Below are positions 1 through 64,000 of a stretch of 64,000 nucleotides of DNA, one piece after another. A program made the translations under genes and the position numbers. Where the stretch lies: positions 62,001-126,000 of the forward strand of contig NZ_JABEQN010000001.1 of the NCBI RefSeq assembly GCF_014174165.1. The letters are read 5' to 3'. The stretch comes from Gluconacetobacter dulcium. Lineage in GTDB: Bacteria; Pseudomonadota; Alphaproteobacteria; Acetobacterales; Acetobacteraceae. The notes under the pieces are model-generated. The model saw only the letters and a program-made list of their open reading frames with translations, was not told the origin of the DNA and ran no database searches. Numbering within the stretch: position 1 is the first letter of the stretch; each line of letters opens with the position of its first letter.

Positions 1-2
1 GA

Positions 3-923
3 TCATGCGGCACCTCCCCCTTTCGCCTCGCCCGGCGGCGTCCAGGATTTCAGGAAGGTCTCCAGTGCCGCGTCCACCGGGCCGATCGTCACCTGCAACG
101 TCACATACAGGTTCCCTGCTTCCTGCCCGCCATGGGCCTTCACGCCCTTGCCGCGCAGCCGCAGCACGCTGCCGGTGTCGGAATGGGCCGGCACGTTCAT
201 CGAGACCGACCCGCCCGGCGTCGGCACCTTGATCGGTCCCCCCAGCACGGCGGTCTTCACCCCAACCGGCAGGGTCATGCGCAGGTCGTTGCCGTCACGG
301 GTATAGATCTCGCTGGGCGCGATGCTGATGGTGATCAGCGCATCGCCGGCCGGCCCGCCCTGATGCCCCTCGCCGCCCTTGCCGCGCAGACGCATCATCT
401 GCCCGTCCTCGATCCCCGGCGGAATCTTCACATCCAACGTCCCGCCGCCCGGCAGCGTCACGCGCGACGTGCCGCCATTGACCGCATCCTCGAAACTGAC
501 GGTCAGCGAGAAATTCCGGTCATCCCCCCGCGCCGGCCCCTGCGGACGGCGGCGGAAGCCGCGCTGCTGGCCGAACATCGAGCCGAACATGTCGCCCAGA
601 TCGTCCTCGGAAAATCCACCGGCCGAATACCGGAAGCCCTGCGCGCCCTCGGCATGGTCGCGGTAACCACTGCCGCCGCCGCCCGCCCAGCCGCGCTCCT
701 GGCCCGCGGCGTCGATCTCGCCCCGGTCGAAGCGCGCGCGCTGATCGGCGTCCGACAGCAACGTATGGGCCGAGCCGATCGCCTTGAATTTCTCCTCGGC
801 CACCTTGTCACCCGGATTGAGGTCCGGATGATATTTCTTGGCCAGCTTGCGATAGGCCTTGCGGATGTCGTCCTGGCTGGCCGTGCGCGACAGGCCCAGG
901 ATCTCGTACGGATCGGTACTCAC
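3..923 (-). CDS. cbpA: CbpA-type DnaJ-family co-chaperone
   Basis: J-domain co-chaperone expected to stimulate the ATPase of DnaK in the cytoplasm. The first ~65 residues form a J domain with YEILGL at the start and the catalytic HPD at about residues 32-34. A Gly-rich linker with RGFRRRP-like sequence follows, then two beta-sandwich substrate-binding lobes of the DnaJ C-terminal type. There is no CxxCxGxG zinc finger, which separates it from DnaJ proper and matches CbpA/DjlA-like class II proteins. At 306 aa it has the usual family length. I chose the GTG at 923 because AGGGAGAAG lies just upstream; an in-frame GTG at 950 lacks such a site. The next gene is divergent, so this gene has its own promoter in the 240-base gap. 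Confidence 0.9.
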   Translation of the reverse strand: MSTDPYEILGLSRTASQDDIRKAYRKLAKKYHPDLNPGDKVAEEKFKAIGSAHTLLSDADQRARFDRGEIDAAGQERGWAGGGGSGYRDHAEGAQGFRYSAGGFSEDDLGDMFGSMFGQQRGFRRRPQGPARGDDRNFSLTVSFEDAVNGGTSRVTLPGGGTLDVKIPPGIEDGQMMRLRGKGGEGHQGGPAGDALITISIAPSEIYTRDGNDLRMTLPVGVKTAVLGGPIKVPTPGGSVSMNVPAHSDTGSVLRLRGKGVKAHGGQEAGNLYVTLQVTIGPVDAALETFLKSWTPPGEAKGGGAA

Positions 924-1165
924 GGTTATGCGTCTTCTCCCTGGCGGCACGCGATATCGAACAGATTCGGGCGCAGCACCAAGCTCCGCCCCGGCACGCC
1001 ATCATCCGGACGCGCCCCTTGTCTGAAATAATGGGGAGCAGCCGCCGGCCGGTCAATGTAAGCCCGCACGCAAGGCAGCTATCCTGCGCGCGCCCTGTCC
1101 CGCCGGGCGGCTTCGCACCCGGCCCGCGGCGCGCTAGGCTGGGGCAGGAAAAAGGGACCCCGACC

Positions 1166-1534
1166 ATGACCATCCGCCTCAACGCCCGCCTGCTCCTGCT
1201 GCTGGCCGGAACGGGCGCGGCCCTTGCCGGCCCCGCGCAGGCACGCACGCACAAGGAACATTCGATCTACGGCTCGATTGCCGGCTATCGCGCGATCCTC
1301 GATCATGACAGCGACGCCTACCGGTCCGCCGACAGTTTCTGCCAGACCGACGCCTCGGTCAGCGCCGCGACCACCGGCGCCGTGATGACCGGCAGCGGCG
1401 GCAACCAGTTCAAGCGCCTGAAGACGTACTACGCCCACTGCATGGAAAGCCGTGGCGCGTGGATTCAAATCACCGGCAACGCCCCAGGCGATCGCCCGAG
1501 CGATCAACCGGGCGACCAGCCGGGCACCCCCTGA
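1166..1534 (+). CDS. small secreted protein of unknown function
   Basis: I do not recognise a family. The 122-aa product begins with a clear signal peptide: Arg at position 4, a Leu-rich core (LLLLLAGTGAALA) and an AQA-R cleavage site. The mature part is about 95 residues and contains two cysteines, one in SFCQTD and one in AHCMES, which could form a disulfide in the periplasm. It ends in a short Asp/Pro/Gly/Gln-rich tail with GDQPG-like repeats. The ATG at 1166 follows AGGAAAAAGGGA at good spacing; the frame is open further upstream to a TTG at 1019, but that stretch does not look like protein. It stands alone between the divergent cbpA and the lut operon. Confidence 0.7.
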   Translation: MTIRLNARLLLLLAGTGAALAGPAQARTHKEHSIYGSIAGYRAILDHDSDAYRSADSFCQTDASVSAATTGAVMTGSGGNQFKRLKTYYAHCMESRGAWIQITGNAPGDRPSDQPGDQPGTP

Positions 1535-1578
1535 CCCCGGCACGCCCCCCTGCAAAATCCCCCGGTTGAGTCCGTCCG

Positions 1579-1600
1579 GCATCTTGTTATAACAAGATGC
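1579..1600. promoter_or_regulatory. 22-bp perfect palindrome upstream of lutABC, probable GntR-type operator
   Basis: A perfect inverted repeat with no spacer, whose core is ATCTTGTTATAACAAGAT and which is extended by GC on both sides. The inner TTGT...ACAA matches the TnGTn(0-4)ACnA pattern bound by FadR-subfamily GntR regulators such as LldR/LutR, which control lactate operons. It lies about 77 bases before the lutA start, where an operator would be. No regulator gene for it is visible in this window. Confidence 0.6.
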
Positions 1601-1676
1601 TGTCCGAAAACTCAGAAGACCGAATGGTCCGCACACAAGAGCCCGCACAAGCGGCGGCGCCGAGGGAAAAGACCCG

Positions 1677-2426
1677 ATGGGAATGAAAATAGGCCTGTTC
1701 GTGCCGTGTTATATCGACGCCTTCTATCCCGGCGTCGGGATCGCGACACTCGAACTGCTGGAACGGCTGGGGCAGGACGTCACCTACCCGACCGAGCAGA
1801 CCTGCTGCGGCCAGCCGATGACCAACGCCGGCTGCGTGTCGGATTCGGCGGCGGCCGAAGCCCTGTTCGTCAAGCTGTTCTCGGGGTTCGACGCCATCGT
1901 GATGCCGTCGGGAAGCTGCACCCATCACGTCCGCGCGCATTTCGACGCGATCGAACAGACCGACGCGGTGCGCCATGTCCGCGCCAACACCTACGAACTG
2001 GTCGAATTTCTCCACGACGTGCTGAAGGTGCGCGATTTCCCGTGGGCGGAATTTCCCCACACGGTCGGGCTGCATAACAGTTGCTCGTCCCTGCGCGCGC
2101 TGCGCACCGCCAGCATGTCGGAACTGGGCGAACCCGCGTTTTCCAAGCCCAAGACCCTGCTCTCCGGCGTCAAGGGCATCCGCTTCGCCACCCCGGCAAG
2201 GCCCGACGAATGCTGCGGCTTCGGCGGCACCTTCTCGGTCACGGAAGAAGCCGTGTCCGCCCGCATGGGCCTGGACAAGGTCCGCGATCATTTCCACGCC
2301 GGCGCCGAATATATCGTCTCGGCCGATTCCTCATGCATGATGCACCAGCAGGGCTGCGCCGAACGCAACCATGTCGACATCCGCTTCATTCACATCGCTG
2401 AAATCCTGAACGGAGCCCGGCAATGA
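1677..2426 (+). CDS. lutA: L-lactate utilisation protein LutA, Fe-S (CCG-domain) subunit
   Basis: First subunit of the LutABC lactate oxidation complex, which oxidises L-lactate to pyruvate in place of a flavin lactate dehydrogenase. The 249-aa protein carries two cysteine-rich CCG repeats of the heterodisulfide reductase B type: TCCGQPMTNAG near residue 42 with SGSCTHH, and NSCSSLRALR with DECCGFGGTFS near residues 140-185. These ligate an Fe-S centre. The length is typical for LutA/YkgE. Its stop overlaps the lutB start as ATGA, so the three lut genes are translationally coupled. A perfect palindrome at 1579-1600 precedes the gene and probably controls it. Confidence 0.93.
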   Translation: MGMKIGLFVPCYIDAFYPGVGIATLELLERLGQDVTYPTEQTCCGQPMTNAGCVSDSAAAEALFVKLFSGFDAIVMPSGSCTHHVRAHFDAIEQTDAVRHVRANTYELVEFLHDVLKVRDFPWAEFPHTVGLHNSCSSLRALRTASMSELGEPAFSKPKTLLSGVKGIRFATPARPDECCGFGGTFSVTEEAVSARMGLDKVRDHFHAGAEYIVSADSSCMMHQQGCAERNHVDIRFIHIAEILNGARQ

Positions 2427-3847
2427 GAGAAAAGCCCGTCAACCATGCCGGCGCGGCCGTCGCCTTCATCGCCGACAAGCCGCATCTGGACTTCCACGAT
2501 GCCCGCCTGTGGGACATGCGCCAGAAGCGCGATGCCCAGATGCACCTGCTGCCCGAATGGCAGGACCTGCGCAGCCGCGCCTCCGCCATCAAGGAACACG
2601 CGCTGGCGAACCTCGCCGATTATCTCGAGGAATTCGAGCGCAACGCCAAAAGCAACGGCATCCACGTCCACTGGGCGGCCGACGGCGCCGAGCATAACCG
2701 CATCGTCGCCGAAATCCTCGAAGCCCGCGGCGCAAGAACGCTCATCAAGAGCAAGTCGATGGTCACCGAGGAATGCGACCTCCGCCCCTACCTGGCGGCG
2801 CGCGGCGTCACGGTCACCGAAAACGACCTCGGCGAGCGCATCCAGCAGCTCGACGACCAGATGCCCAGCCACATCGTCGTACCGTCGGTCCACAAGCTGA
2901 CCAGCGACGTGGCGCGCATCTTCGCCCGCTCCTACGGCACCGACCCCAACGCCGACGACCCGCACCAGTTGGCCGAGGCCCAGCGCCTGGCCGCCCGCCC
3001 GGTCATCCTGCATGCCGACGCGGGCATGACCGGCGGCAATTTCTTCGTGGCGGAGACCGGCACCTTCGTCGTCTGCACCAACGAGGGCAATGCGGACCTC
3101 AGCGCCACCGTGCCCGGCGTGCATATCGCCACCATCGGCATCGAGCGCGTCGTCCCCCGCATGGCAGACCTCGGCGTGTTCATCCGCCTGCTGTCGCGCA
3201 GCGCGCTCGGCTCGCCCATCACCCAATATACCAGCCATTTCCGCGGCCCGCAGGATGGCAGCGAGATGCATGTGGTGCTGGTCGATAACGGCCGCTCCGC
3301 CCGCCTGGGCATGGCGGATTTCTGGACCTCGCTCAAATGCATCCGCTGCGGCGCGTGCATGAACACCTGCCCGGTCTATCGCCGCTCGGGCGGCCTGTCC
3401 TACGGCGCGGTCTATTCCGGCCCGATCGGCGCGATCATCGACCCCACCTTCAACGAGCGCAAATACAGCACCCTGCCCTACGCCTCGACGATGAACGGCA
3501 GTTGCACCAATGTCTGCCCGGTCAAGATCAACATCCACGAGCAGCTCTACAAATGGCGCCAGGTGCTGGTCGAACATCACCAGATGCCGTTCGTGAAGCG
3601 CGAGATCATGCACATGGCCGGCAAGCTGATGGGCCAGCCCAGACTCTATCGCGCCGCCATCAACGGCACCGAAACCGCGCTGGGCACCCTGCCCCGCTTC
3701 GCGCTCTACAACTGGCTGAACCCCTGGGGCAAGAATCGCGAACTCCCCGCCCCGGTCAAGGAAACCTTCCATAGCTGGTACCGCCGCAACCGCCCGACAG
3801 CCGGAAAAGCGACGCCAGAAACCGTGAAGACGGAGACAAAGGCATGA
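2423..3847 (+). CDS. lutB: L-lactate utilisation protein LutB, ferredoxin-type Fe-S subunit
   Basis: Second subunit of the LutABC lactate oxidation complex (474 aa, family length). The N-terminal ~290 residues form a LUD domain. It is followed by two [4Fe-4S] motifs: CIRCGACMNTCPVYRRSGG around residue 310 and SCTNVCPVKINIHEQLYKWR around residue 360. A C-terminal helical region with a Trp-rich segment (LYNWLNPWGKNRELP) completes the usual LutB layout. The protein should pass electrons between the lactate site and the LutA cluster in a cytoplasmic complex. It overlaps lutA and lutC by four bases each (ATGA). Confidence 0.94.
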   Translation: MREKPVNHAGAAVAFIADKPHLDFHDARLWDMRQKRDAQMHLLPEWQDLRSRASAIKEHALANLADYLEEFERNAKSNGIHVHWAADGAEHNRIVAEILEARGARTLIKSKSMVTEECDLRPYLAARGVTVTENDLGERIQQLDDQMPSHIVVPSVHKLTSDVARIFARSYGTDPNADDPHQLAEAQRLAARPVILHADAGMTGGNFFVAETGTFVVCTNEGNADLSATVPGVHIATIGIERVVPRMADLGVFIRLLSRSALGSPITQYTSHFRGPQDGSEMHVVLVDNGRSARLGMADFWTSLKCIRCGACMNTCPVYRRSGGLSYGAVYSGPIGAIIDPTFNERKYSTLPYASTMNGSCTNVCPVKINIHEQLYKWRQVLVEHHQMPFVKREIMHMAGKLMGQPRLYRAAINGTETALGTLPRFALYNWLNPWGKNRELPAPVKETFHSWYRRNRPTAGKATPETVKTETKA

Positions 3848-4434
3848 GCGCCCGCGACAGCATCCTGGCCACCCTGCGCCGCAACAGCCCGCCACCCGCT
3901 GCCCACCCCCTGCCCGACCCGGCCGTGCTGGGCGAGGCCGACGCCAGCCCGGAGCGATTCAGCGCCAGCCTGCTCCAGATGGGCGGCACGATGCTGGACC
4001 GCCAGCAGGGCGAAACGCTCGATCAGGCAATCGCGCTGCGCTTCCCCAAACCCGGCCTGATGATCTGCTCCCTGGTGCCCGAGGCCACCGGCACGGTACG
4101 CATCGAGGACCTGCCCACCCCGCAATCCGCCGAACCGGTCGATGTCACCATCGTCCGCGCCGCCTTCGGCATCGCGGAAACCGGCTCGATCTTCCTCAGC
4201 GAGGCCCAGCTTCACCTCAACGCCATCGCCCACCTGACCCAGCACATGGTGGTCCTGCTGGACCCGGCCCAGATCACGGCCAACATGCACACTGCCTACC
4301 TGCGGCCGGAATTCCACACCGCCCGCTACGGCGTGCTGATGAGCGGCCCCTCGGCCACCGCCGACATCCAGGGCGTCCTCATCCGCGGCGCCCAGGGCGT
4401 CCGCAGCCTCGCAGTCTGTTTCATGCCTCAATAA
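3844..4434 (+). CDS. lutC: L-lactate utilisation protein LutC, LUD-domain subunit
   Basis: Third LutABC subunit: a 196-aa stand-alone LUD-domain protein of the YkgG family. The characteristic stretch VRAAFGIAETGSIFLS sits near residues 104-120, followed by LTQHMVVLLDPAQI and a C-terminal LIRGAQGVRSLAVCF, all family hallmarks. It starts in an ATGA overlap with lutB, so the three subunits are made together. The gene is a little shorter than the 215-240 aa seen in Bacillus but of normal length for proteobacterial LutC. No lactate permease or GntR regulator follows; the next gene is unrelated. Confidence 0.92.
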   Translation: MSARDSILATLRRNSPPPAAHPLPDPAVLGEADASPERFSASLLQMGGTMLDRQQGETLDQAIALRFPKPGLMICSLVPEATGTVRIEDLPTPQSAEPVDVTIVRAAFGIAETGSIFLSEAQLHLNAIAHLTQHMVVLLDPAQITANMHTAYLRPEFHTARYGVLMSGPSATADIQGVLIRGAQGVRSLAVCFMPQ

Positions 4435-4519
4435 CAGGATATTATCAGGGGGCGCCTCCCGCCACGCCCTGGAAATCGCCTGAAAAGGCTTGATCCACCT
4501 TGCCCGAAGTGCTGCGCTG

Positions 4520-5188
4520 ATGCGCACCATGCCAGGATCGACGAAACTCCCTCCCTATCTCCGCCAACTCGAGCGCGTGCTCGCACGCCTCGAGACGGCG
4601 ATGCTGTTGAGCGAGCTGGACGGCTTCCTCGCCGGCGTCCTTGTCTGCCCGGAGATGATCCTGCCGTCCGAATGGCTGCCCGTGGTGCTCGATCCCGATG
4701 AGGAGGGCGATCCCGTTCTCGAACACGAGAACGATGTCCGCTTGATCCTGCAACATTACAACGCCGTGCTGCATGATCTCGGTCGCGGCCATTATGCGCC
4801 CCTGTTCAATATCGACACGAGGCATGACGAGGTAATCTGGGAGTTATGGATCGAGGGCTTCGAACGCGCCATGGCGCTGCGACCTGAAGCCTGGAACGAC
4901 CTGCTCCGTGGTTCCGACGAAACCGTCGGTCCCGCCCTTGTCGGTCTGCACAAGCTTGTCGCCATGACCGATTCACCGCCCGACAGTGACGACGAACTCG
5001 GCACCCTGCTGTCGGAAACCGCGCCCGATCTTATCCCCGAATGGGTACAGGCGCTCCACGTCGCGCGCCTGTCAGAGAGCATGGACCGGCTCGCGAACAG
5101 ACCAGCCACATCGACAAAAATCGGACGAAACGAGCCATGTCCCTGTGGCTCCGGCAAAAAATACAAAAAATGCTGCGGCATGAATTGA
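4520..5188 (+). CDS. UPF0149/YecA-family protein with C-terminal SEC-C zinc motif
   Basis: A 222-aa protein of the UPF0149 (YecA/YgfB) family. Residues ~15-180 carry the family signature, including [14 protein letters not shown] near the N-terminus and a helical, Asp/Glu-rich body. The last 21 residues are a SEC-C zinc-binding motif ([13 protein letters not shown]) like the tail of SecA, so the protein may bind SecB, the ribosome or nascent chains. The biological role of the family is not firmly known. The start is uncertain: ATG at 4520, ATG at 4529 and TTG at 4490 are in frame and none has a strong ribosome-binding site. It follows lutC by 85 bases and may be read from the same transcript, though no functional link is evident. 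Confidence 0.8.
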
Positions 5189-5649
5189 AGGCATCCAGCC
5201 TATAGAACGCAAATGTGGCGACAGGCCGATGCTCACAATCACCCCACATCCATCACCTCACACGCCCCGGCGATCGCGTTTTTTCAACACGGCATCAGAC
5301 ATAACGCCGACCCCGTCGATTTGTCCTGTCCAGACCGCGAAAATCTCCGACCGGGATTGTCACGATCCTCCGTCGCCAAACGGAAACCGCCTGACCATAA
5401 AAACCCGGCCCGACGAGACATTTCCATATACCGTCATTGCAGGAAAATTTTGCGCATTCCGCCATTATTTCTGGCAATCTGGATGTCACCGACCCGATCA
5501 ATACGCTGGCATGGGAGAGTTCCCCCGTCTTCAAACGTCCCGATATATAGACATCAATATTATGTCCCCTCGCCATCCGGATATTTTTAGACGGGCGAAT
5601 AAACAGGCCATCACACGCCATTCTTTCAATGATAGAGAGAAAAAAGCCA
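5189..5649. other. intergenic stretch entering the AT-rich island
   Basis: About 460 bases without a gene I can support. Composition shifts here from GC-rich to visibly AT-richer near 5,400. An open frame on the plus strand from 5229 has no recognisable family and runs on into the next gene in another frame; I regard it as spurious. No RNA gene or clear terminator was seen. Confidence 0.5.
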
Positions 5650-6738
5650 ATGTCACCCGCGCCTTCGCATTCATCCGGTGCATTATCGAAAGACCGGTCG
5701 CGTCGTCCCCCGCATCACAGTACCGCAACCCGCCGATCACCCCATTCCGCAAAGAAGATCCTCAGTTTCGCATCCATTGCAAGAAGTGGCTTCCTTTTCC
5801 TCGCAATGTGTCACTTTTTTCTCCTCCCCGCCGCAGCGGAGCCGTGCGCCGGCGCCGTCGATATGGATATGCTCGGGGGGAAAACCGATAGTCCCATCAT
5901 ACAAGTCGATATAAATGGCCATAAAGCTGGAATGTACCTAAGCGGTGATTTTGATGATATCTATATCAATGACAAAATAAACCTCGACCTTTCCGCCCCC
6001 CTGAAGCAGGTCTTAATAATAAGTAACGGCGAAGACTACAACGATGCACATCTTGTAATGATCGAGCGATTCAAGATCGGGAATATGAATGTCGGCGCGA
6101 CAACCGCCGTAGCAAGCGATTATTACCCAATCGACTACATACGGGACATACCCGTCGTTGGTGTAATCGGCGAGAATATATTCAAGGTTGTCAATGTCTT
6201 AATAGACTATCCGAATAATAAGTTATATTTCTTACCCCACAGGAATAATGACGAATGCTCCATCAAGAACATGGATAATTTGAAGGAAAAATTCCACAAC
6301 GCCGATTTGGTAGAAGACCAGAGAAACCTGGCGATGCGACTCAGGATAAATGGCACACTGCGTGATTTACACATCGATACCGCGCTATCCGATACCGAAA
6401 TTCCCATAAAATGGATCAAGACGAATTCCAAATCTACTCCCGCTTACAATACCATGACAATTTACGACAAAGACCCGAAATTAGGGTATATCGGTTCCAT
6501 AAAAGAGCTCTGCGCAAAAGAATTTTGTGAACATGATGTAAAAGCTCTTCTCCTCAAAGGTATTTCCTACGGATCTGTCGGCAACGCATTCTTCGAGGGG
6601 CGCGAGGTACTGTTTGACTATGCGGACGGCAAGATATTTTTCTCCGACCGGAAACCCGATCGCCGCACGGCAGGGAAAGACCTGCATTTTGAAAAAACCC
6701 ACCAGGCGCGCATCCGAGTTTCAGAAATGTCAGAATAA
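5650..6738 (+). CDS. exported two-lobed retropepsin-like protein, atypical active sites
   Basis: A 362-aa protein with a long basic N-terminus and a hydrophobic segment (FLFLAMCHFFLLPAAAEPCA, about residues 45-65) that reads as a signal peptide. The mature part looks like two retropepsin-type aspartyl-protease lobes. Lobe 1 has PIIQVDINGHKAGMYL and ends GVIGENIFKVVNVLIDYPNN. Lobe 2 has LRINGTLRDLHIDTALSDTE and ends NAFFEGREVLFDYADGKIFF. The catalytic DTG is replaced by SGD in lobe 1 and DTA in lobe 2, so proteolysis is doubtful. Base composition and codon use (many AAT, ATA, AAA codons) differ sharply from neighbours and suggest transfer. The start at 5650 is preceded by GAGAGAAAAAA; an ATG at 5629 has no such site. 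Fold assignment is by eye. Confidence 0.65.
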   Translation: MSPAPSHSSGALSKDRSRRPPHHSTATRRSPHSAKKILSFASIARSGFLFLAMCHFFLLPAAAEPCAGAVDMDMLGGKTDSPIIQVDINGHKAGMYLSGDFDDIYINDKINLDLSAPLKQVLIISNGEDYNDAHLVMIERFKIGNMNVGATTAVASDYYPIDYIRDIPVVGVIGENIFKVVNVLIDYPNNKLYFLPHRNNDECSIKNMDNLKEKFHNADLVEDQRNLAMRLRINGTLRDLHIDTALSDTEIPIKWIKTNSKSTPAYNTMTIYDKDPKLGYIGSIKELCAKEFCEHDVKALLLKGISYGSVGNAFFEGREVLFDYADGKIFFSDRKPDRRTAGKDLHFEKTHQARIRVSEMSE

Positions 6739-7073
6739 ATCTTCTTTCGCACCGATCCACCGCTCACCTTCCGGCAACAGCACCCTGGCCTGATCGATAG
6801 AACCAATCGAAAAGAGATTCCGCTTTTTTGATAAAATTGAACGCGCGCATCAGAGATATAAAAATAGCAATAAAAACAACGAACCAGAACATTATTCCGG
6901 TCGGACAAACAGAGGCAATCGGCCCTACGGCCAGGATAAACCCATTGATCCGGGCGGTTCCCAGTCCAAAAATCCCCGTTGAAAATCTATCCCCACGCAA
7001 TTACCCGTCAGAGCAACGCCCCCGCCGCCCGTTGAAGCGTGACCGGGCCTGTCCGCCCGATCACGCCAACATA
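6739..7073. other. AT-rich intergenic region with one possible small membrane-protein frame
   Basis: This 335-base gap remains AT-rich up to about 7,000 and then returns to normal composition. Its only feature of note is an open frame on the minus strand (6764-7000), listed separately. No terminator or RNA was recognised. Confidence 0.5.
6764..7000 (-). CDS. possible small membrane protein (weakly supported)
   Basis: A 78-codon frame whose middle is strongly hydrophobic (GFILAVGPIASVCPTG then MFWFVVFIAIFISLM) and would make one or two membrane helices, followed by a basic, aromatic tail. The only upstream start is TTG and no good ribosome-binding site precedes it. It lies in the AT-rich island opposite to the preceding gene. 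It could be a genuine small membrane protein, a remnant, or chance; no family was recognised. Confidence 0.3.
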   Translation of the reverse strand: MRGDRFSTGIFGLGTARINGFILAVGPIASVCPTGIMFWFVVFIAIFISLMRAFNFIKKAESLFDWFYRSGQGAVAGR

Positions 7074-8057
7074 TCAGCCGCCCGGCGGCGCCATGAATTC
7101 CGGCCCCACCGGATCGGTGATATGTGCCGCCAGAATACGGTCGATTTCCACCTTGTCCGCCGCCGACAGCGTCCACCCGCATGCCTGGTCTATCCCCGCG
7201 ATCTGCTCGGGCTTGCGTGCGCCCCACAGCGCGATGGTCGGCCCCTGATCCAGCACCCAGCGGATCGCCAGCGCCAGCACCGAGCGCCCGAACCGCTCCT
7301 TCGCGAACGCCTCCAGCGCCGCCACCGCCGCCAGATACTGCGCAAAGCGCGGCGCCTGGAATTTCGGATCGGCACTGCGCAGATCATCGCTGCCGAAATG
7401 GCTGGCCGCGGTCATCCTGCCCGACAGCAGCCCCCGGCAAAGCGGCCCATAGGCCAGCACCGCCAGACCATGCGCGGCCGACCAGGGCAGGATATCGTCC
7501 TCGATCGCACGCTCGAACAGGTTATAAGGCGGCTGCACGGCCGCCAGCGGCGCCACGGCACTGAACTGCTCCATCTGCGCGACGGAAAAATTGCTCACCC
7601 CCAGCGCCAGCACCTTGCCCTCGCGGTGCAGATCTTCCAGCACCCGAGCCGTCTCGTCCAGCGGCACGGCCGGGTCCGGCCAATGGACCTGATAGAGGTC
7701 GATCCGGTCGGTACGCAGCCGGCGCAGCGAATCCTCGATTTCCTGGCGGATACGCGCGGCCGAACTGTTGCGGAACGGCTTGCCGTCCTTCCAGTCCAGC
7801 CCGACCTTGGTGGCAATGGCCACCGTGTCGCGCCGTCCGACCAGCGCCTCCCCCACGATTTCCTCGGAATGGCCGAACCCGTAGACCGGCGCGGTATCGA
7901 TCAGGCGAATTCCCAGATCCAGCGCCTCATGGATCGTGGCGATGGCCTGGCGGTCGTCGGCCCCGCCCCACATCCACCCGCCGATCGCCCACGTACCCAG
8001 CGCAATGCGCGAGACCGGAAAGGGAATGCCCGAGACGGCCATGGTTTCCATCGGCAT
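7074..8057 (-). CDS. aldo/keto reductase
   Basis: NAD(P)H-dependent aldo/keto reductase of 327 aa with the family (beta/alpha)8 pattern. The catalytic tetrad is visible: Asp and Tyr in IRLIDTAPVYGFGHSEE near residues 50-65, Lys in VAIATKVGLDW and His in YQVHWPDP. The N-terminal SRIALGTWAIGG and the late HITDPVGPEF-type tail fit the YhdN/general stress AKR branch. The substrate cannot be told. The ATG at 8057 follows AGGAAGGAG at ideal spacing, so the longer open frame upstream is not used. It is divergent from the DUF2272 lipoprotein. A second aldo/keto reductase of a different subgroup lies at 39753-40607. Confidence 0.9.
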   Translation of the reverse strand: MPMETMAVSGIPFPVSRIALGTWAIGGWMWGGADDRQAIATIHEALDLGIRLIDTAPVYGFGHSEEIVGEALVGRRDTVAIATKVGLDWKDGKPFRNSSAARIRQEIEDSLRRLRTDRIDLYQVHWPDPAVPLDETARVLEDLHREGKVLALGVSNFSVAQMEQFSAVAPLAAVQPPYNLFERAIEDDILPWSAAHGLAVLAYGPLCRGLLSGRMTAASHFGSDDLRSADPKFQAPRFAQYLAAVAALEAFAKERFGRSVLALAIRWVLDQGPTIALWGARKPEQIAGIDQACGWTLSAADKVEIDRILAAHITDPVGPEFMAPPGG

Positions 8058-8385
8058 GAAATGCTCCTTCCTGCCCACCCTTTGGAGGGCGGGCTCAGCA
8101 ATCGGGAAAGCACGCAAAAAAAGGACCGGAGCGCGCGAGCACCCCGGCCAAGTTTTCCCTCGTATGCAAGCGACGGCCGAGCCGTCACGTTCCATCCGGC
8201 ACCCGAACCGGCCGTACGACAATGAAAAAGCATTTCATCTTGTTATCTTTCCCGTGAACGGCCGCATGACGCGGCCCCGCCACGCCACGCCGCCTCTTTC
8301 CCCATCCTGCGTCGCGTCCTATGGGTAGGGTGCCGGCGTCGTGTGCGCGACACGACCGGCCCGCGCTGAATGGAGAAGCGAAGCA
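8058..8385. other. divergent intergenic region with a copy of the lut half-site
   Basis: This 328-base gap separates divergently transcribed genes and should hold both promoters. It contains CATCTTGTTAT at 8236-8246, identical to half of the palindrome upstream of lutA, but without the matching second half. No gene or terminator is evident. Confidence 0.5.
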
Positions 8386-9303
8386 ATGTCGCGCAAGGTC
8401 GCTCCGACGGTATCACGCACGATCACCCTGATGGCCCCCCTGGCGCTCCTCGCCGCCTGCGCCCCGCGTTACCCCTCGTCCCAGCCGGCCCACACGCCAT
8501 CGGCGCAATATGCCGCCGGTCAGGGCGCGCTGATGGTGGACGACCACGTCCCCGATTTCGCCAGCCGAAACTTCGAACCGTTCACCCGTCAGGACGTGGC
8601 CGCGATCGCGATGCGGGAATGGCGGCTGTTCGGCCAGCCGGTGAATGACGACGACCCCGAACAGCGCCCCGAGGCCACCAGCGCGACCGTCAAGCCGGAA
8701 CGCATGCCCGGCCTGTGGCAGCGCGTGGGCGAATATTGGTGGATCGGCCAGGACCCGGGCGAAAGCGAGGTCGCCTGGACCGGCAAGCACAATACCGAAG
8801 GCGCGATCACCAACTACGTGCATGACGGCATGTTCGCCTGGTCGGCGGCCTTCATTTCCTACGTCATGCGGGTCGCGGGCGCGAACGGCCGCTTCGCCTA
8901 TTCGCCGAATCATGCCACCTACATCAACGCCGCCGCCGCCGGCACCGAAAGCGGCGTCCGCGCCCGCGACCCGGCCTCCTACGCCCCGGCGCTGGGCGAC
9001 CTGATCTGCGTCGGGCGGGGTGCGAGCAAATCGGTCCGCTTCGCCGACCTGCCGACCCAATATGGTTTCCCGGCCCATTGCGGCATCGTCGTCGCCACCA
9101 ACCAGAACGGGCAGCCCTTCGGCCACCAGATCAGCATCATCGGCGGCAATGTCGACGACGCGGTGGCCCTCACCCACGTCCCGGTCGGCGCGGACGGCAA
9201 ACTGGCCGATCCCACCGGCCACAGCTACGATCCACGCTACCCCTGGTGCGTGGTGCTGCAAGTGCTGTACGACGCCGACGCCGAATCCGCCGACCGCCAG
9301 TAA
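8386..9303 (+). CDS. DUF2272-domain lipoprotein
   Basis: A 305-aa predicted lipoprotein: MSRKVAPT... with hydrophobic core MAPLALLAAC forming a lipobox (LAAC), so Cys-23 would be lipidated after signal peptidase II cleavage. The body carries a DUF2272 domain, seen in MFAWSAAFISYVMRVAG, SPNHATYINAA and PALGDLICVGR, an NlpC/P60/CHAP-like fold that in relatives is associated with the cell envelope. The catalytic Cys of peptidases in this fold is not evident at the WSAAF position. The ATG at 8386 is preceded by GGAGAAG. It is monocistronic and divergent from the aldo/keto reductase. Function is unproven; peptidoglycan-related activity is an inference from fold. Confidence 0.8.
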   Translation: MSRKVAPTVSRTITLMAPLALLAACAPRYPSSQPAHTPSAQYAAGQGALMVDDHVPDFASRNFEPFTRQDVAAIAMREWRLFGQPVNDDDPEQRPEATSATVKPERMPGLWQRVGEYWWIGQDPGESEVAWTGKHNTEGAITNYVHDGMFAWSAAFISYVMRVAGANGRFAYSPNHATYINAAAAGTESGVRARDPASYAPALGDLICVGRGASKSVRFADLPTQYGFPAHCGIVVATNQNGQPFGHQISIIGGNVDDAVALTHVPVGADGKLADPTGHSYDPRYPWCVVLQVLYDADAESADRQ

Positions 9304-9351
9304 GGCCGTGCGCGACCCGGCCTCAGCACCGGGTCGCCAGACCCCTTCCGC

Positions 9352-9795
9352 TCAGGGAGCGACCTGCGCGGCCGCATGCCGGATGGCGCGCGCCATCGCC
9401 TCGACCCCATTGCCGCGATTGGTCGAAAGCGCCTGCACCAGCCCCAGATCACGCAGAAAGCCGGAATCGGTCGCCAGGATTTCCTCCGCACTCCGGCCCG
9501 AATAGACCCGCAGCAGCAGCGCCACCAGCCCCGAGACGATGGCGGCATCCGACGCCCCGGCAAAGAACAGCACACCGTCACGGTCGGTCATTTCCAGCCA
9601 TACCTGGCTCTGGCAGCCCGGCACGCGATGGGCATCATTCGTCCATTCGGCGGGAAAGGGCGGCATCGTGCGGCCCAGTTCGATGATGTACTGGTAGCGT
9701 TGCATCCAGTCATCGAAGAGGTCCAGTTCCTCCCCGATCGCCGCAATCGCGGCAGCGGCGGTCGCATCCTGGGGGAGGACGAAAGGATCAGTCAT
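9352..9795 (-). CDS. sufE: SufE-family sulfur acceptor
   Basis: Cytoplasmic partner of the SufS cysteine desulfurase, which it relieves of persulfide sulfur for Fe-S cluster assembly. The 147-aa protein has the SufE layout: early helix ELDLFDDWMQRYQYIIELGR, PFPAEWT, and the active cysteine in RVPGCQSQVWL near residue 65, followed by the characteristic GASDAAIVSGLVALLLR and SGRSAEEIL. The length is standard. The start is the ATG at 9795 with AGGTAG upstream; a TTG just before it is in frame. No other suf gene is present here, so it is an orphan sufE. Confidence 0.93.
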   Translation of the reverse strand: MTDPFVLPQDATAAAAIAAIGEELDLFDDWMQRYQYIIELGRTMPPFPAEWTNDAHRVPGCQSQVWLEMTDRDGVLFFAGASDAAIVSGLVALLLRVYSGRSAEEILATDSGFLRDLGLVQALSTNRGNGVEAMARAIRHAAAQVAP

Positions 9796-9917
9796 CAAAG
9801 CTACCTGACAAGAATAAGCAAATGAACGAGCACAGACTAAAACACATCCTCACCTGCTAGAAGCCCACCCCTCCCGGCACCTGGTTTGTGGCCGGAAACG
9901 TGGGCTGGCGCGCGAGA

Positions 9918-9934
9918 GTGCCGCATAGCGGCAC
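9918..9934. repeat. small hairpin between hslU and sufE
   Basis: A 7-bp perfect stem (GTGCCGC / GCGGCAC) with a three-base loop in the 257-base gap downstream of hslU. There is no T-run on either strand, so a terminator role is not supported. Confidence 0.35.
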
Positions 9935-10052
9935 GCCCGGTGTGCGTGTCCGAGCACCGAAGCGGAGCGGCCTTACCGGCCGTGAGCATCGGAGCACAGG
10001 AAACGCGGGCCGGATCGCCGCCCGCCGCCAGCGCGCGTTTACGGCTACAAAC

Positions 10053-11372
10053 TCAGAGGATGAAGCGGCTGAGGTCGCCCTTGCTGGCCAGCGGCTCCAC
10101 CCGGTCGCGCACATCGGCGGCGGTGATCCGCACGGTCTGGCCAGAGCGATCCGCCGCCGTGAAGGACACCTCCTCCAGCAGCTTCTCCAGCACCGTCGCC
10201 AGCCGCCGCGCGCCGATATTCTCGACCCGCTCGTTGATGTCGGCGGCCAGTTCCGCCAGCGCATCCACCGCGTCGTCCGAGAAATCGAGATCCAGCCCCT
10301 CGGTCCCCAGCAGCGCCGTATATTGCTTCAGCAGCGAATGTTCCGGCTCGGTCAGGATACGCCGCAGATCCTCGCGCGTCAGCGGTGAAAGCTCCACGCG
10401 GATCGGCAACCGCCCCTGCAATTCCGGCAGCAGGTCCGACGGCTTGGCGATATGGAACGCGCCGGAGGCGATGAACAGGATATGGTCCGTCTTCACCGGC
10501 CCGTATTTGGTCGAAACCGTCGTCCCCTCGATCAGCGGCAGCAGATCGCGCTGCACCCCCTCGCGCGAGACATCTCCGCCCCGGAACCCACTTTCCGACG
10601 ACCGCGCGCACACCTTGTCGATCTCGTCGAGGAACACGATGCCATGATCCTGGGCATGCGCCACGGCCTCGCCGACCAGGGCATCGTTGTCCAGCATCTT
10701 GTCGGCTTCCTCGCGCGTCAGCGCCTCGCGCGCCGCCGCCACGGTCATCTTCCGGCGCTGCGGCACACGGTTCATCAACCCCTTCATCATGTCGGAGAAA
10801 TTGATGACGGTACCGGGCTGCATGTTGGGCATCTCGCCCATGCCCGGCCCGCTCTGGGCATCGGCGACCGAAATCTCGACCTCCTTCTCCTCCAGTTCGC
10901 CGGCACGCAGCATGCGGCGGAACTTGCCCTTGGTGTCGGCGGATGCCCCCTCGCCCACCAGCGCATCCACCAGCCGGTTCTCCGCCGCCTGCTCGGCCCG
11001 CGCCTGCACGTCGCGCCGCCGCAGGTCGCGCAGCATGTTCAGCGACACCTCAACCAGATCGCGCACGATGCTCTCCACATCGCGCCCCACATACCCGACC
11101 TCGGTAAACTTGGTCGCCTCCACCTTCAGGAACGGCGCCTGAGCCAGCCGCGCCAGCCGCCGGGCGATCTCGGTCTTACCGCAGCCGGTCGGCCCGATCA
11201 TCAGGATGTTCTTGGGCACCACCTCGTCGCGCATCCCGTCGGGCAACTGCGCCCGCCGCCAGCGATTGCGCAGCGCGATGGCCACCGCGCGCTTGGCGTC
11301 GCCCTGGCCGATGATGAAGCGATCGAGTTCCGAGACGATCTCGCGCGGGGAATGATTGGGAATATCCATCAT
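10053..11372 (-). CDS. hslU: HslU, ATPase subunit of the HslVU protease
   Basis: AAA+ unfoldase that feeds substrates to the HslV peptidase in the cytoplasm. The 439-aa protein shows the opening motif [16 protein letters not shown], Walker A in [13 protein letters not shown], the pore motif [16 protein letters not shown], a helical I-domain (about residues 110-230), Walker [13 protein letters not shown], sensor/arginine-finger region and the C-terminal end FIL that inserts into HslV. The length is typical. It starts with ATG overlapping the hslV stop (ATGA), so the two subunits are coupled. The pair sits at the 3' end of the chemosensory cluster. Confidence 0.97.
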
Positions 11373-11959
11373 GCGTTCTCCCCGCCCTTCTCGCCCAGCG
11401 TCTCCAGGATCACGGAATGGTTGGTATAGACACAGATCTCGCCGGCGATCCGCATCGCCCGCCGCGCGATCTCGGCGGCCGACAGACCATCGATTTCGGC
11501 CAGCGCCCGCGCGGCCGAAAGGGCGTAATTCCCGCCCGAACCGATGGCGATGATGCCATCCTCAGGTTCCAGCACGTCGCCATTGCCGGTCAGGGTAAAG
11601 GAGCGCTCGATGTCGGCCACCGCCATCATCGCCTCCAGCCGGCGCAGATAGCGGTCGGTCCGCCAGTCCTTGGCCAGTTCGACGCAGGCGCGCTCAAGCT
11701 GGTTGGGAAAGCGCTCCAGCTTGGCCTCCAGCCGTTCCAGCAGGGTGAAGGCATCGGCGGTGGCACCGGCAAACCCGGCCAGGATGGTGCCCGCCGGCCC
11801 GATCCGCCGCACCTTGCGCGCATTGCCCTTGATGACGGTGGCGCCCAGCGTCACCTGCCCGTCACCGGCCATTGCCACCTGCGCGCCGCGTCGCACGCAC
11901 AGGATCGTCGTTCCATGCCAGCCGACTGGATCATGGGGAGTCGCGTGTAAGTTATGCAT
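11369..11959 (-). CDS. hslV: HslV, peptidase subunit of the HslVU protease
   Basis: N-terminal threonine peptidase of the HslVU protease. The 196-aa precursor begins with a short propeptide and the catalytic threonine lies in [12 protein letters not shown] (first Thr of TTIL becomes the N-terminus). Further hallmarks are [10 protein letters not shown] and [18 protein letters not shown], and [11 protein letters not shown]. Extended N-termini like this are normal in alphaproteobacteria. The ATG at 11959 lies inside the last codons of the upstream hybrid kinase gene (8-base overlap), with a weak ribosome-binding site, so translation is probably coupled to that gene or helped by an internal promoter. 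Confidence 0.97.
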
Positions 11960-13943
11960 GACTGAAAGAAATAGGCCGTTCGCGCCTCAGGACAAGAGCC
12001 GCCCCATCATCCACCCATCGCGCGGGCGACAGCCCCGACAATTCCGCCTGCGTGAACGGCTTGCGCAGCACCAGCGCATCCTCGGGCAGCACCGCATTGT
12101 CGGCATAGCCGGTCAGGAACAGGATACGGGTATCGGGGCACAGCGCCCCGATCCGGCGCGCCGCCTCCTCGCCGCCCATTTTCGGCATCATGACGTCCAG
12201 CACCACCAGGTCGGGCTGATGCGGCGCCATCGCGCCGATCCGCGCCAGCGCCTCGTCCCCACCCGGCGCCTCGATCGCCTCATGCCCCATGCCGCGCAGA
12301 AAACCGGCCGTCACGGTCCTGACCGTATCCTCGTCATCCACCACCAGAACCCGCAACCCCTTGCGGACCGGCCGATGCACCAGCACCTCCGGCCGATCGA
12401 GGGCCGCCGCCGGGCACCGATGGACCGGCAGGTACAGATCCACCCGCGTCCCCTGCCCCGGCGCACTGGTCACCCGCACATCGCCCCCGGCATGCCGCAC
12501 GAACCCATAGATCATCGACAGGCCGAGCCCGGTCCCCCGACCGACATCCTTGGTCGTGAAGAACGGCTCGAAGATCCGCGCCAGCGTCTCCGGCGCCATG
12601 CCGGTGCCCTGGTCGGCCACCGACACCACCACATACGCGCCTTCCGGCAGGTCATGCTGCGGCAGGTCGCCTTCCACCGCCGGCGCTTCCAGCCGCGCAA
12701 CATGCGTCGACAGCATGATCATGCCGCCATCCGGCATGGCATCGCTGGCATTCAGGCACAGATTCAGCAGCGCCAGTTCCAGTTGCCCGGCATCGGTCCG
12801 CACCATCGGCACGTCCCCGGCCGGGTCCGTCGCCTCGACCACGATCTCGACCGGCGCGCGCGACGCCGCCCCTTCGCGCCGACGCGCGGTCACCCCCTGC
12901 ACCAGCAGATCGTGCAGACCGCGCAACAGGGCATTCACATCGACCGGCTGCAGGCTCAGATCCCGTGGACGGCTGAAATTCAGCAGCCGCCGCGTCAGAT
13001 CGGCGCCGCGCCGCGCCGCGCCCATCGCATTGTCCAGCAGATGGGTCGTGCGGTCGTCCAGCCCCTCGCCCATATCGACGGCCAGTTCCAGCGAGCCCAT
13101 CACCGCCGTCAGCAGATTATTGAAATCATGGGCGATTCCGCCGGCCATGGTGCCAAGCGCCTGCATCTTCTCCGCCTGGCGCAGACGGGCTTCCATCTCC
13201 CGCTGCCGGGTGATGTCCCGATTGATCAGCACCGAATAGGCTTCGCCCCGACTGTTCACCCCCAGTTGCGCGCGGGTAAACTCCCGCCACGTCACGCTGC
13301 CGCCAGGGCCGGGCACGGACATCACTTCCTCGTCCCGCCCCTCGGCCTCCAGCCGCGCCTCGGCCGCGCGCACCGCCGGCAGCAAAGCGGGGTCGGAGAG
13401 GTCTTCCTCCCGCCGTCCAAGACAATCGGCCTCGTCCCGGCCATAGAAGGCGGCCGCCTTGCGATTGATGCGAATAAACCGCCCATCCGGGTCCTTGAAG
13501 GCCAGCCCCGCGCGCAGATTCCCCAGCAACCCCCGCAGCAGCATCCGCTCGGTCTGCAATTCGCCTTCCAGCTTGTGGCGATGCGCCGCCTGCACCACCA
13601 TCGCGCGCAGCGCATCCCCATCCCAGGGCTTGTGCGAATAGAACGAGATCCGCCCCTGGTTCAGCGCGGCGGCCACCGCGCCGATATCGGCATACCCGGT
13701 CAGCAGGATCGCCTGCGCGTCGCACAGCCCCCGCGCCCGCGCCAGCATCACGTCGCCCCCCATCTCGGGCATGCGCTGGTCCGACACGATAACGTCGACA
13801 TCGCGCCGCCCGGCCAGGATAGTCAGCGCCTCCACCGGCGAGGTGGTCGAGAGAATGGTAAAATCATCCTCCAGCAGATCGGTCAGCGCCACCAGGATCT
13901 CGGGCTCGTCATCCACCAGCAGCACGACGGGGCGATCGGTCAC
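11952..13943 (-). CDS. hybrid histidine kinase (REC-PAS-HisKA-HATPase-REC)
   Basis: A 663-aa cytoplasmic signalling protein with no membrane segment. Domains in order: receiver ([12 protein letters not shown], phospho-Asp in [10 protein letters not shown]) residues ~5-120; PAS ([20 protein letters not shown]) ~140-250; HisKA with the phospho-His in [11 protein letters not shown] ~270; HATPase with [21 protein letters not shown] and GTGLGLS ~370-510; C-terminal receiver ([10 protein letters not shown], phospho-Asp in [12 protein letters not shown]) ~540-655. The GTG at 13943 overlaps the stop of the upstream kinase (GTGA) and is preceded by GGAG. It is the last signalling gene of the Che3-like operon and likely receives or drains phosphate from the CheA/CheS-type kinases, in place of a CheY or GGDEF output. 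Confidence 0.9.
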
Positions 13944-15828
13944 GCCGGCATCTCCGTCACGCCACGGGCAGGCTCGGCCATCGCCTCGAAATGCGGCTGC
14001 CACGGCACCGAAATGGTAAACACGCTTCCCCGTCCTCCCTTGGCGCCCCCGGCGCCCTGCACCGCATCGGCGATCGTGATCGTCCCATGATGAGCCTGCA
14101 CCACGCTATAGGCGATGGCCAGCCCCAGCCCCGTCCCCGCCCCGACCGGCTTGGTGGTAAAGAACGGCTCGAAGATCCGTTCCTTCACCTCAGCGGGAAT
14201 GCCCGGCCCGTTATCCGTCACGATAAAGACATAGCATTGCTCGCCCGTCGCCGGACTCACCCGCAATTCGGTGACGATCCGGATCACCCCCCGCGCCGGT
14301 CCTGTGGCGTCGCCGCCCTGCCCGGCCTCCTCCAGCATGGAATGGATCGCATCGGCGGCATTGCTGATGATGTTCATCATCACCTGGTTCAGCAACGCGG
14401 ACTGGCAGTACAGGCGCTCGGGCGCGCGATAATCCCGTTCCACCACGATCAGGTTGCCGAATTTCTGCGTCAGCAGCGCCAGCACCGTCTCCAGCGCCTC
14501 GGGCACGTCGATCACCTGGAACAGCCCTTCGTCCAACCGCGAGAATTTCCGCAGGTTCAGCACCAGGTTCTGGATGCGCCGCAGCCCCAGACTCATCGAG
14601 CCGACGCGATCGCGGCATTTCATCAGCGTGGCATGCCGCTCGCCATCCGCGTCCCCGGCCATCTCGTCCTCGGCGATCACCCGCGCCAGCAGCCGCGCCA
14701 CCGTATCCTTGTGGGCCAGGATAAAGGCCAGCGGATTGTTGATCTCATGCGCGATGCCCGCCACCAATTCACCCAGCGAGGCCATCTTGGCGGTCTGCAC
14801 CAGCTTGCCCTGGGTTTCGATCAGCCGGCGGTTGGCATCGGCCAGTTCGGCATTCGCCTGTTCCAGCGCCTCGGCCAGCGAGGCTTTGGAGGCAATCGCC
14901 GCCGCCTCGGCCCGCGCGGCCTCCACCGCGATCTCGCGCGCCTGCCGGTCCAGCTCGATGCGCCGCACATCGTCCTGCAATAGCTTGCGCCGCACCAGCG
15001 CGCGAATCCGCAATGCCAGCACATCGGGCTCGATATCGTCGGCCACGATATCGTCCACCCCGGCCTCGAACGCCCGCGCAGGAAAAAACCCCCGCGCCGC
15101 GCCCGGCCCGCTCAGGCCCAGAATGCGCGGTGCCCCGCCGCCCGCCACCACCACATCCTGCCGCAGATCGTCCAGCGCCTGGCAGAAGGCGATGCCGTCG
15201 AACCGGTCGGACACCAGATCGACCACCACGCAGTCCGGCGCGCGCACGGGGTCGAACCAGTCGTCCCGCGCCATCGCGCCGGGCGACCCGATCACCGTCA
15301 CATCATGCCCGTCATTGCGCATCAGGGCCGCCAGCCCCGCCACCACGCCCGCGCGCGCGCGCCTTCCCCCCCGACGATCAGGATCCGCGCGCGACGAAAC
15401 AGCGGGCTGGCATCCGCGCGCTGCCCGCCCCCCGTACCCGCCCCCTCGCGCAGCAGCGCGCGGATGCGAAAGACGATCAGATCCGGCTCGGCCGATTTGG
15501 GCACGTAGGCGTCGGCGCCGCTCTCCAGCCCCTCGCGCTCCAGGCCCGGCTCGCCGCCCTCGGTCAGCATCAGCACCGGGATCATGCGGGTGGCGGCGCT
15601 CATGCGAAGCTGGCGCGCCATCTGCCCGCCATTCATCCCCGGCAGATGGTAATCGGCCACCACCAGATCCGTTATCCGCGTATCCAGCGTATCCAGCGCG
15701 GCCTCGCCGCTGGCCACCCGCGTCACCGCGAAGCCATGGCCTTCCAGCATCCGGCGTATCCGCAACGCCTGGGTGTCGGAATCCTCGACCAGCAGCAGCG
15801 TCGGCGGCCCTTCGGAGGCGTCGTTCAT
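13940..15828 (-). pseudogene. CheS3-like REC-REC-histidine kinase, interrupted by a frameshift
   Basis: Two frames together encode one kinase. From the ATG at 15828 the first gives a receiver (TLLLVEDSDTQ, phospho-Asp in LVVADYHLPGMNGG) and the start of a second (RARILIVGGEG), then leaves frame and stops near 15322. The other frame continues with VVAGLAALMRNDGHDV, second receiver (phospho-Asp in DCVVVDLVSDRFDG), a coiled coil rich in Ala/Glu, HisKA (GIAHEINNPLAF) and HATPase ([27 protein letters not shown]). One missing base or two extra bases explain the break. It lies between about 15350 and 15373, where a 13-base CG alternating tract adjoins a C7 run. The total span, 1889 bases, is one short of whole codons. 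REC-REC-HK is the layout of CheS3 of Rhodospirillum centenum. Disruption, slippage-switching or a sequencing error are all possible. Confidence 0.85.
15350..15372. repeat. slippage-prone tract: alternating CG (15350-15362) and C7 (15366-15372)
   Basis: A 13-base alternating CG run followed after three bases by seven consecutive C. Both lie exactly where the reading frame of the CheS3-like kinase breaks. Gain of one base in the C run, or loss of one CG unit, would restore a single open frame. Confidence 0.8.
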
Positions 15829-16916
15829 CACGCCCGCCCTTCCATCCCGACCACCGCCGGCAGGGGTACCGCGGCCGAAGCGACAGCAACCAGATGCGGC
15901 GCGATCTGCCCCAGCGGCAGGCTGATCGACACGCCACCAAGCCGCTCGGCCGCCCCCGGCATCCCATGCACGATCGACGTGCTCCGGTCCTCGGCGATGG
16001 TATATCCCCCCGCCCGGCGCAGATCGCGCAGCCCGATCGCCCCATCCTCCCCCATGCCGGTCAGCAGGACGCCGATCGCCCCGGCCCCCACCCGCGCCAT
16101 GGAGCTGAACAGGGCGGTCGCCGAAGGCCGCTGCCCGCCCACCGGCGGCGCGCTCACCAACCGGATCTCGTCGCCAGGCCCGAGCGTCAGATGCGTTTCG
16201 GCCGGCGCGACATAAACATGCCCCGGCCGCATGAGTTCCCCCTGCCGGGCCAGCCCGACCGACAGCTTCGTCTGGGTATCCAGCCAGGCGGCGAACCCTT
16301 CCATGAACCCCATGCCCATATGCTGCACCAGCAGGATCGGCCAGGGGAACGTGGCCGGCAATGCCCCCATGATATGGGCAAAGGCCTGCGGCCCGCCGGT
16401 CGAAGCCGCCATGCCGACCAGACGCGGCCGCAGGCGCGGCGGCGGCAGCACATCCCCGTCAACCGGCGCGACCGCGCCATAACGCATCCGATGCCGGATC
16501 ACCGGCACCTGGCTCATGATGTAAAGCTGGGTCGCGATCGCCGCCCCTCCGGCGGCGTCGACCGGCCAGCCGGCCGGCTTCTGCACCACCGACAGCGCAC
16601 CGGAGCGCAGCGCGTTCATCGAAATCCGCAACGCCGGATCGGTCGAGGAATCGCTGACGATCACGATCGGCGTCGGGCACTCGGCCATGATGCGCCGCGT
16701 GGCCTCCAGCCCGTCCATGCCGGGCAGCCGCACGTCCATCGAAATCACGTCGGGCCGCAGCTTCGGCACAAGGCGCAGCGCTTCCTCCGCCGTTTCCACC
16801 GCTTCCAGCAGTTCAAGCCGTGGATCGTCGCGGATCAGCCGCACCAGCACATGCCGGACCACCGCCGAATCCTCCACCACCAGCACCCGGACGCGCAGTC
16901 CGGCCCGGCCGGTCAC
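15828..16916 (-). CDS. cheB: CheB, chemoreceptor glutamate methylesterase
   Basis: Response regulator that removes methyl groups from the chemoreceptor when phosphorylated. The 362-aa protein has an N-terminal receiver (VLVVEDSAVVRHVL, phospho-Asp in VISMDVRLPGMDG) to about residue 130 and a C-terminal CheB methylesterase domain. Its catalytic Ser is in GMAASTGGPQAF near residue 172, the His in VQHMGMGFMEGF near 200 and the Asp in LTGMGEDGA near 295. It starts with GTG in a GTGA overlap with cheA and ends one base into the next start. It is the adaptation partner of the cheR at 21271-22659. Confidence 0.96.
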   Translation of the reverse strand: MTGRAGLRVRVLVVEDSAVVRHVLVRLIRDDPRLELLEAVETAEEALRLVPKLRPDVISMDVRLPGMDGLEATRRIMAECPTPIVIVSDSSTDPALRISMNALRSGALSVVQKPAGWPVDAAGGAAIATQLYIMSQVPVIRHRMRYGAVAPVDGDVLPPPRLRPRLVGMAASTGGPQAFAHIMGALPATFPWPILLVQHMGMGFMEGFAAWLDTQTKLSVGLARQGELMRPGHVYVAPAETHLTLGPGDEIRLVSAPPVGGQRPSATALFSSMARVGAGAIGVLLTGMGEDGAIGLRDLRRAGGYTIAEDRSTSIVHGMPGAAERLGGVSISLPLGQIAPHLVAVASAAVPLPAVVGMEGRA

Positions 16917-19012
16917 AATACGCCCCGGATGATGTCCAGCAATTCGCCCTGCTCGAATCCCTGCTTGGTCACATAGGCCCGGGCTCCGCCTTCCAGTCCG
17001 CGCCGTATATCGGCTTCCTCATTGCGCGAGGTCATCAGCACCACCGGAATCCGCGAAAGGCGCGGGTCGGACCTGACCGCGTCCAGCAATGCGAAACCAT
17101 CCATCCGCGGCATCTCCACGTCCGTCACAATCACGTCGATCCGGCGTGACGACCGGTGCAGCAACGACAGCGCCTCGACACCATCCGTCGCCAGCAGCAC
17201 ATCATAACCGTGGGTCTGAAGGATCGTCTTCTGGAGAGTCCGTGTGGTAATCGAATCGTCAACCACCAGAACGGTCGGCACATGCCGGGGCGCCATCCCC
17301 CCGCCCTCCGGCACCGCATCGTCGGCCCCGGCGAAATACCCGCCGGTCGCCCCCGCCTTCTGCCACCGCTCCAGCAGCGTATCGGGGCTGAGCACGAAAA
17401 CCGGCCGATCGCCGCGCGGCCAGCCGACGCCGGGGATCAATTCACTGTCCAGCCCCACCGCCTCGGCGTCGGAAATATGCAGGGTCCGCACCTCGCGCAT
17501 CCGGTCGACGGCAAACCCGCAACACCCGCCGTCCGCCATGCCCAGCACCACGACCGACAGCGCCCCGTCATGCACCGGCAACGCCGCATCCGGCTGACCG
17601 AGGAAGGCGACCAACGGCGCCACCGGCACCAGCACGGCCGCGCCGGCCCCGCCGCCCGCCACGGCCCGCCGCCGCTCCAGAGAGAAACAGGCCCGGCCAT
17701 CGACCATGCGCACATCGGCCTGCCGCACCCGCGCCAACCGCTCGATCACCCGCCCCGGCAGCCCGACCGTCATCTCCCCGGCCTCGACCACCAGCGTCGT
17801 GCGCTGCCGGCGCGAGACCGGCACGGCCATCGTCACCACCGTCCCCCACGGACTGCCCGCTTCCATGCGGACCGAGCCCTGCAAGGCCCGCGCGGCCTCC
17901 GCCACCACCGACAGGCCCATCCCCCGTCCCGCAATCCGGTCGGCCGCCGCCCTGGTGGAAAAGCCGGGCGCGAACACCATGCCCAGCAATGTCTCGGGCA
18001 GGCGCGGATCATCCGGCTGCATCAAACCCTGACGCACCGCCCGCGCGGCGATCGCCTCCAGGTCCGGCCCCCGCCCGTCATCGCTCACCGATACCAGCAG
18101 CCGCACGCCCAGCATCCGCACCGACAGCGTCAGCACCGGCTCCGCCGGCTTGCCTTCCGCCCGCCGCCGGGCCGGGCTTTCCAGCCCATGGATAATGGCA
18201 TTGCGCAGCAGATGGATCACCGGGTCGCGCAGCGCCTGCATCACCCGCCGGTCGGCCCGCACCTCCATGCCCAGCAGGCGCACCGTCACCTCGCCGCCGC
18301 CATGCTCGCGCGCGATCTGCCGAACCATGCCGGTCAACGACCCGAAAACCGTCCCGGCCGGCACCAGCGTCACCGCCCGCACCTCTTCCTCCAGCCGCAT
18401 CATGGCCCGGTCGGCCTGCCCCGCGATCCGCCCGCGCTCGCGCGACAGGGCGGACAGCGCACGGGTCAGCCGCGCCAGTTCCACCGCCGGATCGGTGGCC
18501 GGCCCCACCCGCCGCGCGGCCGTGGCGGTCAGATCCTCCAGATCCGCCCACAACCGCTCCTGCCGCTCGGCAATGCCCATCATGTCATGCACCACGCCGA
18601 CCAGCGCATCGAGGCGCGACACCGGCACCTGCACATAGCTGTCGGCCACTTCCTCGCGCGCTGGCGGGCTCGCCGAGCCCGGCTCAGGCTCGGCCGAAGG
18701 CTCCCCGACATCCTGCATGCGGGCGTCGATCTGGTCCATCGCCGCGCCGATGGCCGTCAGATCCTCCGCCGTCACCGGCTGCTGCCCGTCCAGCAGCCCG
18801 AACAGCCGGCTCTCAAGCGCGTGGGCGATGGTCTCGATATCCGCGCGCTCGACGACGCGGGCCGCCCCCTTCAGGGAATGCACGCGCCGGAAAATCTCGC
18901 TGATCCCGCGCCCATCCAGCGGGCCGGCGGCCAGAATATCCCGCACCACCCGCAGATGGTCGCGATATTCGGCATCGAAGACCGCCAGAAGTTCCTGTCG
19001 CAGAGCCTCCAC
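16913..19012 (-). CDS. cheA: CheA-type histidine kinase with C-terminal receiver (CheA-REC hybrid)
   Basis: Central kinase of the chemosensory array, 699 aa. Domains: HPt with phospho-His at about residue 45 in RRVHSLKGAARV; no CheY-binding P2; dimerisation helices ~135-230; HATPase with LLRNAIIHGLESPARR, DDGRGPD and IAGRGMGLSVV ~230-420; CheW-like domain ~425-560; then a receiver ~575-695 with VLVVDDSITTR and phospho-Asp in VIVTDVEMPRMDG. A CheA-REC fusion is typical of alternative-cellular-function systems such as Wsp, Frz and Che3. The start at 19012 follows the receptor gene by 9 bases, and the stop overlaps cheB. The receiver may act as a phosphate sink or a relay to the hybrid kinases downstream. 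Confidence 0.95.
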   Translation of the reverse strand: MEALRQELLAVFDAEYRDHLRVVRDILAAGPLDGRGISEIFRRVHSLKGAARVVERADIETIAHALESRLFGLLDGQQPVTAEDLTAIGAAMDQIDARMQDVGEPSAEPEPGSASPPAREEVADSYVQVPVSRLDALVGVVHDMMGIAERQERLWADLEDLTATAARRVGPATDPAVELARLTRALSALSRERGRIAGQADRAMMRLEEEVRAVTLVPAGTVFGSLTGMVRQIAREHGGGEVTVRLLGMEVRADRRVMQALRDPVIHLLRNAIIHGLESPARRRAEGKPAEPVLTLSVRMLGVRLLVSVSDDGRGPDLEAIAARAVRQGLMQPDDPRLPETLLGMVFAPGFSTRAAADRIAGRGMGLSVVAEAARALQGSVRMEAGSPWGTVVTMAVPVSRRQRTTLVVEAGEMTVGLPGRVIERLARVRQADVRMVDGRACFSLERRRAVAGGGAGAAVLVPVAPLVAFLGQPDAALPVHDGALSVVVLGMADGGCCGFAVDRMREVRTLHISDAEAVGLDSELIPGVGWPRGDRPVFVLSPDTLLERWQKAGATGGYFAGADDAVPEGGGMAPRHVPTVLVVDDSITTRTLQKTILQTHGYDVLLATDGVEALSLLHRSSRRIDVIVTDVEMPRMDGFALLDAVRSDPRLSRIPVVLMTSRNEEADIRRGLEGGARAYVTKQGFEQGELLDIIRGVL

Positions 19013-19021
19013 GGCCGGCCG

Positions 19022-20704
19022 TCAGGTCCGGTAACGGGCGGAAATGGCCAGAAGCTGGTGCGAGAGGCTGCCCAGATTGCTGGCCGAGGCTTCCAGGTTG
19101 CGGGTTCCCGCCGCCGTCTGCTGGCTGGCCTGGCGGATGCTCTGCAACGCGGTCATCACCTGCTCGATGCCGATCTGCTGCTGGTTGGTCGAGGCCACGA
19201 TCTGCTGGAAGGCATTCACCCCTTCCTCAATGCCGCCGGTCATCCGCTCGATGGTGCGATAGGCGATGTCGGTCCGCTCCTTGCCGGCGGAAACACGCTT
19301 CACCGCCTCTTCCGTCAGCATCACCGAGGTATTGATGCCGCGCTGGATGTCGCCCAGGATCGAACGCACATGCTGGGTGGCATCGCGCGACTGGTCGGCC
19401 AGAATCTTCATCTCGGCCGCGACCACGGCGAACGACCGACCGTGCTCGCCCGCGGCAGCGGCCTCGATGGCCGCATTCAGCGCCAGCAGGTGCGAGCGTT
19501 CCGAAAGATCGTTGACGGCGGTGATGATCTCGCTGATCGCATCCGTCCGCTCCGACAGCGCGACGATGTTCGACGCCACGGCCTCGGCGCCTTCCTGCGT
19601 GCGCTCCATGGCCCGCGCGGTCTCCTCCACCGCCTCCAGCCCGCTGGCCGAACTATGGACGATGGTTTCGGCCGACGAGATCACCTCCCGCGCCCGCTTG
19701 CTGATCTGCGCGCCGGAATGGGTGATCTGGTCCACCGTCGCCGCCGTCTCCTGCACCGCCGCGAACTGTTCCTCCACGCTCGCCGCCTGCTGCTGGGCGG
19801 AGGCGCGGATATCGGCCACCGCCGCGTCGAGGTTGCGCGTGGCGTCGCGGCTCTGCTGCGCGATCTCGCGCAGGCCGTCGATCATCCGGTTCAGGCCGCT
19901 GGCCAGCCGTTCGAACTCGTCCCGTCCCCCGCCGGACCCGCCGCCCGCCACATGGGTGGACAGGTCCCCCTGCCCCACCAGTTCCATCACCCGCATCAGC
20001 GCCGCCAGCGGCGCCAGGATCGAGCGCCGGGTCCAGAAGGTCACGATCAGCGCCACGATCACCGCCACCGTCAGCCCCAGGATCAGCGACCGGCGGCTGA
20101 ATTCATATAGTGCGCTGCTCTGCGTCTCCCCGGCCTGCACCCCGCCATCCAGCGTGGTTCCGGCCTCGGAGATCAGCCGGTCGATAGTCTGGTCGCGCGT
20201 GTCCGAACGCGCCGATTGCTGGCGCACCGCGCCATCGTCGCCCTGCCGGATCGCCGCGAACAGGTCCGATACCGCCTCGGCATTCTGCCGCGCCTGGTCC
20301 AGCGCCTCGCGCAGGCGGGTCGAAATGGTGGCGAACATGGCGCGCCGCGCGTCGATCCGCGCCTCGTCGTCGGCCTGGCTGGCGGCGGCCAGCGCCTGCA
20401 CCAGCGTGTCCTCGGCCTGCCGGTCGATCCCGGTCCAGTCCGCGATCGCGGCATCCAGCTTCGCCGGCTCCTTCTGGTAATCCCGCGCGTAATAATGCGA
20501 CAGGATCGACAGCCGCCGCGCGACCAGATCGTTCTCCAGCACCCGCAGATGGTTCAGGTGCCGATAGACCAGCAGGTCGCGGGTCACGATCACCGTCATC
20601 TCGTCGCGGACATTGCGGATCTGCCCCAGCGCATAGACGCCGATCGACACCATCAGCATCACACCGACCAGAAACCCGAACAGAAGACGATTGGCGATTG
20701 TCAC
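19022..20704 (-). CDS. methyl-accepting chemotaxis protein
   Basis: Transmembrane chemoreceptor of 560 aa. TM1 is LLFGFLVGVMLMVSIGVYAL near residues 7-26. A ~175-residue periplasmic helical module of the four-helix-bundle type follows, then TM2 (SLILGLTVAVIVALIVTFW, ~205-225), a HAMP domain, and the signalling domain whose hairpin tip contains AGEHGRSFAVVAAEMKILAD. The start is GTG with GGAG upstream, six bases after the preceding cheW. The C-terminus has no CheR-binding pentapeptide (xWxxF). It is the only receptor in the operon and so the likely dedicated input for this CheA. The ligand is unknown. Confidence 0.95.
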   Translation of the reverse strand: MTIANRLLFGFLVGVMLMVSIGVYALGQIRNVRDEMTVIVTRDLLVYRHLNHLRVLENDLVARRLSILSHYYARDYQKEPAKLDAAIADWTGIDRQAEDTLVQALAAASQADDEARIDARRAMFATISTRLREALDQARQNAEAVSDLFAAIRQGDDGAVRQQSARSDTRDQTIDRLISEAGTTLDGGVQAGETQSSALYEFSRRSLILGLTVAVIVALIVTFWTRRSILAPLAALMRVMELVGQGDLSTHVAGGGSGGGRDEFERLASGLNRMIDGLREIAQQSRDATRNLDAAVADIRASAQQQAASVEEQFAAVQETAATVDQITHSGAQISKRAREVISSAETIVHSSASGLEAVEETARAMERTQEGAEAVASNIVALSERTDAISEIITAVNDLSERSHLLALNAAIEAAAAGEHGRSFAVVAAEMKILADQSRDATQHVRSILGDIQRGINTSVMLTEEAVKRVSAGKERTDIAYRTIERMTGGIEEGVNAFQQIVASTNQQQIGIEQVMTALQSIRQASQQTAAGTRNLEASASNLGSLSHQLLAISARYRT

Positions 20705-20710
20705 GACAGG

Positions 20711-21256
20711 TCAGACTCCGAATGAACGCGCGGCAAACAGGCGGGCAGGATCGAGTACCGCAACCAGCCGCCCGTCCGGCAGGGCCGCCATCGGGTGACC
20801 GGGCACGGAAACGGCGGCAGGCGCATCCACAACATCGTCCACGCCCAGCGTCCGCCCGGCCAGCAGCGCGATCCGCGCCACCGGCAGGCCGGCCACCGGG
20901 CGCAGCAACGCCATCGCCCCCGCATGATCCATCGGCGCCCCGCCCAGCAGAACCGACAGATCCATCACTGTATACAGATGGCCGACATGGCCAAACACAC
21001 CCCGCACCGCCGCCGGGCAGTCCGGGCGCCTGGGCATGGCGCTCCAGGCCGGTTCGGTCATGCGCAGCACATGATGCAGGTCGATGGCATGGCCCTGCCC
21101 GCCCACATCCAGGATCACCGCCGCGCGCCGCCCCGCATCGTCGCTCGGCGCCTGCCCGCGCGCGGCCAGCAGCCGCGCCCGCTCCGCCATCACCCGGCGG
21201 GCATAGCCCTCCGCGCCCCCGGCGGCACCCTCGCATGCCGCGTTCGGCGTGGGCAT
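20711..21256 (-). CDS. cheW: CheW-like adaptor protein (second copy)
   Basis: A 181-aa CheW-domain protein. An unusual N-terminal extension of about 45 residues (Ala/Arg-rich, YARRVMAERARLLAARG) resembles the N-terminus of WspD-type adaptors. The CheW fold follows: RAAVILDVGGQGHAIDLHHVLRM, RGVFGHVGHLYTVMDLSVLLG and VDDVVDAPAAV. It should link the receptor to CheA. It lies 14 bases after cheR and 6 before the receptor gene. Two cheW genes flanking cheR is a hallmark of Wsp- and Che3-type systems. Sequence similarity to canonical CheW is modest, so the exact partner is inferred from position. Confidence 0.87.
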   Translation of the reverse strand: MPTPNAACEGAAGGAEGYARRVMAERARLLAARGQAPSDDAGRRAAVILDVGGQGHAIDLHHVLRMTEPAWSAMPRRPDCPAAVRGVFGHVGHLYTVMDLSVLLGGAPMDHAGAMALLRPVAGLPVARIALLAGRTLGVDDVVDAPAAVSVPGHPMAALPDGRLVAVLDPARLFAARSFGV

Positions 21257-21270
21257 GAAGCCGCGACCGT

Positions 21271-22659
21271 TCAGAACACGCTCCGCGCCAGCAGCAACGG
21301 CGCGGCCTCAGCCATGTCGTCGCCATCCCCGCCAACCAGCCGCAGCAACCCGGCAACCGTCAGGCCATCCCCATCGGGGACCGGCGCGGCGGGCGGCAGA
21401 CGGTGCAGCAGGGCACGCGCCTGCCGCATCATCCGTTCGGCCTCGTCCACCTGCCCGGCATCCCGCAGCAGCCGGGCGAGATGGACATGCGCCATGATGT
21501 GCGCGCGATCCAGGTAAAGCGTGCGCCGGAACTCCTCCCCGGCGGCCCCGGCATCCTCCGCCAGCACGGCGGAGAGAAAATGCAGCCCCGCATCCAGCGG
21601 ATGCAGCGCCAGCGCCGCGCCGCAGCAGGCCCGCGCCTCGGCCACCGCCCCGCGATCGGCCAGCGCCCGCACCTCCGCCCGCGCCAGCCCCGCATCCGCG
21701 CGGGCAACGATATCGCGCGCAGGCTCCCGCGCCGGCGGGCGCGGCACCGGCACGCCAGGCCGTGGATCGGGCGACCGGGAGAGCACGCAGCGGCGCGGCG
21801 CGACCGGCCCCTGGCGAGAGCCCGCCACCCGAAACGCCACCGTGCCGCTAAACGTCACCGTTTCCAGAACGCCGCCGCACTCGCCGATCGGGTCCGAATG
21901 GCCCAGCAGCAGCCACCCCGGCGGCGACAGCCGGCCCGCCAGCGCCCGCATCAGGTCCAGCGCCTGCGTCTCCTCGAAATAAAGCAGCACGTTGCGGCAG
22001 AGGATCAGGTCGAACGGCCCCGCCGGCCCCCCGCCCGAAGGCAGGTCCATGATGTTTCCGTATTCAAAGCGCACCATCCGGCGAAACACGTCGCGCAGAA
22101 CCCAGTGCCGCCCGCACGCGGCGGGGCGAAACCATTGCCGCCGTTCCGAGACACCGACATCGCGCAGCGACCACGCGCCATATTCGGCGGCACGCGCCCG
22201 CTCCAGCGCCTGTTCGCTGATATCGGTACCCAGGATCTCGACGGTCCAGTCCTGCTCGCCCCGCGTCCGCAGCAGGCGCCGCATCAGGATGGCCAGCGAA
22301 TACGGCTCGGCACCGTTGGAACAGCCCACGCTCCAGATCCGGATCGTGCGCACCGGGCGCAGCCGGGCGATCAAATCGGGCAGGATCGTGCGTTCCAGCG
22401 CATGGAACTGCTCGGCATAGCGGAAGAAGAACGTCTCGCCGATCGTCACGGCCGATTCCAGCGCCCGCCACTCGGCCTCGCCCGCCGCATCGTCCGAAAG
22501 CCGCGACAGGTAATCCATCGGCTCGGCGCAGCCGCACGCCTCCATGCGCCGCCGCAGCACCATTTCCAGCAGGTCCATCTTGTCGGCGTAATAATGCAGC
22601 CCGGTCCGCGCGACGATCCGGGTGGCCAGCCGTTCGAGGGCACGCTGCCGGTCAGCCAT
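21271..22659 (-). CDS. cheR: CheR receptor methyltransferase with C-terminal TPR-like extension
   Basis: SAM-dependent glutamate methyltransferase for the chemoreceptor, 462 aa. Residues 1-70 are the CheR N-terminal helical domain. The catalytic domain follows, with ESAVTIGETFFFRY, the SAM motif WSVGCSNGAEPYSLAI, ILGTDISEQALERAR and FDLILCRNVLLYFE, to about residue 260. The C-terminal ~140 residues are Ala/Arg/Leu-rich helical repeats (ALALHPLDAGLHFLSAVLAE..., LYLDRAHIMAHVHLARLL) that look like tetratricopeptide repeats, as in WspC. The ATG at 22659 overlaps the end of the upstream cheW by eight bases; a GTG six bases earlier is also in frame. Confidence 0.94.
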   Translation of the reverse strand: MADRQRALERLATRIVARTGLHYYADKMDLLEMVLRRRMEACGCAEPMDYLSRLSDDAAGEAEWRALESAVTIGETFFFRYAEQFHALERTILPDLIARLRPVRTIRIWSVGCSNGAEPYSLAILMRRLLRTRGEQDWTVEILGTDISEQALERARAAEYGAWSLRDVGVSERRQWFRPAACGRHWVLRDVFRRMVRFEYGNIMDLPSGGGPAGPFDLILCRNVLLYFEETQALDLMRALAGRLSPPGWLLLGHSDPIGECGGVLETVTFSGTVAFRVAGSRQGPVAPRRCVLSRSPDPRPGVPVPRPPAREPARDIVARADAGLARAEVRALADRGAVAEARACCGAALALHPLDAGLHFLSAVLAEDAGAAGEEFRRTLYLDRAHIMAHVHLARLLRDAGQVDEAERMMRQARALLHRLPPAAPVPDGDGLTVAGLLRLVGGDGDDMAEAAPLLLARSVF

Positions 22660-23161
22660 CCGCACGCTCCCACAGGGCGTCGCGCAATGCCGTGTCCAGC
22701 GCCAGGGACTCGATCCGCCGCCGCTCGCGCTCCATCAGCAGCCGATCCGGGTCCATCAGCAAGGCGGTCATTCCTCCGGCCAGTTCGACTTCCCCCGTCA
22801 GCCAGCCGCCGGCCGGCACGCCCTCGGCGGGCAACGCCGTCACGGCCCCCGCCATCTGCCGCACATCCAGCACGCTATCGACCATGAAGGCCACTCTCAC
22901 CCCTTCGGCCGGGCCGCAGAGCAGCAGCGGCCGATACAGCATCGCGTCAACCTCCGGCACGCTCCAGCTCCGCAGGCCGAGCAACGCCGCAAGGTCGATC
23001 GCCACCACCCGTTCGGCACCCAGGCGAAAAAATCCCAGCACCGGCGCGGGGGTCCCGGCCGGGCGGACAAGCGCCGGCATGGACATGCATTCCCGCACCG
23101 CGGGCGCGGGCAGGCCATAGCACGTATCCACAAGACGGAAGATGACGACGGCCACTGACAC
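22652..23161 (-). CDS. cheW: CheW-like adaptor protein (first copy)
   Basis: A 169-aa single CheW domain at the head of the chemosensory operon: VVIFRLVDTCYGLPAPAVRECM, VLGFFRLGAERVVAIDLAALLGL and VAFMVDSVLDVRQMAGAVTAL. It should bridge CheA and the receptor; in Wsp-like systems one of the two adaptors is more closely tied to the methyltransferase. The start is GTG at 23161 with GGAAGG upstream; a second GTG lies two codons later. The operon promoter should lie in the 170-base gap toward the divergent gene at 23332. Confidence 0.9.
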   Translation of the reverse strand: MSVAVVIFRLVDTCYGLPAPAVRECMSMPALVRPAGTPAPVLGFFRLGAERVVAIDLAALLGLRSWSVPEVDAMLYRPLLLCGPAEGVRVAFMVDSVLDVRQMAGAVTALPAEGVPAGGWLTGEVELAGGMTALLMDPDRLLMERERRRIESLALDTALRDALWERADG

Positions 23162-23331
23162 GGGGCTTTGCTGCCTTCCATCCGAGCCGGTCCGGCAATG
23201 CCTTTCCGGCGCGTTTCCTGCCTCCTTTTCTCCCCGAAGATTGCATTTAATACAAGTGACGGCTACCTCCGGCAGGGATGCGTTCCCGGCAGATCGGGCG
23301 CGCCGCAGCCGCCGCCGGAGATCCGACCGTC

Positions 23332-23742
23332 ATGGACAGTTTCAATTCGGACCGCGCCACCGACCGGTTCCTCCCGCCCCGCGCGGAAGGACCGTCGCGC
23401 TTCCCCATCGCCCGCATCGCGCGTGTAGCGATCTGCGCCGTCTTTTACGGGCTTTTCTATTTCGTCCAGCAGGTCACGGAACTCCTGGCCCCGCTGGTGC
23501 TGATCCTGGGCGTGGGCTGGAGCGCGCTCCCGCATATCGTCGGCGCCATCGGCACCAGCGCCGCCGCCGCCGACCCGCAGACGCGCGACATCGTCACCCA
23601 CGTCGCCGGCACCATCCCGCATCAGATCGTCATCGGGTCGCATATCGTCACGGCCGCTTCGCTGGTCACTGACGGGCTTCTGATGATGGCGGCGGCCGCC
23701 CTCTGCGCCACGCTCGCCGCCGTCGCGGCGCGCGAGATGTGA
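23332..23742 (+). CDS. small membrane protein, DUF4389-like
   Basis: A 136-aa protein with two predicted membrane segments: RVAICAVFYGLFYFVQQVTELLAPLVLILGVGW, and near the C-terminus LLMMAAAALCATLAAVAA. The first segment resembles DUF4389-type membrane proteins, but the match is by eye and weak. The ATG at 23332 is preceded by GGAG; an ATG at 23278 is in frame but reads Arg/Ala-rich sequence. It is divergent from the che operon and lies 25 bases before ftsE on the same strand, so it may be read with ftsEX. Confidence 0.55.
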   Translation: MDSFNSDRATDRFLPPRAEGPSRFPIARIARVAICAVFYGLFYFVQQVTELLAPLVLILGVGWSALPHIVGAIGTSAAAADPQTRDIVTHVAGTIPHQIVIGSHIVTAASLVTDGLLMMAAAALCATLAAVAAREM

Positions 23743-23767
23743 CGCCGATCCTGCCCGCCCCTCTCCC

Positions 23768-24448
23768 GTGATCCGGCTCCGCGACGTCGGTTTCCGCTAC
23801 GATGCCCCAGGCGCCTCCGGCGCCTCGGCGCCGATCGCCCTGCGCCAGATCTCCTTCGCGGTGCCGCAGGGCGGTTTCCGCTGGCTGCTCGGCCCGTCGG
23901 GGGCCGGCAAATCCAGCCTGCTGCGCCTGCTGGCCCTGGGCGCGCGCCCGACCGCCGGCACGCTGGAAATCCTGGGCAGCAATATCGGCCATGCCAGCCG
24001 CGCCGCGCTGGCCCGGCTGCGGCGGCGCATCGGCATCGTGCATCAGGATTTCCGCCTCCTGCCCGACCTGCCGGTCTTCGACAACATCGCCCTCCCCCTG
24101 CGCCTGCAACGCCGGCCGGAAGACGAAGTGCGCGACGAAGTCCACGCCATCCTCGACTGGGTCGGCCTCGCGTCCCGCGCCACCGCCCTGCCGCCCCAGC
24201 TTTCCGGCGGCGAACAGCAGCGCGTGGCCATCGCCCGCGCCGTGATCCACCGCCCGGCCCTGATGCTGGCCGACGAACCCACCAACGCATTGGACGAACT
24301 CCAGGCCAACCGGCTGATGGAACTGTTCCGCGACCTGTCCGGCCTGGGCACCACGATCCTGGTCGCCACCCATAACGAGTCCCTGATCCGCCGCTACCCG
24401 GCCCATGAGCTGGAACTGGCCCAGGGCAGGCTGGTGCGCGATGGCTGA
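23768..24448 (+). CDS. ftsE: FtsE, cell-division ABC ATPase
   Basis: ATPase of the FtsEX complex, which couples divisome assembly to activation of peptidoglycan hydrolases at the septum. The 226-aa protein has Walker [13 protein letters not shown], the Q-loop [21 protein letters not shown] (the FtsE-typical version), signature [15 protein letters not shown], Walker [14 protein letters not shown] and the switch His in VATHNESLI. The start is GTG at 23768. The last eight bases overlap ftsX, so the two subunits are coupled. Confidence 0.95.
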
Positions 24449-25436
24449 ACGCGCGCACCAGACCGGCTTTTTCACCCGCTGGAACCAGGCCCGGCGCGCC
24501 GACGGGCTGGCCCTGCGCCGCGCCCTGCCCGACCGGCTGCTGCCCCTGCTGGTGGCGGCCATGGCCGTGCTGGCGGCCCTGGCGCTGGCCGGCGCCACGG
24601 GCGCGCAGATCCTCTCCGCCCGCTGGTCCAGCGGCGCCGCAGCGATGCTGACCGTCCAGGTCCCCGATCCCGACGCACCGACAGCGGCAAAAACCCCCAC
24701 CACCCCGCTGACCCGCTCCGACGCCGTGCTGGCCGCCCTCGCCGACACCCCCGGCGCCGCGCGCGTCCACCGGCTGGACAAGGCGGAGCTGGACGCCCTG
24801 CTGGCCCCCTGGCTGGGCCGCGACAACGATTTCGCCCTCACCCTGCCCGCGATCATCGAACTGCATCTGGCCACCGGCCCCATCGAAGACGCCGGCGCGC
24901 TGGCCCGGCGGCTGGCGGCCATCGCCCCCGGCACGCTGGTCGAGCGCAACGCCGAATGGGGCGCGCGGCTGGGCCGGCTGGCCGACAGTCTGCATAGCTG
25001 CGCGCTGCTGGCGGTGGCGATCGTGGCCGGAATCGCGGTGGTGCTGATCATGGCCACCACCCGCGCCGGGCTGGCGGCGCGCCGCATGCCGATCGAACTG
25101 ATCCACGCCATGGGCGCCACCGACGGCTACATCGCCGGGCGCTTCGCCCGCCGGACGGCCCTGCTGGCCTTCATCGGCGGCCTGGCCGGCAGCGTGCTGG
25201 CGCTGCCGCTCCTGGTGCTGCTGTCCCACGTCGCCGCCCCCTTCGCGACCGCAGCCCCCCTTCCCCCATCGGCCGCGATGGCGGCGGCGGACTGGGCGAC
25301 GCGCGCCCACATGCTGCTCGACACATTGCCCCCGCCCCTGGTCGCCACCCTGCTGGCCCTGGCACCGGCGGCGGCGCTGATCGGCTGGCTGACCACCCAG
25401 GCCACGGTGCGCGCCTGGCTGCGAACCCTGCCATAA
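24441..25436 (+). CDS. ftsX: FtsX, cell-division ABC permease-like subunit
   Basis: Membrane partner of FtsE, 331 aa. It has the four-TM FtsX layout: a cytoplasmic N-terminus, TM1 (LLPLLVAAMAVLAALALAGATG), a periplasmic domain of ~120 residues that in relatives contacts hydrolase activators, then three membrane segments (LLAVAIVAGIAVVLIMATT, TALLAFIGGLAGSVLALPLLVLLS, ATLLALAPAAALIGWLT). The ATG at 24441 overlaps the ftsE stop as ATGGCTGA. Its stop overlaps the start of the next gene (TAATG). Confidence 0.93.
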   Translation: MAERAHQTGFFTRWNQARRADGLALRRALPDRLLPLLVAAMAVLAALALAGATGAQILSARWSSGAAAMLTVQVPDPDAPTAAKTPTTPLTRSDAVLAALADTPGAARVHRLDKAELDALLAPWLGRDNDFALTLPAIIELHLATGPIEDAGALARRLAAIAPGTLVERNAEWGARLGRLADSLHSCALLAVAIVAGIAVVLIMATTRAGLAARRMPIELIHAMGATDGYIAGRFARRTALLAFIGGLAGSVLALPLLVLLSHVAAPFATAAPLPPSAAMAAADWATRAHMLLDTLPPPLVATLLALAPAAALIGWLTTQATVRAWLRTLP

Positions 25437-26062
25437 TGAAACCGGACGACGGCGCGGCCAGACGCTTCCTTCTCGGCACGCTGGCGGGCCTGCTGGGCTG
25501 CATGCTCCTGTGGGGCGCGGGCTTCGCATGGTTCGTCCACGACGCGCTCACATCGCCTCTCCGCCCGCCGGTGGCGGATGGAATCGTCGCCCTGACCGGC
25601 GGACAGGGCCGCATCGAAGCCTCGCTGCGGCTGCTGGCCCAGGGGCAGGCCCGGCAATTGCTGATCTCCGGCGTCGCCCCCCACGCCACGACCGCCACCG
25701 TGGCCGGCGCGCTCCCACCCGACATGGCGGCCCGCCTGCCGGCGGGGCTCTGGCACCAGGTCACGCTGGGCCGGCACGCCACCTCCACCATCGGCAATGC
25801 CGACGAAACAGCGCAATGGGCGCGCGACAACGGCCTCCATTCGCTGATCGTGGTCACCGCCGGCTACCACATCCGCCGCGCGATGATGGAAATCCACCGC
25901 ACCCTGCCCGACGTGGCGCTCTACCCCTACGCGGTCCGCCCGCCAGCCCTGCAATCGCCGCTGCGCGGTTCCTCCGTGCGGCTGATGGCGACGGAATACG
26001 ACAAATGGCTGATGGCCAGCCTGGGCCTGGCCCGCAACATGACGACCAGGGCCCAGAACTGA
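25436..26062 (+). CDS. YdcF/SanA-family (DUF218) membrane-anchored protein
   Basis: A 208-aa protein with one N-terminal membrane anchor (FLLGTLAGLLGCMLLWGAGFAW) and a DUF218 domain: DGIVALTGGQGRIEASLRLL, LLISGV, the STIGNADETAQWA segment and LIVVTAGYHIRRAMMEI. Members of the SanA/ElyC/YdcF family affect envelope integrity and vancomycin sensitivity in enterobacteria; the biochemical activity is not settled. It overlaps the ftsX stop (TAATG), and ftsE-ftsX-ydcF-plsC is a recurrent alphaproteobacterial arrangement, which supports an envelope role. Confidence 0.85.
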   Translation: MKPDDGAARRFLLGTLAGLLGCMLLWGAGFAWFVHDALTSPLRPPVADGIVALTGGQGRIEASLRLLAQGQARQLLISGVAPHATTATVAGALPPDMAARLPAGLWHQVTLGRHATSTIGNADETAQWARDNGLHSLIVVTAGYHIRRAMMEIHRTLPDVALYPYAVRPPALQSPLRGSSVRLMATEYDKWLMASLGLARNMTTRAQN

Positions 26063-26173
26063 CGGCGACCAGTCCCGCGCCTTCGTACCCTTGTCTCCCG
26101 GCCGTTTTTCTGTTGTACGCGCCACGCCGCACGCATGCCGTGCCTCACCCGTCCGGAACGCCCCCCGCCCGCC

Positions 26174-26944
26174 ATGATTTTCGTCCGCACCTGCCTCTTC
26201 AATCTCTATTTCGTCCTGCTGACGATCGTGATGGGCATCGCGGCGATGCCGATCCGCGTGTTTGCCCGCCGCTACGCGCTGCCCTACGCCAAATTATGGA
26301 CGCGCCTTTCGCTGGCGGGACTATGCCGGATCTGCGGGATCACGATCGTCGTGACGGGACGCGAGCATGTGCCGAAGGGGCCGTGCCTGCTGGCGGCCCA
26401 ACATCAATCGGCCTTCGACGCCCTGGTCTGGATGAATCTGGTCGATCGTCCCGCCTATGTGATGAAGGAAGAACTGACACGTATCCCGCTCTTCGGGCCG
26501 ATGCTGCTCCTGGCAGGCATGATTCCAGTGCGTCGCGCCGACCGCGCCAAGGCGCTGCGGGCACTCCTGATCTCCACCGACCGATCCGTCGCGGACGGGC
26601 GCCAGATCGTGATCTTCCCCGAAGGTACCCGCGCCAGGGTCGGCGAGACGCGACGACTGCATCCCGGCATCGTCGCCATGGCCACCCATGCCGGCCTGCC
26701 CATCGTCCCGGCGGCGACCGATTCCGGCCTTCGCTGGTCACGCAGGGCCTTCGTCAAACGCCCCGGCCCCATCCATATCGCCATCGGCCCGGCACTCCCC
26801 GCCGATCTGGGCAAGGCCGGCATTCTCAGCGGAATCACAGCAGCGTGGCAGGACCTGTCCAACCAGTTCGACAGGACCGAGGGCACAAACAAGCCTGTGG
26901 ATAACTCTGTGGGCAGTCAAAGCGGTCATTCCATGAGCCTGTGA
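26174..26944 (+). CDS. plsC: 1-acyl-sn-glycerol-3-phosphate acyltransferase
   Basis: Membrane enzyme that acylates lysophosphatidic acid to phosphatidic acid. The 256-aa protein begins with a hydrophobic helix (FVRTCLFNLYFVLLTIVMGI). Acyltransferase motif I HxxxxD is in QHQSAFDALVW near residue 77; motif II in PLFGPMLLLAGMIPVRR; motif III FPEGTRAR near residue 155; motif IV GLPIVPAATDSG. The ATG at 26174 is chosen because the hydrophobic helix follows directly; an ATG at 26135 is in frame. A DnaA box lies inside its 3' end (26896-26904). Confidence 0.92.
   Translation: MIFVRTCLFNLYFVLLTIVMGIAAMPIRVFARRYALPYAKLWTRLSLAGLCRICGITIVVTGREHVPKGPCLLAAQHQSAFDALVWMNLVDRPAYVMKEELTRIPLFGPMLLLAGMIPVRRADRAKALRALLISTDRSVADGRQIVIFPEGTRARVGETRRLHPGIVAMATHAGLPIVPAATDSGLRWSRRAFVKRPGPIHIAIGPALPADLGKAGILSGITAAWQDLSNQFDRTEGTNKPVDNSVGSQSGHSMSL
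26896..26904 (-). promoter_or_regulatory. perfect DnaA box (first)
   Basis: TTATCCACA read on the minus strand, the consensus DnaA box, within the last codons of plsC. It is one of two exact copies 247 bases apart. Confidence 0.55.
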
Positions 26945-27142
26945 CTGTCCGTTTGCCCACCGCCGCGCATCCCTCTCCCGCCACCGGCCGCCACGCCGCG
27001 CTCCTCCGCGCAGGGCGGTGGAAAAACGCGTAATAACTTATTAAACTTACACCCGTTTTTAACATTCTCTCTTGACAGACCCGGCATGGCACCGGCCGGC
27101 GGCCTGCCCTGGCCCCGCGTCATGCACCCGGCTGCCCTTCAT

Positions 27143-27151
27143 TGTGGATAA
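27143..27151 (-). promoter_or_regulatory. perfect DnaA box (second)
   Basis: TTATCCACA on the minus strand, in the same orientation as the box at 26896-26904. It lies about 80 bases downstream of the AT-rich tract and 100 bases before the DUF2125 gene. Confidence 0.55.
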
Positions 27152-27160
27152 ATTTGCTCC

Positions 27161-27181
27161 CCCGCTCTTTTCCAGAGCGGG
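27161..27181. repeat. 8-bp stem hairpin near the DnaA box
   Basis: CCCGCTCT and AGAGCGGG form a perfect stem around a five-base loop. No T-run follows on either strand, so a simple terminator is unlikely. Confidence 0.45.
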
Positions 27182-27249
27182 TAATCACGTGAAACATTTG
27201 TGAATCAATCTGTTCCCGGCCTTCCGGAAAGTGCCCTATCAAGTACGGC

Positions 27250-28338
27250 ATGTCCCAGCACGCTCCCCGACCCGCGCGCCCGCGCCGGCCCAGCCGACAC
27301 AAATGGCCACGCCGGGCCGCCCTCGCCCTGCTCGGGTTCGCGGCCCTCGACGGCCTGGCCTGGCAGACCGCGCAGCATGAACTGGGCAGAACGGTCACAA
27401 ACTGGCACACGCAACTACACCGACAAGGCTGGACGCTGGACCCCGGCCAGACCACACGGGGCGGCTCCCCGCTGACGGCCCGCCTCACCCTCCGGAATCC
27501 ACGTCTGAACGGCCCGGCCGGCAACCGCACCATCGCCTGGGGCGCGGACAGGATCACGCTGTCCCTGTCCCTGCTGCACCCCATGACGCTCCGGATCGAC
27601 CCCGGCAACACGCAGGCCGCCCGCCTGACCGGCCCCGACACCCAGCAGGCGCTCAGGCTCCAGACAGAAAATGCCCGCCTCTTCCTGCCGCTCGGCCTGC
27701 CAGCCGACGCCGCCACCGGTCACGCAGCCTGGACCGCCCGCTCCCTCACCCTCCAGATCCTGAACCCGGACGGCCACAGCACGGACCTGACGCTGCACGA
27801 CCTGCGCGGCCACGGCCTCTGGAACAGCCAGGCCGGCCCCGAGTCCAGCCGCGTCGCCATGACCACCCACGCCGCCACGATCGACCTGCCGCCCGCCTGG
27901 CCGCTGCCCACCGCCCCGACCGACGCGCACCGCCTGTCCGATGCCGGCCTGACCGTCTCCTTCCCCGGCGGCACCGCGATCCCCCTGCTGGTGCAGGACC
28001 TGCACGCGCGCTGGACGCACCTCTCCCTGTCGGCGGCAGGAATCGCCCACCTCACGGCGCCCGGCGGTCCCGAGGGCGCTTTCACCCTGTCCATCGCGGG
28101 CATCGGCCAGACCGTCCGCGCGCTCGATCGGGCCGGCACGCTGTCACCGGACCTCACACATCTGGTCGCGGCGATCGACCAACTGGCGGCCGCCGCTCCC
28201 GGCGTCATCACCGCCCCCGCCACGCCCGACACGCCCGCCCTCACCGACCGCCCCATCAGCCTGCCCCTGCGCCTGAACGCCGGCATGGTCTTCATCGGCG
28301 CCCTGCCTCTAGGTCACGTCACGGACTGGCTACCCTGA
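27250..28338 (+). CDS. DUF2125-domain protein
   Basis: A 362-aa protein of the alphaproteobacterial DUF2125 family. The N-terminus is very basic, then a single hydrophobic anchor or signal segment (AALALLGFAALDGLAW). The rest is predicted beta-rich, with repeated strands such as ITLSLSLLHPMTLRI, LRLQTENARLFLPL and ARWTHLSLSAAG, and ends with MVFIGALPLGHVTDWLP. This points to a periplasmic or membrane-anchored domain. No function is established. It converges on phaR with a 30-base gap. Confidence 0.8.
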   Translation: MSQHAPRPARPRRPSRHKWPRRAALALLGFAALDGLAWQTAQHELGRTVTNWHTQLHRQGWTLDPGQTTRGGSPLTARLTLRNPRLNGPAGNRTIAWGADRITLSLSLLHPMTLRIDPGNTQAARLTGPDTQQALRLQTENARLFLPLGLPADAATGHAAWTARSLTLQILNPDGHSTDLTLHDLRGHGLWNSQAGPESSRVAMTTHAATIDLPPAWPLPTAPTDAHRLSDAGLTVSFPGGTAIPLLVQDLHARWTHLSLSAAGIAHLTAPGGPEGAFTLSIAGIGQTVRALDRAGTLSPDLTHLVAAIDQLAAAAPGVITAPATPDTPALTDRPISLPLRLNAGMVFIGALPLGHVTDWLP

Positions 28339-28368
28339 AGCGGGCTGCCCTGAAGTGGCGCGGCGGCG

Positions 28369-29025
28369 TCAGCCCTTCACGCCGGGCGTCCTCCCCAGCA
28401 CGGCCCGCAACTCGGCCACCTCGCGGCGCAGGCGCGTCACTTCCTCTTCCATGCTCTCCACGGCCTCGGGCACCATTTCGTCCACCGGCGCGGCACGACC
28501 GCTCCCCTCGTCACGCCCCCCCGCGCCAGCCGAAAACGAGGGTCCCGCCTCCGGCCGGTAGAGCGAGGCGAACATCGACATCGCCCGGTCCATCATCTCG
28601 ATGTCATGGCGGCCAAGCTGCTCGATACCGGGCGGCAGGAACTGTTCCATCGTCCGCTGCATGGTGGTGCGGATCTGCTGATGGTTGGCGGTGAACTGCT
28701 CCATCATCTGGTCCAGATACTCCGGTACCAGCCCCTGCATGCTGTCGCCATAAAACCGGATGATCTGCCGCAGGAAGGACGCGGGCAGCATGGCCCGCCC
28801 CTTGGTCTCTTCCTCCATGATGATCTGGGTCAGGACGGCGCGCGTGATATCGTCGCCCGTACGGGCATCGAAAATCACGAACTCCTTGCCGGACCGCACC
28901 ATATCCGCCAGCGTGTCGAGCGTGATATAGATCGAGCGCTCGGTATCGTACAAACGTCGGTTCGCGTATTTCTTGATGACGATCGGGCCGCACGGGCGAC
29001 AGGCATCCGGCAATATACCCTCCAT
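28369..29025 (-). CDS. phaR: PhaR, polyhydroxyalkanoate synthesis repressor
   Basis: Transcriptional repressor that in other bacteria binds both DNA upstream of phasin genes and PHB granules. The 218-aa product has the PHB/PHA accumulation regulator DNA-binding domain: IVIKKYANRRLYDTERS then YITLDTLADMVRSGKEF and VIFDARTGDDITRAVLTQII. Two PHB-accumulation repeats follow (MLPASFLRQIIRFYGDSMQ..., YLDQMMEQF) and a C-terminal coiled coil (EEEVTRLRREVAELRAVL). The start is taken as ATG at 29025, which has no strong ribosome-binding site; the longer frame upstream lacks family similarity. No PHA synthase, phasin or depolymerase gene is present here. Confidence 0.93.
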   Translation of the reverse strand: MEGILPDACRPCGPIVIKKYANRRLYDTERSIYITLDTLADMVRSGKEFVIFDARTGDDITRAVLTQIIMEEETKGRAMLPASFLRQIIRFYGDSMQGLVPEYLDQMMEQFTANHQQIRTTMQRTMEQFLPPGIEQLGRHDIEMMDRAMSMFASLYRPEAGPSFSAGAGGRDEGSGRAAPVDEMVPEAVESMEEEVTRLRREVAELRAVLGRTPGVKG

Positions 29026-29302
29026 CGACGGGCTGGGCCGGCAGATGGCCGGAGCATGAAACGAACCGCCGGGCAAACCCCGGCGAAACAACGCGAAAAC
29101 GACCATCCACCCAGCGCGTTCCCCGCGCGATCGCCTCGAATATGGGCACCGGGGGCGCGGACCCTAGCATGACCATCCCCCCGATGCACGGCCGCGCAGC
29201 GCCAGACGCGCAAACCGCCCGCAGGTGCCGCGACCCGCTCCGATGACCGGCCACGCCGCCGGCCACCCGACGGCCGATCGGCCGGGTGCCATCAGGATGG
29301 GG

Positions 29303-29899
29303 CTATGGGGATATCGCCGTCCGGGCCAGGCACGGCAGGGCACTGGCCGCCGCGTACCAGTCCGCCAGCGCCGGACGATCGCGCCGCCACGGGTCCTCGG
29401 CGAAGCGCACGTCCAGATACCCCAGCGCACAGGCCACCGACAGCCCGCCGATATCCATCGGCTCCAGCGCGGGCGGCGCGCTTTCCAGCCGGTCCAGACT
29501 GCGCCAGACCGCCGCAAGCTGCCGCTGGACCAGCGGATGGTCATGCGCAAGTCCCGCCGGGATCAGCGTCCGCACCAGAATCGCGGCATCGGCCAGCCCA
29601 TCCCCCAACGCCTGCATCCGCAAGGCCCGCCGGCGCGCGTCTCCCTCGGCCGGCACCAGCCGGCCCCCACCGGCCAGCCCGTCCAGATAATCCACGATGA
29701 CGCGGCTGTCGTACACCCCCTCCCCATCCGGCAGTTCCAGGGTCGGGATCTTGCATAGCGGATTCGCCGCCAGCACCTCGGGCGGCGCGTCCGCGACCCG
29801 CACCACGATTTCCGTCAGCCGGGTCTCCAGGCCAAGCAGAATGGCCGCAGCCCGCACCTTTCGCGCATAAGGGCTGAGCGGGGCATGGTAGAGCTTCAT
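29303..29899 (-). CDS. glutathione S-transferase family protein
   Basis: A 198-aa soluble GST-fold protein. The N-terminal thioredoxin-like domain reads MKLYHAPLSPYARKVRAAAILLG, with LCKIPTLELPDGEGVYDSRVIVDYLD matching the glutathione site (cis-Pro in KIPTLEL, then DSRVI in place of ESxxI). The C-terminal half is all-helical. The ATG at 29899 is preceded by GAGG. The substrate is not deducible. It lies upstream of phaR in the same direction with a 277-base gap in which I see nothing. Confidence 0.88.
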   Translation of the reverse strand: MKLYHAPLSPYARKVRAAAILLGLETRLTEIVVRVADAPPEVLAANPLCKIPTLELPDGEGVYDSRVIVDYLDGLAGGGRLVPAEGDARRRALRMQALGDGLADAAILVRTLIPAGLAHDHPLVQRQLAAVWRSLDRLESAPPALEPMDIGGLSVACALGYLDVRFAEDPWRRDRPALADWYAAASALPCLARTAISP

Positions 29900-30129
29900 C
29901 AGGCAATATCCTCGGACAGTCGGCAAGTCGGCACCGGGCCGGCGGCAACCGGCATCGTCAGCCACATTCAGGCCCGGAATGTTTCGCACGACAGACCGGT
30001 CTCACGCAAAAACCGCTATGACGGCCTGGTCTCCGAAAACGCGGAGACATCGCTCTTCTTCGACAGAGCATGCAACCGGCCACGCTGCCGGACGGGCACG
30101 ACGCGCCGGAACCAGCCGGGCCGCCATCC

Positions 30130-30858
30130 TCAGCGAAAGCCGTCCTTTTCCCGCCGCAACCGCGCGAACGCCGCCACGTCGGGCGCGCGCAGGAACGGAT
30201 TGGTGCGTTTCTCCACCCCCAGCCGAACCGGCACCGTCGGCTGCCCCTCGGCCCTCAGACTGTCGATCTCGGCCGCCCGCTCGCGCAAAGCGGCATTGTC
30301 CGGATCGACCGCCAGCGCGAAGCGCGCATTGGACTGGGTATATTCATGCCCGCAGCAGACCAGCGTCGCATCCGGCAGGGCGGCGATCCGGCGCAGCGAA
30401 TGGAACATCTCCTCCGGCGAGCCTTCGAACAGCCGCCCGCAGCCCAGACTGAACAGCGTGTCGCCGCAGAACAGCGCCGGGGTCAGCGGAAAATAATACG
30501 CGATATGCCCGCGCGTATGGCCCGGCATCTCCATCACGGTGCCGATGGCCCCGCCCAGCGTCACGCCGTCACCGTCATCCACCGCCTGGTCCAGCATCGG
30601 CAGGCGGTAGGCATCGGCCGCGGCCCCGGTCACAATCGCCCCGTAGCGCTTGCGCAGGGCATCCGTCGCCGCCACATGATCGGCATGATGATGCGTCAGG
30701 AAAATCTGGTCCAGCCGGCCGCCGGCCGCCTCCACGGCCGCAACCAGCGGCGCCTCCTCGGCAGGGTCGACCAGCGCCGTGGCGCCGCTTTCCTCGTCGC
30801 GCAGCAACCAGGCGTAATTGTCGGTCAGGATCGGGACCGGGCGAATGACGAGCACCAT
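30130..30858 (-). CDS. gloB: hydroxyacylglutathione hydrolase (glyoxalase II)
   Basis: Metallo-beta-lactamase-fold enzyme that hydrolyses S-lactoylglutathione to lactate and glutathione, the second step of methylglyoxal detoxification. The 242-aa protein has the binuclear metal motif THHHADH near residue 56, the downstream ligands in EMPGHTRGHIAYYF and CGDTLFSLGCGRLFEG, and glutathione-contact residues CCGHEYTQSNARFAL near 170-185. GGAGA precedes the ATG. It is divergent from a methyltransferase gene, an arrangement common in alphaproteobacteria. Confidence 0.95.
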   Translation of the reverse strand: MVLVIRPVPILTDNYAWLLRDEESGATALVDPAEEAPLVAAVEAAGGRLDQIFLTHHHADHVAATDALRKRYGAIVTGAAADAYRLPMLDQAVDDGDGVTLGGAIGTVMEMPGHTRGHIAYYFPLTPALFCGDTLFSLGCGRLFEGSPEEMFHSLRRIAALPDATLVCCGHEYTQSNARFALAVDPDNAALRERAAEIDSLRAEGQPTVPVRLGVEKRTNPFLRAPDVAAFARLRREKDGFR

Positions 30859-30930
30859 GATCTGTCTCCGTCTCGTATGCAGTTCCGGGGCATCCCGGCA
30901 TCGTCCAACAGTTTGTGCTAATCAGGTGTG

Positions 30931-31656
30931 ATGCAAGACGATATCTGCACCGCGGCCAGATTCTACGCGAGCGGAGCGGGTGAGAACACCGCCCGCCTGC
31001 TGCGGCACCGCATGCAGGCTTTCTGGCCCCGCACGGGCAGCGACCGGATATTGGGGCTGGGCTTTACCCAACCCTTCCTGCCGCTCTGGGCCAGGCCGGA
31101 CGGCCCACCCTGCATATCGGCGCGCCTGAACACCCCCGTCACCCGCGAAGCCCCCGCCGTCACGCCCGAGGGCATACGCGACTGCGTGGTCACCGCAGAC
31201 CGCCTGCCCTTCCCCGACCTGTCCTTCGACCGGGTGCTGATGGTCCACGCGCTGGAAGTCACCCAGCGGCCCGACGCGCTGATCCGTTCGGTGTGGAAAG
31301 TCATGAAGGACCATGGCCGCCTGCTGCTGGTGGTGCCCAACCGCGCCGGCTGGTGGGCGCATTCCGACGGCACGCCCTTCGGCCAGGGCGAGCCCTTTTC
31401 CGCCCGCCAGATCGCGCGGCGCCTGTCGCAGGCCCTCCTGTGCGCCGAACGCCATGACGGCGCGTTGTTCATGCCGCCGCCGGGGGCCGGGCACCGGCGC
31501 GCCGCCGCACTGGCCGAAAATGCGGGCCACATGCTGCTGCCGCAACTGGGCGGCGTCTTCGTCATCGAGGCGGTGAAGGATGTCTGGTCCGGCGTTCCGG
31601 CCGTCACCGCCCCCGCCCTGATCCGCGCGCCAAGACGGATCTACGAACCCGGCTGA
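30931..31656 (+). CDS. class I SAM-dependent methyltransferase
   Basis: A 241-aa protein with a Methyltransf_11-like core: [13 protein letters not shown] in place of motif I, a shortened SAM-binding region, then [21 protein letters not shown] and [24 protein letters not shown]. The Gly-rich motif I (GxGxG) is degenerate (LGLGFTQP), as is usual for this gloB-linked group. The substrate is unknown. The ATG at 30931 follows AGG; a GTG one codon before is also possible. It is divergent from gloB and shares its 72-base promoter region. Confidence 0.85.
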
Positions 31657-31730
31657 CCGGCCCTCCGATCCATGCCACACTGGCCGCCACGCTTGACCCA
31701 TTCCCCCGCAAACCTCATGAAGCTCGGCCT

Positions 31731-32408
31731 ATGTCCCTGATCCAGTCCATCAAGCTCGTCCTCGCGCGGCCGCATCCGGCAGCCCGTCCCTTTCTTCTGG
31801 CATCGGGCGCCACCGCCGTGGCGGCCCGGCTCCTGCCCTGGCGCCCGGCCCGCTGGCTCAGCCGCGCGGCGGGCCTGTTCTTCGGCTTCTGCCTCTATTT
31901 CTTCCGCGACCCGCAGCGCGTGCCCCCGGCCGACCCGCATCTGGCGGTCGCCCCGGCCGACGGCCGCGTGGTGTCGGTGGAAAAGATCGCCCCCCCCGCG
32001 TCGCTCGACATGGGCGACGCACCGGTCTGGCGCATCGCCACCTTCCTGTCGGTGCTGGATGTCCACGTCAACCGCATGCCCGCCGCCGGCACCGTCACGC
32101 GCGTGGCCTACCACCCCGGCCAGTTCCTCAACGCCAGCCTCGACAAGGCGTCCGAACTGAACGAGCGCAACGCCCTGCGCCTGACGCTGGAAGACGGGCG
32201 CAACCTGGCGGTGGTGCAGATCGCGGGGCTGATCGCCCGGCGCATCCTGTGCGACGCCGAGGAAGGCATGACCTACGAGGCCGGCGAGCGCTTCGGCCTC
32301 ATCCGCTTCGGCTCGCGCACCGACCTGTACCTGCCGCCGGGCGTGGAACCGCTGGTCACGGCCGGCCAGACCATGATCGGCGGCGAAACGGTCATGGCGC
32401 GTCTCTGA
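31731..32408 (+). CDS. psd: phosphatidylserine decarboxylase (archaeal/short type)
   Basis: Converts phosphatidylserine to phosphatidylethanolamine at the membrane. The 225-aa proenzyme belongs to the short Psd branch: a hydrophobic N-terminal part with [17 protein letters not shown], then [14 protein letters not shown], the [16 protein letters not shown] signature and the self-cleavage site at Gly-Ser in [12 protein letters not shown] near residue 195, which creates the pyruvoyl group. It is followed five bases later by pssA, which makes its substrate, so the two steps of phosphatidylethanolamine synthesis are in one operon. Confidence 0.95.
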
Positions 32409-32413
32409 CCCCG

Positions 32414-33388
32414 ATGGCGCTGCCCGACATCCCCCCTTCTTCCGCCCCCGCCGCACCCCGGCGGCGGCGGCGGCTGATCCGCAGGCGGCGGCCCCGCGTT
32501 CGCGGCCCGTCCTTCAACCGGCTGATTCCCAACATCATGACGATGCTGGGCCTGTGCGCGGGGCTGACGGGCATGCGCTTCGCGCTGGACGACCGGTTCG
32601 GCGACGCGGCGGTGGCCCTGCTGATCGCGGCGTGCATCGACGGGCTGGACGGGCGGATCGCCCGCCTGCTGCGCGGCACCAGCCGCTTCGGCGCGGAATT
32701 CGACAGCCTGTCCGATTTCCTGTGTTTCGGCGTGGCGCCGGGCTTCGTCCTGTATCTGTGGGCGCTGCGCGACGCCGGGCGCTACGGCTACCTGCCCTGC
32801 ATCATGTTCACCGTGTGCATGGCGCTGCGTCTGGCCCGCTTCAACGCCAGCCTCGACGACACCGACAAGCCCAAATACGCCAGCAATTTCTTTACCGGCG
32901 TCCCTGCTCCCGCCGGCGCGGGGCTGGCGCTGTTTCCGCTGTTCCTGGGCCTGGAGGCCCGCAAGCTGGGCTGGAACCAGCTCTATGACATGACCCGCCT
33001 GCCCATCCTCCCGGCGCTGACGCTCAGCGGCACCGCGTTCCTGCTGGTCTCCACGCTGCCCGTCTGGTCGTTCAAGAATTTCAAGGTCCCGTCGGCCTAC
33101 GTGCTGCCGCTGATGCTGGGCACCGGGGCCTATGCCGCCGTGCTGGTCGCCGACCCGTGGGGCGCGCTGGCCGCCGCCGGCGTCATCTATATCGCCCTGC
33201 TGCCCCTCAGCCGCCGCAGCTTCCGCCGCCTGAAGCAGGAAGCCCTGGCCCTTCAGGCCGAGGAAGACGGCTCCGACGCCCCCAGCAGCCCGGCCAGCCC
33301 GGCAACGATGGCCGCGGGCGAAGGCGGACAGCCGGGGATCGACGCATCCAGCGGCGCCCGGCCCTCCAGCCCGCCCAGAACGGCATAA
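32414..33388 (+). CDS. pssA: CDP-diacylglycerol-serine O-phosphatidyltransferase
   Basis: Membrane enzyme that makes phosphatidylserine from CDP-diacylglycerol and serine. The CDP-alcohol phosphotransferase motif is complete: DGLDGRIARLL, then FGAEFDSLSD (DGx2ARx8Gx3Dx3D) near residues 75-105. About seven hydrophobic segments follow. The basic N-terminus (RRRRRLIRRRRPR) is unusually long. The usual protein ends near RRSFRRLKQEAL; the last ~45 residues are a Ser/Pro/Ala-rich tail encoded opposite the 3' end of the hyfI-like gene (136-base convergent overlap). The ATG at 32414 lies just after the psd stop. Confidence 0.94.
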   Translation: MALPDIPPSSAPAAPRRRRRLIRRRRPRVRGPSFNRLIPNIMTMLGLCAGLTGMRFALDDRFGDAAVALLIAACIDGLDGRIARLLRGTSRFGAEFDSLSDFLCFGVAPGFVLYLWALRDAGRYGYLPCIMFTVCMALRLARFNASLDDTDKPKYASNFFTGVPAPAGAGLALFPLFLGLEARKLGWNQLYDMTRLPILPALTLSGTAFLLVSTLPVWSFKNFKVPSAYVLPLMLGTGAYAAVLVADPWGALAAAGVIYIALLPLSRRSFRRLKQEALALQAEEDGSDAPSSPASPATMAAGEGGQPGIDASSGARPSSPPRTA

Positions 33389-33720
33389 TTCTCCCCGAAC
33401 GGGCCACCGTCGATCGCACAGGCCCCAACAGCGACCAGGGCCTTCCGGTCGGGCATGCCATGCCATGCCGCCTCCAGCACCGGGGCCATGGCGCGGGTCA
33501 GCGGCCCGGTCACCAGCAGCACATCCGCCAGACGCGGCGTCGTCACGAACCGCACACCCGCCCTGGGCAACGCATAGGCCGCGCCATCCAGCGCCGCGAC
33601 CTCCATCGCGCACCCCTCGCAGCCACCGGTCTCCACGTGAAACACCGCCATCGTCCCCACGGCCGGCAGGCGGATGGCGGGCCGGAATCCCCGCGTCAAG
33701 ATCGCACGCAGCAGCGCCAA
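33253..33720 (-). CDS. hyfI: HyfI/NuoB-like Fe-S small subunit of a hydrogenase-4-related complex
   Basis: A 155-aa protein like the small subunit of group 4 hydrogenases and NuoB of complex I. The proximal [4Fe-4S] ligands are all present: CxxC in GGCEGCAMEV near residue 34, Cys in VGACAIDGGPFG and Cys in PGCPPSPAAI. The rest of the fold (VLLVTGPLTRAM, NYAVLGGLEG) fits. The start is inferred as TTG at 33720, just after the hyfG-like stop, with a G-rich stretch upstream; the longer open frame reads in the wrong phase through hyfG. It is the last gene of the operon, and its 3' end overlaps pssA tail to tail. Confidence 0.85.
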   Translation of the reverse strand: MALLRAILTRGFRPAIRLPAVGTMAVFHVETGGCEGCAMEVAALDGAAYALPRAGVRFVTTPRLADVLLVTGPLTRAMAPVLEAAWHGMPDRKALVAVGACAIDGGPFGENYAVLGGLEGRAPLDASIPGCPPSPAAIVAGLAGLLGASEPSSSA

Positions 33721-33734
33721 GCCCCGTCCCCCGC

Positions 33735-35246
33735 CTAAAGATCCGCGCCGGCGGCCGACAGGCCGAACGAGCGCACGATCATCGCCACATCCTCGGCCTG
33801 CGCCCCGACCAGCACATGCTCCAGCGCACTGGCCTGCGCCAGCGCGGGGTCGCACACATGCGCCGCCGCAACGCGCCCGTCCAGAATCCGCACCCAATAC
33901 CAGACCGCCCCGCGCGGCCCCTCCGCGCAGCCCACGCCCTCGCCAACACCCGGCAGCGTCCGCGCCACAGCCGGCGCGCTGCCTGCCGCCGCCCGCAATA
34001 CCCGTGCGACGCTGCCCAGTTCCGCCAGCCGAAGGTCGATGCGCGCCGCCACATCCCCACCACGCCGCACCCCGCTATCCAGCCACTCGCGCCGATAGCC
34101 CGGCACCAGCCGACGCAGATCCTCCTCGCGCCCCGACGCCCGGCCAACCACGCCGCCCACGCCCAGCGTCCGCGCCACCAACTGTTCCAGCACACCAACG
34201 CCGGCAACGCGCATCTCCAGCCCCGGCCAGGCCCGACACCGCACCAGCCGGTCCCGAGCCGACTCCAGCAGATCCGCCACCCCGACCGCCATGGACGCCG
34301 CCGCATCGTCCATCGCCGGATCACCCGCGCCGCCAGGGCCGACGCAATCCATCAGCAGCCGATGGCCGCCAACCCGGCCACATCGCTCCAGAATCGCTTC
34401 GCGCACCCGCTCGCATTCCGCCGCCAGCGCCCCCGCCCCCGCCGGCCGCGCCACGCGCGACAGGTCGAGCAGATGGGTCGCCGCCCGCTCGATTTCCGCC
34501 AGCAGCACGCGCGAGCGCGTCGTGGCGATATCGGCCGCCTGCCCCGTCGCATTTTCGATCGCCCGGCACAGCGCCGATTGATGGGCGACCGACGCACCCG
34601 CGACAACCCGCCCGGCCAGGCGGACGGCCCCAGCCGCATCCAGTCCCGACAACCGCGCCGCCACGCCGCGATGCGCATAGCCCAGACGCCATTCCGCCTG
34701 CCCGACCGCACCGCCGCCATCCAGCGCCAGCCGCAGATGACCGGGCGCATGATGCCCGCCATCGGCCGGGCCGCTGCCCAGAATCATATGGTCCGCCGGC
34801 ACCGGCCGAAAATCCGGCGGCTCGGGCGGCCAGGCGACCGGGCCAGGCCGGTCGCTCAACGGCCAGGTCGCACTCCACAGTCCCTGATCCAGCCATGGGC
34901 GCGAATCCCGCGCGTCCATCGCCGAGAATCCCCACAGATCCTGCATGCAACGCTCGAACGGCGCGGCGGCGGGGCGCACCGGAGACAGCCCCAGATACCG
35001 GCCGCCATAGGGTTCGACACTCGCCACCAGCGGGCGTTCCCCACCATCGAGGAACAGGGCATGCACATCCCGCCCATCCGCCCACAGGGTCACGAACGGC
35101 AGCGGATCATGCCGCAGGGCCTCGACCAGATCCCGCCAGCCGTCCTCATCCAGCCGAAAGCGCCACGCCCCCGCTTCAGCCTCGCCGCGCCGGATCAGCC
35201 CGGCGGCAGTCCGTGGCAACGGATCGGCATCGGCCCGAACCGTCAT
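33735..35246 (-). CDS. hyfG: HyfG/NuoCD-like large subunit lacking Ni-Fe ligands
   Basis: A 503-aa fusion of NuoC-like (about 1-160) and NuoD/hydrogenase large-subunit-like (about 170-500) domains. NuoC features are seen in FERCMQDLWGF. NuoD features are in GPADGGHHAPGHLRLAL, WRLGYAHRGVAARL and LLAEIERAATHLLDLSRV. The N-terminal Ni-Fe motif CGxC is replaced by AGASVAHQSALCRAIENATG, and the C-terminal DPCxxC by VCDPALAQASAL, so no Ni-Fe site can form. This matches the energy-converting hydrogenase-related (Ehr) group rather than a hydrogenase. The start overlaps the hyfF-like stop (ATGA). Confidence 0.87.
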   Translation of the reverse strand: MTVRADADPLPRTAAGLIRRGEAEAGAWRFRLDEDGWRDLVEALRHDPLPFVTLWADGRDVHALFLDGGERPLVASVEPYGGRYLGLSPVRPAAAPFERCMQDLWGFSAMDARDSRPWLDQGLWSATWPLSDRPGPVAWPPEPPDFRPVPADHMILGSGPADGGHHAPGHLRLALDGGGAVGQAEWRLGYAHRGVAARLSGLDAAGAVRLAGRVVAGASVAHQSALCRAIENATGQAADIATTRSRVLLAEIERAATHLLDLSRVARPAGAGALAAECERVREAILERCGRVGGHRLLMDCVGPGGAGDPAMDDAAASMAVGVADLLESARDRLVRCRAWPGLEMRVAGVGVLEQLVARTLGVGGVVGRASGREEDLRRLVPGYRREWLDSGVRRGGDVAARIDLRLAELGSVARVLRAAAGSAPAVARTLPGVGEGVGCAEGPRGAVWYWVRILDGRVAAAHVCDPALAQASALEHVLVGAQAEDVAMIVRSFGLSAAGADL

Positions 35247-36418
35247 CGCCACCCCCACAGCACCACCACCAGACCAGCCAGCAGCAACGCCGCCACGCCA
35301 CGCCCCAGCCATCCTGTCCGAAAGGCACCGCCAACAGCCCCCGGACTACCGACCGCCACGCCAACCGCCACCGGCAACACCAGCAGCGGCGCCGCATCGC
35401 ACAACGCCACCAGCGTCAGCACAAATCCCCCGAACGGCAGGAACGGCGCATGAACCAGCGGCGCCGCCCAACCGAACGCCACGTCCTGCCGCGCCAGCGG
35501 CCCCATCAGGGCGACCGACAACATCAGGGCCACCAGCCCTGCCTGACCGGCGCCCCCGCCGGCCCCGGCCGCCATCGCCCCCAGGCCGATCATCAATCCC
35601 ACCGACAGCCGCCCCCGCCGTCCCGCCGGCGCAACGCGGATCGACAGCGCCATCAGCCACACCGTCACCAGCCCCAGCGCCATCACCCCCATCCGGTCAG
35701 GGCCTTCCGCCAGATGGCGCAGCACCGGCACGGCGGTCATGACCGGCGCCAGGGCCATGGGCGCCACGGCATCGCCCGCCGCCAGCACGACCGGCGCGGC
35801 AGGCCCCAGCCCCGCCACGGTCCCCAGCCCCAGCGTCAGCAACAGCCCGCCCAGCCCCTCCAGCCGCCCCGCCGCGTCAGACGCCGCCAGCAGCGCGGCA
35901 CCGGGCACCGCCAGCAGGGTGCCGGACAGGCTGAGGCGAAAGAGGTCCCACCCCGCCCGCGCCGCACCGCGCGTCACGGCGGTCGCCAGCGCCACCAGCA
36001 TCGCCACCCCGCCGATGGCAACGGCGCCGGAGAGCGGATCGGCGCACGCGGTGGCGGCAACCGCGCCGCCGGCCAGCCCGTGGGTCAGCACGCGCGTTCC
36101 CCGCCGACCCGGCGCCGCGTCGGCCGACAGGCTGGCCACGAACAGCGCCACCAGCGGCAGGGGCAGCAGAAGCCCCAGCGGACCAGACGGCACGGCAAAC
36201 GGGGTCGCCGGCCAGACGCTCCGCGCCGCCACCGCCAGAACGGCCAGCACCAGCCCGATCCCAGAAAGCCCGATGGCCGCCGCCCGCGCCGAAGCCGGCG
36301 AACAGGCGGCCAGCACGCCCATCGAAAGGAACGGCCAGCACAGCGCCAGCGGCATCAGCACCGGCAACGACAACACTGGCAACGACAGCATCGGGGACGA
36401 AACGGCGGCCATGCTCAC
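35243..36418 (-). CDS. hyfF: HyfF-like antiporter-type membrane subunit, shortened and degenerate
   Basis: A 391-aa polytopic membrane protein (about a dozen hydrophobic segments) at the HyfF position of the operon. The family stretch that normally reads [22 protein letters not shown] appears as GTVAGLGPAAPVVLAAGDAV-APM: the key Lys is Val, and the His and acidic/His cluster are gone. It is shorter than typical HyfF (~520 aa). The start is GTG at 36418 in a GTGA overlap with the hyfE-like gene; an ATG two codons on is possible. Proton pumping by this subunit in the usual way is doubtful. The assignment rests on position and residual similarity. Confidence 0.75.
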   Translation of the reverse strand: MSMAAVSSPMLSLPVLSLPVLMPLALCWPFLSMGVLAACSPASARAAAIGLSGIGLVLAVLAVAARSVWPATPFAVPSGPLGLLLPLPLVALFVASLSADAAPGRRGTRVLTHGLAGGAVAATACADPLSGAVAIGGVAMLVALATAVTRGAARAGWDLFRLSLSGTLLAVPGAALLAASDAAGRLEGLGGLLLTLGLGTVAGLGPAAPVVLAAGDAVAPMALAPVMTAVPVLRHLAEGPDRMGVMALGLVTVWLMALSIRVAPAGRRGRLSVGLMIGLGAMAAGAGGGAGQAGLVALMLSVALMGPLARQDVAFGWAAPLVHAPFLPFGGFVLTLVALCDAAPLLVLPVAVGVAVGSPGAVGGAFRTGWLGRGVAALLLAGLVVVLWGWR

Positions 36419-36969
36419 GTCAGTTCCCGCCCCCAGGCAATACGGCGCAGGCAGACGAAGGCGACCAGCAGCAGCGCCCCCTGCAAGGCCACCGCCCCCG
36501 CCAGCACCGCGTCCCGCCCGCCAAGGCCGGCCAGCAGCAGCAATCCATTCACCGCCCCCGCCAGCCCCGCGCACTGCCCCACCACCGAACGCCGGATCGC
36601 AGCAGCCAGAACCCCGCAGAGAATAGCCACCAGCGCCGCGATCAGATCCGGCCGGCTCACGGCATCGACCAAACCGCGCGGCACCGCCAGCACGGCCAGG
36701 ATCGTCAGCATCAGGCCCCCACCGACCCCCGATATCCGCTCCCCCGGCATCGGTGCCCGATCCTCCAGCCGCGCCAGCCCCCAGACAAGCGCCGCCGTCC
36801 CCGCCACCACGAACAGCGCCGCCAGACAGGGCCGCACCGGCGCACCATCATCCAGCGCCCCCGCCAGCAGCGTCAGGACCACAAGCCCGGCCTGCCAGGG
36901 CAACGCCCAACGCAGGCCCGACAGCACGACAGAGGCCGCGATCAGCAGGCCGGGAAGCGGCGATGCCAT
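36415..36969 (-). CDS. hyfE: HyfE-like membrane subunit
   Basis: A 184-aa membrane protein with six hydrophobic segments, e.g. LLIAASVVLSGLRWALPWQ, GGLMLTILAVLAVPRGLV, LIAALVAILCGVLAAAI and GLAGAVNGLLLLAGL. In size and position it corresponds to HyfE, which contains NuoK-like helices. Similarity is mostly compositional; the call depends on gene order (B-C-E-F-G-I). The ATG at 36969 overlaps the previous stop by one base (TGATG); a GTG one codon earlier is in frame. Confidence 0.7.
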   Translation of the reverse strand: MASPLPGLLIAASVVLSGLRWALPWQAGLVVLTLLAGALDDGAPVRPCLAALFVVAGTAALVWGLARLEDRAPMPGERISGVGGGLMLTILAVLAVPRGLVDAVSRPDLIAALVAILCGVLAAAIRRSVVGQCAGLAGAVNGLLLLAGLGGRDAVLAGAVALQGALLLVAFVCLRRIAWGRELT

Positions 36970-37916
36970 CACACGCCCTCCTGGTCCGCGAACAGCACCA
37001 CCACCGCCAGCGTCGCAAACAGCAGCGCCAGCACCAGCCGGCCGCGCGTTCCCCGCACCGAGCCCATCACCACCACCCGCGCCACGACAATTCCGGCACA
37101 GATCACCCCCGTCCGCACCAGCCACGCCACAATGGCGCCGGGCAGCGACATTGCAGCCGGCAACAGACCACCTTCCTGCAGCATCGCCAGCCCTCCCGGC
37201 CACGCCAGGTCGCCCGCCAGCGTGATCCAGGCCATCAGCATCAGATCCCGCGCCAGTTCCATGGCGGCACGGCCGCGCCCGCCCAGATCGACCATCCGCT
37301 CCGCCGCGCGCGCCTCATCGCCCGGCCCGATATCCGGCCCTGCCAGCAGCAGGGCGAGGGCCATCAACATGGCCGACACCCGCCCGCTCCCCATGTCAGG
37401 CTCGCGCAGGCGCGTCAGCAGGGCGTCAATCCCCCCATGCCCGGTCGCCATCACCGCCGCGGCCACTGTCAGCGGAAAAACCGCCTGCATCACCACCAGC
37501 GCCGCCGTGTCGCCGGCCGCCGCCAGCCCGGCCCGTGCGCCACCCGGCTCCAGCGCCGCCAGCAGCGGCAGCAGGCGGGCCAGCACCAGCAGGCCCGCTA
37601 CCGTCAGCAGGTCCGAAAGCCCGGCCCCCGGCAGGCCCAGCGCGAAGGAAGGCACCAGCAGACAGGCCGCCAGCGCGACCGCCAGCGCCATCGCGGGCAC
37701 GATCTCCACCCCGCCGGCCGCACGCACCCCATGCCGGCGCGCGCAGGACAGGATCAGCCGCCAGCGCGCCAGTACCGGCAGCCCCTCCCCGCCACCAACC
37801 CGCGCCACGCCGGCCACCAGCCCCCCCCGCACGAGCGGCGCACAGGCGACCATCAACACAAGATGCACGGCCAGCAGCGCACTCCCGGCCACCACAATCA
37901 CCACCCACGACATCAT
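36969..37916 (-). CDS. hyfC: HyfC/NuoH-like membrane subunit, degenerate
   Basis: A 315-aa polytopic protein at the HyfC (NuoH) position. It has around eight membrane segments. The cytoplasmic loops of NuoH/HyfC that bear conserved acids are altered: the region normally containing a SSREA-type loop and a Glu-Pro helix reads GDTAALVVMQAVFPLTVAAAV, and the usual HEAMVLEYSGRDLAL appears as ERMVDLGGRGRAAMELARDLML. It begins ATG ATG at 37916 in an ATGA overlap with the hyfB-like gene. It should anchor the Fe-S subunits to the membrane arm. Confidence 0.75.
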   Translation of the reverse strand: MMSWVVIVVAGSALLAVHLVLMVACAPLVRGGLVAGVARVGGGEGLPVLARWRLILSCARRHGVRAAGGVEIVPAMALAVALAACLLVPSFALGLPGAGLSDLLTVAGLLVLARLLPLLAALEPGGARAGLAAAGDTAALVVMQAVFPLTVAAAVMATGHGGIDALLTRLREPDMGSGRVSAMLMALALLLAGPDIGPGDEARAAERMVDLGGRGRAAMELARDLMLMAWITLAGDLAWPGGLAMLQEGGLLPAAMSLPGAIVAWLVRTGVICAGIVVARVVVMGSVRGTRGRLVLALLFATLAVVVLFADQEGV

Positions 37917-39682
37917 CGCGAATGGCCCCATATCCGGAGCAGCGCCGCCACGGCCAACCACAGCAGCACCAGCCCCATGGCATGGCGCGACACCCAGGCC
38001 ACCCCAACCTCCATCAGCACCGATACCCGCCTCCCGCCATCCCGGCCCCAGCGGACCACCCGCCGGATACGCCGCGACACCGCACGCCGCCCCATGCCCC
38101 ACGCCAGCACACCGGCAAACTGCGCCGGGCCGGCCTGCGCCACCGGCTCGCCGAACGGCATCCAGGGCGGCGATGGCGGCGCCCCCTCCATCCAGGCCGG
38201 CGCCGGGCGCGACGGCACCGTGTTCCCCAGACGCGACAATGCCAGCACCAGAGCACCCGCCAGCGCCAGCAGCGCGACAATACCAGCTGGATACAGCACG
38301 CCGCCGCCCCCCGGCGCGGCAAGAGCCAGCCAGTCCGGCCGCGCACCGGACGGAATCGGACCCTTCAGGCCAGCAGCAGCCCAGCCAGCCCCCCGCGTCA
38401 GCCACAACCAGACCCCAGGCACCAGCACCACGCTCACAGCCCCACCCAGGCAGGCCGCCGGCACGGCCAGCCGCCCCGACGCGGGGTCGGTCGCACCGGC
38501 CGCACGCGGTGTGCGCGGCCGGCCCAGCACCAGACAGGCCAACAGGCGCACCGCCGCCAGGATCAGCAATCCACAGACCAGCCCCACGCCGGCCAGTACC
38601 GCCAGCAGCGGCATCGCCCCCGCCAGCCCCTCGGCGCGCGGCAGCGCCAGCAGCGACTGCACCAGCAGCCACGCCACCGCAAACCCGCCGGAGGGCGGCA
38701 GCGCACACACCCCGGCCAGCGCCAGAGCCAGCATGGCCGACGCCTTCGGCATCAGGGCCGCCAGCCCCCCGACACGCGCCAGACCCAGCGAACCCGCCGC
38801 CTCGGCCATCTGCGCCAGGGTCAGGATGGCGGCCAGAACCGCCAGCCCCACCCCACCCACCAGCAGCATCAGGCCACGAAATGCCCCCAGCGCCAGCAAC
38901 GGCAGGTCATCCGCGCGCCCGGTGACCACCAGCCCCACCAGCACCAGCGCCATGCCGCCCCATCCGTTCAACAGGCCGGCCACCACCCGTCCGGCATCGC
39001 GCGCCCCCCTGGCCCGCCAGCATCCCGTCAGCGCCAGCACCAGCCCCGCAACGACCACGCCACCGCCCCACATGGCGCCGACCGGCTCCACCGGCCAGTC
39101 GACCAGCATCCGCACCGCAAGGCAGAGTCCGACCGCCAGCCCGGCCAGATGCGCCACCCCGGCGGGCGCCCCATGCCGCGCGCCGGACAATGGCCGCAGC
39201 GACAGCCCCATCAACGCCGAAGCGGCCAGCAGAGCAGGAAGCGGCAGCACGATCAGCCGCCAGCCGCCCGAACCCGACAGCAGCGCGGTCGCGACCGCAA
39301 CGCCCGCACTCCCCCAGGCCACCATGCCACGCGGCACGGCGCCCTCGGCGCGCAGGAGAGGCAGCAACCCCGCCGCGCCGATACAGAACAGGACAGGATT
39401 GCCGGTACCGACCGTCAGCGCCGCCCCCGCCAGCACCGGCCCCCGCGCCCCCGAGGCCAGACCGGCCACCGACAGCATCATCACGAAGGGCAGCGAGAGC
39501 GCATCGACCCGCAACAGGGCCACCGGCCCCACTGGGGAGCCCGCCATCAGGGCCGACCCAGGTGGCAGACAGGCCATCGCCAAAGCCAGCACGAGAGCCA
39601 GCCCCCACCCCGCCCGCGCCGCCTGGGGCACCGCGAACCGGGGCATCAGGCCGTCCAGCAGCAGCACCGACAGCACAAGCAT
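37913..39682 (-). CDS. hyfB: HyfB-like NuoL/M/N-family membrane subunit, degenerate
   Basis: A 589-aa protein with about 14 membrane helices and the family entry motif RVDALSLPFVMML near residue 60. The C-terminus WMEGAPPSPPWMPFGEPV resembles the HyfB tail (WdcGy...Mqyt). The stretch that in HyfB holds GxKAGxxPLHVWLPRAHPxAPSxVSALMSG reads ALMGLSLRPLSGARHGAPAG-VAHLAGLAVGL: both conserved lysines and the WLPRAH block are missing. It is the first gene of the six-gene operon. No other start is available between the upstream TGA and the ATG at 39682, and no strong ribosome-binding site is seen. Confidence 0.82.
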   Translation of the reverse strand: MLVLSVLLLDGLMPRFAVPQAARAGWGLALVLALAMACLPPGSALMAGSPVGPVALLRVDALSLPFVMMLSVAGLASGARGPVLAGAALTVGTGNPVLFCIGAAGLLPLLRAEGAVPRGMVAWGSAGVAVATALLSGSGGWRLIVLPLPALLAASALMGLSLRPLSGARHGAPAGVAHLAGLAVGLCLAVRMLVDWPVEPVGAMWGGGVVVAGLVLALTGCWRARGARDAGRVVAGLLNGWGGMALVLVGLVVTGRADDLPLLALGAFRGLMLLVGGVGLAVLAAILTLAQMAEAAGSLGLARVGGLAALMPKASAMLALALAGVCALPPSGGFAVAWLLVQSLLALPRAEGLAGAMPLLAVLAGVGLVCGLLILAAVRLLACLVLGRPRTPRAAGATDPASGRLAVPAACLGGAVSVVLVPGVWLWLTRGAGWAAAGLKGPIPSGARPDWLALAAPGGGGVLYPAGIVALLALAGALVLALSRLGNTVPSRPAPAWMEGAPPSPPWMPFGEPVAQAGPAQFAGVLAWGMGRRAVSRRIRRVVRWGRDGGRRVSVLMEVGVAWVSRHAMGLVLLWLAVAALLRIWGHSR

Positions 39683-39752
39683 GAGAAACAGCGGCAGGAT
39701 GGCCCCATCCCCGAATCACGGGTCCGATCGAGCCCGCATCAAACCACGCCGT

Positions 39753-40607
39753 TCAGATCATGGCGAGAGGGACCTTGCGGCGCGGCGGCGGGATCGACCG
39801 GTCGATCGCGTCCAGGTCATGCTGTGTCAGCACCAGTTCGGTCGCCGCGACATTCTCGCGCTGATGGTCCGGACTGCCCGCCTTGGGGATCGCCAGCATC
39901 CCAGGCTGCCGCAGCACCCAGGCCAGCGCCACCTGAGCGGGCGTGGCTGGCCCCAGACTGGTCTCGTGCTCCCCCGCGATCCGCTGCAACACCGGCTGGC
40001 GCAGCAGGTCGCCGCCCTGCCCCAGCGGAGAATAGGCCATGGTCACGATGGCGCGCCGCCGGTCCGCCTCCAGCAGATCGAACTCCACCCCGCGATAATC
40101 CAGGCTGTAGAGAATCTGGTTGGCGGCACAGGCCCCCGGCGCGGCAACCCGCGCCAGATCGTCCAGGTCCCCGATATCGAAATTCGACACGCCCCAGGCG
40201 CCGATCAGCCCTTCCCTCTTGAGCTGCTCGAAGGCCCCGACCGTTTCCTCCAGAGGCACGCCCCCTCGCCAGTGCAGCAGATACAGATCGATCCGGTCGG
40301 TACCCAGCCGCCGCAGCGATGCCCGGCAACGCTCCGCCACCCCGGCACGCGAAGCGTTGGACGGCAGGATCTTCGTAACCAGGAAAACCTCGTCCCGCCG
40401 CCCGGCGATCGCCTCGCCCACCAGCCGTTCCGACCGCCCGGCGCCGTACATCTCGGCGGTATCGATCACCCGCAGCCCCCTATCCAGGCCCAGCCGCAGG
40501 CTGGCGATCTCCTGCGCGCGCCGCTCGGCACGATCACCCAGCGCCCAGGTGCCCATTCCCAGCGCCGGCAGGCACATGCCACCGGGAAACGTGACGGAAG
40601 TCATCAT
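39753..40607 (-). CDS. aldo/keto reductase (second copy)
   Basis: A 284-aa aldo/keto reductase of the YeaE/DkgA-like subgroup. The tetrad is visible: Asp and Tyr in VIDTAEMYGAGRSERLV near residues 47-60, Lys in VFLVTKILPSN near 80 and His in LYLLHWRGGVP near 112. Cofactor-binding features lie in PLGQGG, IPKAGSPDHQREN and the last helix. The ATG at 40607 is preceded by AGGAG at 8 bases. The substrate is unknown. It lies 70 bases upstream of the hyfB-like gene on the same strand and could be co-transcribed with that operon, though no functional tie is known. Confidence 0.9.
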   Translation of the reverse strand: MMTSVTFPGGMCLPALGMGTWALGDRAERRAQEIASLRLGLDRGLRVIDTAEMYGAGRSERLVGEAIAGRRDEVFLVTKILPSNASRAGVAERCRASLRRLGTDRIDLYLLHWRGGVPLEETVGAFEQLKREGLIGAWGVSNFDIGDLDDLARVAAPGACAANQILYSLDYRGVEFDLLEADRRRAIVTMAYSPLGQGGDLLRQPVLQRIAGEHETSLGPATPAQVALAWVLRQPGMLAIPKAGSPDHQRENVAATELVLTQHDLDAIDRSIPPPRRKVPLAMI

Positions 40608-40712
40608 GCCGCGCGCTCCTCCTCGCAAGTTCCCCAGACAAGTTCCCCAGACAAACGTCCCGGAGACCGATGATCTTCGGGCATCGAGGGGAAGCACGTC
40701 CGGACCCGCCTT

Positions 40713-41162
40713 TCAGCGGCCTCCCCGGCTCCATCCCTTCGCCTGCTGCCGCCAGTAGACCAGCGTGTGCCCGGCCTCGCGGGCAATGGTCCACCGCTGG
40801 CGGGCCGCTTCCACGGCCTCCGGGTCGCCACCATCGAACAGATCGAACACCCGCTCGAACGCAGCGGCGTCGGGGCAGTTCACCCCATCGATCAGGAACA
40901 GGTAGGTCGCCCCGTTCGGCACGTCCTCCCCCGCCGTCAGCCAGATGGGCTGCAACGCCCCATGCCCCATCGCGGCGCTGCCATGCGGCAGCCAGAGCGG
41001 ATCGGTGGAGCGCCACAGGGCCTCATCCATCGCCTTGACCCGCTGCGCGTCGCCACAGCGCAGCACGGCCCGCCGCCCGGCCTCCAGCGTCCGGCCCAGC
41101 AGGGCCGGCAGCGCCTGGTCCACACTGGTCCGCGTCAGGTGATAAAAGCCGATCTCCGCCAT
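40713..41162 (-). CDS. holC: DNA polymerase III chi subunit
   Basis: Clamp-loader accessory subunit that contacts single-stranded DNA-binding protein. The 149-aa protein has the HolC pattern: EIGFYHLTRTSVDQALPALLGRTL at the N-terminus, CGDAQRVKAMDEALW, FLPHGS-type SDPLWLPHGSAA and LINGVNCPDAAAFERVFDLFDG-like sequence. It follows pepA by 30 bases in the same direction, the standard pepA-holC pair. The start is ATG at 41162 with a weak ribosome-binding site. Lengths and order agree with alphaproteobacterial homologues. Confidence 0.93.
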   Translation of the reverse strand: MAEIGFYHLTRTSVDQALPALLGRTLEAGRRAVLRCGDAQRVKAMDEALWRSTDPLWLPHGSAAMGHGALQPIWLTAGEDVPNGATYLFLIDGVNCPDAAAFERVFDLFDGGDPEAVEAARQRWTIAREAGHTLVYWRQQAKGWSRGGR

Positions 41163-41192
41163 AGCGCGCCGCGATCCCGCCTCAGCCCCGCA

Positions 41193-42662
41193 TCACCCTT
41201 CGTGATTTTCCCGCACGAAGCGGTCCAGCAGGCGCACGCCGAAGCCCGTCGCCCCCTTGGGCGTGCAATGCACGGTCTTCCTGGCCCAGGCGGTGCCGGC
41301 AATGTCCAGATGCGCCCAGGGCACATGGTTGACGAAATGCTCCAGGAACTTGGCGGCGGTGATCGAACCGCCCGGCCGGCCGCCGACATTCTTGAAATCG
41401 GCGATATCCGAGCGCAGCGCCTCGTTGTAGGCATCCGACAGCGGCATGCGCCACAGAAGCTCGCCCGTTTCCTCGCCCGCCGCGACCAGCCGTCCGGCCA
41501 GCGCGTCGTCATTGGCGAACAGGCCGGCATATTCATGCCCCAGCCCGACGACGATCGCCCCGGTCAGCGTCGCCAGATCGACCATCAGACGCGGCTTGAA
41601 GCGGTCCTGCACGTACCACAGCACGTCGGCCAGTACTAGCCGCCCCTCGGCATCGGTATTGATCACCTCGACCGTCTGCCCCGAACAGGTCCGCACCACA
41701 TCGCCCGGCCGCTGGGCATTGCCGGCCAGCATGTTCTCCACCAGCCCGACCGCGCCCACGACATTGACCCGCGCCTTGCGACCGGCCAGCGCCGCGATCA
41801 GCCCCACCACGGCCGCCGCCCCGGCCATGTCGGTCTTCATCTCCTCCATGCCACCGGCCGGCTTGATCGAGATCCCGCCGGAATCGAAGGTCACGCCCTT
41901 GCCGACGAAAGCCAGCGGCGCCGAATCGTCCCCGGCGCCGTTCCAGCGCATCAGCACCGTACGCGGCGGCGCATCGCTGGCCTGCGCGACGCCCAGCAGC
42001 GCACCGAACCCCAGTTCCGCCATCGCGTCGCGATCCAGGATCTCGATTTCGACCCCCAGATCGCGCAACGCCTCGATCCGGGTCGCGAATTCGGGCGGAC
42101 GCAGCACATTCGCGGGCTCGCTGACCAGATCGCGCGCCAGATAGACCCCCCGCGCCACGGCCAGCAGGTCCGCCGACGCCGCCTCCGCCAGGGCAACGTC
42201 GGGGGTGAGGATCGTCAGGTCCGTCAGGCGCCAGCGCGCATCCTCGGTCAGCCGCGTGTGGTAGCTGTCGAAGCGGAAGGCGGCCAGCGTCGCCCCCTGG
42301 GCGACATGGGCCACCAATTCGGGCGCGACACCATCGGCCGCGATCCGCGCGGTCGTGGTCAGCTTGCCCAGCGCCGTGACGGCGGCGGCCGCCGCGTTCT
42401 CCACGGCGCGGGCACCGATCTCGGCAATTTTGCCCAGCCCGACCAGAAGAACCCGGTCAAACCCGCCCCCCGGCGCCAGCAGCATGCAGGTCCGGCCGGC
42501 ACCGAATACGAACGACGCCGCCGCGACCGCGCGCTCCAGCGCGCCACCAGTCGCCCGGTCGGCCGCGAGATAGGACGCCGGCCGTGGCCCATCCTCCGGC
42601 ACCAGGATGGCCAGAACACCATCGACGGGAAGAGTGATGTCGGAAAAGCCGGTCTGCAACAT
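41193..42662 (-). CDS. pepA: leucyl aminopeptidase (M17 family)
   Basis: Cytosolic M17 aminopeptidase that releases N-terminal amino acids, with two metal ions per subunit. The 489-aa protein has the catalytic block LAFVGKGVTFDSGGISIKP (Lys and Asp ligands, ~residue 255), MKTDMAGAAAV (Asp ligand) and the signature NTDAEGRLVLADVL (Asp, Glu, Arg ~335-345), all intact. The N-terminal macro-like domain occupies the first ~165 residues. The ATG at 42662 is used; the frame is open upstream to 42764 but there it lacks similarity. GGAG lies 11 bases ahead. It is divergent from cysQ. Confidence 0.95.
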   Translation of the reverse strand: MLQTGFSDITLPVDGVLAILVPEDGPRPASYLAADRATGGALERAVAAASFVFGAGRTCMLLAPGGGFDRVLLVGLGKIAEIGARAVENAAAAAVTALGKLTTTARIAADGVAPELVAHVAQGATLAAFRFDSYHTRLTEDARWRLTDLTILTPDVALAEAASADLLAVARGVYLARDLVSEPANVLRPPEFATRIEALRDLGVEIEILDRDAMAELGFGALLGVAQASDAPPRTVLMRWNGAGDDSAPLAFVGKGVTFDSGGISIKPAGGMEEMKTDMAGAAAVVGLIAALAGRKARVNVVGAVGLVENMLAGNAQRPGDVVRTCSGQTVEVINTDAEGRLVLADVLWYVQDRFKPRLMVDLATLTGAIVVGLGHEYAGLFANDDALAGRLVAAGEETGELLWRMPLSDAYNEALRSDIADFKNVGGRPGGSITAAKFLEHFVNHVPWAHLDIAGTAWARKTVHCTPKGATGFGVRLLDRFVRENHEG

Positions 42663-42847
42663 GGCGCTGAATACTCCGCAACGATCGGTCGGACAGGGTG
42701 GCGCCCTGGCCCCGGAACAGGTGCCGCAGCATGCCGCATGCCGGCCCGTCTGTCCAAAGCGCACCCCCGAGCGATGCCGCCGAAAGGCCGGGGACGCAAG
42801 AAAAGGCGCATGACGCGCGGCCGCGAGTAAGCTAATTCCATGAACCC

Positions 42848-43648
42848 ATGAACCGTTCCTCCCTGCTTCATCCCGGCGACGATATGTTGCTGGATCTCGC
42901 GACCCGGCTGGCTGACGAGGCCGCCGAACTGATCCGCGTGATCCGCGCGCGCGGGTTCGAAACCGTAACCAAATCCGATTCGTCCCCGGTGACCGAAGCC
43001 GACCACGCGGCCGAGGCCCATATCCTGGCCGGCCTGCGCGCCCTGGCGCCGACCATCCCGGTGATCGCCGAGGAAGAGGCCGCCGCCGGCGTGCGCGTCG
43101 AGGCAGGCCACACCTTCTGGCTGGTCGACCCGCTGGACGGCACGCGCGAGTTCGCTGCCGGCCGGGACGATTTCACCGTCAATATCGGCCTGGTCCGCGA
43201 CGGTCGCGCCGTGCTCGGCGCGGTCGCCCTGCCGGCCTACCACCAGCTTTACGCCGGCCACGTCGCCACCGGCGCCCGCCGCATCGACGCGCACGGCACG
43301 CACGCCATCCACGCGCGCGCCGTCCCCCCCGAAGGGCTGACGGTGCTGGCCTCGCGCCATTACGCCGACGACCCACGGCTGGCCTCGTTCCTGGGCGGCC
43401 GGCGGATCGCCCATCTGGGCAATATCGGCTCCGCCGCGAAATTCATCCGCGTGGCCGAAGGCGCGGCCGACCTGTATCCCCGCCTGGGCACCACGATGGA
43501 ATGGGACACCGCCGCCCCGCAGGTGATCGTCGAGGCCGCCGGCGGCAGCGTCACCATGATGGATGGCGAACCGCTGCGCTACGGCAAGCCCGACTGGCGC
43601 AACCCGCACTTCGTCTGCGCCGGAAAGCGGGAGCCATCAGGCGCGTGA
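42848..43648 (+). CDS. cysQ: 3'(2'),5'-bisphosphate nucleotidase
   Basis: Magnesium-dependent phosphatase of the inositol monophosphatase family that turns 3'-phosphoadenosine 5'-phosphate into AMP, recycling the by-product of sulfate assimilation. The 266-aa protein carries SPVTEADHAAEAHI, PVIAEEEAA (metal-binding Glu), WLVDPLDGTREF near residue 98 (metal-binding Asp residues) and WDTAAPQVIVEAAGG near 218, the C-terminal metal Asp. It fits CysQ rather than SuhB in its DPLDGTREF wording. It is divergent from pepA and 40 bases before the next gene. Confidence 0.93.
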   Translation: MNRSSLLHPGDDMLLDLATRLADEAAELIRVIRARGFETVTKSDSSPVTEADHAAEAHILAGLRALAPTIPVIAEEEAAAGVRVEAGHTFWLVDPLDGTREFAAGRDDFTVNIGLVRDGRAVLGAVALPAYHQLYAGHVATGARRIDAHGTHAIHARAVPPEGLTVLASRHYADDPRLASFLGGRRIAHLGNIGSAAKFIRVAEGAADLYPRLGTTMEWDTAAPQVIVEAAGGSVTMMDGEPLRYGKPDWRNPHFVCAGKREPSGA

Positions 43649-43688
43649 CACGTTATGATCGGCGGCAAAACGGGCGGGTAGACGGGAG

Positions 43689-44660
43689 ATGACGGAACGT
43701 CTGGAAGCAAACGAAGCGGGCATCTCCCGCGCGGCGGAGCTGCTGCGGGCAGGCGGCCTCGTGGCGTTCGGGACGGAGACCGTCTACGGGCTTGGCGCCG
43801 ACGCGACCAGCGATACCGCCGTGGCCCGCATCTTCGCGGCGAAGGAACGCCCGCGCTTCAACCCCCTGATCAGCCATTTCCCCGATGCCGAAGCCGCCTT
43901 CACCGAGGCCGTGGCCGATGATCTCGCACGCCGCCTGGCCGACCGGTTCTGGCCCGGCCCGCTGACGCTGATCCTGCCGCGCCAGCCGGATGGCACGATC
44001 TCGGACCTCGCCGCCGCCGGCCTGCCGTCGGTGGCCGTCCGCGTACCGCGCGGCACGGTCACGGCCGCCCTGCTGCGCGCCACGGGGCGCCCGGTCGCGG
44101 CACCTTCGGCCAACCTGTCCGGCAAGGTCAGCCCGTCCGACGCCTATCACGTCCTGCGCGGCCTGACCGGCCGCATCGACGCGGTGCTGGATTCCGGCCC
44201 CTGCCCGGTCGGGGTGGAAAGCACGGTGCTGGACCTCACGGGCACCGCCCCGGTCCTGCTGCGCCCCGGCGGCGTCACGATCGAGGCCCTGGCCGAAATC
44301 TGCGGCCCGATCTCGCATCCCGACGACTACACCGACACGCTGCCGGTCTCGCCGGGCCGGATGGCCTCGCACTACGCCCCCTCCCTGCCCGTCCGTCTCG
44401 ACGCGCAGGAGGTCGGCGCCGACGAAGCCCTCCTGGCCTTCGGGCCGGAACTGCCAGGGGCCGGGCTGGTCTGGAATCTCAGCCCCTCGGGCACGGTGGA
44501 CGAAGCCGCGGCCCGCTTGTTCGCGGGCCTGCGCTTTCTGGACAGCGAGGGCGCGCGGCGTGGCCTGACCCGCATCGCCGCGATGCCGATCCCCCGCGCC
44601 GGCCTGGGCCTGGCCATCCGCGACCGCCTGCGCCGCGCCGCCTCGCCGCGCCCCGCATGA
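43689..44660 (+). CDS. tsaC: L-threonylcarbamoyladenylate synthase (Sua5/TsaC family)
   Basis: Makes threonylcarbamoyl-AMP, the first step of the t6A modification at position 37 of ANN-decoding tRNAs. The 323-aa protein has a YrdC domain to about residue 205, with GGLVAFGTETVYGLGADA, KERPRFNPLISHF, SVAVRVPRG, PVAAPSANLSGKVSPS and ESTVLDL. A smaller Sua5 domain follows, so this is the long Sua5 form. It shares direction with cysQ and starts at ATG 43689. Confidence 0.94.
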   Translation: MTERLEANEAGISRAAELLRAGGLVAFGTETVYGLGADATSDTAVARIFAAKERPRFNPLISHFPDAEAAFTEAVADDLARRLADRFWPGPLTLILPRQPDGTISDLAAAGLPSVAVRVPRGTVTAALLRATGRPVAAPSANLSGKVSPSDAYHVLRGLTGRIDAVLDSGPCPVGVESTVLDLTGTAPVLLRPGGVTIEALAEICGPISHPDDYTDTLPVSPGRMASHYAPSLPVRLDAQEVGADEALLAFGPELPGAGLVWNLSPSGTVDEAAARLFAGLRFLDSEGARRGLTRIAAMPIPRAGLGLAIRDRLRRAASPRPA

Positions 44661-44709
44661 TGCGCTATCCGTCCACAACCGCTTGCCCCGAACCCCGTGA
44701 TCCGCCGCC

Positions 44710-45252
44710 ATGAGCGACAAACTCGATCCCAAGGAACTCAAGATCCTGGCGGACATCCTGGCACTGGTGCTGGAAGACCACCCAGGACAGTCCGCCAACG
44801 CCCTGGACGCCATCCGCAATCGCGCCCGCCGCAACGGCACGACCGGCGGGGCACTGAAGAACCTGTTCACCGCGCTCGCGCCCAACCCGCCCGCGCGCCC
44901 GCCGCCGCGCCCGCGCGCATCCCGCGCCGCCTCCGGGGCCGCCGCCGAGGAAATGCAGGCCGCGCGGACGCGGATTCTGCAACTGACCGAAAGCATCAAC
45001 CGGCTCGACCTCGACCTGCGCAGCGCACGGGCGCGCAATGAGGAACTGCGATCGCAGCTCTACCTGACCCAGCAGGCGCGGGCCGAGACACAGGCCGCCC
45101 TGTCCGTCATGCGGGCGCGCCCCGCGCAGCGCCGGCGCTCGGTCGTCGCCCTGGCCTTCGCCGTCGGCGCCCTCGTCGGCGCGATCGGCATGGGCATGGT
45201 CCGCGCGATGGACGTGCCCGCCGTCCCGTTCAGAACGACCGCCCTGAACTGA
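44710..45252 (+). CDS. coiled-coil protein with C-terminal membrane anchor, unknown function
   Basis: A 180-aa protein I do not recognise. Residues 1-60 are helical and acidic (MSDKLDPKELKILADILALV), followed by a Pro/Arg-rich linker, a coiled coil (RTRILQLTESINRLDLDLRS..., about 85-135) and one membrane helix near the C-terminus (VVALAFAVGALVGAIGMGMV). This layout suggests a tail-anchored scaffold or regulator. It lies 49 bases after tsaC in the same direction. The start is the ATG at 44710 after CGCCGCC, with no strong ribosome-binding site. Confidence 0.65.
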   Translation: MSDKLDPKELKILADILALVLEDHPGQSANALDAIRNRARRNGTTGGALKNLFTALAPNPPARPPPRPRASRAASGAAAEEMQAARTRILQLTESINRLDLDLRSARARNEELRSQLYLTQQARAETQAALSVMRARPAQRRRSVVALAFAVGALVGAIGMGMVRAMDVPAVPFRTTALN

Positions 45253-45405
45253 CCGACGGACCAGACCGGCGGACCTGATCCACAGATTCGGACGGCGCGC
45301 GTGCGAAAGATTGCCACGCCCGCCATTCTGTCCCAAGACAGGCCCCCACAAGACAGGCACCGCCGCCTCCCGCGCCGACCCGCCATCGACCACCGGAACC
45401 CCGTC

Positions 45406-46854
45406 ATGACCGCTCCCCAGTCCTCCGCCCCCCCGACCGCCGATCTGCTGGCCCGTCTGGCGGCGCTGCTGGGGCCGTCCGGCATCCTGACGGACAGTTC
45501 CGACATCGCGCCCTACTGCACCGACTGGCGTTCGCTCTATCACGGGCGTGCGGCGGCCGTCCTGCGCCCGGCCGGCACGGCCGAACTGGCCCAGGCCGTC
45601 GCCCTCTGCGCCGAAGCCGGCGTCGCGATGGTGCCGCAGGGCGGCAATACCAGCATGGTCGGCGGCGCCACGCCCGACGAAAGCGGGCGGGACATCGTGG
45701 TGTGCCTGTCGCGGATGAACCGCGTACGGCGGATCGACCCGCTGGACCACACCATGGAAATCGAGGCCGGCGTCACGCTCAAGGCGGCGCAGGACGCGGC
45801 GCGCGACGCCGGCCTGATGCTGCCGCTCTCCATCTCGTCGGAGGGCTCGGCCCAGATCGGCGGCGTGCTGGCCACCAACGCGGGCGGCAACAACACCGTG
45901 CGCTACGGCAACGCGCGGGAGCTGGTGCTGGGGCTGGAAGTCGTGCTGCCCGATGGCAGCGTCTTCAACGGCCTGCGCCGGCTGCGCAAGGACAATACCG
46001 GCTACGCGCTGCGCCAGCTCTTCGTGGGGTCGGAAGGCACGCTGGGCTTCATCACCTCGGCCATCCTGCAATTGCAGCCCCAGCCCCGCGCGGTCGAGGC
46101 GGCGCTCTGCGCGGTGGCCGACGCCAGCGCGGCCCTGACCCTGTTCGCCGCCTTCCGCGACCAGGACCCGGCGCTGATCCAGGCGTTCGAATATATGTCG
46201 GGCGCCGGCATGGAGCTGGTCACGCGGCTGGTGCCCGGCGCCAGCCTGCCGCTGGCCGAAGCCGCCCCGGCCTACGTGCTGGTGGAACTGGCAACCCCAC
46301 GCCGCAACGCCGACCTCCGCGCGGCGCTGGAGGACGTCCTGGCCGGCATGTTCGAAGCCGGCACGGTCAGCGACGCCGTCATCGCCGAAAGCGAGGGGCA
46401 ACGCCTGGCGCTGTGGAAACTGCGCGAGGAACACGCCGAGGCCCAGCGCAGGGCGGGCGCCAGCGTCAAGAACGACGTCTCGGTTCCCGTCTCGCGCGTG
46501 CCCGAGCTGATCGACCGCGCCAGCGCCGCCTGCGCGGCGCTGATCCCGGGCATCCGCCCCGCGCCGTTCGGCCATATCGGCGACGGCAACATCCATTTCA
46601 ATCTGGTGCAGCCCGAGGGCATGGACCCGGCGGACTTCCTGGCGCAGGATCACCGGATCATGGATACGGTCGCCGCCATCGTGCGCGAACTGGATGGCTC
46701 CTTCTCGGCCGAGCACGGGGTCGGGCGCCTGAAGCCCTACATGATGCCAGACTGGCGCGGGGACGCCGAACTCGCCACCATGCGCCGGATCAAGGACGCG
46801 ATCGACCCCCACGGACTGATGAACCCGGCAACGCTGTTTCCTCCCGCGGGCTAG
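45406..46854 (+). CDS. FAD-linked oxidase (D-2-hydroxyacid/2-hydroxyglutarate dehydrogenase family)
   Basis: A 482-aa VAO-family flavoenzyme. The FAD-binding-4 domain includes VVPQGGNTSMVGGA (PP-loop, ~80-95), LSISSEGSAQIGGVLATNAGG (~145-165) and FVGSEGTLGFITSA. The FAD-oxidase C-terminal domain has FGHIGDGNIHFNL (metal/substrate His) near 388 and GSFSAEHGVG near 430. These features fit D-2-hydroxyglutarate dehydrogenase or a related D-lactate/glycolate oxidase; sequence alone does not settle the substrate. The ATG at 45406 follows GGAA. It is separate from lutABC, so any lactate link is conjecture. Confidence 0.88.
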   Translation: MTAPQSSAPPTADLLARLAALLGPSGILTDSSDIAPYCTDWRSLYHGRAAAVLRPAGTAELAQAVALCAEAGVAMVPQGGNTSMVGGATPDESGRDIVVCLSRMNRVRRIDPLDHTMEIEAGVTLKAAQDAARDAGLMLPLSISSEGSAQIGGVLATNAGGNNTVRYGNARELVLGLEVVLPDGSVFNGLRRLRKDNTGYALRQLFVGSEGTLGFITSAILQLQPQPRAVEAALCAVADASAALTLFAAFRDQDPALIQAFEYMSGAGMELVTRLVPGASLPLAEAAPAYVLVELATPRRNADLRAALEDVLAGMFEAGTVSDAVIAESEGQRLALWKLREEHAEAQRRAGASVKNDVSVPVSRVPELIDRASAACAALIPGIRPAPFGHIGDGNIHFNLVQPEGMDPADFLAQDHRIMDTVAAIVRELDGSFSAEHGVGRLKPYMMPDWRGDAELATMRRIKDAIDPHGLMNPATLFPPAG

Positions 46855-47119
46855 GGCCGTCGCGGGCCGACGCACCGGCGCGTTTCCGGTTCCTTAATTT
46901 TCCACAAGCATCTTCCCCCGCGCCGGCGCCCCCATCGGGACGGAAGCCGCCTCAACCGGCCCCCTCGTCCCGACGACCGGGAACCGGCGGCCCGGATAGC
47001 CGTAACGGTCGCACCACACCGGGGACGCAGGGCTTTTCACCATATCCTCCGGGGAGCTACACAGACCTATGTCGTTCGCCCGATCCGCAACAAGACGTCC
47101 GTCAAGGGCGCACCTGCCG

Positions 47120-48262
47120 ATGCTCGACCGCTACGTCCTGCGGCAGCTCCTGATGGCACTGGCGGCGACGACGGGCGGCCTCGCGGCCCTGATCTGGCTC
47201 ACCCAATCGCTGCGTTTCGTGTCCCTGGTCGTCGAACGCGGCCTGTCGCTGCGGGTCTTCGTCGGCTTGACCAGCCTGCTGGTCCCCTCCTTCGTCGCCA
47301 TCATCCTGCCGATCACGACCTTCGTGGTGGTGCAGTTCGTCTATCAGCGTCTGGCGACCGACCGCGAACTGACGGTCATGCGCGCGGCCGGCCTGTCGCC
47401 CTTCCATGTGGCACGGGCCGGCCTGCTCTGCGCGGGCGCGTCGGTGATGCTCTGCCTGGTCCTGAATGTATGGATCGTCCCGCAAGCCTTTCACGCGTTC
47501 AAGCAATATGAATTCCAGATCCGCAACCGCATCGCGGCCTTCATGCTCCAGGATGGCGTCTTCACCCCCCTGTCCAGCACCATGACCGTCTATGTCCGCT
47601 CCCGCGATCATGACGGCACGCTGCACGGCATCATGGTCGAGGACGACCGCCAGCCCGACAATCCTTCGACCATCCTGGCCGAGCGCGGCACGATGCTGAT
47701 CGTCAACGACCAGCCCCGCGTGGTCCTGTTCGACGGGTCGCGACAGGAAATCGATCGCCGGACCGGCCGGCTGAACGTCCTGACGTTCGCCCGCAACACC
47801 ATCGACCTGACCGCCCCCCGAGACGAGCAGATCCGCTATCGCGACTCCAGCGAGATGTCGCTGCATGAATTGCTGCATCCCGATCCGCGCGAGGTCTCCG
47901 CCCGCGATCGCGGCAAGTTCGCGGTCGAGGCATGGCGGCGGCTCACATCGCCCTTCACCGCGTTCTCGTTCGCGATGATCGGACTGGTCAGCGTGCTGCG
48001 CGGCACGTTCTCGCGGCACGGCAACATCCTGCGCCCGTTCACCGCGATCATGAGCGTGGTGTGCCTGCTGGCGCTCAGCCTGATGGTGCAGAACCTGGCC
48101 GGCCGCAATCCCGGCCTGGTCCCCCTGATGTGGGTCGAGGCGATCGTCCCCGGCGCCCTGTGCGCGATCGTGCTGTTCCTGCCCGAATGGCGGCTGCGGC
48201 AACGGGCGAGGGCCGCGTCGCGCATGGCACCGGCCGCGCCGGGTCAGGCACCCCGGCCATGA
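47120..48262 (+). CDS. lptF: LptF, LPS-export ABC permease
   Basis: One of the two permease subunits of the LptB2FG transporter, which lifts lipopolysaccharide from the inner membrane toward LptA/LptD. The 380-aa protein begins MLDRYVLRQLL, with six TM segments split by a periplasmic beta-jellyroll of ~170 residues (about 100-280). Hallmarks include VPSFVAIILPITTFVVVQFVY and RELTVMRAAGLSPFHVARAG. I chose ATG at 47120 because LptF proteins usually begin this way; an in-frame ATG at 47069 behind GGGGAG is an alternative. The 265-base gap before it should contain the promoter. The stop overlaps lptG (ATGA). Confidence 0.93.
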   Translation: MLDRYVLRQLLMALAATTGGLAALIWLTQSLRFVSLVVERGLSLRVFVGLTSLLVPSFVAIILPITTFVVVQFVYQRLATDRELTVMRAAGLSPFHVARAGLLCAGASVMLCLVLNVWIVPQAFHAFKQYEFQIRNRIAAFMLQDGVFTPLSSTMTVYVRSRDHDGTLHGIMVEDDRQPDNPSTILAERGTMLIVNDQPRVVLFDGSRQEIDRRTGRLNVLTFARNTIDLTAPRDEQIRYRDSSEMSLHELLHPDPREVSARDRGKFAVEAWRRLTSPFTAFSFAMIGLVSVLRGTFSRHGNILRPFTAIMSVVCLLALSLMVQNLAGRNPGLVPLMWVEAIVPGALCAIVLFLPEWRLRQRARAASRMAPAAPGQAPRP

Positions 48263-49368
48263 CCGTCTCGGTTACCCTCTCCTTCTACATCGCCCGTCAG
48301 TTCACGCTGGCGGTCATGGCGATGATCCTGTCGCTGACCGGCCTGGTCTCGCTGTTCGATTTCATCGACCTGCTGCGCCGGGTCGCGACGCGCCCGAACG
48401 TCCCCACGCGCCTGGTCAGCGAGATCGCGCTGCTGCACATTCCCTATTTCACGATCGAAATCCTGCCGTTCGGCGTACTGCTGGGCGGGATCGTCTGTTT
48501 CTGGCGCCTGACCCGGTCGTCCGAGCTGATCGTGGCACGGGCGGCCGGCATTTCCGCATGGCAGTTCCTGACCGGCCCGCTGGCCTGCGCCCTGCTGATC
48601 GGCGCCCTGGCCACCGGCGTGCTGTCGCCCCTCTCCTCGATCATGTACCGCCGGGCCGAGACCCTGGATCATGTCTATCTGCGCAGCGGCGGCCCGCTGA
48701 ACCTCGCCGACGGCGCGCTATGGATCCGCCAGGCCGACCAGGGCCTGACCCCCCACGGGGTGGCGATCCTGCATGCCCGCAACGTGCATCTGCGGGACGG
48801 CGTCCTGCAGATCAGCGGCATCAGCCTGTTCCGGCTGGACGAGGCCGACCGCATGATCGTCCGCGTCGAGGCCCCCAGCGGGCACCTGGGCGACGGAGAA
48901 TGGGTGCTGGACGACACGCATACCATCCGGCCCGACCGCCTGCCCGTCCAGGTGGGGCGGTTCACGCTGCCGACCGACCTGACGCTCACGCGCGTGCAGG
49001 AAAGCTTCGCCTCGCCCGACACGCTGTCGGTCTGGGCGCTGCCGGGCTTCATCACGCTTCTGGAGCGTTCGGGCTTTTCATCCATCCGGCACCGGCTGCA
49101 TTTCCAGTCGCTGCTGACGCTGCCCATTCTGGCGGGCACCATGGCCCTGGTCGCGGCCGGTTTTTCGATGCGTCCGACCCGACGCGGCGGGGTGGCGCGC
49201 ATGGTCGGCGGCGGCGTGGCCGCCGGCTTCGCATTGTTCACACTGTCCAAAGTCGCGGCGCAATTCGGGGAATCCGGCGCCATGCCGCCGATTCTGGCCG
49301 CCTGGGCCCCGACCGGAGCGGGTCTCTGCCTTGCAGTTTCGCTGCTGCTTCATCTAGAAGACGGATGA
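48259..49368 (+). CDS. lptG: LptG, LPS-export ABC permease
   Basis: Partner permease of LptF, 369 aa, with the same six-TM plus periplasmic jellyroll layout. Hallmarks: VTLSFYIARQFTLAVMAMIL, SLFDFIDLLRR, PFGVLLGGIVCFWRLTRSSELIVARAAGISAWQF. The start overlaps the lptF stop and the end overlaps the lptD start (GATGATG), so lptF-lptG-lptD are translated in sequence. The C-terminal membrane part reads LPILAGTMALVAAGFSMRPTRRGG. Confidence 0.93.
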   Translation: MTVSVTLSFYIARQFTLAVMAMILSLTGLVSLFDFIDLLRRVATRPNVPTRLVSEIALLHIPYFTIEILPFGVLLGGIVCFWRLTRSSELIVARAAGISAWQFLTGPLACALLIGALATGVLSPLSSIMYRRAETLDHVYLRSGGPLNLADGALWIRQADQGLTPHGVAILHARNVHLRDGVLQISGISLFRLDEADRMIVRVEAPSGHLGDGEWVLDDTHTIRPDRLPVQVGRFTLPTDLTLTRVQESFASPDTLSVWALPGFITLLERSGFSSIRHRLHFQSLLTLPILAGTMALVAAGFSMRPTRRGGVARMVGGGVAAGFALFTLSKVAAQFGESGAMPPILAAWAPTGAGLCLAVSLLLHLEDG

Positions 49369-51716
49369 TGCCCTTTCTCATGCCTCGCTGCCTGTACCGC
49401 CCCATCGGGGGAACATCCGCGCAGGCACGCGGCACGCTGCTGGCTGCCAGCATGCTGGGCGGCACGGTTCTGGGCGCCGCGTTCCAGATCCACCATGCCC
49501 ACGCCCAGATCCGTCCGGTGCATGTCAGCACAGGCACGTCGGTGTCCCAGAAAGACCCGGTGACCTTCCAGGCCGACACGGTGTCCTACGACAACGCGCA
49601 GGGGATCGTCACCTGGTCGGGCAATGTCCAGATCTGGCAGAACGACCACGTCCTGCGGGCCGATACGGTCACCTACGACCGCACGACAGGCATCGCGGCG
49701 GCGCGCGGCAACGTCGCGATCGTCGAGGCGGACGGCACGGTGCTGTTCAGCGACTATGCCGAACTCAGCAACGGCATGCGCGACGGCATCATGACGCGCC
49801 TGCACGCGCTGATGGCCGACAACGCCAAGCTCGCCGCCAACGGCATGCGCCGAACCGGCGCGCATATCAACGACATGACCCGCGCGGTCTACACCGCCTG
49901 CGAGATCTGCGCCAAGCATCCCGCCCGCCCGCCGTTCTGGCAATTGCGGGCCTACGACGCGATCGACGATACCGAGCACAAGCGCATCGAGTTCCGCGAT
50001 GCCTATCTCGACATGTTCGGGATACCGGTCATGTACCTGCCGGTCTTCTCCATGTCCGATCCGTCGGTCCGGCGGCAGAGCGGCTTCCTCACCCCCGGCA
50101 TTACCCCGCACGACCGCTATCTGGGCGCCTACGTCACCATTCCCTATTACTGGGCGATCGACGGCCAGTCCGACCTGACGGTCCAGGGGCTGTTCTCCAC
50201 CCGGACCGGGCCGCAGGTCAGCACCCAGTACCGCAACATATTCAACTGGGGCACGCTGAACATCCTGGCCGGCCTGGCGTACGATACCCATCGCCAGGGC
50301 GCCTATATCAACACGTTCGGCAACACCGTCGGCTCGGCCAACGAACATGGGGTGCAGGGCTTCCTCTTCGCCCAGGGCAAGGCTTCGATCTCGCGGGAAT
50401 GGCGAACGGGGATGAACATCAACGTCGCCACCTCCGCCAACTACATGCGCGACTACCGGGTGACCGGCTACGGGCAGGAAATGCTGTCGTCGAACGTCTT
50501 TCTCGAAGGGTTCGGCACCGGTTCCTATTCGCGCCTCGACGCCCAGGCTTATCAGGGCCTGAACCAGGGCGTCATCCGCAACACCGACCTGCCCTGGGTG
50601 CTGCCGCATTATGCGTTCAGCTATTTCGGCCAGCCCGACGCCTGGGGCGGCCGACTGTCGCTGGATACCGATGATTTCTACGTCTACCGCAATAACGGCG
50701 TCTCCGACCAGCGCGGGCAGATCTCGGCGAACTGGGACCGGCCGTTCCGCAACCGGCTGGGCCAGCTCTGGAAACTGACCCTGCACCTGGAATCGGCCAT
50801 CCATCGTGCCACCAGCCTGAACGAGCAGCCGCTCTACGCCCTGACGACGGCCCGCCGCGCCGCGGTCACCGGCCAGGTCCTGCCGACCGTGGCCCTGAAG
50901 ATGAACTGGCCGTTCCTGCGCTCCTTCCAGCATGGAAGCGGCACCCAGATCCTGGAGCCGATCGCCCAGATCATCGCCGCGCCCAACACGGGCAACAGCG
51001 TCACCCGCAACATGCCCAACGAAGACAGCCTGTCATACGAGTTCACCGACTCGACCCTGTTCGCGCTGAACCGCTATCCGGGCACCGACAGGCTGGATGG
51101 CGGCCTGCGCGGCAATTTCGGCGTCCATGCCAACTGGACCTGGGACGGGCATGAAATCGACACACTGGTCGGCGAGAGCATCCAGGAGCATATCACCCGC
51201 AACCGCATCCCCTATTCGGGGCTGAGCCATCATCTCTCCGACGTGGTCGCGCGGGCGCGCATCGCCCCCAACCGCTATGTCGATTTCACCGGCCGCACCC
51301 GCGTCGACCCCTATGCCGGGCGCATCGATTTCGGCGACGCGCTGTTTTCCACCGGCGTCGAGCATTTCCGCGTCACGGGCGGCTATGTCTACGAGCCGGT
51401 GACCCCATATTATTATTACGCCACCAACCTCCAGACCAGCGGCCCGCCCTCCGCCTATTATGTCCGCACCAACGAACTGACGCTCGGCGCCTCGACGAGC
51501 TGGAGCGGCTACAGCCTCTCGGGCTTCGTCCGGCGCAGCCTGTCCCGCAAGGAATTCGTCAGCATGGGCGGCAATGCGGGCTACCAGAATGACTGTTTTG
51601 CCTTCAACGTCATGTATATCAAGCAATATACCTCGATCGGCGGCGAACAGCGGAATTCGACCATCATGTTCACCCTGACCTTCAAGACCATCGGGGCCTT
51701 TGGTATCCATGGCTGA
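49365..51716 (+). CDS. lptD: LptD, outer-membrane LPS assembly protein
   Basis: Beta-barrel that, with LptE, inserts lipopolysaccharide into the outer leaflet. The 783-aa precursor has a signal peptide (LLAASMLGGTVLGAAFQIHHAHAQ), an N-terminal OstA/LptA-like domain (VTFQADTVSYDNAQGIVTWSGNV... ADTVTYDRTTGIAAARGNVAI, ~45-135), a Cys pair in YTACEICAKHP, and a long C-terminal beta-barrel ending in FTLTFKTIG. A late Cys (NDCFAFNVMY) is placed to pair with the early ones by disulfide, as in other LptD. The gene starts at ATG 49365 overlapping lptG. Downstream overlap with surA is eight bases (ATGGCTGA). Confidence 0.94.
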   Translation: MMPFLMPRCLYRPIGGTSAQARGTLLAASMLGGTVLGAAFQIHHAHAQIRPVHVSTGTSVSQKDPVTFQADTVSYDNAQGIVTWSGNVQIWQNDHVLRADTVTYDRTTGIAAARGNVAIVEADGTVLFSDYAELSNGMRDGIMTRLHALMADNAKLAANGMRRTGAHINDMTRAVYTACEICAKHPARPPFWQLRAYDAIDDTEHKRIEFRDAYLDMFGIPVMYLPVFSMSDPSVRRQSGFLTPGITPHDRYLGAYVTIPYYWAIDGQSDLTVQGLFSTRTGPQVSTQYRNIFNWGTLNILAGLAYDTHRQGAYINTFGNTVGSANEHGVQGFLFAQGKASISREWRTGMNINVATSANYMRDYRVTGYGQEMLSSNVFLEGFGTGSYSRLDAQAYQGLNQGVIRNTDLPWVLPHYAFSYFGQPDAWGGRLSLDTDDFYVYRNNGVSDQRGQISANWDRPFRNRLGQLWKLTLHLESAIHRATSLNEQPLYALTTARRAAVTGQVLPTVALKMNWPFLRSFQHGSGTQILEPIAQIIAAPNTGNSVTRNMPNEDSLSYEFTDSTLFALNRYPGTDRLDGGLRGNFGVHANWTWDGHEIDTLVGESIQEHITRNRIPYSGLSHHLSDVVARARIAPNRYVDFTGRTRVDPYAGRIDFGDALFSTGVEHFRVTGGYVYEPVTPYYYYATNLQTSGPPSAYYVRTNELTLGASTSWSGYSLSGFVRRSLSRKEFVSMGGNAGYQNDCFAFNVMYIKQYTSIGGEQRNSTIMFTLTFKTIGAFGIHG

Positions 51717-53124
51717 CCCGACGACGCGCGAAAGACCGAACAGAATGCGACGCCGCCTTTCCCCGACCGGATTCCCATCGCCCTTCCTGGCCCGCATCGC
51801 CGCCGCCGGCCTGGCGGCCTGGACGGCGGGCATCGCCCTGCCCGCCGATGCCGCCCATGCCGCCAGGCCAACTGCCAAGCCGGCCGCCAGGCCGGACGCC
51901 GAAGCGTCCGACGGCTCGATCCCGCAGGATTCGATCGTCGCGGTCATCAACGGCACGGTGCTGACGCGGCGTGACGTGGAGAATCGCGGCCGTCTGTTCG
52001 CGCTGTCGGCCGGCCTGAACCTGACCGACGACCTCATGAACCGGCTGCGTCCGCAGATCGTCCGGCAGTTGATCGACGAACGCCTGCGGCAGCAGGAGAT
52101 GCTGTCACGCCACATCAACGTGCCGCCGGAGCAGATCGCCGCCTCGATCGCCGATATCGAACGGCGCAACAACATGCCCCACAACGCCCTGCGCGACCGT
52201 CTGGCGGCGGACGGCATCTCGCTGACCACCATGATCGACCAGATCCGGGTGCAGTTGGGCTGGTCGCAGGTCCTGCGCGAGGAACTGGGCTCGCGCGGAC
52301 GCACCACCGCCGCCGAGATCGCCCAGCGCGAGGAAGCCCTGCGCCACGAAGACGGCAAGACGCAGTATCTGATGAGCGAGATCTTCATCCCGGTCGATGA
52401 CGCGCGTCATTCCGAGGATGAGCTGAAATTCGCGCAGACGATCATCCAGGAACTGCGCAACGGCGCGCCCTTCCCCATCGTCGCCGCCCAGTTCTCGCAG
52501 AGCCAGACGGCGCTGGAAGGCGGCATGATGGGCTGGGTGCAGGAAGACAGCCTGGACCCGCAGGTCGTCGCCGTCGCCCGCGCCATGCCCGAAGGCGCCA
52601 TTTCCAACCCGATCCGCGTCGCCGGCGGCTATGTCATCGCCACGCTGAACGGCCGCCGCACCATCGGCCACCAGATGGGCACGCTGCTGACTCTGCGTCA
52701 GGCGTACCTGCCCTTCACCACGCCGCTCAATCCGCAGGCCCCTTCCGAGCAGCAGCGCCAGATGCTGCAAGAGGCTCAGCAACTCGCCGCCAACGCGCAT
52801 AGCTGCGCGGACCTCGAAGCGGCAAACCACAAATACGGCGACAAGCGCCCCGCCAATCCCGGCGACCTGCAACTGGAGCGCATCAATCCGCAGATGCAGC
52901 AGATCCTGGCCAACCTGCCGCCCGGCAAGGCCAGCCACCCCCTGGTCTCGGGCGACGGCATCGCCGTGCTGATGGTCTGCGCGCGCCAGCAGAAGAATTT
53001 CGCCCAGCAGACCCCCAGCGAAATCGCGGACCAGTTGATGAACGAGCGGGTGGAACAGACATCGCGCCAGTTGAACCGCGACCTGCGCCGCCGCGCCGTC
53101 ATCGACATCCGGTCGAAGGTGTGA
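51709..53124 (+). CDS. surA: SurA, periplasmic peptidyl-prolyl isomerase and outer-membrane protein chaperone
   Basis: Periplasmic chaperone for outer-membrane proteins such as LptD. The 471-aa precursor has a basic N-terminus, a signal peptide (ARIAAAGLAAWTAGIALPADAAHA), a SurA N-terminal helical domain (IVAVINGTVLTRRDVENR ... QIVRQLIDERLRQQEM) and one parvulin domain around residues 215-320 with MSEIFIPVDDA, AAQFSQSQTALEGGMMGW and AISNPIRVAGGYVIATL. A second parvulin domain is not evident, as in many alphaproteobacterial SurA. It overlaps lptD and the next gene. Confidence 0.92.
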   Translation: MADPTTRERPNRMRRRLSPTGFPSPFLARIAAAGLAAWTAGIALPADAAHAARPTAKPAARPDAEASDGSIPQDSIVAVINGTVLTRRDVENRGRLFALSAGLNLTDDLMNRLRPQIVRQLIDERLRQQEMLSRHINVPPEQIAASIADIERRNNMPHNALRDRLAADGISLTTMIDQIRVQLGWSQVLREELGSRGRTTAAEIAQREEALRHEDGKTQYLMSEIFIPVDDARHSEDELKFAQTIIQELRNGAPFPIVAAQFSQSQTALEGGMMGWVQEDSLDPQVVAVARAMPEGAISNPIRVAGGYVIATLNGRRTIGHQMGTLLTLRQAYLPFTTPLNPQAPSEQQRQMLQEAQQLAANAHSCADLEAANHKYGDKRPANPGDLQLERINPQMQQILANLPPGKASHPLVSGDGIAVLMVCARQQKNFAQQTPSEIADQLMNERVEQTSRQLNRDLRRRAVIDIRSKV

Positions 53125-53987
53125 CCAACCCGAGCCATCCGACCATGGCCACGGCCATGGTCGATCCGGTCCAGGAGCCGCTGCGCGAGGTCATCGCCCG
53201 CCACGGGCTGGACGCCCGCAAGGCGCTGGGCCAGCACTTCCTGCTCGATCCCGGCATCACGGCGCGGATCGCCGCCCTGGCGGGCGACCTGACCGGCCGG
53301 CATGTCATCGAAGTCGGCCCCGGCCCCGGCGGCCTGACCCGCTCCCTGCTGGCCACCCCGGCCACCAGCGTCACGGCGGTGGAAATCGACCGCCGGGCGG
53401 TCGCGGTCATCGAGGAACTGGTCGCCCATTTCCCCGACAGATTGCGGCTGGTGGAAGCCGACGCGACCCGGCGCGACCTGACGGAACTCTGCCCCACACC
53501 GCGCCAGATCGTCGCCAACCTGCCCTATAATGTCGGCACCCCGCTGCTGGTCGGCTGGCTGCGCCAGGCCGCGTCGTGGGAACGGCTGACCCTGATGTTC
53601 CAGATGGAAGTCGGCGAGCGGATCTGCGCCGCTCCCGACACCGACCATTACGGGCGCCTCGCGGTGCTGGCCCAATGGACCTGCCAGGCCAGCCTGGTCA
53701 TGCGAATCCCGCCCGGCGCCTTCTCCCCCCCACCCAAGGTCTATTCGGCCGTCGTCAGCCTGATCCCCCACGCGGCCCAGCCCGAACCTGCGCTGTTCCG
53801 GGCCATGGAGCAGGTCACGGCCGCCGCCTTCGGCCAGCGGCGCAAGATGCTGCGCGGATCGCTGCGCGCCATCGGCGGCGAAGCCCTGCTGGGCGAAGCC
53901 GGAATCGCCGGCGAACGCCGGGCGGAAACATTATCGATCGCCGAATTCGACCGGCTGGCACGCTGCCACGCCGCCCGGACCGCCTGA
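53121..53987 (+). CDS. rsmA: 16S rRNA dimethyladenosine transferase RsmA (KsgA)
   Basis: Dimethylates two adjacent adenosines (A1518, A1519) in helix 45 of 16S rRNA during late 30S assembly. The 288-aa protein shows KALGQHFLLDPGIT, SAM motif VIEVGPGPGGLTRSLL, TAVEIDRRAV, VEADAT, and the catalytic NLPYNVGTPLL near residue 133. The C-terminal helical domain follows. The gene begins with GTG overlapping the surA stop (GTGA); an ATG at 53145 is an alternative. The pdxA gene that usually lies between surA and ksgA is missing. Confidence 0.95.
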   Translation: MTNPSHPTMATAMVDPVQEPLREVIARHGLDARKALGQHFLLDPGITARIAALAGDLTGRHVIEVGPGPGGLTRSLLATPATSVTAVEIDRRAVAVIEELVAHFPDRLRLVEADATRRDLTELCPTPRQIVANLPYNVGTPLLVGWLRQAASWERLTLMFQMEVGERICAAPDTDHYGRLAVLAQWTCQASLVMRIPPGAFSPPPKVYSAVVSLIPHAAQPEPALFRAMEQVTAAAFGQRRKMLRGSLRAIGGEALLGEAGIAGERRAETLSIAEFDRLARCHAARTA

Positions 53988-54007
53988 CGGGCAGGGACGC
54001 GCCGCCC

Positions 54008-55285
54008 CTACTCCGCCACCCGGTCCTTGCGGCCACGAACCCGGCGACGCGGCGCGGCGGCGGGTTCAGCCGCGGGGGCTCCGGCCCGCTCGGCCTCGAC
54101 CATATAATCCCGCGTCAGCGGCACCGCATCGATCGAGCGGGTGATCTGCACCTGGAAATTCAGATGGCCCTGGACGCGGAACGACAGTTCCGCCCCCGCC
54201 AGATAGAATTCGAACATCCGGCAGAACCGCTCGTCATACAGGGCCGCCACCCGGTCCCGGTTGGCGGCGAAGCGCTGGCGCCAATGGGCGATGGTCCGTG
54301 CGTAATGCAGACGCAGGATCTCGCAATCCGTCACCCACAGCCCCGCCTTCTCGATCGCGGCGAAGGTCTCGCTCAGCGCCGGCGAATAGCCACCGGGGAA
54401 AATATAGCGGTCGATCCACGGATTGGTCGAACCCGGCCCGTCATTCCGCCCGATGGAATGCAGCAGCATCACCCCGTCGGGCGCCAGGATCGAGCGCACC
54501 TTCTCGAAGAACTGCCGATAATGGCCAACCCCCACATGCTCGAACATGCCGACCGACACGATCCGGTCGAAGCGTCGCGTCACATCGCGGTAATCCACAA
54601 GTTCGAACCGCACCCGGTCCGCAAGCCCCTCCTCCACCGCCCGACGGCGGGAGACGGCAAGCTGCTCTTCCGACAGGGTGATGCCCGTAACCCGCGCGCC
54701 ATAGTCCCGCGCCAGCGTCAGCGCCATGCCGCCCCAGCCGCTGCCGATATCCAGCACCTCCAGATCCGGGCGGTCCAGACGCAGCTTGGCCGCGATATGC
54801 CGCTTCTTGGCCCTCTGGGCCTCTTCCAGCGTCTCGTCCCCCCGCGCGAAATAGGCACAGGAATATTGCCGGTCGCTGTCCAGGAACAGGTCGTACAGCG
54901 CCCCGTTCAGATCGTAATGATGGGCGACGTTCCGCCGCGACCGCGTCGCCGGGTTGAACTGGGTCCAGGTCCGCTTGCCATAGCGGATCACCGCCGCCAC
55001 GGCCTCGCCGATATGGCCGGCGCGCATGCTGTTGGTCATCAGCAGGCCCAGCAGGTCGTACAGCGTGCAGCCCACCGGCTCGACCAGCCCGTCCATATAG
55101 GCTTCACCGAAGGCCAGGCCCGGATTGGCGATCAGCCGCCGCTCCACCGATGGCGCGAGCACACGCATCGCCGCGACCGGCCCCGGCGTGCCGACATAGG
55201 TACGTCGCGTCCCGTCCGAAAAGACGACATCCAGCCGCCCCTGGGTGATGAAGCTGCGAAAGATCCTGTCGATCACCGGCGTCAT
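54008..55285 (-). CDS. cfa: cyclopropane-fatty-acyl-phospholipid synthase
   Basis: SAM-dependent enzyme that adds a methylene bridge to unsaturated acyl chains of membrane phospholipids, an acid- and stress-protective change. The 425-aa protein has the CFA layout: N-terminal lipid-binding part (AFGEAYMDGLVEP), then the methyltransferase with VAHHYDLNGALYDLFLD, SCAYFARGDETLEEAQ, SAM motif VLDIGSGWGGMALTLA, GITLSEEQL, IVSVGMFEHVG and YIFPGGYSPAL. It ends with a basic Ala/Arg tail (RRRVRGRKDR). The ATG at 55285 follows GGGAGGGAG. Confidence 0.94.
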   Translation of the reverse strand: MTPVIDRIFRSFITQGRLDVVFSDGTRRTYVGTPGPVAAMRVLAPSVERRLIANPGLAFGEAYMDGLVEPVGCTLYDLLGLLMTNSMRAGHIGEAVAAVIRYGKRTWTQFNPATRSRRNVAHHYDLNGALYDLFLDSDRQYSCAYFARGDETLEEAQRAKKRHIAAKLRLDRPDLEVLDIGSGWGGMALTLARDYGARVTGITLSEEQLAVSRRRAVEEGLADRVRFELVDYRDVTRRFDRIVSVGMFEHVGVGHYRQFFEKVRSILAPDGVMLLHSIGRNDGPGSTNPWIDRYIFPGGYSPALSETFAAIEKAGLWVTDCEILRLHYARTIAHWRQRFAANRDRVAALYDERFCRMFEFYLAGAELSFRVQGHLNFQVQITRSIDAVPLTRDYMVEAERAGAPAAEPAAAPRRRVRGRKDRVAE

Positions 55286-55380
55286 CGTTCGGCTCCCTCC
55301 CTTTTGAGGGCAGCATGAAGTCTGTAGCGCCATCCGTAAAGAACGAGCAGCGGTGCTTTCGATGGTTTTTCAACGACAAA

Positions 55381-55410
55381 AGGCCCGGAAGAGTAAACTC
55401 TTCCGGGCCT
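55381..55410 (-). terminator. intrinsic terminator downstream of rplI
   Basis: A perfect 14-bp inverted repeat (AGGCCCGGAAGAGT and its complement) with a tiny loop. On the minus strand it is followed by CCTTTTG, giving a T-run, and it lies 35 bases past the rplI stop. An A-rich stretch before it means it may also work weakly on the plus strand. Confidence 0.85.
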
Positions 55411-55444
55411 TTCGCAGCTTCGGCGGCCTGCGCCGCGAGTCGGA

Positions 55445-56011
55445 TCAGGCTTCGGCCGAAGCCTCTTCCGTTTCCTCGACCAGTGCTTCCTCGACGAAGC
55501 CGGCAGGCTCTTCTTCAGCGCCGATGGCCTCGCCGCGTGCCTGACGCTCGGCTTCCTCTTCCGACCGCGCCACGTTGACCGTGACGGGGATCGACACTTC
55601 CGGATGCAGCGCCACGCGCACGGTGTACAGGCCCAGCTGCTTGATCGGGTGCTCAAGGACAACCTGGGTGCGCGAAACCGTCAGCCCGGCCGCCGTGGTG
55701 GCCTCGGCCACGTCACGGGTCGTGACCGAGCCATACAGGCTGCCGCTGTCGCCGGCCTGACGGATCAGGACAACGGACAGGCCATGCATGCGCTCGGACA
55801 GGCGCTCGGCCTCTTCACGGCGCTTCAGGTTCAGCGCCTCAAGCTGCACGCGCTCGCGCTCGAAACGCTCGCGGTTCATGCCGTTGGCGCGGATCGCCTT
55901 GCCCTGCGGCAGAAGGAAGTTACGGGCATAACCCGGCTTCACCTTCACGATGTCGCCCATCTGCCCCAGGTTTTCGACGCGCTGGAGCAGGATCAGTTCT
56001 ACTGCGGACAT
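55445..56011 (-). CDS. rplI: 50S ribosomal protein L9
   Basis: Ribosomal protein L9, binding 23S rRNA near L1. The 188-aa form has the L9 signature [21 protein letters not shown] near residue 20, the long connecting helix ([25 protein letters not shown]) and the C-terminal domain ending [16 protein letters not shown]. An additional acidic tail of ~30 residues (Glu/Ala-rich) extends past the E. coli length of 149, as often in alphaproteobacteria. It is last in rpsF-rpsR-rplI and is followed by a strong terminator. Confidence 0.97.
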
Positions 56012-56023
56012 GATCTGCCTCCC

Positions 56024-56299
56024 TCAACCGACGATGTAAGGCAGCAGGGCCAGGAAGCGGGCCCGCTTGATCGCCTGGGCCAGCTCGCGCTGCTTCTTCG
56101 CCGAAACGGCGGTGATGCGGCTCGGCACGATCTTGCCGCGCTCGGACAGGAAGCGGCTAAGCAGACGCACGTCCTTGTAGTCGATCTTCGGCGCGTTGGG
56201 GCCGGAGAACGGGCAGGATTTGCGGCGGCGATAGAACGGCCGACGGGCGCCCACGGCCGTGCGACGGGCGGCGGGATTGATTTCGGTGGTGTCGGACAT
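56024..56299 (-). CDS. rpsR: 30S ribosomal protein S18
   Basis: Ribosomal protein S18, which pairs with S6 on the platform of the 30S subunit. The 91-aa protein contains [51 protein letters not shown] in two parts, and ends [13 protein letters not shown], all standard. It has six bases before it from rpsF and twelve after it to rplI, in the conserved operon. Confidence 0.97.
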
Positions 56300-56305
56300 G
56301 GATTC

Positions 56306-56776
56306 TTACTCCGCTTCGCCGTCGATATCGCGCGGCTCGTCATTGCGGGCGCGGAATTCCTCGCGGTCGTCATAGCTGCGACGGGGGCCGCCACGGCCGC
56401 TCTCAAACCGGCCGGCCGGCTTCGGGCCACGGAAACCGCGCTCGCGCTCGTCGCCCTTGCGGGACAGGATCACGGACGGCGCCTCGTCGATCTCTTCGAC
56501 GCGCAGGGTCAGGACGCGCATCACGTCCTCGTTCAGGCTCAGCTGGCGCTCGATCTCCTTGATCGTCTCCGGCTTCGCATCCAGACCCAGGAGCATGTAG
56601 TGCCCCTTGCGGTTCTTCTTCATGCGATAGGCCAGGCTGCGCAGGCCCCAATATTCGCGCTTCTTGACGGCACCGCCATCAGTCTCCAGCAGGGCCGCGA
56701 TTCCGTCGGCGACGGCTTCGACCTGCTGCTGCGACACGTCATTCCGTGCAATGAACACGGTCTCATATAACGGCAT
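56306..56776 (-). CDS. rpsF: 30S ribosomal protein S6
   Basis: Ribosomal protein S6, binding S18 and 16S rRNA. The 156-aa protein has YETVFIARNDVSQQQVEAV, the KKREYWGLRSLAYRMKKNRKG strand-loop and LSLNEDVMRVLTLRVEE. A long Arg/Gly/Glu-rich C-terminal extension (FRGPKPAGRFESGRGGPRRS) is absent from E. coli S6 but usual in this class. It is first in the rpsF-rpsR-rplI operon; the 150-base gap upstream should hold the promoter. Confidence 0.97.
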   Translation of the reverse strand: MPLYETVFIARNDVSQQQVEAVADGIAALLETDGGAVKKREYWGLRSLAYRMKKNRKGHYMLLGLDAKPETIKEIERQLSLNEDVMRVLTLRVEEIDEAPSVILSRKGDERERGFRGPKPAGRFESGRGGPRRSYDDREEFRARNDEPRDIDGEAE

Positions 56777-56929
56777 GGGAACTCCCTTCGGATAAGGTCA
56801 ACCCGGCCGCCTCGGACACGGTCCGCACGGCGCCCCTCCCGGGGGGCATGGGTATAGCCGGGGCGATGCCGCGCCCGAGCAGGGAAGGAGCGGTGTGAAG
56901 CACAAACCCCGCCCGATCACAAGGAAAAA

Positions 56930-57505
56930 CTAATCGCGCAGCCAGGCCGGCACGCTCATGCCCAGCCGGTCGGGAATGTCCCACACCTCGCGCACCATGC
57001 GCACCTTGCGGAATCCGGCCTGGAGATACGTCTCCATCGCCCTGGGATGGTCGGCCGTGCAGGTATTGACCCGCACGCTCTGGGGCCGCGAGGCCCAGGC
57101 CGCGTCAAGCGCGGCCCGCAGGAAGGTCCGCCCGATTCCCTGCCCGATCTGCCCCGGCATCAGCCCGAAATAGGCCAGATTGACCTCACCGGGCACCTGC
57201 CGATCCAGTTCGAAGAAACCGCAGACCTCGTCACCCCGCCACAGGACATGCACCTCGACGCGCGGATCGCGCAGCAGGGCGACCAGTTCCCCCTCGGGCA
57301 TGACCCGGCGCATCCACCAGCAATAATCCTGCCCCACACCGTCATAGAGACGCCGATAGAAGGCAGCCTCGGGCGCCGGCTGCCGCACGATCCGGTACGC
57401 CGCCGGCAGCACGGGCGCGGCACCCGCAGGCGGCGCGTCCATGCACAGGAACGTCACGTCGACGACGATCCGGGTCGTCGGCCCGGACCCGATCATCGCA
57501 TTCAC
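56930..57505 (-). CDS. GNAT-family N-acetyltransferase
   Basis: A 191-aa acetyl-CoA-dependent transferase. The GNAT core is visible in [23 protein letters not shown], then the acetyl-CoA loop [16 protein letters not shown] near residue 130 and [19 protein letters not shown], where the conserved Tyr and C-terminal strand lie. Substrate unknown. The start is GTG at 57505 with GAGG upstream; an ATG three codons later is possible. It lies 12 bases after rpoD in the same direction and may be read from the rpoD transcript. Confidence 0.88.
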
Positions 57506-57516
57506 GACACCCGGCC

Positions 57517-59454
<1,938 letters not shown>

Positions 59455-59533
59455 CGCCTGCCCTATCCCTAAGCGCTAACCCGCCGCCACGCTTTCCCCG
59501 CGCCACGGCATCGCCGGCCCTGCCTCACATCCG

Positions 59534-59557
59534 GTCTCCCTCACGGGTGTGGGAGAC
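59534..59557. repeat. 7-bp inverted repeat in the rpoD upstream region
   Basis: GTCTCCC and GGGAGAC face each other across ten bases, about 80 bases before the rpoD start. It lies in the leader or promoter region and could be an mRNA hairpin or an operator; there is no T-run. Confidence 0.4.
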
Positions 59558-59580
59558 AAACCTCCGGATACGAAACGGCC

Positions 59581-59609
59581 ATTCTATCGCATCTGACAAA
59601 TTACAAGTG
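59581..59609 (-). promoter_or_regulatory. possible rpoD promoter (-10 TAGAAT)
   Basis: On the minus strand, TAGAAT lies 17 bases downstream of CACTTG. The -10 is reasonable and the -35 weak. It sits in an AT-richer patch of the 217-base dnaG-rpoD gap, about 127 bases before the rpoD start. Confidence 0.3.
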
Positions 59610-59671
59610 GTGTGCAGGTGGTCGATTCACCCGCCAAAGTCAAGGCCCGGCTTGTTTCAGCCCCCGGAATG

Positions 59672-61504
59672 TCACCCGTCGTCGGCCGATAATTCCCCCC
59701 GCCGCAGGGCTTCCCAGGCCAGCAGCCGGGGGCGCAGACTGCCCCACGCGCGCGCGTCCAGCGTGCCGGCGCACATCCGTTCGGTATCCACCCGCAGATC
59801 CTCGCCGAACCGGCGCACATTCATCAGCGCATAGAAATGCCACCATTCCTGCGCGACATCGACCGCCATCAGATCGTCAGGCGCACTGAGCGCCATCGGC
59901 AGCGGCCGGGCCGACAGCACGGCGGCGCGCTCGTCCGCCAGCCCGGCCTCGTCCATCCAGGCCGCCAGCGCATCGGCATCCATCGGCACCCCTTCCGACG
60001 CCGCATCCATCAGCCCCGCCCGGACCCGGCCCAGCACCGGCGGCAGATCCAGCCGGCAATAGGCATCCTCAACCTCGGACAACAGCCCCGGATGACGCAG
60101 CAGGATCGCCGTCAGGATTCGCATGCGCTCCTCCGTCGCCGCCAGGGCATCGAACGGCGCCGACACCACCGAGACGACAGACGGCCGGGCCGCGCCGTCC
60201 CGACGCGCCCCGCCACCCGGCCGGCGCCGATAGGTCTCGAAGAACCGGTCCACCAATGTCGAGCGGTATTCGGAGGCAAGGCTCTTGTCGGCGATCATCG
60301 CCGCCGCATCGGTCAGCCGCCGGCGCAGCGCCGCCCGCTGCTCCGGCCCCGGATCGCGCACCCCCTGGGTCAGCAGGTCGAACAACACCGCACTCAACGG
60401 CCGCGCGCCCTCCACCAGGGCGGCAACCGCCCCCGCGCCGCGCGTCCGCAGCAGACTGTCCGGGTCCTCCCCCTCGGGCAGGGTGCAGAAACGAACCGTC
60501 CGATCCATCGACAGCAGCGGCAACGCGGTCTCGGCCGCCTTCACCGCCGCACGCTGCCCCGCGCCATCCCCGTCGAAACACAAGATCGGCGCCGGCGCCA
60601 GACGCCACAGTTCCTCCATCTGCTCGGGGGTCAGGGCCGTGCCCAGCGGCGCCACCGCGCCCGGAAAACCCGCCTGATGCAGGGCGATAACATCCATATA
60701 GCCTTCGACGACCAGCAACTCGACCGGCGGCGCCCCACGCGGCCGCGCCATCCGCAGCGCGCCGCGGGCACGGTCCATGCCAAACAGCACCCGCCGCTTG
60801 GAAAACAGCTCGGTTTCCGGCCCGTTCAGATATTTCGGCTGCCCGTCGCCCAGGATACGCCCGCCGAACGACACCAGCGCCCCCCGCCGGTCGCGGATCG
60901 GAAACGTGACGCGGTTGAAGAACAGTTCCCCCTTCGGCCGCCCGTCCTCATCCACCCGCATCAGCCCCGCCCGCGCCAGCAGGTCGGGCGTCACGCCTTT
61001 CGGACGCAGCTCCTCCAGCAGCGCCCCCCGGCCATCGCCCGACCAGCCCAGCCCGAATCCGGCGATCGTCTCGTCGGACAGGCCGCGCCCGCGCAGATAG
61101 GCCAGCCCGCTCCACCCTTCCGGCGCATGCAGCCGCCGCACCCAGTCGGCCTGCACCAGTTCCAGCACCTCGGCCAGGTCGCGGGCGCGCTGCTCGTTCT
61201 CACGCTGCTGGGGGCTGGCGCGCGGCACCTCCATGCCCGCAGCGGCCGCCAGTTCGGCCACCGCCTCGGGAAACCCCCGCCCCTCGCTCTGCATCACGAA
61301 CGTGATCACATCGCCATGCGCCCCACAACCGAAGCAATGGTAGTGGTCGTCATAGACGTAGAAGGACGGCGTCTTCTCGCCATGGAAGGGGCAGCACGCC
61401 TTCCAGTTCCGCCCCGAACGGACCAGCCGGGTCCGTCGCCCGATCACGGCAGCGATCGGCGTGCGGGCACGAAGCTCCTCCAGAAAGGCGGGGTCGAGTG
61501 CCAC
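59672..61504 (-). CDS. dnaG: DnaG, DNA primase
   Basis: Makes RNA primers for DNA replication. The 610-aa protein has the CHC2 zinc-ribbon (Cys38, His41 in CCPFHGEKTPSF; Cys57, Cys60 in HCFGCGAHGD), the RNA polymerase core, the Toprim domain (VEGYMDVIALHQAGF and CFDGDGAGQRAAVKAA, ~260-345) and a C-terminal helicase-binding domain. The start is taken as GTG at 61504, just after the yqeY stop at 61509; the frame open upstream overlaps yqeY and lacks similarity. Confidence 0.96.
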   Translation of the reverse strand: MALDPAFLEELRARTPIAAVIGRRTRLVRSGRNWKACCPFHGEKTPSFYVYDDHYHCFGCGAHGDVITFVMQSEGRGFPEAVAELAAAAGMEVPRASPQQRENEQRARDLAEVLELVQADWVRRLHAPEGWSGLAYLRGRGLSDETIAGFGLGWSGDGRGALLEELRPKGVTPDLLARAGLMRVDEDGRPKGELFFNRVTFPIRDRRGALVSFGGRILGDGQPKYLNGPETELFSKRRVLFGMDRARGALRMARPRGAPPVELLVVEGYMDVIALHQAGFPGAVAPLGTALTPEQMEELWRLAPAPILCFDGDGAGQRAAVKAAETALPLLSMDRTVRFCTLPEGEDPDSLLRTRGAGAVAALVEGARPLSAVLFDLLTQGVRDPGPEQRAALRRRLTDAAAMIADKSLASEYRSTLVDRFFETYRRRPGGGARRDGAARPSVVSVVSAPFDALAATEERMRILTAILLRHPGLLSEVEDAYCRLDLPPVLGRVRAGLMDAASEGVPMDADALAAWMDEAGLADERAAVLSARPLPMALSAPDDLMAVDVAQEWWHFYALMNVRRFGEDLRVDTERMCAGTLDARAWGSLRPRLLAWEALRRGELSADDG

Positions 61505-61508
61505 CGCG

Positions 61509-61964
61509 TCAGGCGGACAGCAGCGACTTGACCAGTGCGCTGGCCTGTCCCGCGTCCAGCGCCGCGCCAAAGCGCACCTTCAGCGCCGCCATCACCTTGC
61601 CCATATCCTTCATCGAACCCGCCCCCAGTTCGGCGATCGCCTCGCGCGCCGCCGCCTCCAGCGTCGCCGCGTCCAGTTCGGCGGGCAGATAGGCGCGAAT
61701 GGTCGCGATCTCGGCCTCTTCCTTCTCGGCCAGTTCGGGCCGGCCACCCTGATGATACATCGTGGCCGACTCGGTGCGCGACTTGATCATGCCGCGCAGC
61801 ATCGACACGATCTCGTCCTCCGACACCTCGGCGCTCCGCGCACGGGCGGCGATGTCCACATCCTTCAGCTTCGCATTGACCATGCGCAGGGTCGCCACCT
61901 GCGCGCTCTGCCCGGCCTTCATCGCCGCCTTGAGGTCTTCCATGAAACGTGCGCGAAGGCTCAT
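61509..61964 (-). CDS. yqeY: GatB/YqeY-domain protein
   Basis: A 151-aa helical protein of the YqeY family, related to the tRNA-binding tail of GatB amidotransferase. It has SLRARFMEDLKAAMKAGQ at the N-terminus, TLRMVNAKLKDVDIAAR, YHQGGRPELAEKEEAEIATIRAYLP and KDMGKVMAALKVRF. The role is not established; the link to dnaG-rpoD is conserved in alphaproteobacteria. It has four bases to dnaG, so the two are probably co-transcribed. It is divergent from carA. Confidence 0.93.
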   Translation of the reverse strand: MSLRARFMEDLKAAMKAGQSAQVATLRMVNAKLKDVDIAARARSAEVSEDEIVSMLRGMIKSRTESATMYHQGGRPELAEKEEAEIATIRAYLPAELDAATLEAAAREAIAELGAGSMKDMGKVMAALKVRFGAALDAGQASALVKSLLSA

Positions 61965-61986
61965 GATCCGTCACTCCTGAATTGAG

Positions 61987-62010
61987 AGGCACCTACCGGA
62001 CGGGGTGCCT
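61987..62010. repeat. inverted repeat in the yqeY-carA divergent region
   Basis: AGGCACC and GGTGCCT are perfect complements separated by ten bases, 23 bases from the yqeY start. It could be an operator for either gene or a leader hairpin. Confidence 0.45.
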
Positions 62011-62033
62011 TCGGGTAAACAGCCGGAAGATTT

Positions 62034-62066
62034 TTCCCACCCGACAGGGAACAATCAGGGTGGGAA
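62034..62066. promoter_or_regulatory. hairpin in the carA leader
   Basis: TTCCCACCC at 62034-62042 pairs perfectly with GGGTGGGAA at 62058-62066 across 15 bases, followed by TTTTC. A shorter stem (CCAGCC at 62075-62080 with GGCTGG at 62089-62094) follows. The first stem with its T-run has terminator-like form 60 bases before the carA start, compatible with attenuation. Confidence 0.4.
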
Positions 62067-62125
62067 TTTTCTTCCCAGCCCCACGAGAGGCTGGTAGGAG
62101 ATAACCCCGGAAGGAAGAATTCTCC

Positions 62126-63550
62126 ATGCCGTCATCGATCGACCACATCATCGACCGTCTGGGCGGGGCCGACAACGCCGCCCGCCTGACCGGCGTCGGG
62201 ACCGAGGCCATTCGCAAATGGCGTCAGGCCGGCGCGATTCCGCCCAAGCACTGGACGGTGATCCTGCGCCATACCGGCCTCAGCCTGTCCGACCTGCAAC
62301 CCGATAGCGTGCCCCCCGACCAAGCATCCGATGGACCGGAGACCCAGATGACCGAGCGCCAGGTTCCCGCCTCGTCCCAAGCCGCCATTCCCACGGGCGC
62401 CACCGCCGCCCTGGTGCTGGCCGACGGCACCGTGCTGTGGGGGCGCGGCTTCGGCGCGCACACGCCGGCCACCGGCGCCGCCATCGGCGAACTCTGCTTC
62501 TCCACCGGCATGACCGGCTATCAGGAAACCCTGACCGACCCGTCCTTCGCCGGCCAGATCATCACCTTCACCTTTCCGCATATCGGCAATGTCGGCACCA
62601 ACGAAGCCGATGACGAAGCCACCCGCGTCGCGGCACGCGGCCTGGTGGTCAAGCAGGACCTCACCGAACCCGCCAACTGGCGCGCCACGCAGGGTCTCGA
62701 TCGCTGGCTGAAGGCCCAGGGCGTCCCCGGCATCTGCGGCGTCGATACCCGCGCGATCACGCTCCGCATCCGCGACGGCGGCGCGCAGACCGCCATCCTG
62801 TCCTACCCCGCCGACGGCGCGTTCGACCTCGACGCCCTGCGCGCCCAGGCCGCCGCCTGGCCCGGCCTGGAAGGCATGGACCTGGCCCGCGACGTTACCT
62901 GCGCCCAGGCCTATCCATGGGCCGAAGGCGTATGGACCTGGCCCGGCGGCACCCTGCCCCTGCCCGAAAAACGCCGCCGCGTCGTCGCCGTCGATTACGG
63001 CGCCAAGCGCAACATCCTGCGCTGCCTGGCCAATGCCGGCTGCGATGTCACGGTCGTCCCCGCCACCGCCACGGCGGAAGAGATCCTGGCGCTCGATCCC
63101 GCCGGCGTCTTCCTCTCCAACGGCCCCGGCGACCCGGCCGCGACCGCCGCCTATGCGGTGCCGGCCATCCAGGGCGTGCTCAAGGCCGGCAAGCCGATCT
63201 TCGGCATCTGCCTCGGCCACCAGCTCCTGGCGCAGGCGCTGGGCGCGCGCACCTACAAGCTGGCGCGCGGCCATCGCGGCGCCAACCAGCCCGTCAAGGA
63301 CCTGGGCACCGGCAAGGTCGAGATCACCAGCCAGAATCACGGTTTCGCGGTGGACGAATCCAGCCTGCCCGACGATGTCCGCGTGACGCATACCAGCCTG
63401 TTCGACGGCTCGAACGAAGGCATCGCCTCCACGCGCTACGCGGCCTTCTCGGTCCAGTACCACCCCGAGGCCAGCCCCGGCCCGTCGGACAGCCACTACC
63501 TGTTCGACCGCTTCGTCGCCCTGATCGACCGCACCAATCAGCCCGCCTGA
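62126..63550 (+). CDS. carA: carbamoyl-phosphate synthase small subunit with N-terminal helix-turn-helix extension
   Basis: Glutaminase subunit of carbamoyl-phosphate synthase, feeding ammonia to CarB for arginine and pyrimidine synthesis. From the ATG at 62348 (Met75) onward it is a normal ~400-aa CarA: TGMTGYQETLTDPSF, then a class I amidotransferase domain with the nucleophile Cys in FGICLGHQLLAQ and the His-Glu pair in VQYHPEASPGP. Upstream in the same frame from ATG 62126, with AGGAAG at good spacing, are 74 residues that form a YdaS/Cro-like helix-turn-helix (IDRLGGADNAARLTGVGTEA, IRKWRQAGAIP). The inner start also has GGAG at 7 bases. So a fusion form and a plain CarA may both be made. 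Confidence 0.9.
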   Translation: MPSSIDHIIDRLGGADNAARLTGVGTEAIRKWRQAGAIPPKHWTVILRHTGLSLSDLQPDSVPPDQASDGPETQMTERQVPASSQAAIPTGATAALVLADGTVLWGRGFGAHTPATGAAIGELCFSTGMTGYQETLTDPSFAGQIITFTFPHIGNVGTNEADDEATRVAARGLVVKQDLTEPANWRATQGLDRWLKAQGVPGICGVDTRAITLRIRDGGAQTAILSYPADGAFDLDALRAQAAAWPGLEGMDLARDVTCAQAYPWAEGVWTWPGGTLPLPEKRRRVVAVDYGAKRNILRCLANAGCDVTVVPATATAEEILALDPAGVFLSNGPGDPAATAAYAVPAIQGVLKAGKPIFGICLGHQLLAQALGARTYKLARGHRGANQPVKDLGTGKVEITSQNHGFAVDESSLPDDVRVTHTSLFDGSNEGIASTRYAAFSVQYHPEASPGPSDSHYLFDRFVALIDRTNQPA

Positions 63551-63562
63551 AAGTCGCGCCCC

Positions 63563-64000
63563 ATGCCCAAACGGACAGACATACGCTCGATCCTGATCAT
63601 CGGCGCCGGCCCCATCGTCATCGGCCAGGCCTGTGAATTCGACTATTCCGGCGCCCAGGCCTGCAAGGCCCTGCGCGAGGAAGGCTATCGGGTCATCCTG
63701 GTCAACTCCAACCCGGCCACGATCATGACCGATCCCGGCCTGGCGGACGCCACCTATATCGAGCCCATCACCCCCGAATTCGTCGAACGCATCATCCTGC
63801 GCGAAAAGCCCGATGCGGTGCTGCCCACCATGGGCGGCCAGACGGCGCTGAACACCGCAATGGCGCTCGACAAGTCGGGCTTCCTCAAGAAGCACGGCGT
63901 GGAGCTGATCGGCGCGGATGCCGAGGTGATCGACCGCGCCGAAGACCGGCAGAAATTCCGCGAGGCGATGGATGCGATCGGCATCGAAAGCCCCCGCAGC
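63563..64000 (+). CDS. carB: carbamoyl-phosphate synthase large subunit (5' part only)
   Basis: The first 146 codons of carB, running off the window end. The start reads [26 protein letters not shown] in two pieces, the well-known first ATP-grasp region, followed by [11 protein letters not shown] and [14 protein letters not shown]. This subunit joins bicarbonate, ammonia from CarA and two ATP to make carbamoyl phosphate. It starts 12 bases after carA, as usual for carAB. Confidence 0.96.

Follow-up and report, generated by a model that had tools for sequence, protein, structure and literature searches.

A Hyq-type six-gene operon of acetic acid bacteria, stripped of nearly all proton-path residues and maintained by selection

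The window analyzed here, a stretch of 64,000 nucleotides from Gluconacetobacter dulcium (contig NZ_JABEQN010000001.1, assembly GCF_014174165.1), carries an operon that, judging by gene order and tree, almost certainly descends from the six-subunit Hyq complex (hyqBCEFGI) and represents its form in acetic acid bacteria. On one stem branch of the Acetobacteraceae, a complex already devoid of Ni-Fe very probably lost its proton path, its E-channel loop, and part of the pocket of its large subunit G, and kept its subunits and its antiporter folds, with selection maintaining what is left; the four cysteines of its small subunit I were also kept in nearly all cases. The loss of the Ni-Fe cysteines is itself old and already published for Hyq, as a 2012 report described the large subunit of Azorhizobium as having neither CxxC pair. 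What is new is a single clade of Acetobacteraceae that, as read from alignments, lacks nearly all proton-path Glu, Lys, and His residues together with three cysteines of HyqG. Among the literature matches listed, nothing concerned this operon in acetic acid bacteria, and the term "hydrogenase" is absent from PMC2765452 and PMC3751514.

The minus strand carries six close-packed genes in the order B-C-E-F-G-I, which span 39682 to 33253, in agreement with the earlier note, which had described a six-gene operon with ATGA- and GTGA-type coupling. The hyqB/hyfB-like antiporter-fold subunit (37913..39682, 589 amino acids, ATG start; identified by NCBIfam, AlphaFold2, a PDB match, and residue alignment) is joined by an ATGA overlap at 37916 to the hyqC/hyfC-like (NuoH-like) subunit (36969..37916; family profile and residue alignment). 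GTGA overlaps at 36972 and 36418 follow at the C/E and E/F junctions, which lead to the hyqE/hyfE-like subunit (36415..36972, also identified by family profile and residue alignment), starting at GTG (36972) or ATG (36969), and to the hyqF/hyfF-like antiporter-fold subunit (35243..36418; AlphaFold2, PDB matches, and residue alignment), which has 389 amino acids from ATG 36412 and an alternative GTG at 36418. The hyqG/hyfG-like large subunit of the NuoC-NuoD type (33735..35246, 503 amino acids) begins with an ATG overlapping the F stop (ATGA, 35246), and a gap of 14 bases separates it from the hyqI/hyfI-like small [4Fe-4S] subunit (33253..33720, 155 amino acids), which starts with TTG at 33720. 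Subunits A, D, and H are absent from the operon, and both the window and relatives show the six-gene Hyq order. Upstream of B lies a frame that we take to resemble an aldo/keto reductase; scans upstream of the operon found no promoter-like site and two terminator-like sites, against a chance mean of 1.5.

Relatives were scored as intact or dismantled on B, C, E, and F only, according to how many of 19 key residues they carry (cut-offs at 80 and 40 percent), and the tree was built from G. The dismantled rows, 69 of the 115, all fall on one side of a single branch with an SH-aLRT of 99 in a quick tree made without bootstrap, and they come from Acetobacter, Gluconobacter, Komagataeibacter, Gluconacetobacter, Novacetimonas, Saccharibacter, Rhodopila, and MAGs. 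Some genomes occur twice across our two locus sets, a redundancy controlled by a tree from which 28 duplicate or long-branched rows were removed and in which the single-branch split recurs. The second set holds the best 80 of 375 relatives and is therefore biased toward window-like forms. Seven rows with G shorter than 380 amino acids were excluded from tree and classes, and rows lacking a detectable subunit were not counted for that subunit. Six of the 115 rows are intermediate, three of which (L047, L053, and L111, the last a partial sequence) are placed elsewhere among the intact rows. Partly stripped forms sit just below the dismantled clade. Because the classes are defined on the 19 key positions, the residue contrast between them is partly by construction; independent of the class cut are the gap between the classes, the G pocket, the missing HyqG cysteines, and HycC positions H222, H328, and E391.

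Large subunit G matches PF00346 at 60.4 bits (above the cut-off) and is a fused NuoC-NuoD protein whose closest solved structure is formate hydrogenlyase HycE (7z0s_E, E 3.9e-22). Both Ni-Fe cysteine pairs are gone from it, as the earlier note had claimed: in the alignment the first (CGIC) is replaced by VAGA (residues 215-218, 34593..34604) and the second (CYSC) by SAAG (residues 497-500, 33747..33758). The same note had taken DPALAQAS for the DPCxxC site, an assignment that we reject, since DPALAQAS aligns with an upstream AATYAN stretch of HycE and the true second site, SLDPCYSC in HycE, aligns with SFGLSAAG at the C-terminus of G. Because SAAG lacks both cysteines too, the conclusion that no Ni-Fe site exists holds despite the misplaced site. 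Shifted but intact Ni-Fe ligands were likewise rejected, as both pairs occur in no aligned relative, dismantled or intact. A lack of maturation genes had also been noted, and neither of the two that were sought across the whole genome, HypA (PF01155) and a HycI-type protease (PF01750), gave a match. Cysteines 258, 491, and 497 of HyqG (A. caulinodans numbering, located by position via L055 and Bradyrhizobium without the Azorhizobium sequence itself) are A, I, and L in the window. None of the 69 dismantled rows has any of the three, versus CCC in 20 of 39 intact rows (two of them from E. coli), so the triad is not universal even among intact forms. Pocket residues corresponding to H284, R395, and E437 of HycE are retained in 63, 62, and 58 of the 69 dismantled rows. 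At the position of HycE D529, a residue that PMC9474812 describes as strictly conserved in complex I, 57 of the 69 rows carry G, which counts against complex-I-like quinone chemistry.

Small subunit I matches PF01058 at 89.2 bits (above the cut-off), and its alignment agrees with the earlier claim that the four cluster cysteines (34, 37, 101, and 131) are intact. All 37 intact rows have the full set of four, as do 66 of the 67 dismantled rows; E. coli rows are excluded here and from the counts for the membrane subunits below. One genome (G001) has SCCC, and three genomes of a single genus, g100, retain the gene minus three of the four cysteines; these losses imply that the cluster is dispensable in some lineages. 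Loss of the small subunit in two genomes was considered and rejected, as the gene had moved elsewhere and been retained, and the relocated copy in G022 still has all four cysteines.

None of the four membrane subunits finds a Pfam family at E 0.01, and in NCBIfam only B matches, as hydrogenase-4 subunit B at 49.9 bits, far under the cut-off. The AlphaFold2 model of B (pLDDT 83.6, pTM 0.84) has formate hydrogenlyase chain 7z0t_C as its best PDB match (TMq 0.63), and that of F (pLDDT 80.3, pTM 0.82) matches complex I antiporter-like chains with TMq from 0.67 (8qby_M) to 0.72 (4he8_I). The loss of proton-path residues in these subunits had been overlooked by the earlier note. By alignment, B of the window has lost the equivalents of HycC E135, K239, H332, K336, and E391; in C, the E-channel loop (HycD E199-E203) is deleted and the equivalent of HycD E138 is Q; in E, HyfE E159 and K68 are replaced by V and G; and in F, HyfF E143, K232, H347, and K351 have become G, V, V, and G. 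Among the relatives, HycC-type E135, H222, K239, H328, H332, K336, and E391 of B are each found in 32/32 intact versus 0/57 dismantled rows, with the same pattern for HyfF K232, H347, and K351 of F (each 37/37 versus 0/68), HyfE E159 of E (35/35 versus 0/59), and HycD E203 of C (32/32 versus 0/65). Some path residues are left over in dismantled rows (HyfF E143 in 13/68; HycD E138, E189, and E206 in 10/65, 6/65, and 15/65), and Asp or Arg stands at some other path positions, such as Arg at HycC H222 in 25/57. Since many rows in the alignments behind these residue calls are only about 20-35 percent identical to the window, an alignment-free check was also done. The median number of Lys, Glu, and His residues in hydrophobic stretches of B, F, C, and E is 14, 13, 10, and 8 in intact forms versus 6, 5, 4, and 3 in dismantled ones, and the window has one such residue in F and none in E. 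The drop is smaller when all charged residues are counted (B from 31 to 26, F from 23 to 16, C from 19 to 16, E from 18 to 11), with B of the window at the intact median of 31. The earlier suggestion of an extra complex-I-like module, if meant as energy-converting, is thus not sustained, as most energy-conversion residues are gone.

These losses might be read as slow decay, with the operon as hydrogenase-4-like debris awaiting deletion. A broken-up copy in G126, frame breaks in G247, the absence of a large-subunit match at a 1e-20 cut in 42 of 299 family genomes, and the B and C genes of Gluconacetobacter, which outpace their neighbors with dN/dS up to 0.46 and 0.58, all speak for such a vestige. 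However, the conservation check in Acetobacteraceae found the operon widespread in the family, so that absence from close relatives could be rejected, and all six genes are recognized by profile in order and in their own frames at 27/40 and 53/80 loci of the two sets (counts that pool intact and dismantled complexes and include truncated contigs, the 80 being the best of 375 relatives). In seven Acetobacter pairs, dN/dS ranges over 0.06-0.26 for B and C and 0.006-0.19 for E, F, G, and I (medians 0.07-0.21), and in six intact Bradyrhizobium pairs over 0-0.16; the operon genes are under purifying selection, which in Acetobacter is about as strong as on the intact Bradyrhizobium copies. In 18 of 26 searched genomes, of 1.9-2.7 Mb, the operon is retained and its G is the sole PF00346 protein, no NuoD being present; the window genome has two more PF00346 proteins at other loci. 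The small subunit is also kept where it has relocated, and we consider decay improbable. An apparent loss of B in Gluconobacter was rejected, as four of five loci hold a putative B frame of 436-452 amino acids with 12-15 hydrophobic segments. At 11 loci, in Gluconobacter and others, B is recognized by position and hydrophobicity alone, and at one Gluconobacter locus (L100) the membrane frame at this position has 286 amino acids.

With no H2-splitting site, nearly all pumping residues lost, and one iron-sulfur site kept, the complex probably has a role other than H2-driven proton pumping. The reading that we prefer, tentatively and at a probability of about 0.4, is that the six products would form one complex that neither pumps nor acts on H2. 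The single [4Fe-4S] cluster predicted for I, held on G, would pass or sense electrons, with a cytosolic carrier or the quinone pool as candidate partner, and B, C, E, and F would serve as membrane anchor and scaffold. It is unlikely, although less so than decay, that the redox step is missing altogether and that a structural or regulatory pseudo-complex with a structural cluster organizes some other membrane system, such as an oxidase, a dehydrogenase, or lipid synthesis. Proton-path residues and much of the G pocket are indeed lost or variable, the g100 genomes kept the genes after losing three cluster cysteines, and the operon adjoins pssA-psd in 55/68 dismantled loci versus 0/37 intact loci. 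That fixed position is explicable by plain vertical inheritance, however, and the four cysteines persist amid changed surroundings in nearly all dismantled rows and in the relocated G022 copy, as do H284, R395, and E437 in most rows. It is very unlikely that the complex still converts energy, with H2:quinone or other donor:quinone chemistry, and pumps via residues placed elsewhere. Its predicted antiporter folds are retained, non-canonical charged residues persist in B, mutants of the related Azorhizobium complex alter H2 exchange, and PMC9474812 reports several E. coli HycC antiporter residues as mutable without significant loss of H2 production. Yet Ni-Fe ligands, HypA, and HycI are absent, Lys, Glu, and His are depleted in the hydrophobic stretches, and the E-channel loop is deleted; in the same study, E. 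coli HycD E138 and E199/E201/E203 mutants lose 98-99 percent of H2 production. We would give even odds to a wider picture, namely that a whole complex-I-like pump became a pseudo-complex with its folds under selection and its channels and much of its pocket erased on one branch, and that the one-cluster scaffold left over has taken on a new role without pumping.

The complex I field seeks to assign functions to individual membrane-arm residues, and the dismantled clade amounts to a natural experiment. Nearly all path residues are lost and the machine is kept even in genomes without NuoD, which suggests that a complex-I-like assembly is separable from proton pumping. In bacteria used for vinegar and cellulose, the complex may have an undescribed function that can be put to the test, and it bears on how Hyq could act on H2 without Ni-Fe. 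It also extends Hyq-type operons to many genomes without nifH, which is present in 4 of 24 searched genomes, in contrast to the 2010 view, stated in PMC2930871, that such operons are co-selected with nitrogen fixation.

The earlier note had called the operon an energy-converting hydrogenase-related (Ehr) complex, which loosely holds for a hydrogenase-related complex without Ni-Fe, but the closer described relative is Hyq. In Azorhizobium caulinodans and its relatives, the Hyq "endo-hydrogenase" (PMC2650096, PMC3357923, PMC2930871) has the same six genes in matching order without A or D, a G of about 504 amino acids that is a NuoC-NuoD fusion without CxxC, and an I with four cluster cysteines, all as in the window. 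Unlike Hyq, the window lacks the proton-path residues and the three HyqG cysteines that were called conserved in 2012, and its operon lies in a different neighborhood of a genome with no nifH over the cut-off, whereas Hyq belongs to a nif regulon with the activator hyqR. Ehr complexes of Geobacter and Margulisbacteria, as described in PMC7894505 and PMC6349859, resemble the window in a group-4-related large subunit without Ni-Fe ligands, but are suspected of coupling redox chemistry to charge transport via antiporter-like subunits; in the window, the predicted antiporter folds are kept and the canonical Glu, Lys, and His residues for moving ions appear lost. Among solved structures, it is E. 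coli hydrogenase-4 and formate hydrogenlyase (Hyf, Hyc) that come nearest, with HycE as the best relative for G and 7z0t_C for the B model. The window differs from them in lacking a Ni-Fe site and the proton-path residues, as well as HyfA, HyfD, and HyfH at the locus, and its genome has neither HypA nor HycI, so that the two CxxC pairs and the HypA/HycI-type maturation of a group 4 [NiFe]-hydrogenase are both wanting. Complex I (Nuo) shares with the window a core of NuoB-, NuoC-D-, NuoH-, and antiporter-like subunits; unlike complex I, the window has six subunits with no NADH module at the locus, and its operon type is kept even in the 18 genomes without NuoD.

The six genes follow one another, head to tail, along the window's minus strand from 39682 to 33253, with start/stop overlaps at four of the five junctions, in line with the earlier note, which had described from sequence alone a hydrogenase-4-like operon without a Ni-Fe site. 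The large subunit (G) and the small subunit (I) belong to the complex I 49-kDa and 20-kDa Pfam families, respectively, and no Pfam family was found for any of the four membrane proteins (B, C, E, and F) at an E threshold of 0.01. Among proteins of solved structure, E. coli HycE is the best relative of G. Alignment with HycE, HyfG, and NuoCD bore out the loss of both Ni-Fe cysteine pairs (CGIC is VAGA, and CYSC at the C-terminus is SAAG) but not the placement of the second site, since DPALAQAS, previously taken for it, aligns to an upstream stretch. All four cluster cysteines of the small subunit are present as claimed, and the claimed absence of maturation genes holds across the whole genome for the two types looked for, HypA and a HycI-type protease. 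The small-subunit gene overlaps tail to tail by 136 bases (window 33253-33388) with a convergent plus-strand pssA-like frame ending at 33388. Antisense to the operon lies a plus-strand open frame of 1306 aa (window 36753-40673), which is most likely only a consequence of the high G+C content.

Conservation in Acetobacteraceae is broad. G was matched at 0.001 in 294 of 299 family genomes, a figure that includes NuoD, and a G-like protein occurs in 257 of 299 at 1e-20, a cut-off of our own read off the table. Of the named records among the matches listed, Gluconacetobacter liquefaciens DSM 5603 comes closest (97 percent for the small subunit, 96 percent for G). The full B-C-E-F-G-I order in own frames was recovered by profile in 27 of 40 loci of the family set and in 53 of the best 80 of 375 relatives; loci with fewer matches include cut-off contigs and subunits too diverged for the profile. 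In the 11 examined loci without a profile match for B, a membrane frame of 436-731 aa occupies its position (286 aa in locus L100).

Each subunit from 120 loci, 80 of them those best relatives, and from the window was aligned with E. coli Hyf/Hyc, whose numbering is used here. Rows whose G is 380 aa or longer, 115 in all, were divided by our own cuts, at 80 and 40 percent of 19 proton-path residues (HycC H222, H328, and E391 lie outside them): 69 are dismantled, 39 are intact (two from E. coli, omitted from residue counts), 6 fall in between, and 1 has no data. Intact rows come from Bradyrhizobium, Hyphomicrobium, Thalassobaculum, Siccirubricoccus, Pseudoroseomonas, Limobrevibacterium, and MAGs. 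Seven HycC-type Glu/Lys/His positions of B are present in 32/32 intact and 0/57 dismantled rows. Four HyfF-type positions of F are present in 37/37 intact rows; in dismantled rows K232, H347, and K351 survive in 0/68 and E143 in 13/68. In C, HycD-type E138, E189, E203, and E206 are present in 32/32 intact rows and in 10, 6, 0, and 15 of 65 dismantled rows, the E203 column being a gap in 64 of the 65. Arg or Asp substitutes at some path positions of dismantled rows. Changing HycD E138 or E199/E201/E203 is reported to lower H2 production by 98-99 percent in E. coli (PMC9474812); at the E199 and E201 positions, Glu is missing from intact rows too. Several HycC antiporter residues are reported to have no significant effect (PMC9474812), so the losses differ in weight. 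An alignment-free count of K+E+H in hydrophobic stretches of B/F/C/E falls from medians of 14/13/10/8 in intact to 6/5/4/3 in dismantled rows, with overlapping ranges, and the fall is smaller when all charged residues are counted together. Structure prediction gave confident models of B and F, which still match antiporter-like subunits. The dismantled membrane arm is the new element of this form.

The pocket of G changed as well. The HycE E193 position is E in 37/37 intact and 9/69 dismantled rows, and the D529 position is N in 37/37 intact and G in 57/69 dismantled rows, with H284, R395, and E437 mostly retained in the latter (63, 62, and 58 of 69). None of the three HyqG cysteines occurs in any of the 69. 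In a G tree with row states scored on the other subunits, all 69 dismantled rows form one clade, set off by a single branch (SH-aLRT 99) that arises from within intact Acetobacteraceae. Of the in-between rows, L122, L028, and L022 branch directly below this clade and L047, L053, and L111 elsewhere; the single branch is also seen when the tree is thinned to 87 rows.

Decay of the operon is, in our judgment, improbable. Between the window and seven Gluconacetobacter loci, dN/dS spans 0.29-0.46 (B), 0.36-0.58 (C), 0.04-0.41 (E), 0.20-0.42 (F), 0.15-0.33 (G), and 0.10-0.24 (I), compared with 0.03-0.30 in four neighbor genes; the operon is constrained, more loosely in B and C. Medians are 0.07-0.21 over the six genes in seven Acetobacter pairs and 0.10-0.21 in 3-4 Gluconobacter pairs (B unusable), ratios that are rough because synonymous divergence is high (medians 0.67-0.88 and 1.15-1.66). 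Intact Bradyrhizobium gives medians of 0.05-0.14 (six pairs) and the sole intact Pseudoroseomonas pair 0.24-0.39. Individual loci do depart from this picture. L153 (G126, a 2.0 Mb genome) is a decaying copy: its large subunit is in pieces across three frames, and neither B nor I is matched. In L041 (same-genus genome G247), a single frame matches both B and C, and C and G each spread over two frames, by sequencing error or decay.

The small subunit has moved or split off in two genomes, one of them SCCC, and yet is retained. One operon is split (G001; L029, L149): the small subunit remains beside pssA-psd, whereas B, C, and G sit on a different contig, with no E, F, or I found alongside them. 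Three genomes of one genus (G100, G157, G200; L052, L143-L145) have lost three of the four cluster cysteines, with remaining operon genes visible in L052 and L151.

Neighbor genes that we take to be psd and pssA adjoin the operon in 55/68 dismantled and 0/37 intact loci, the loci being of unequal length. Of 26 genomes searched, 18 have no PF00346 protein other than operon G, so NuoD is absent there, and complex I is reported absent from G. oxydans (PMC3751514). No nifH over cut-off was found in 20 of 24 operon-bearing genomes and no HypA in 21 of 24, each in a set that we chose. Many genomes thus carry the operon without NuoD, nifH, or HypA. The window's own genome has two further 49-kDa-type proteins (G000:C7:100051-100863 and G000:C3:230661-231473; frames of 438 aa and of 597 aa, NuoCD-length), which suggests that this Gluconacetobacter genome has two sets of complex I.

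Building on the genes, the residue losses, their single branch, and the constraint, we tentatively favor, at a probability of about 0.4, a relay or sensor with one cluster, seated on a membrane scaffold and not pumping protons. The subunits would assemble into one complex, the small subunit would bind its cluster, proton pumping would have been lost, and electrons would be relayed. That the complex is purely a scaffold is a weaker candidate, though a better one than decay; the cysteine-poor copies speak for the pure scaffold, and the small subunit kept where it has moved speaks against decay.

The window operon has its counterpart in Azorhizobium caulinodans, hyqBCEFGI, the closest system described in the sources available to us (PMC3357923, PMC2650096, PMC2930871). 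HyqG of eight genera is reported to lack both CxxC motifs and conserve three cysteines (2012, PMC3357923), so the Ni-Fe loss is older than the dismantled clade and already known; hyq mutants reportedly show H2 phenotypes (2012, PMC3357923). Energy-converting hydrogenase-related (Ehr) complexes are treated in PMC6349859 and PMC7894505. The literature matches listed, a set with subscription papers mostly outside its reach, include no report of the dismantled form. This variant derives from Hyq but lacks two of its features, the cysteine triad and the nif link, and for that reason we do not class it as a Hyq endo-hydrogenase.
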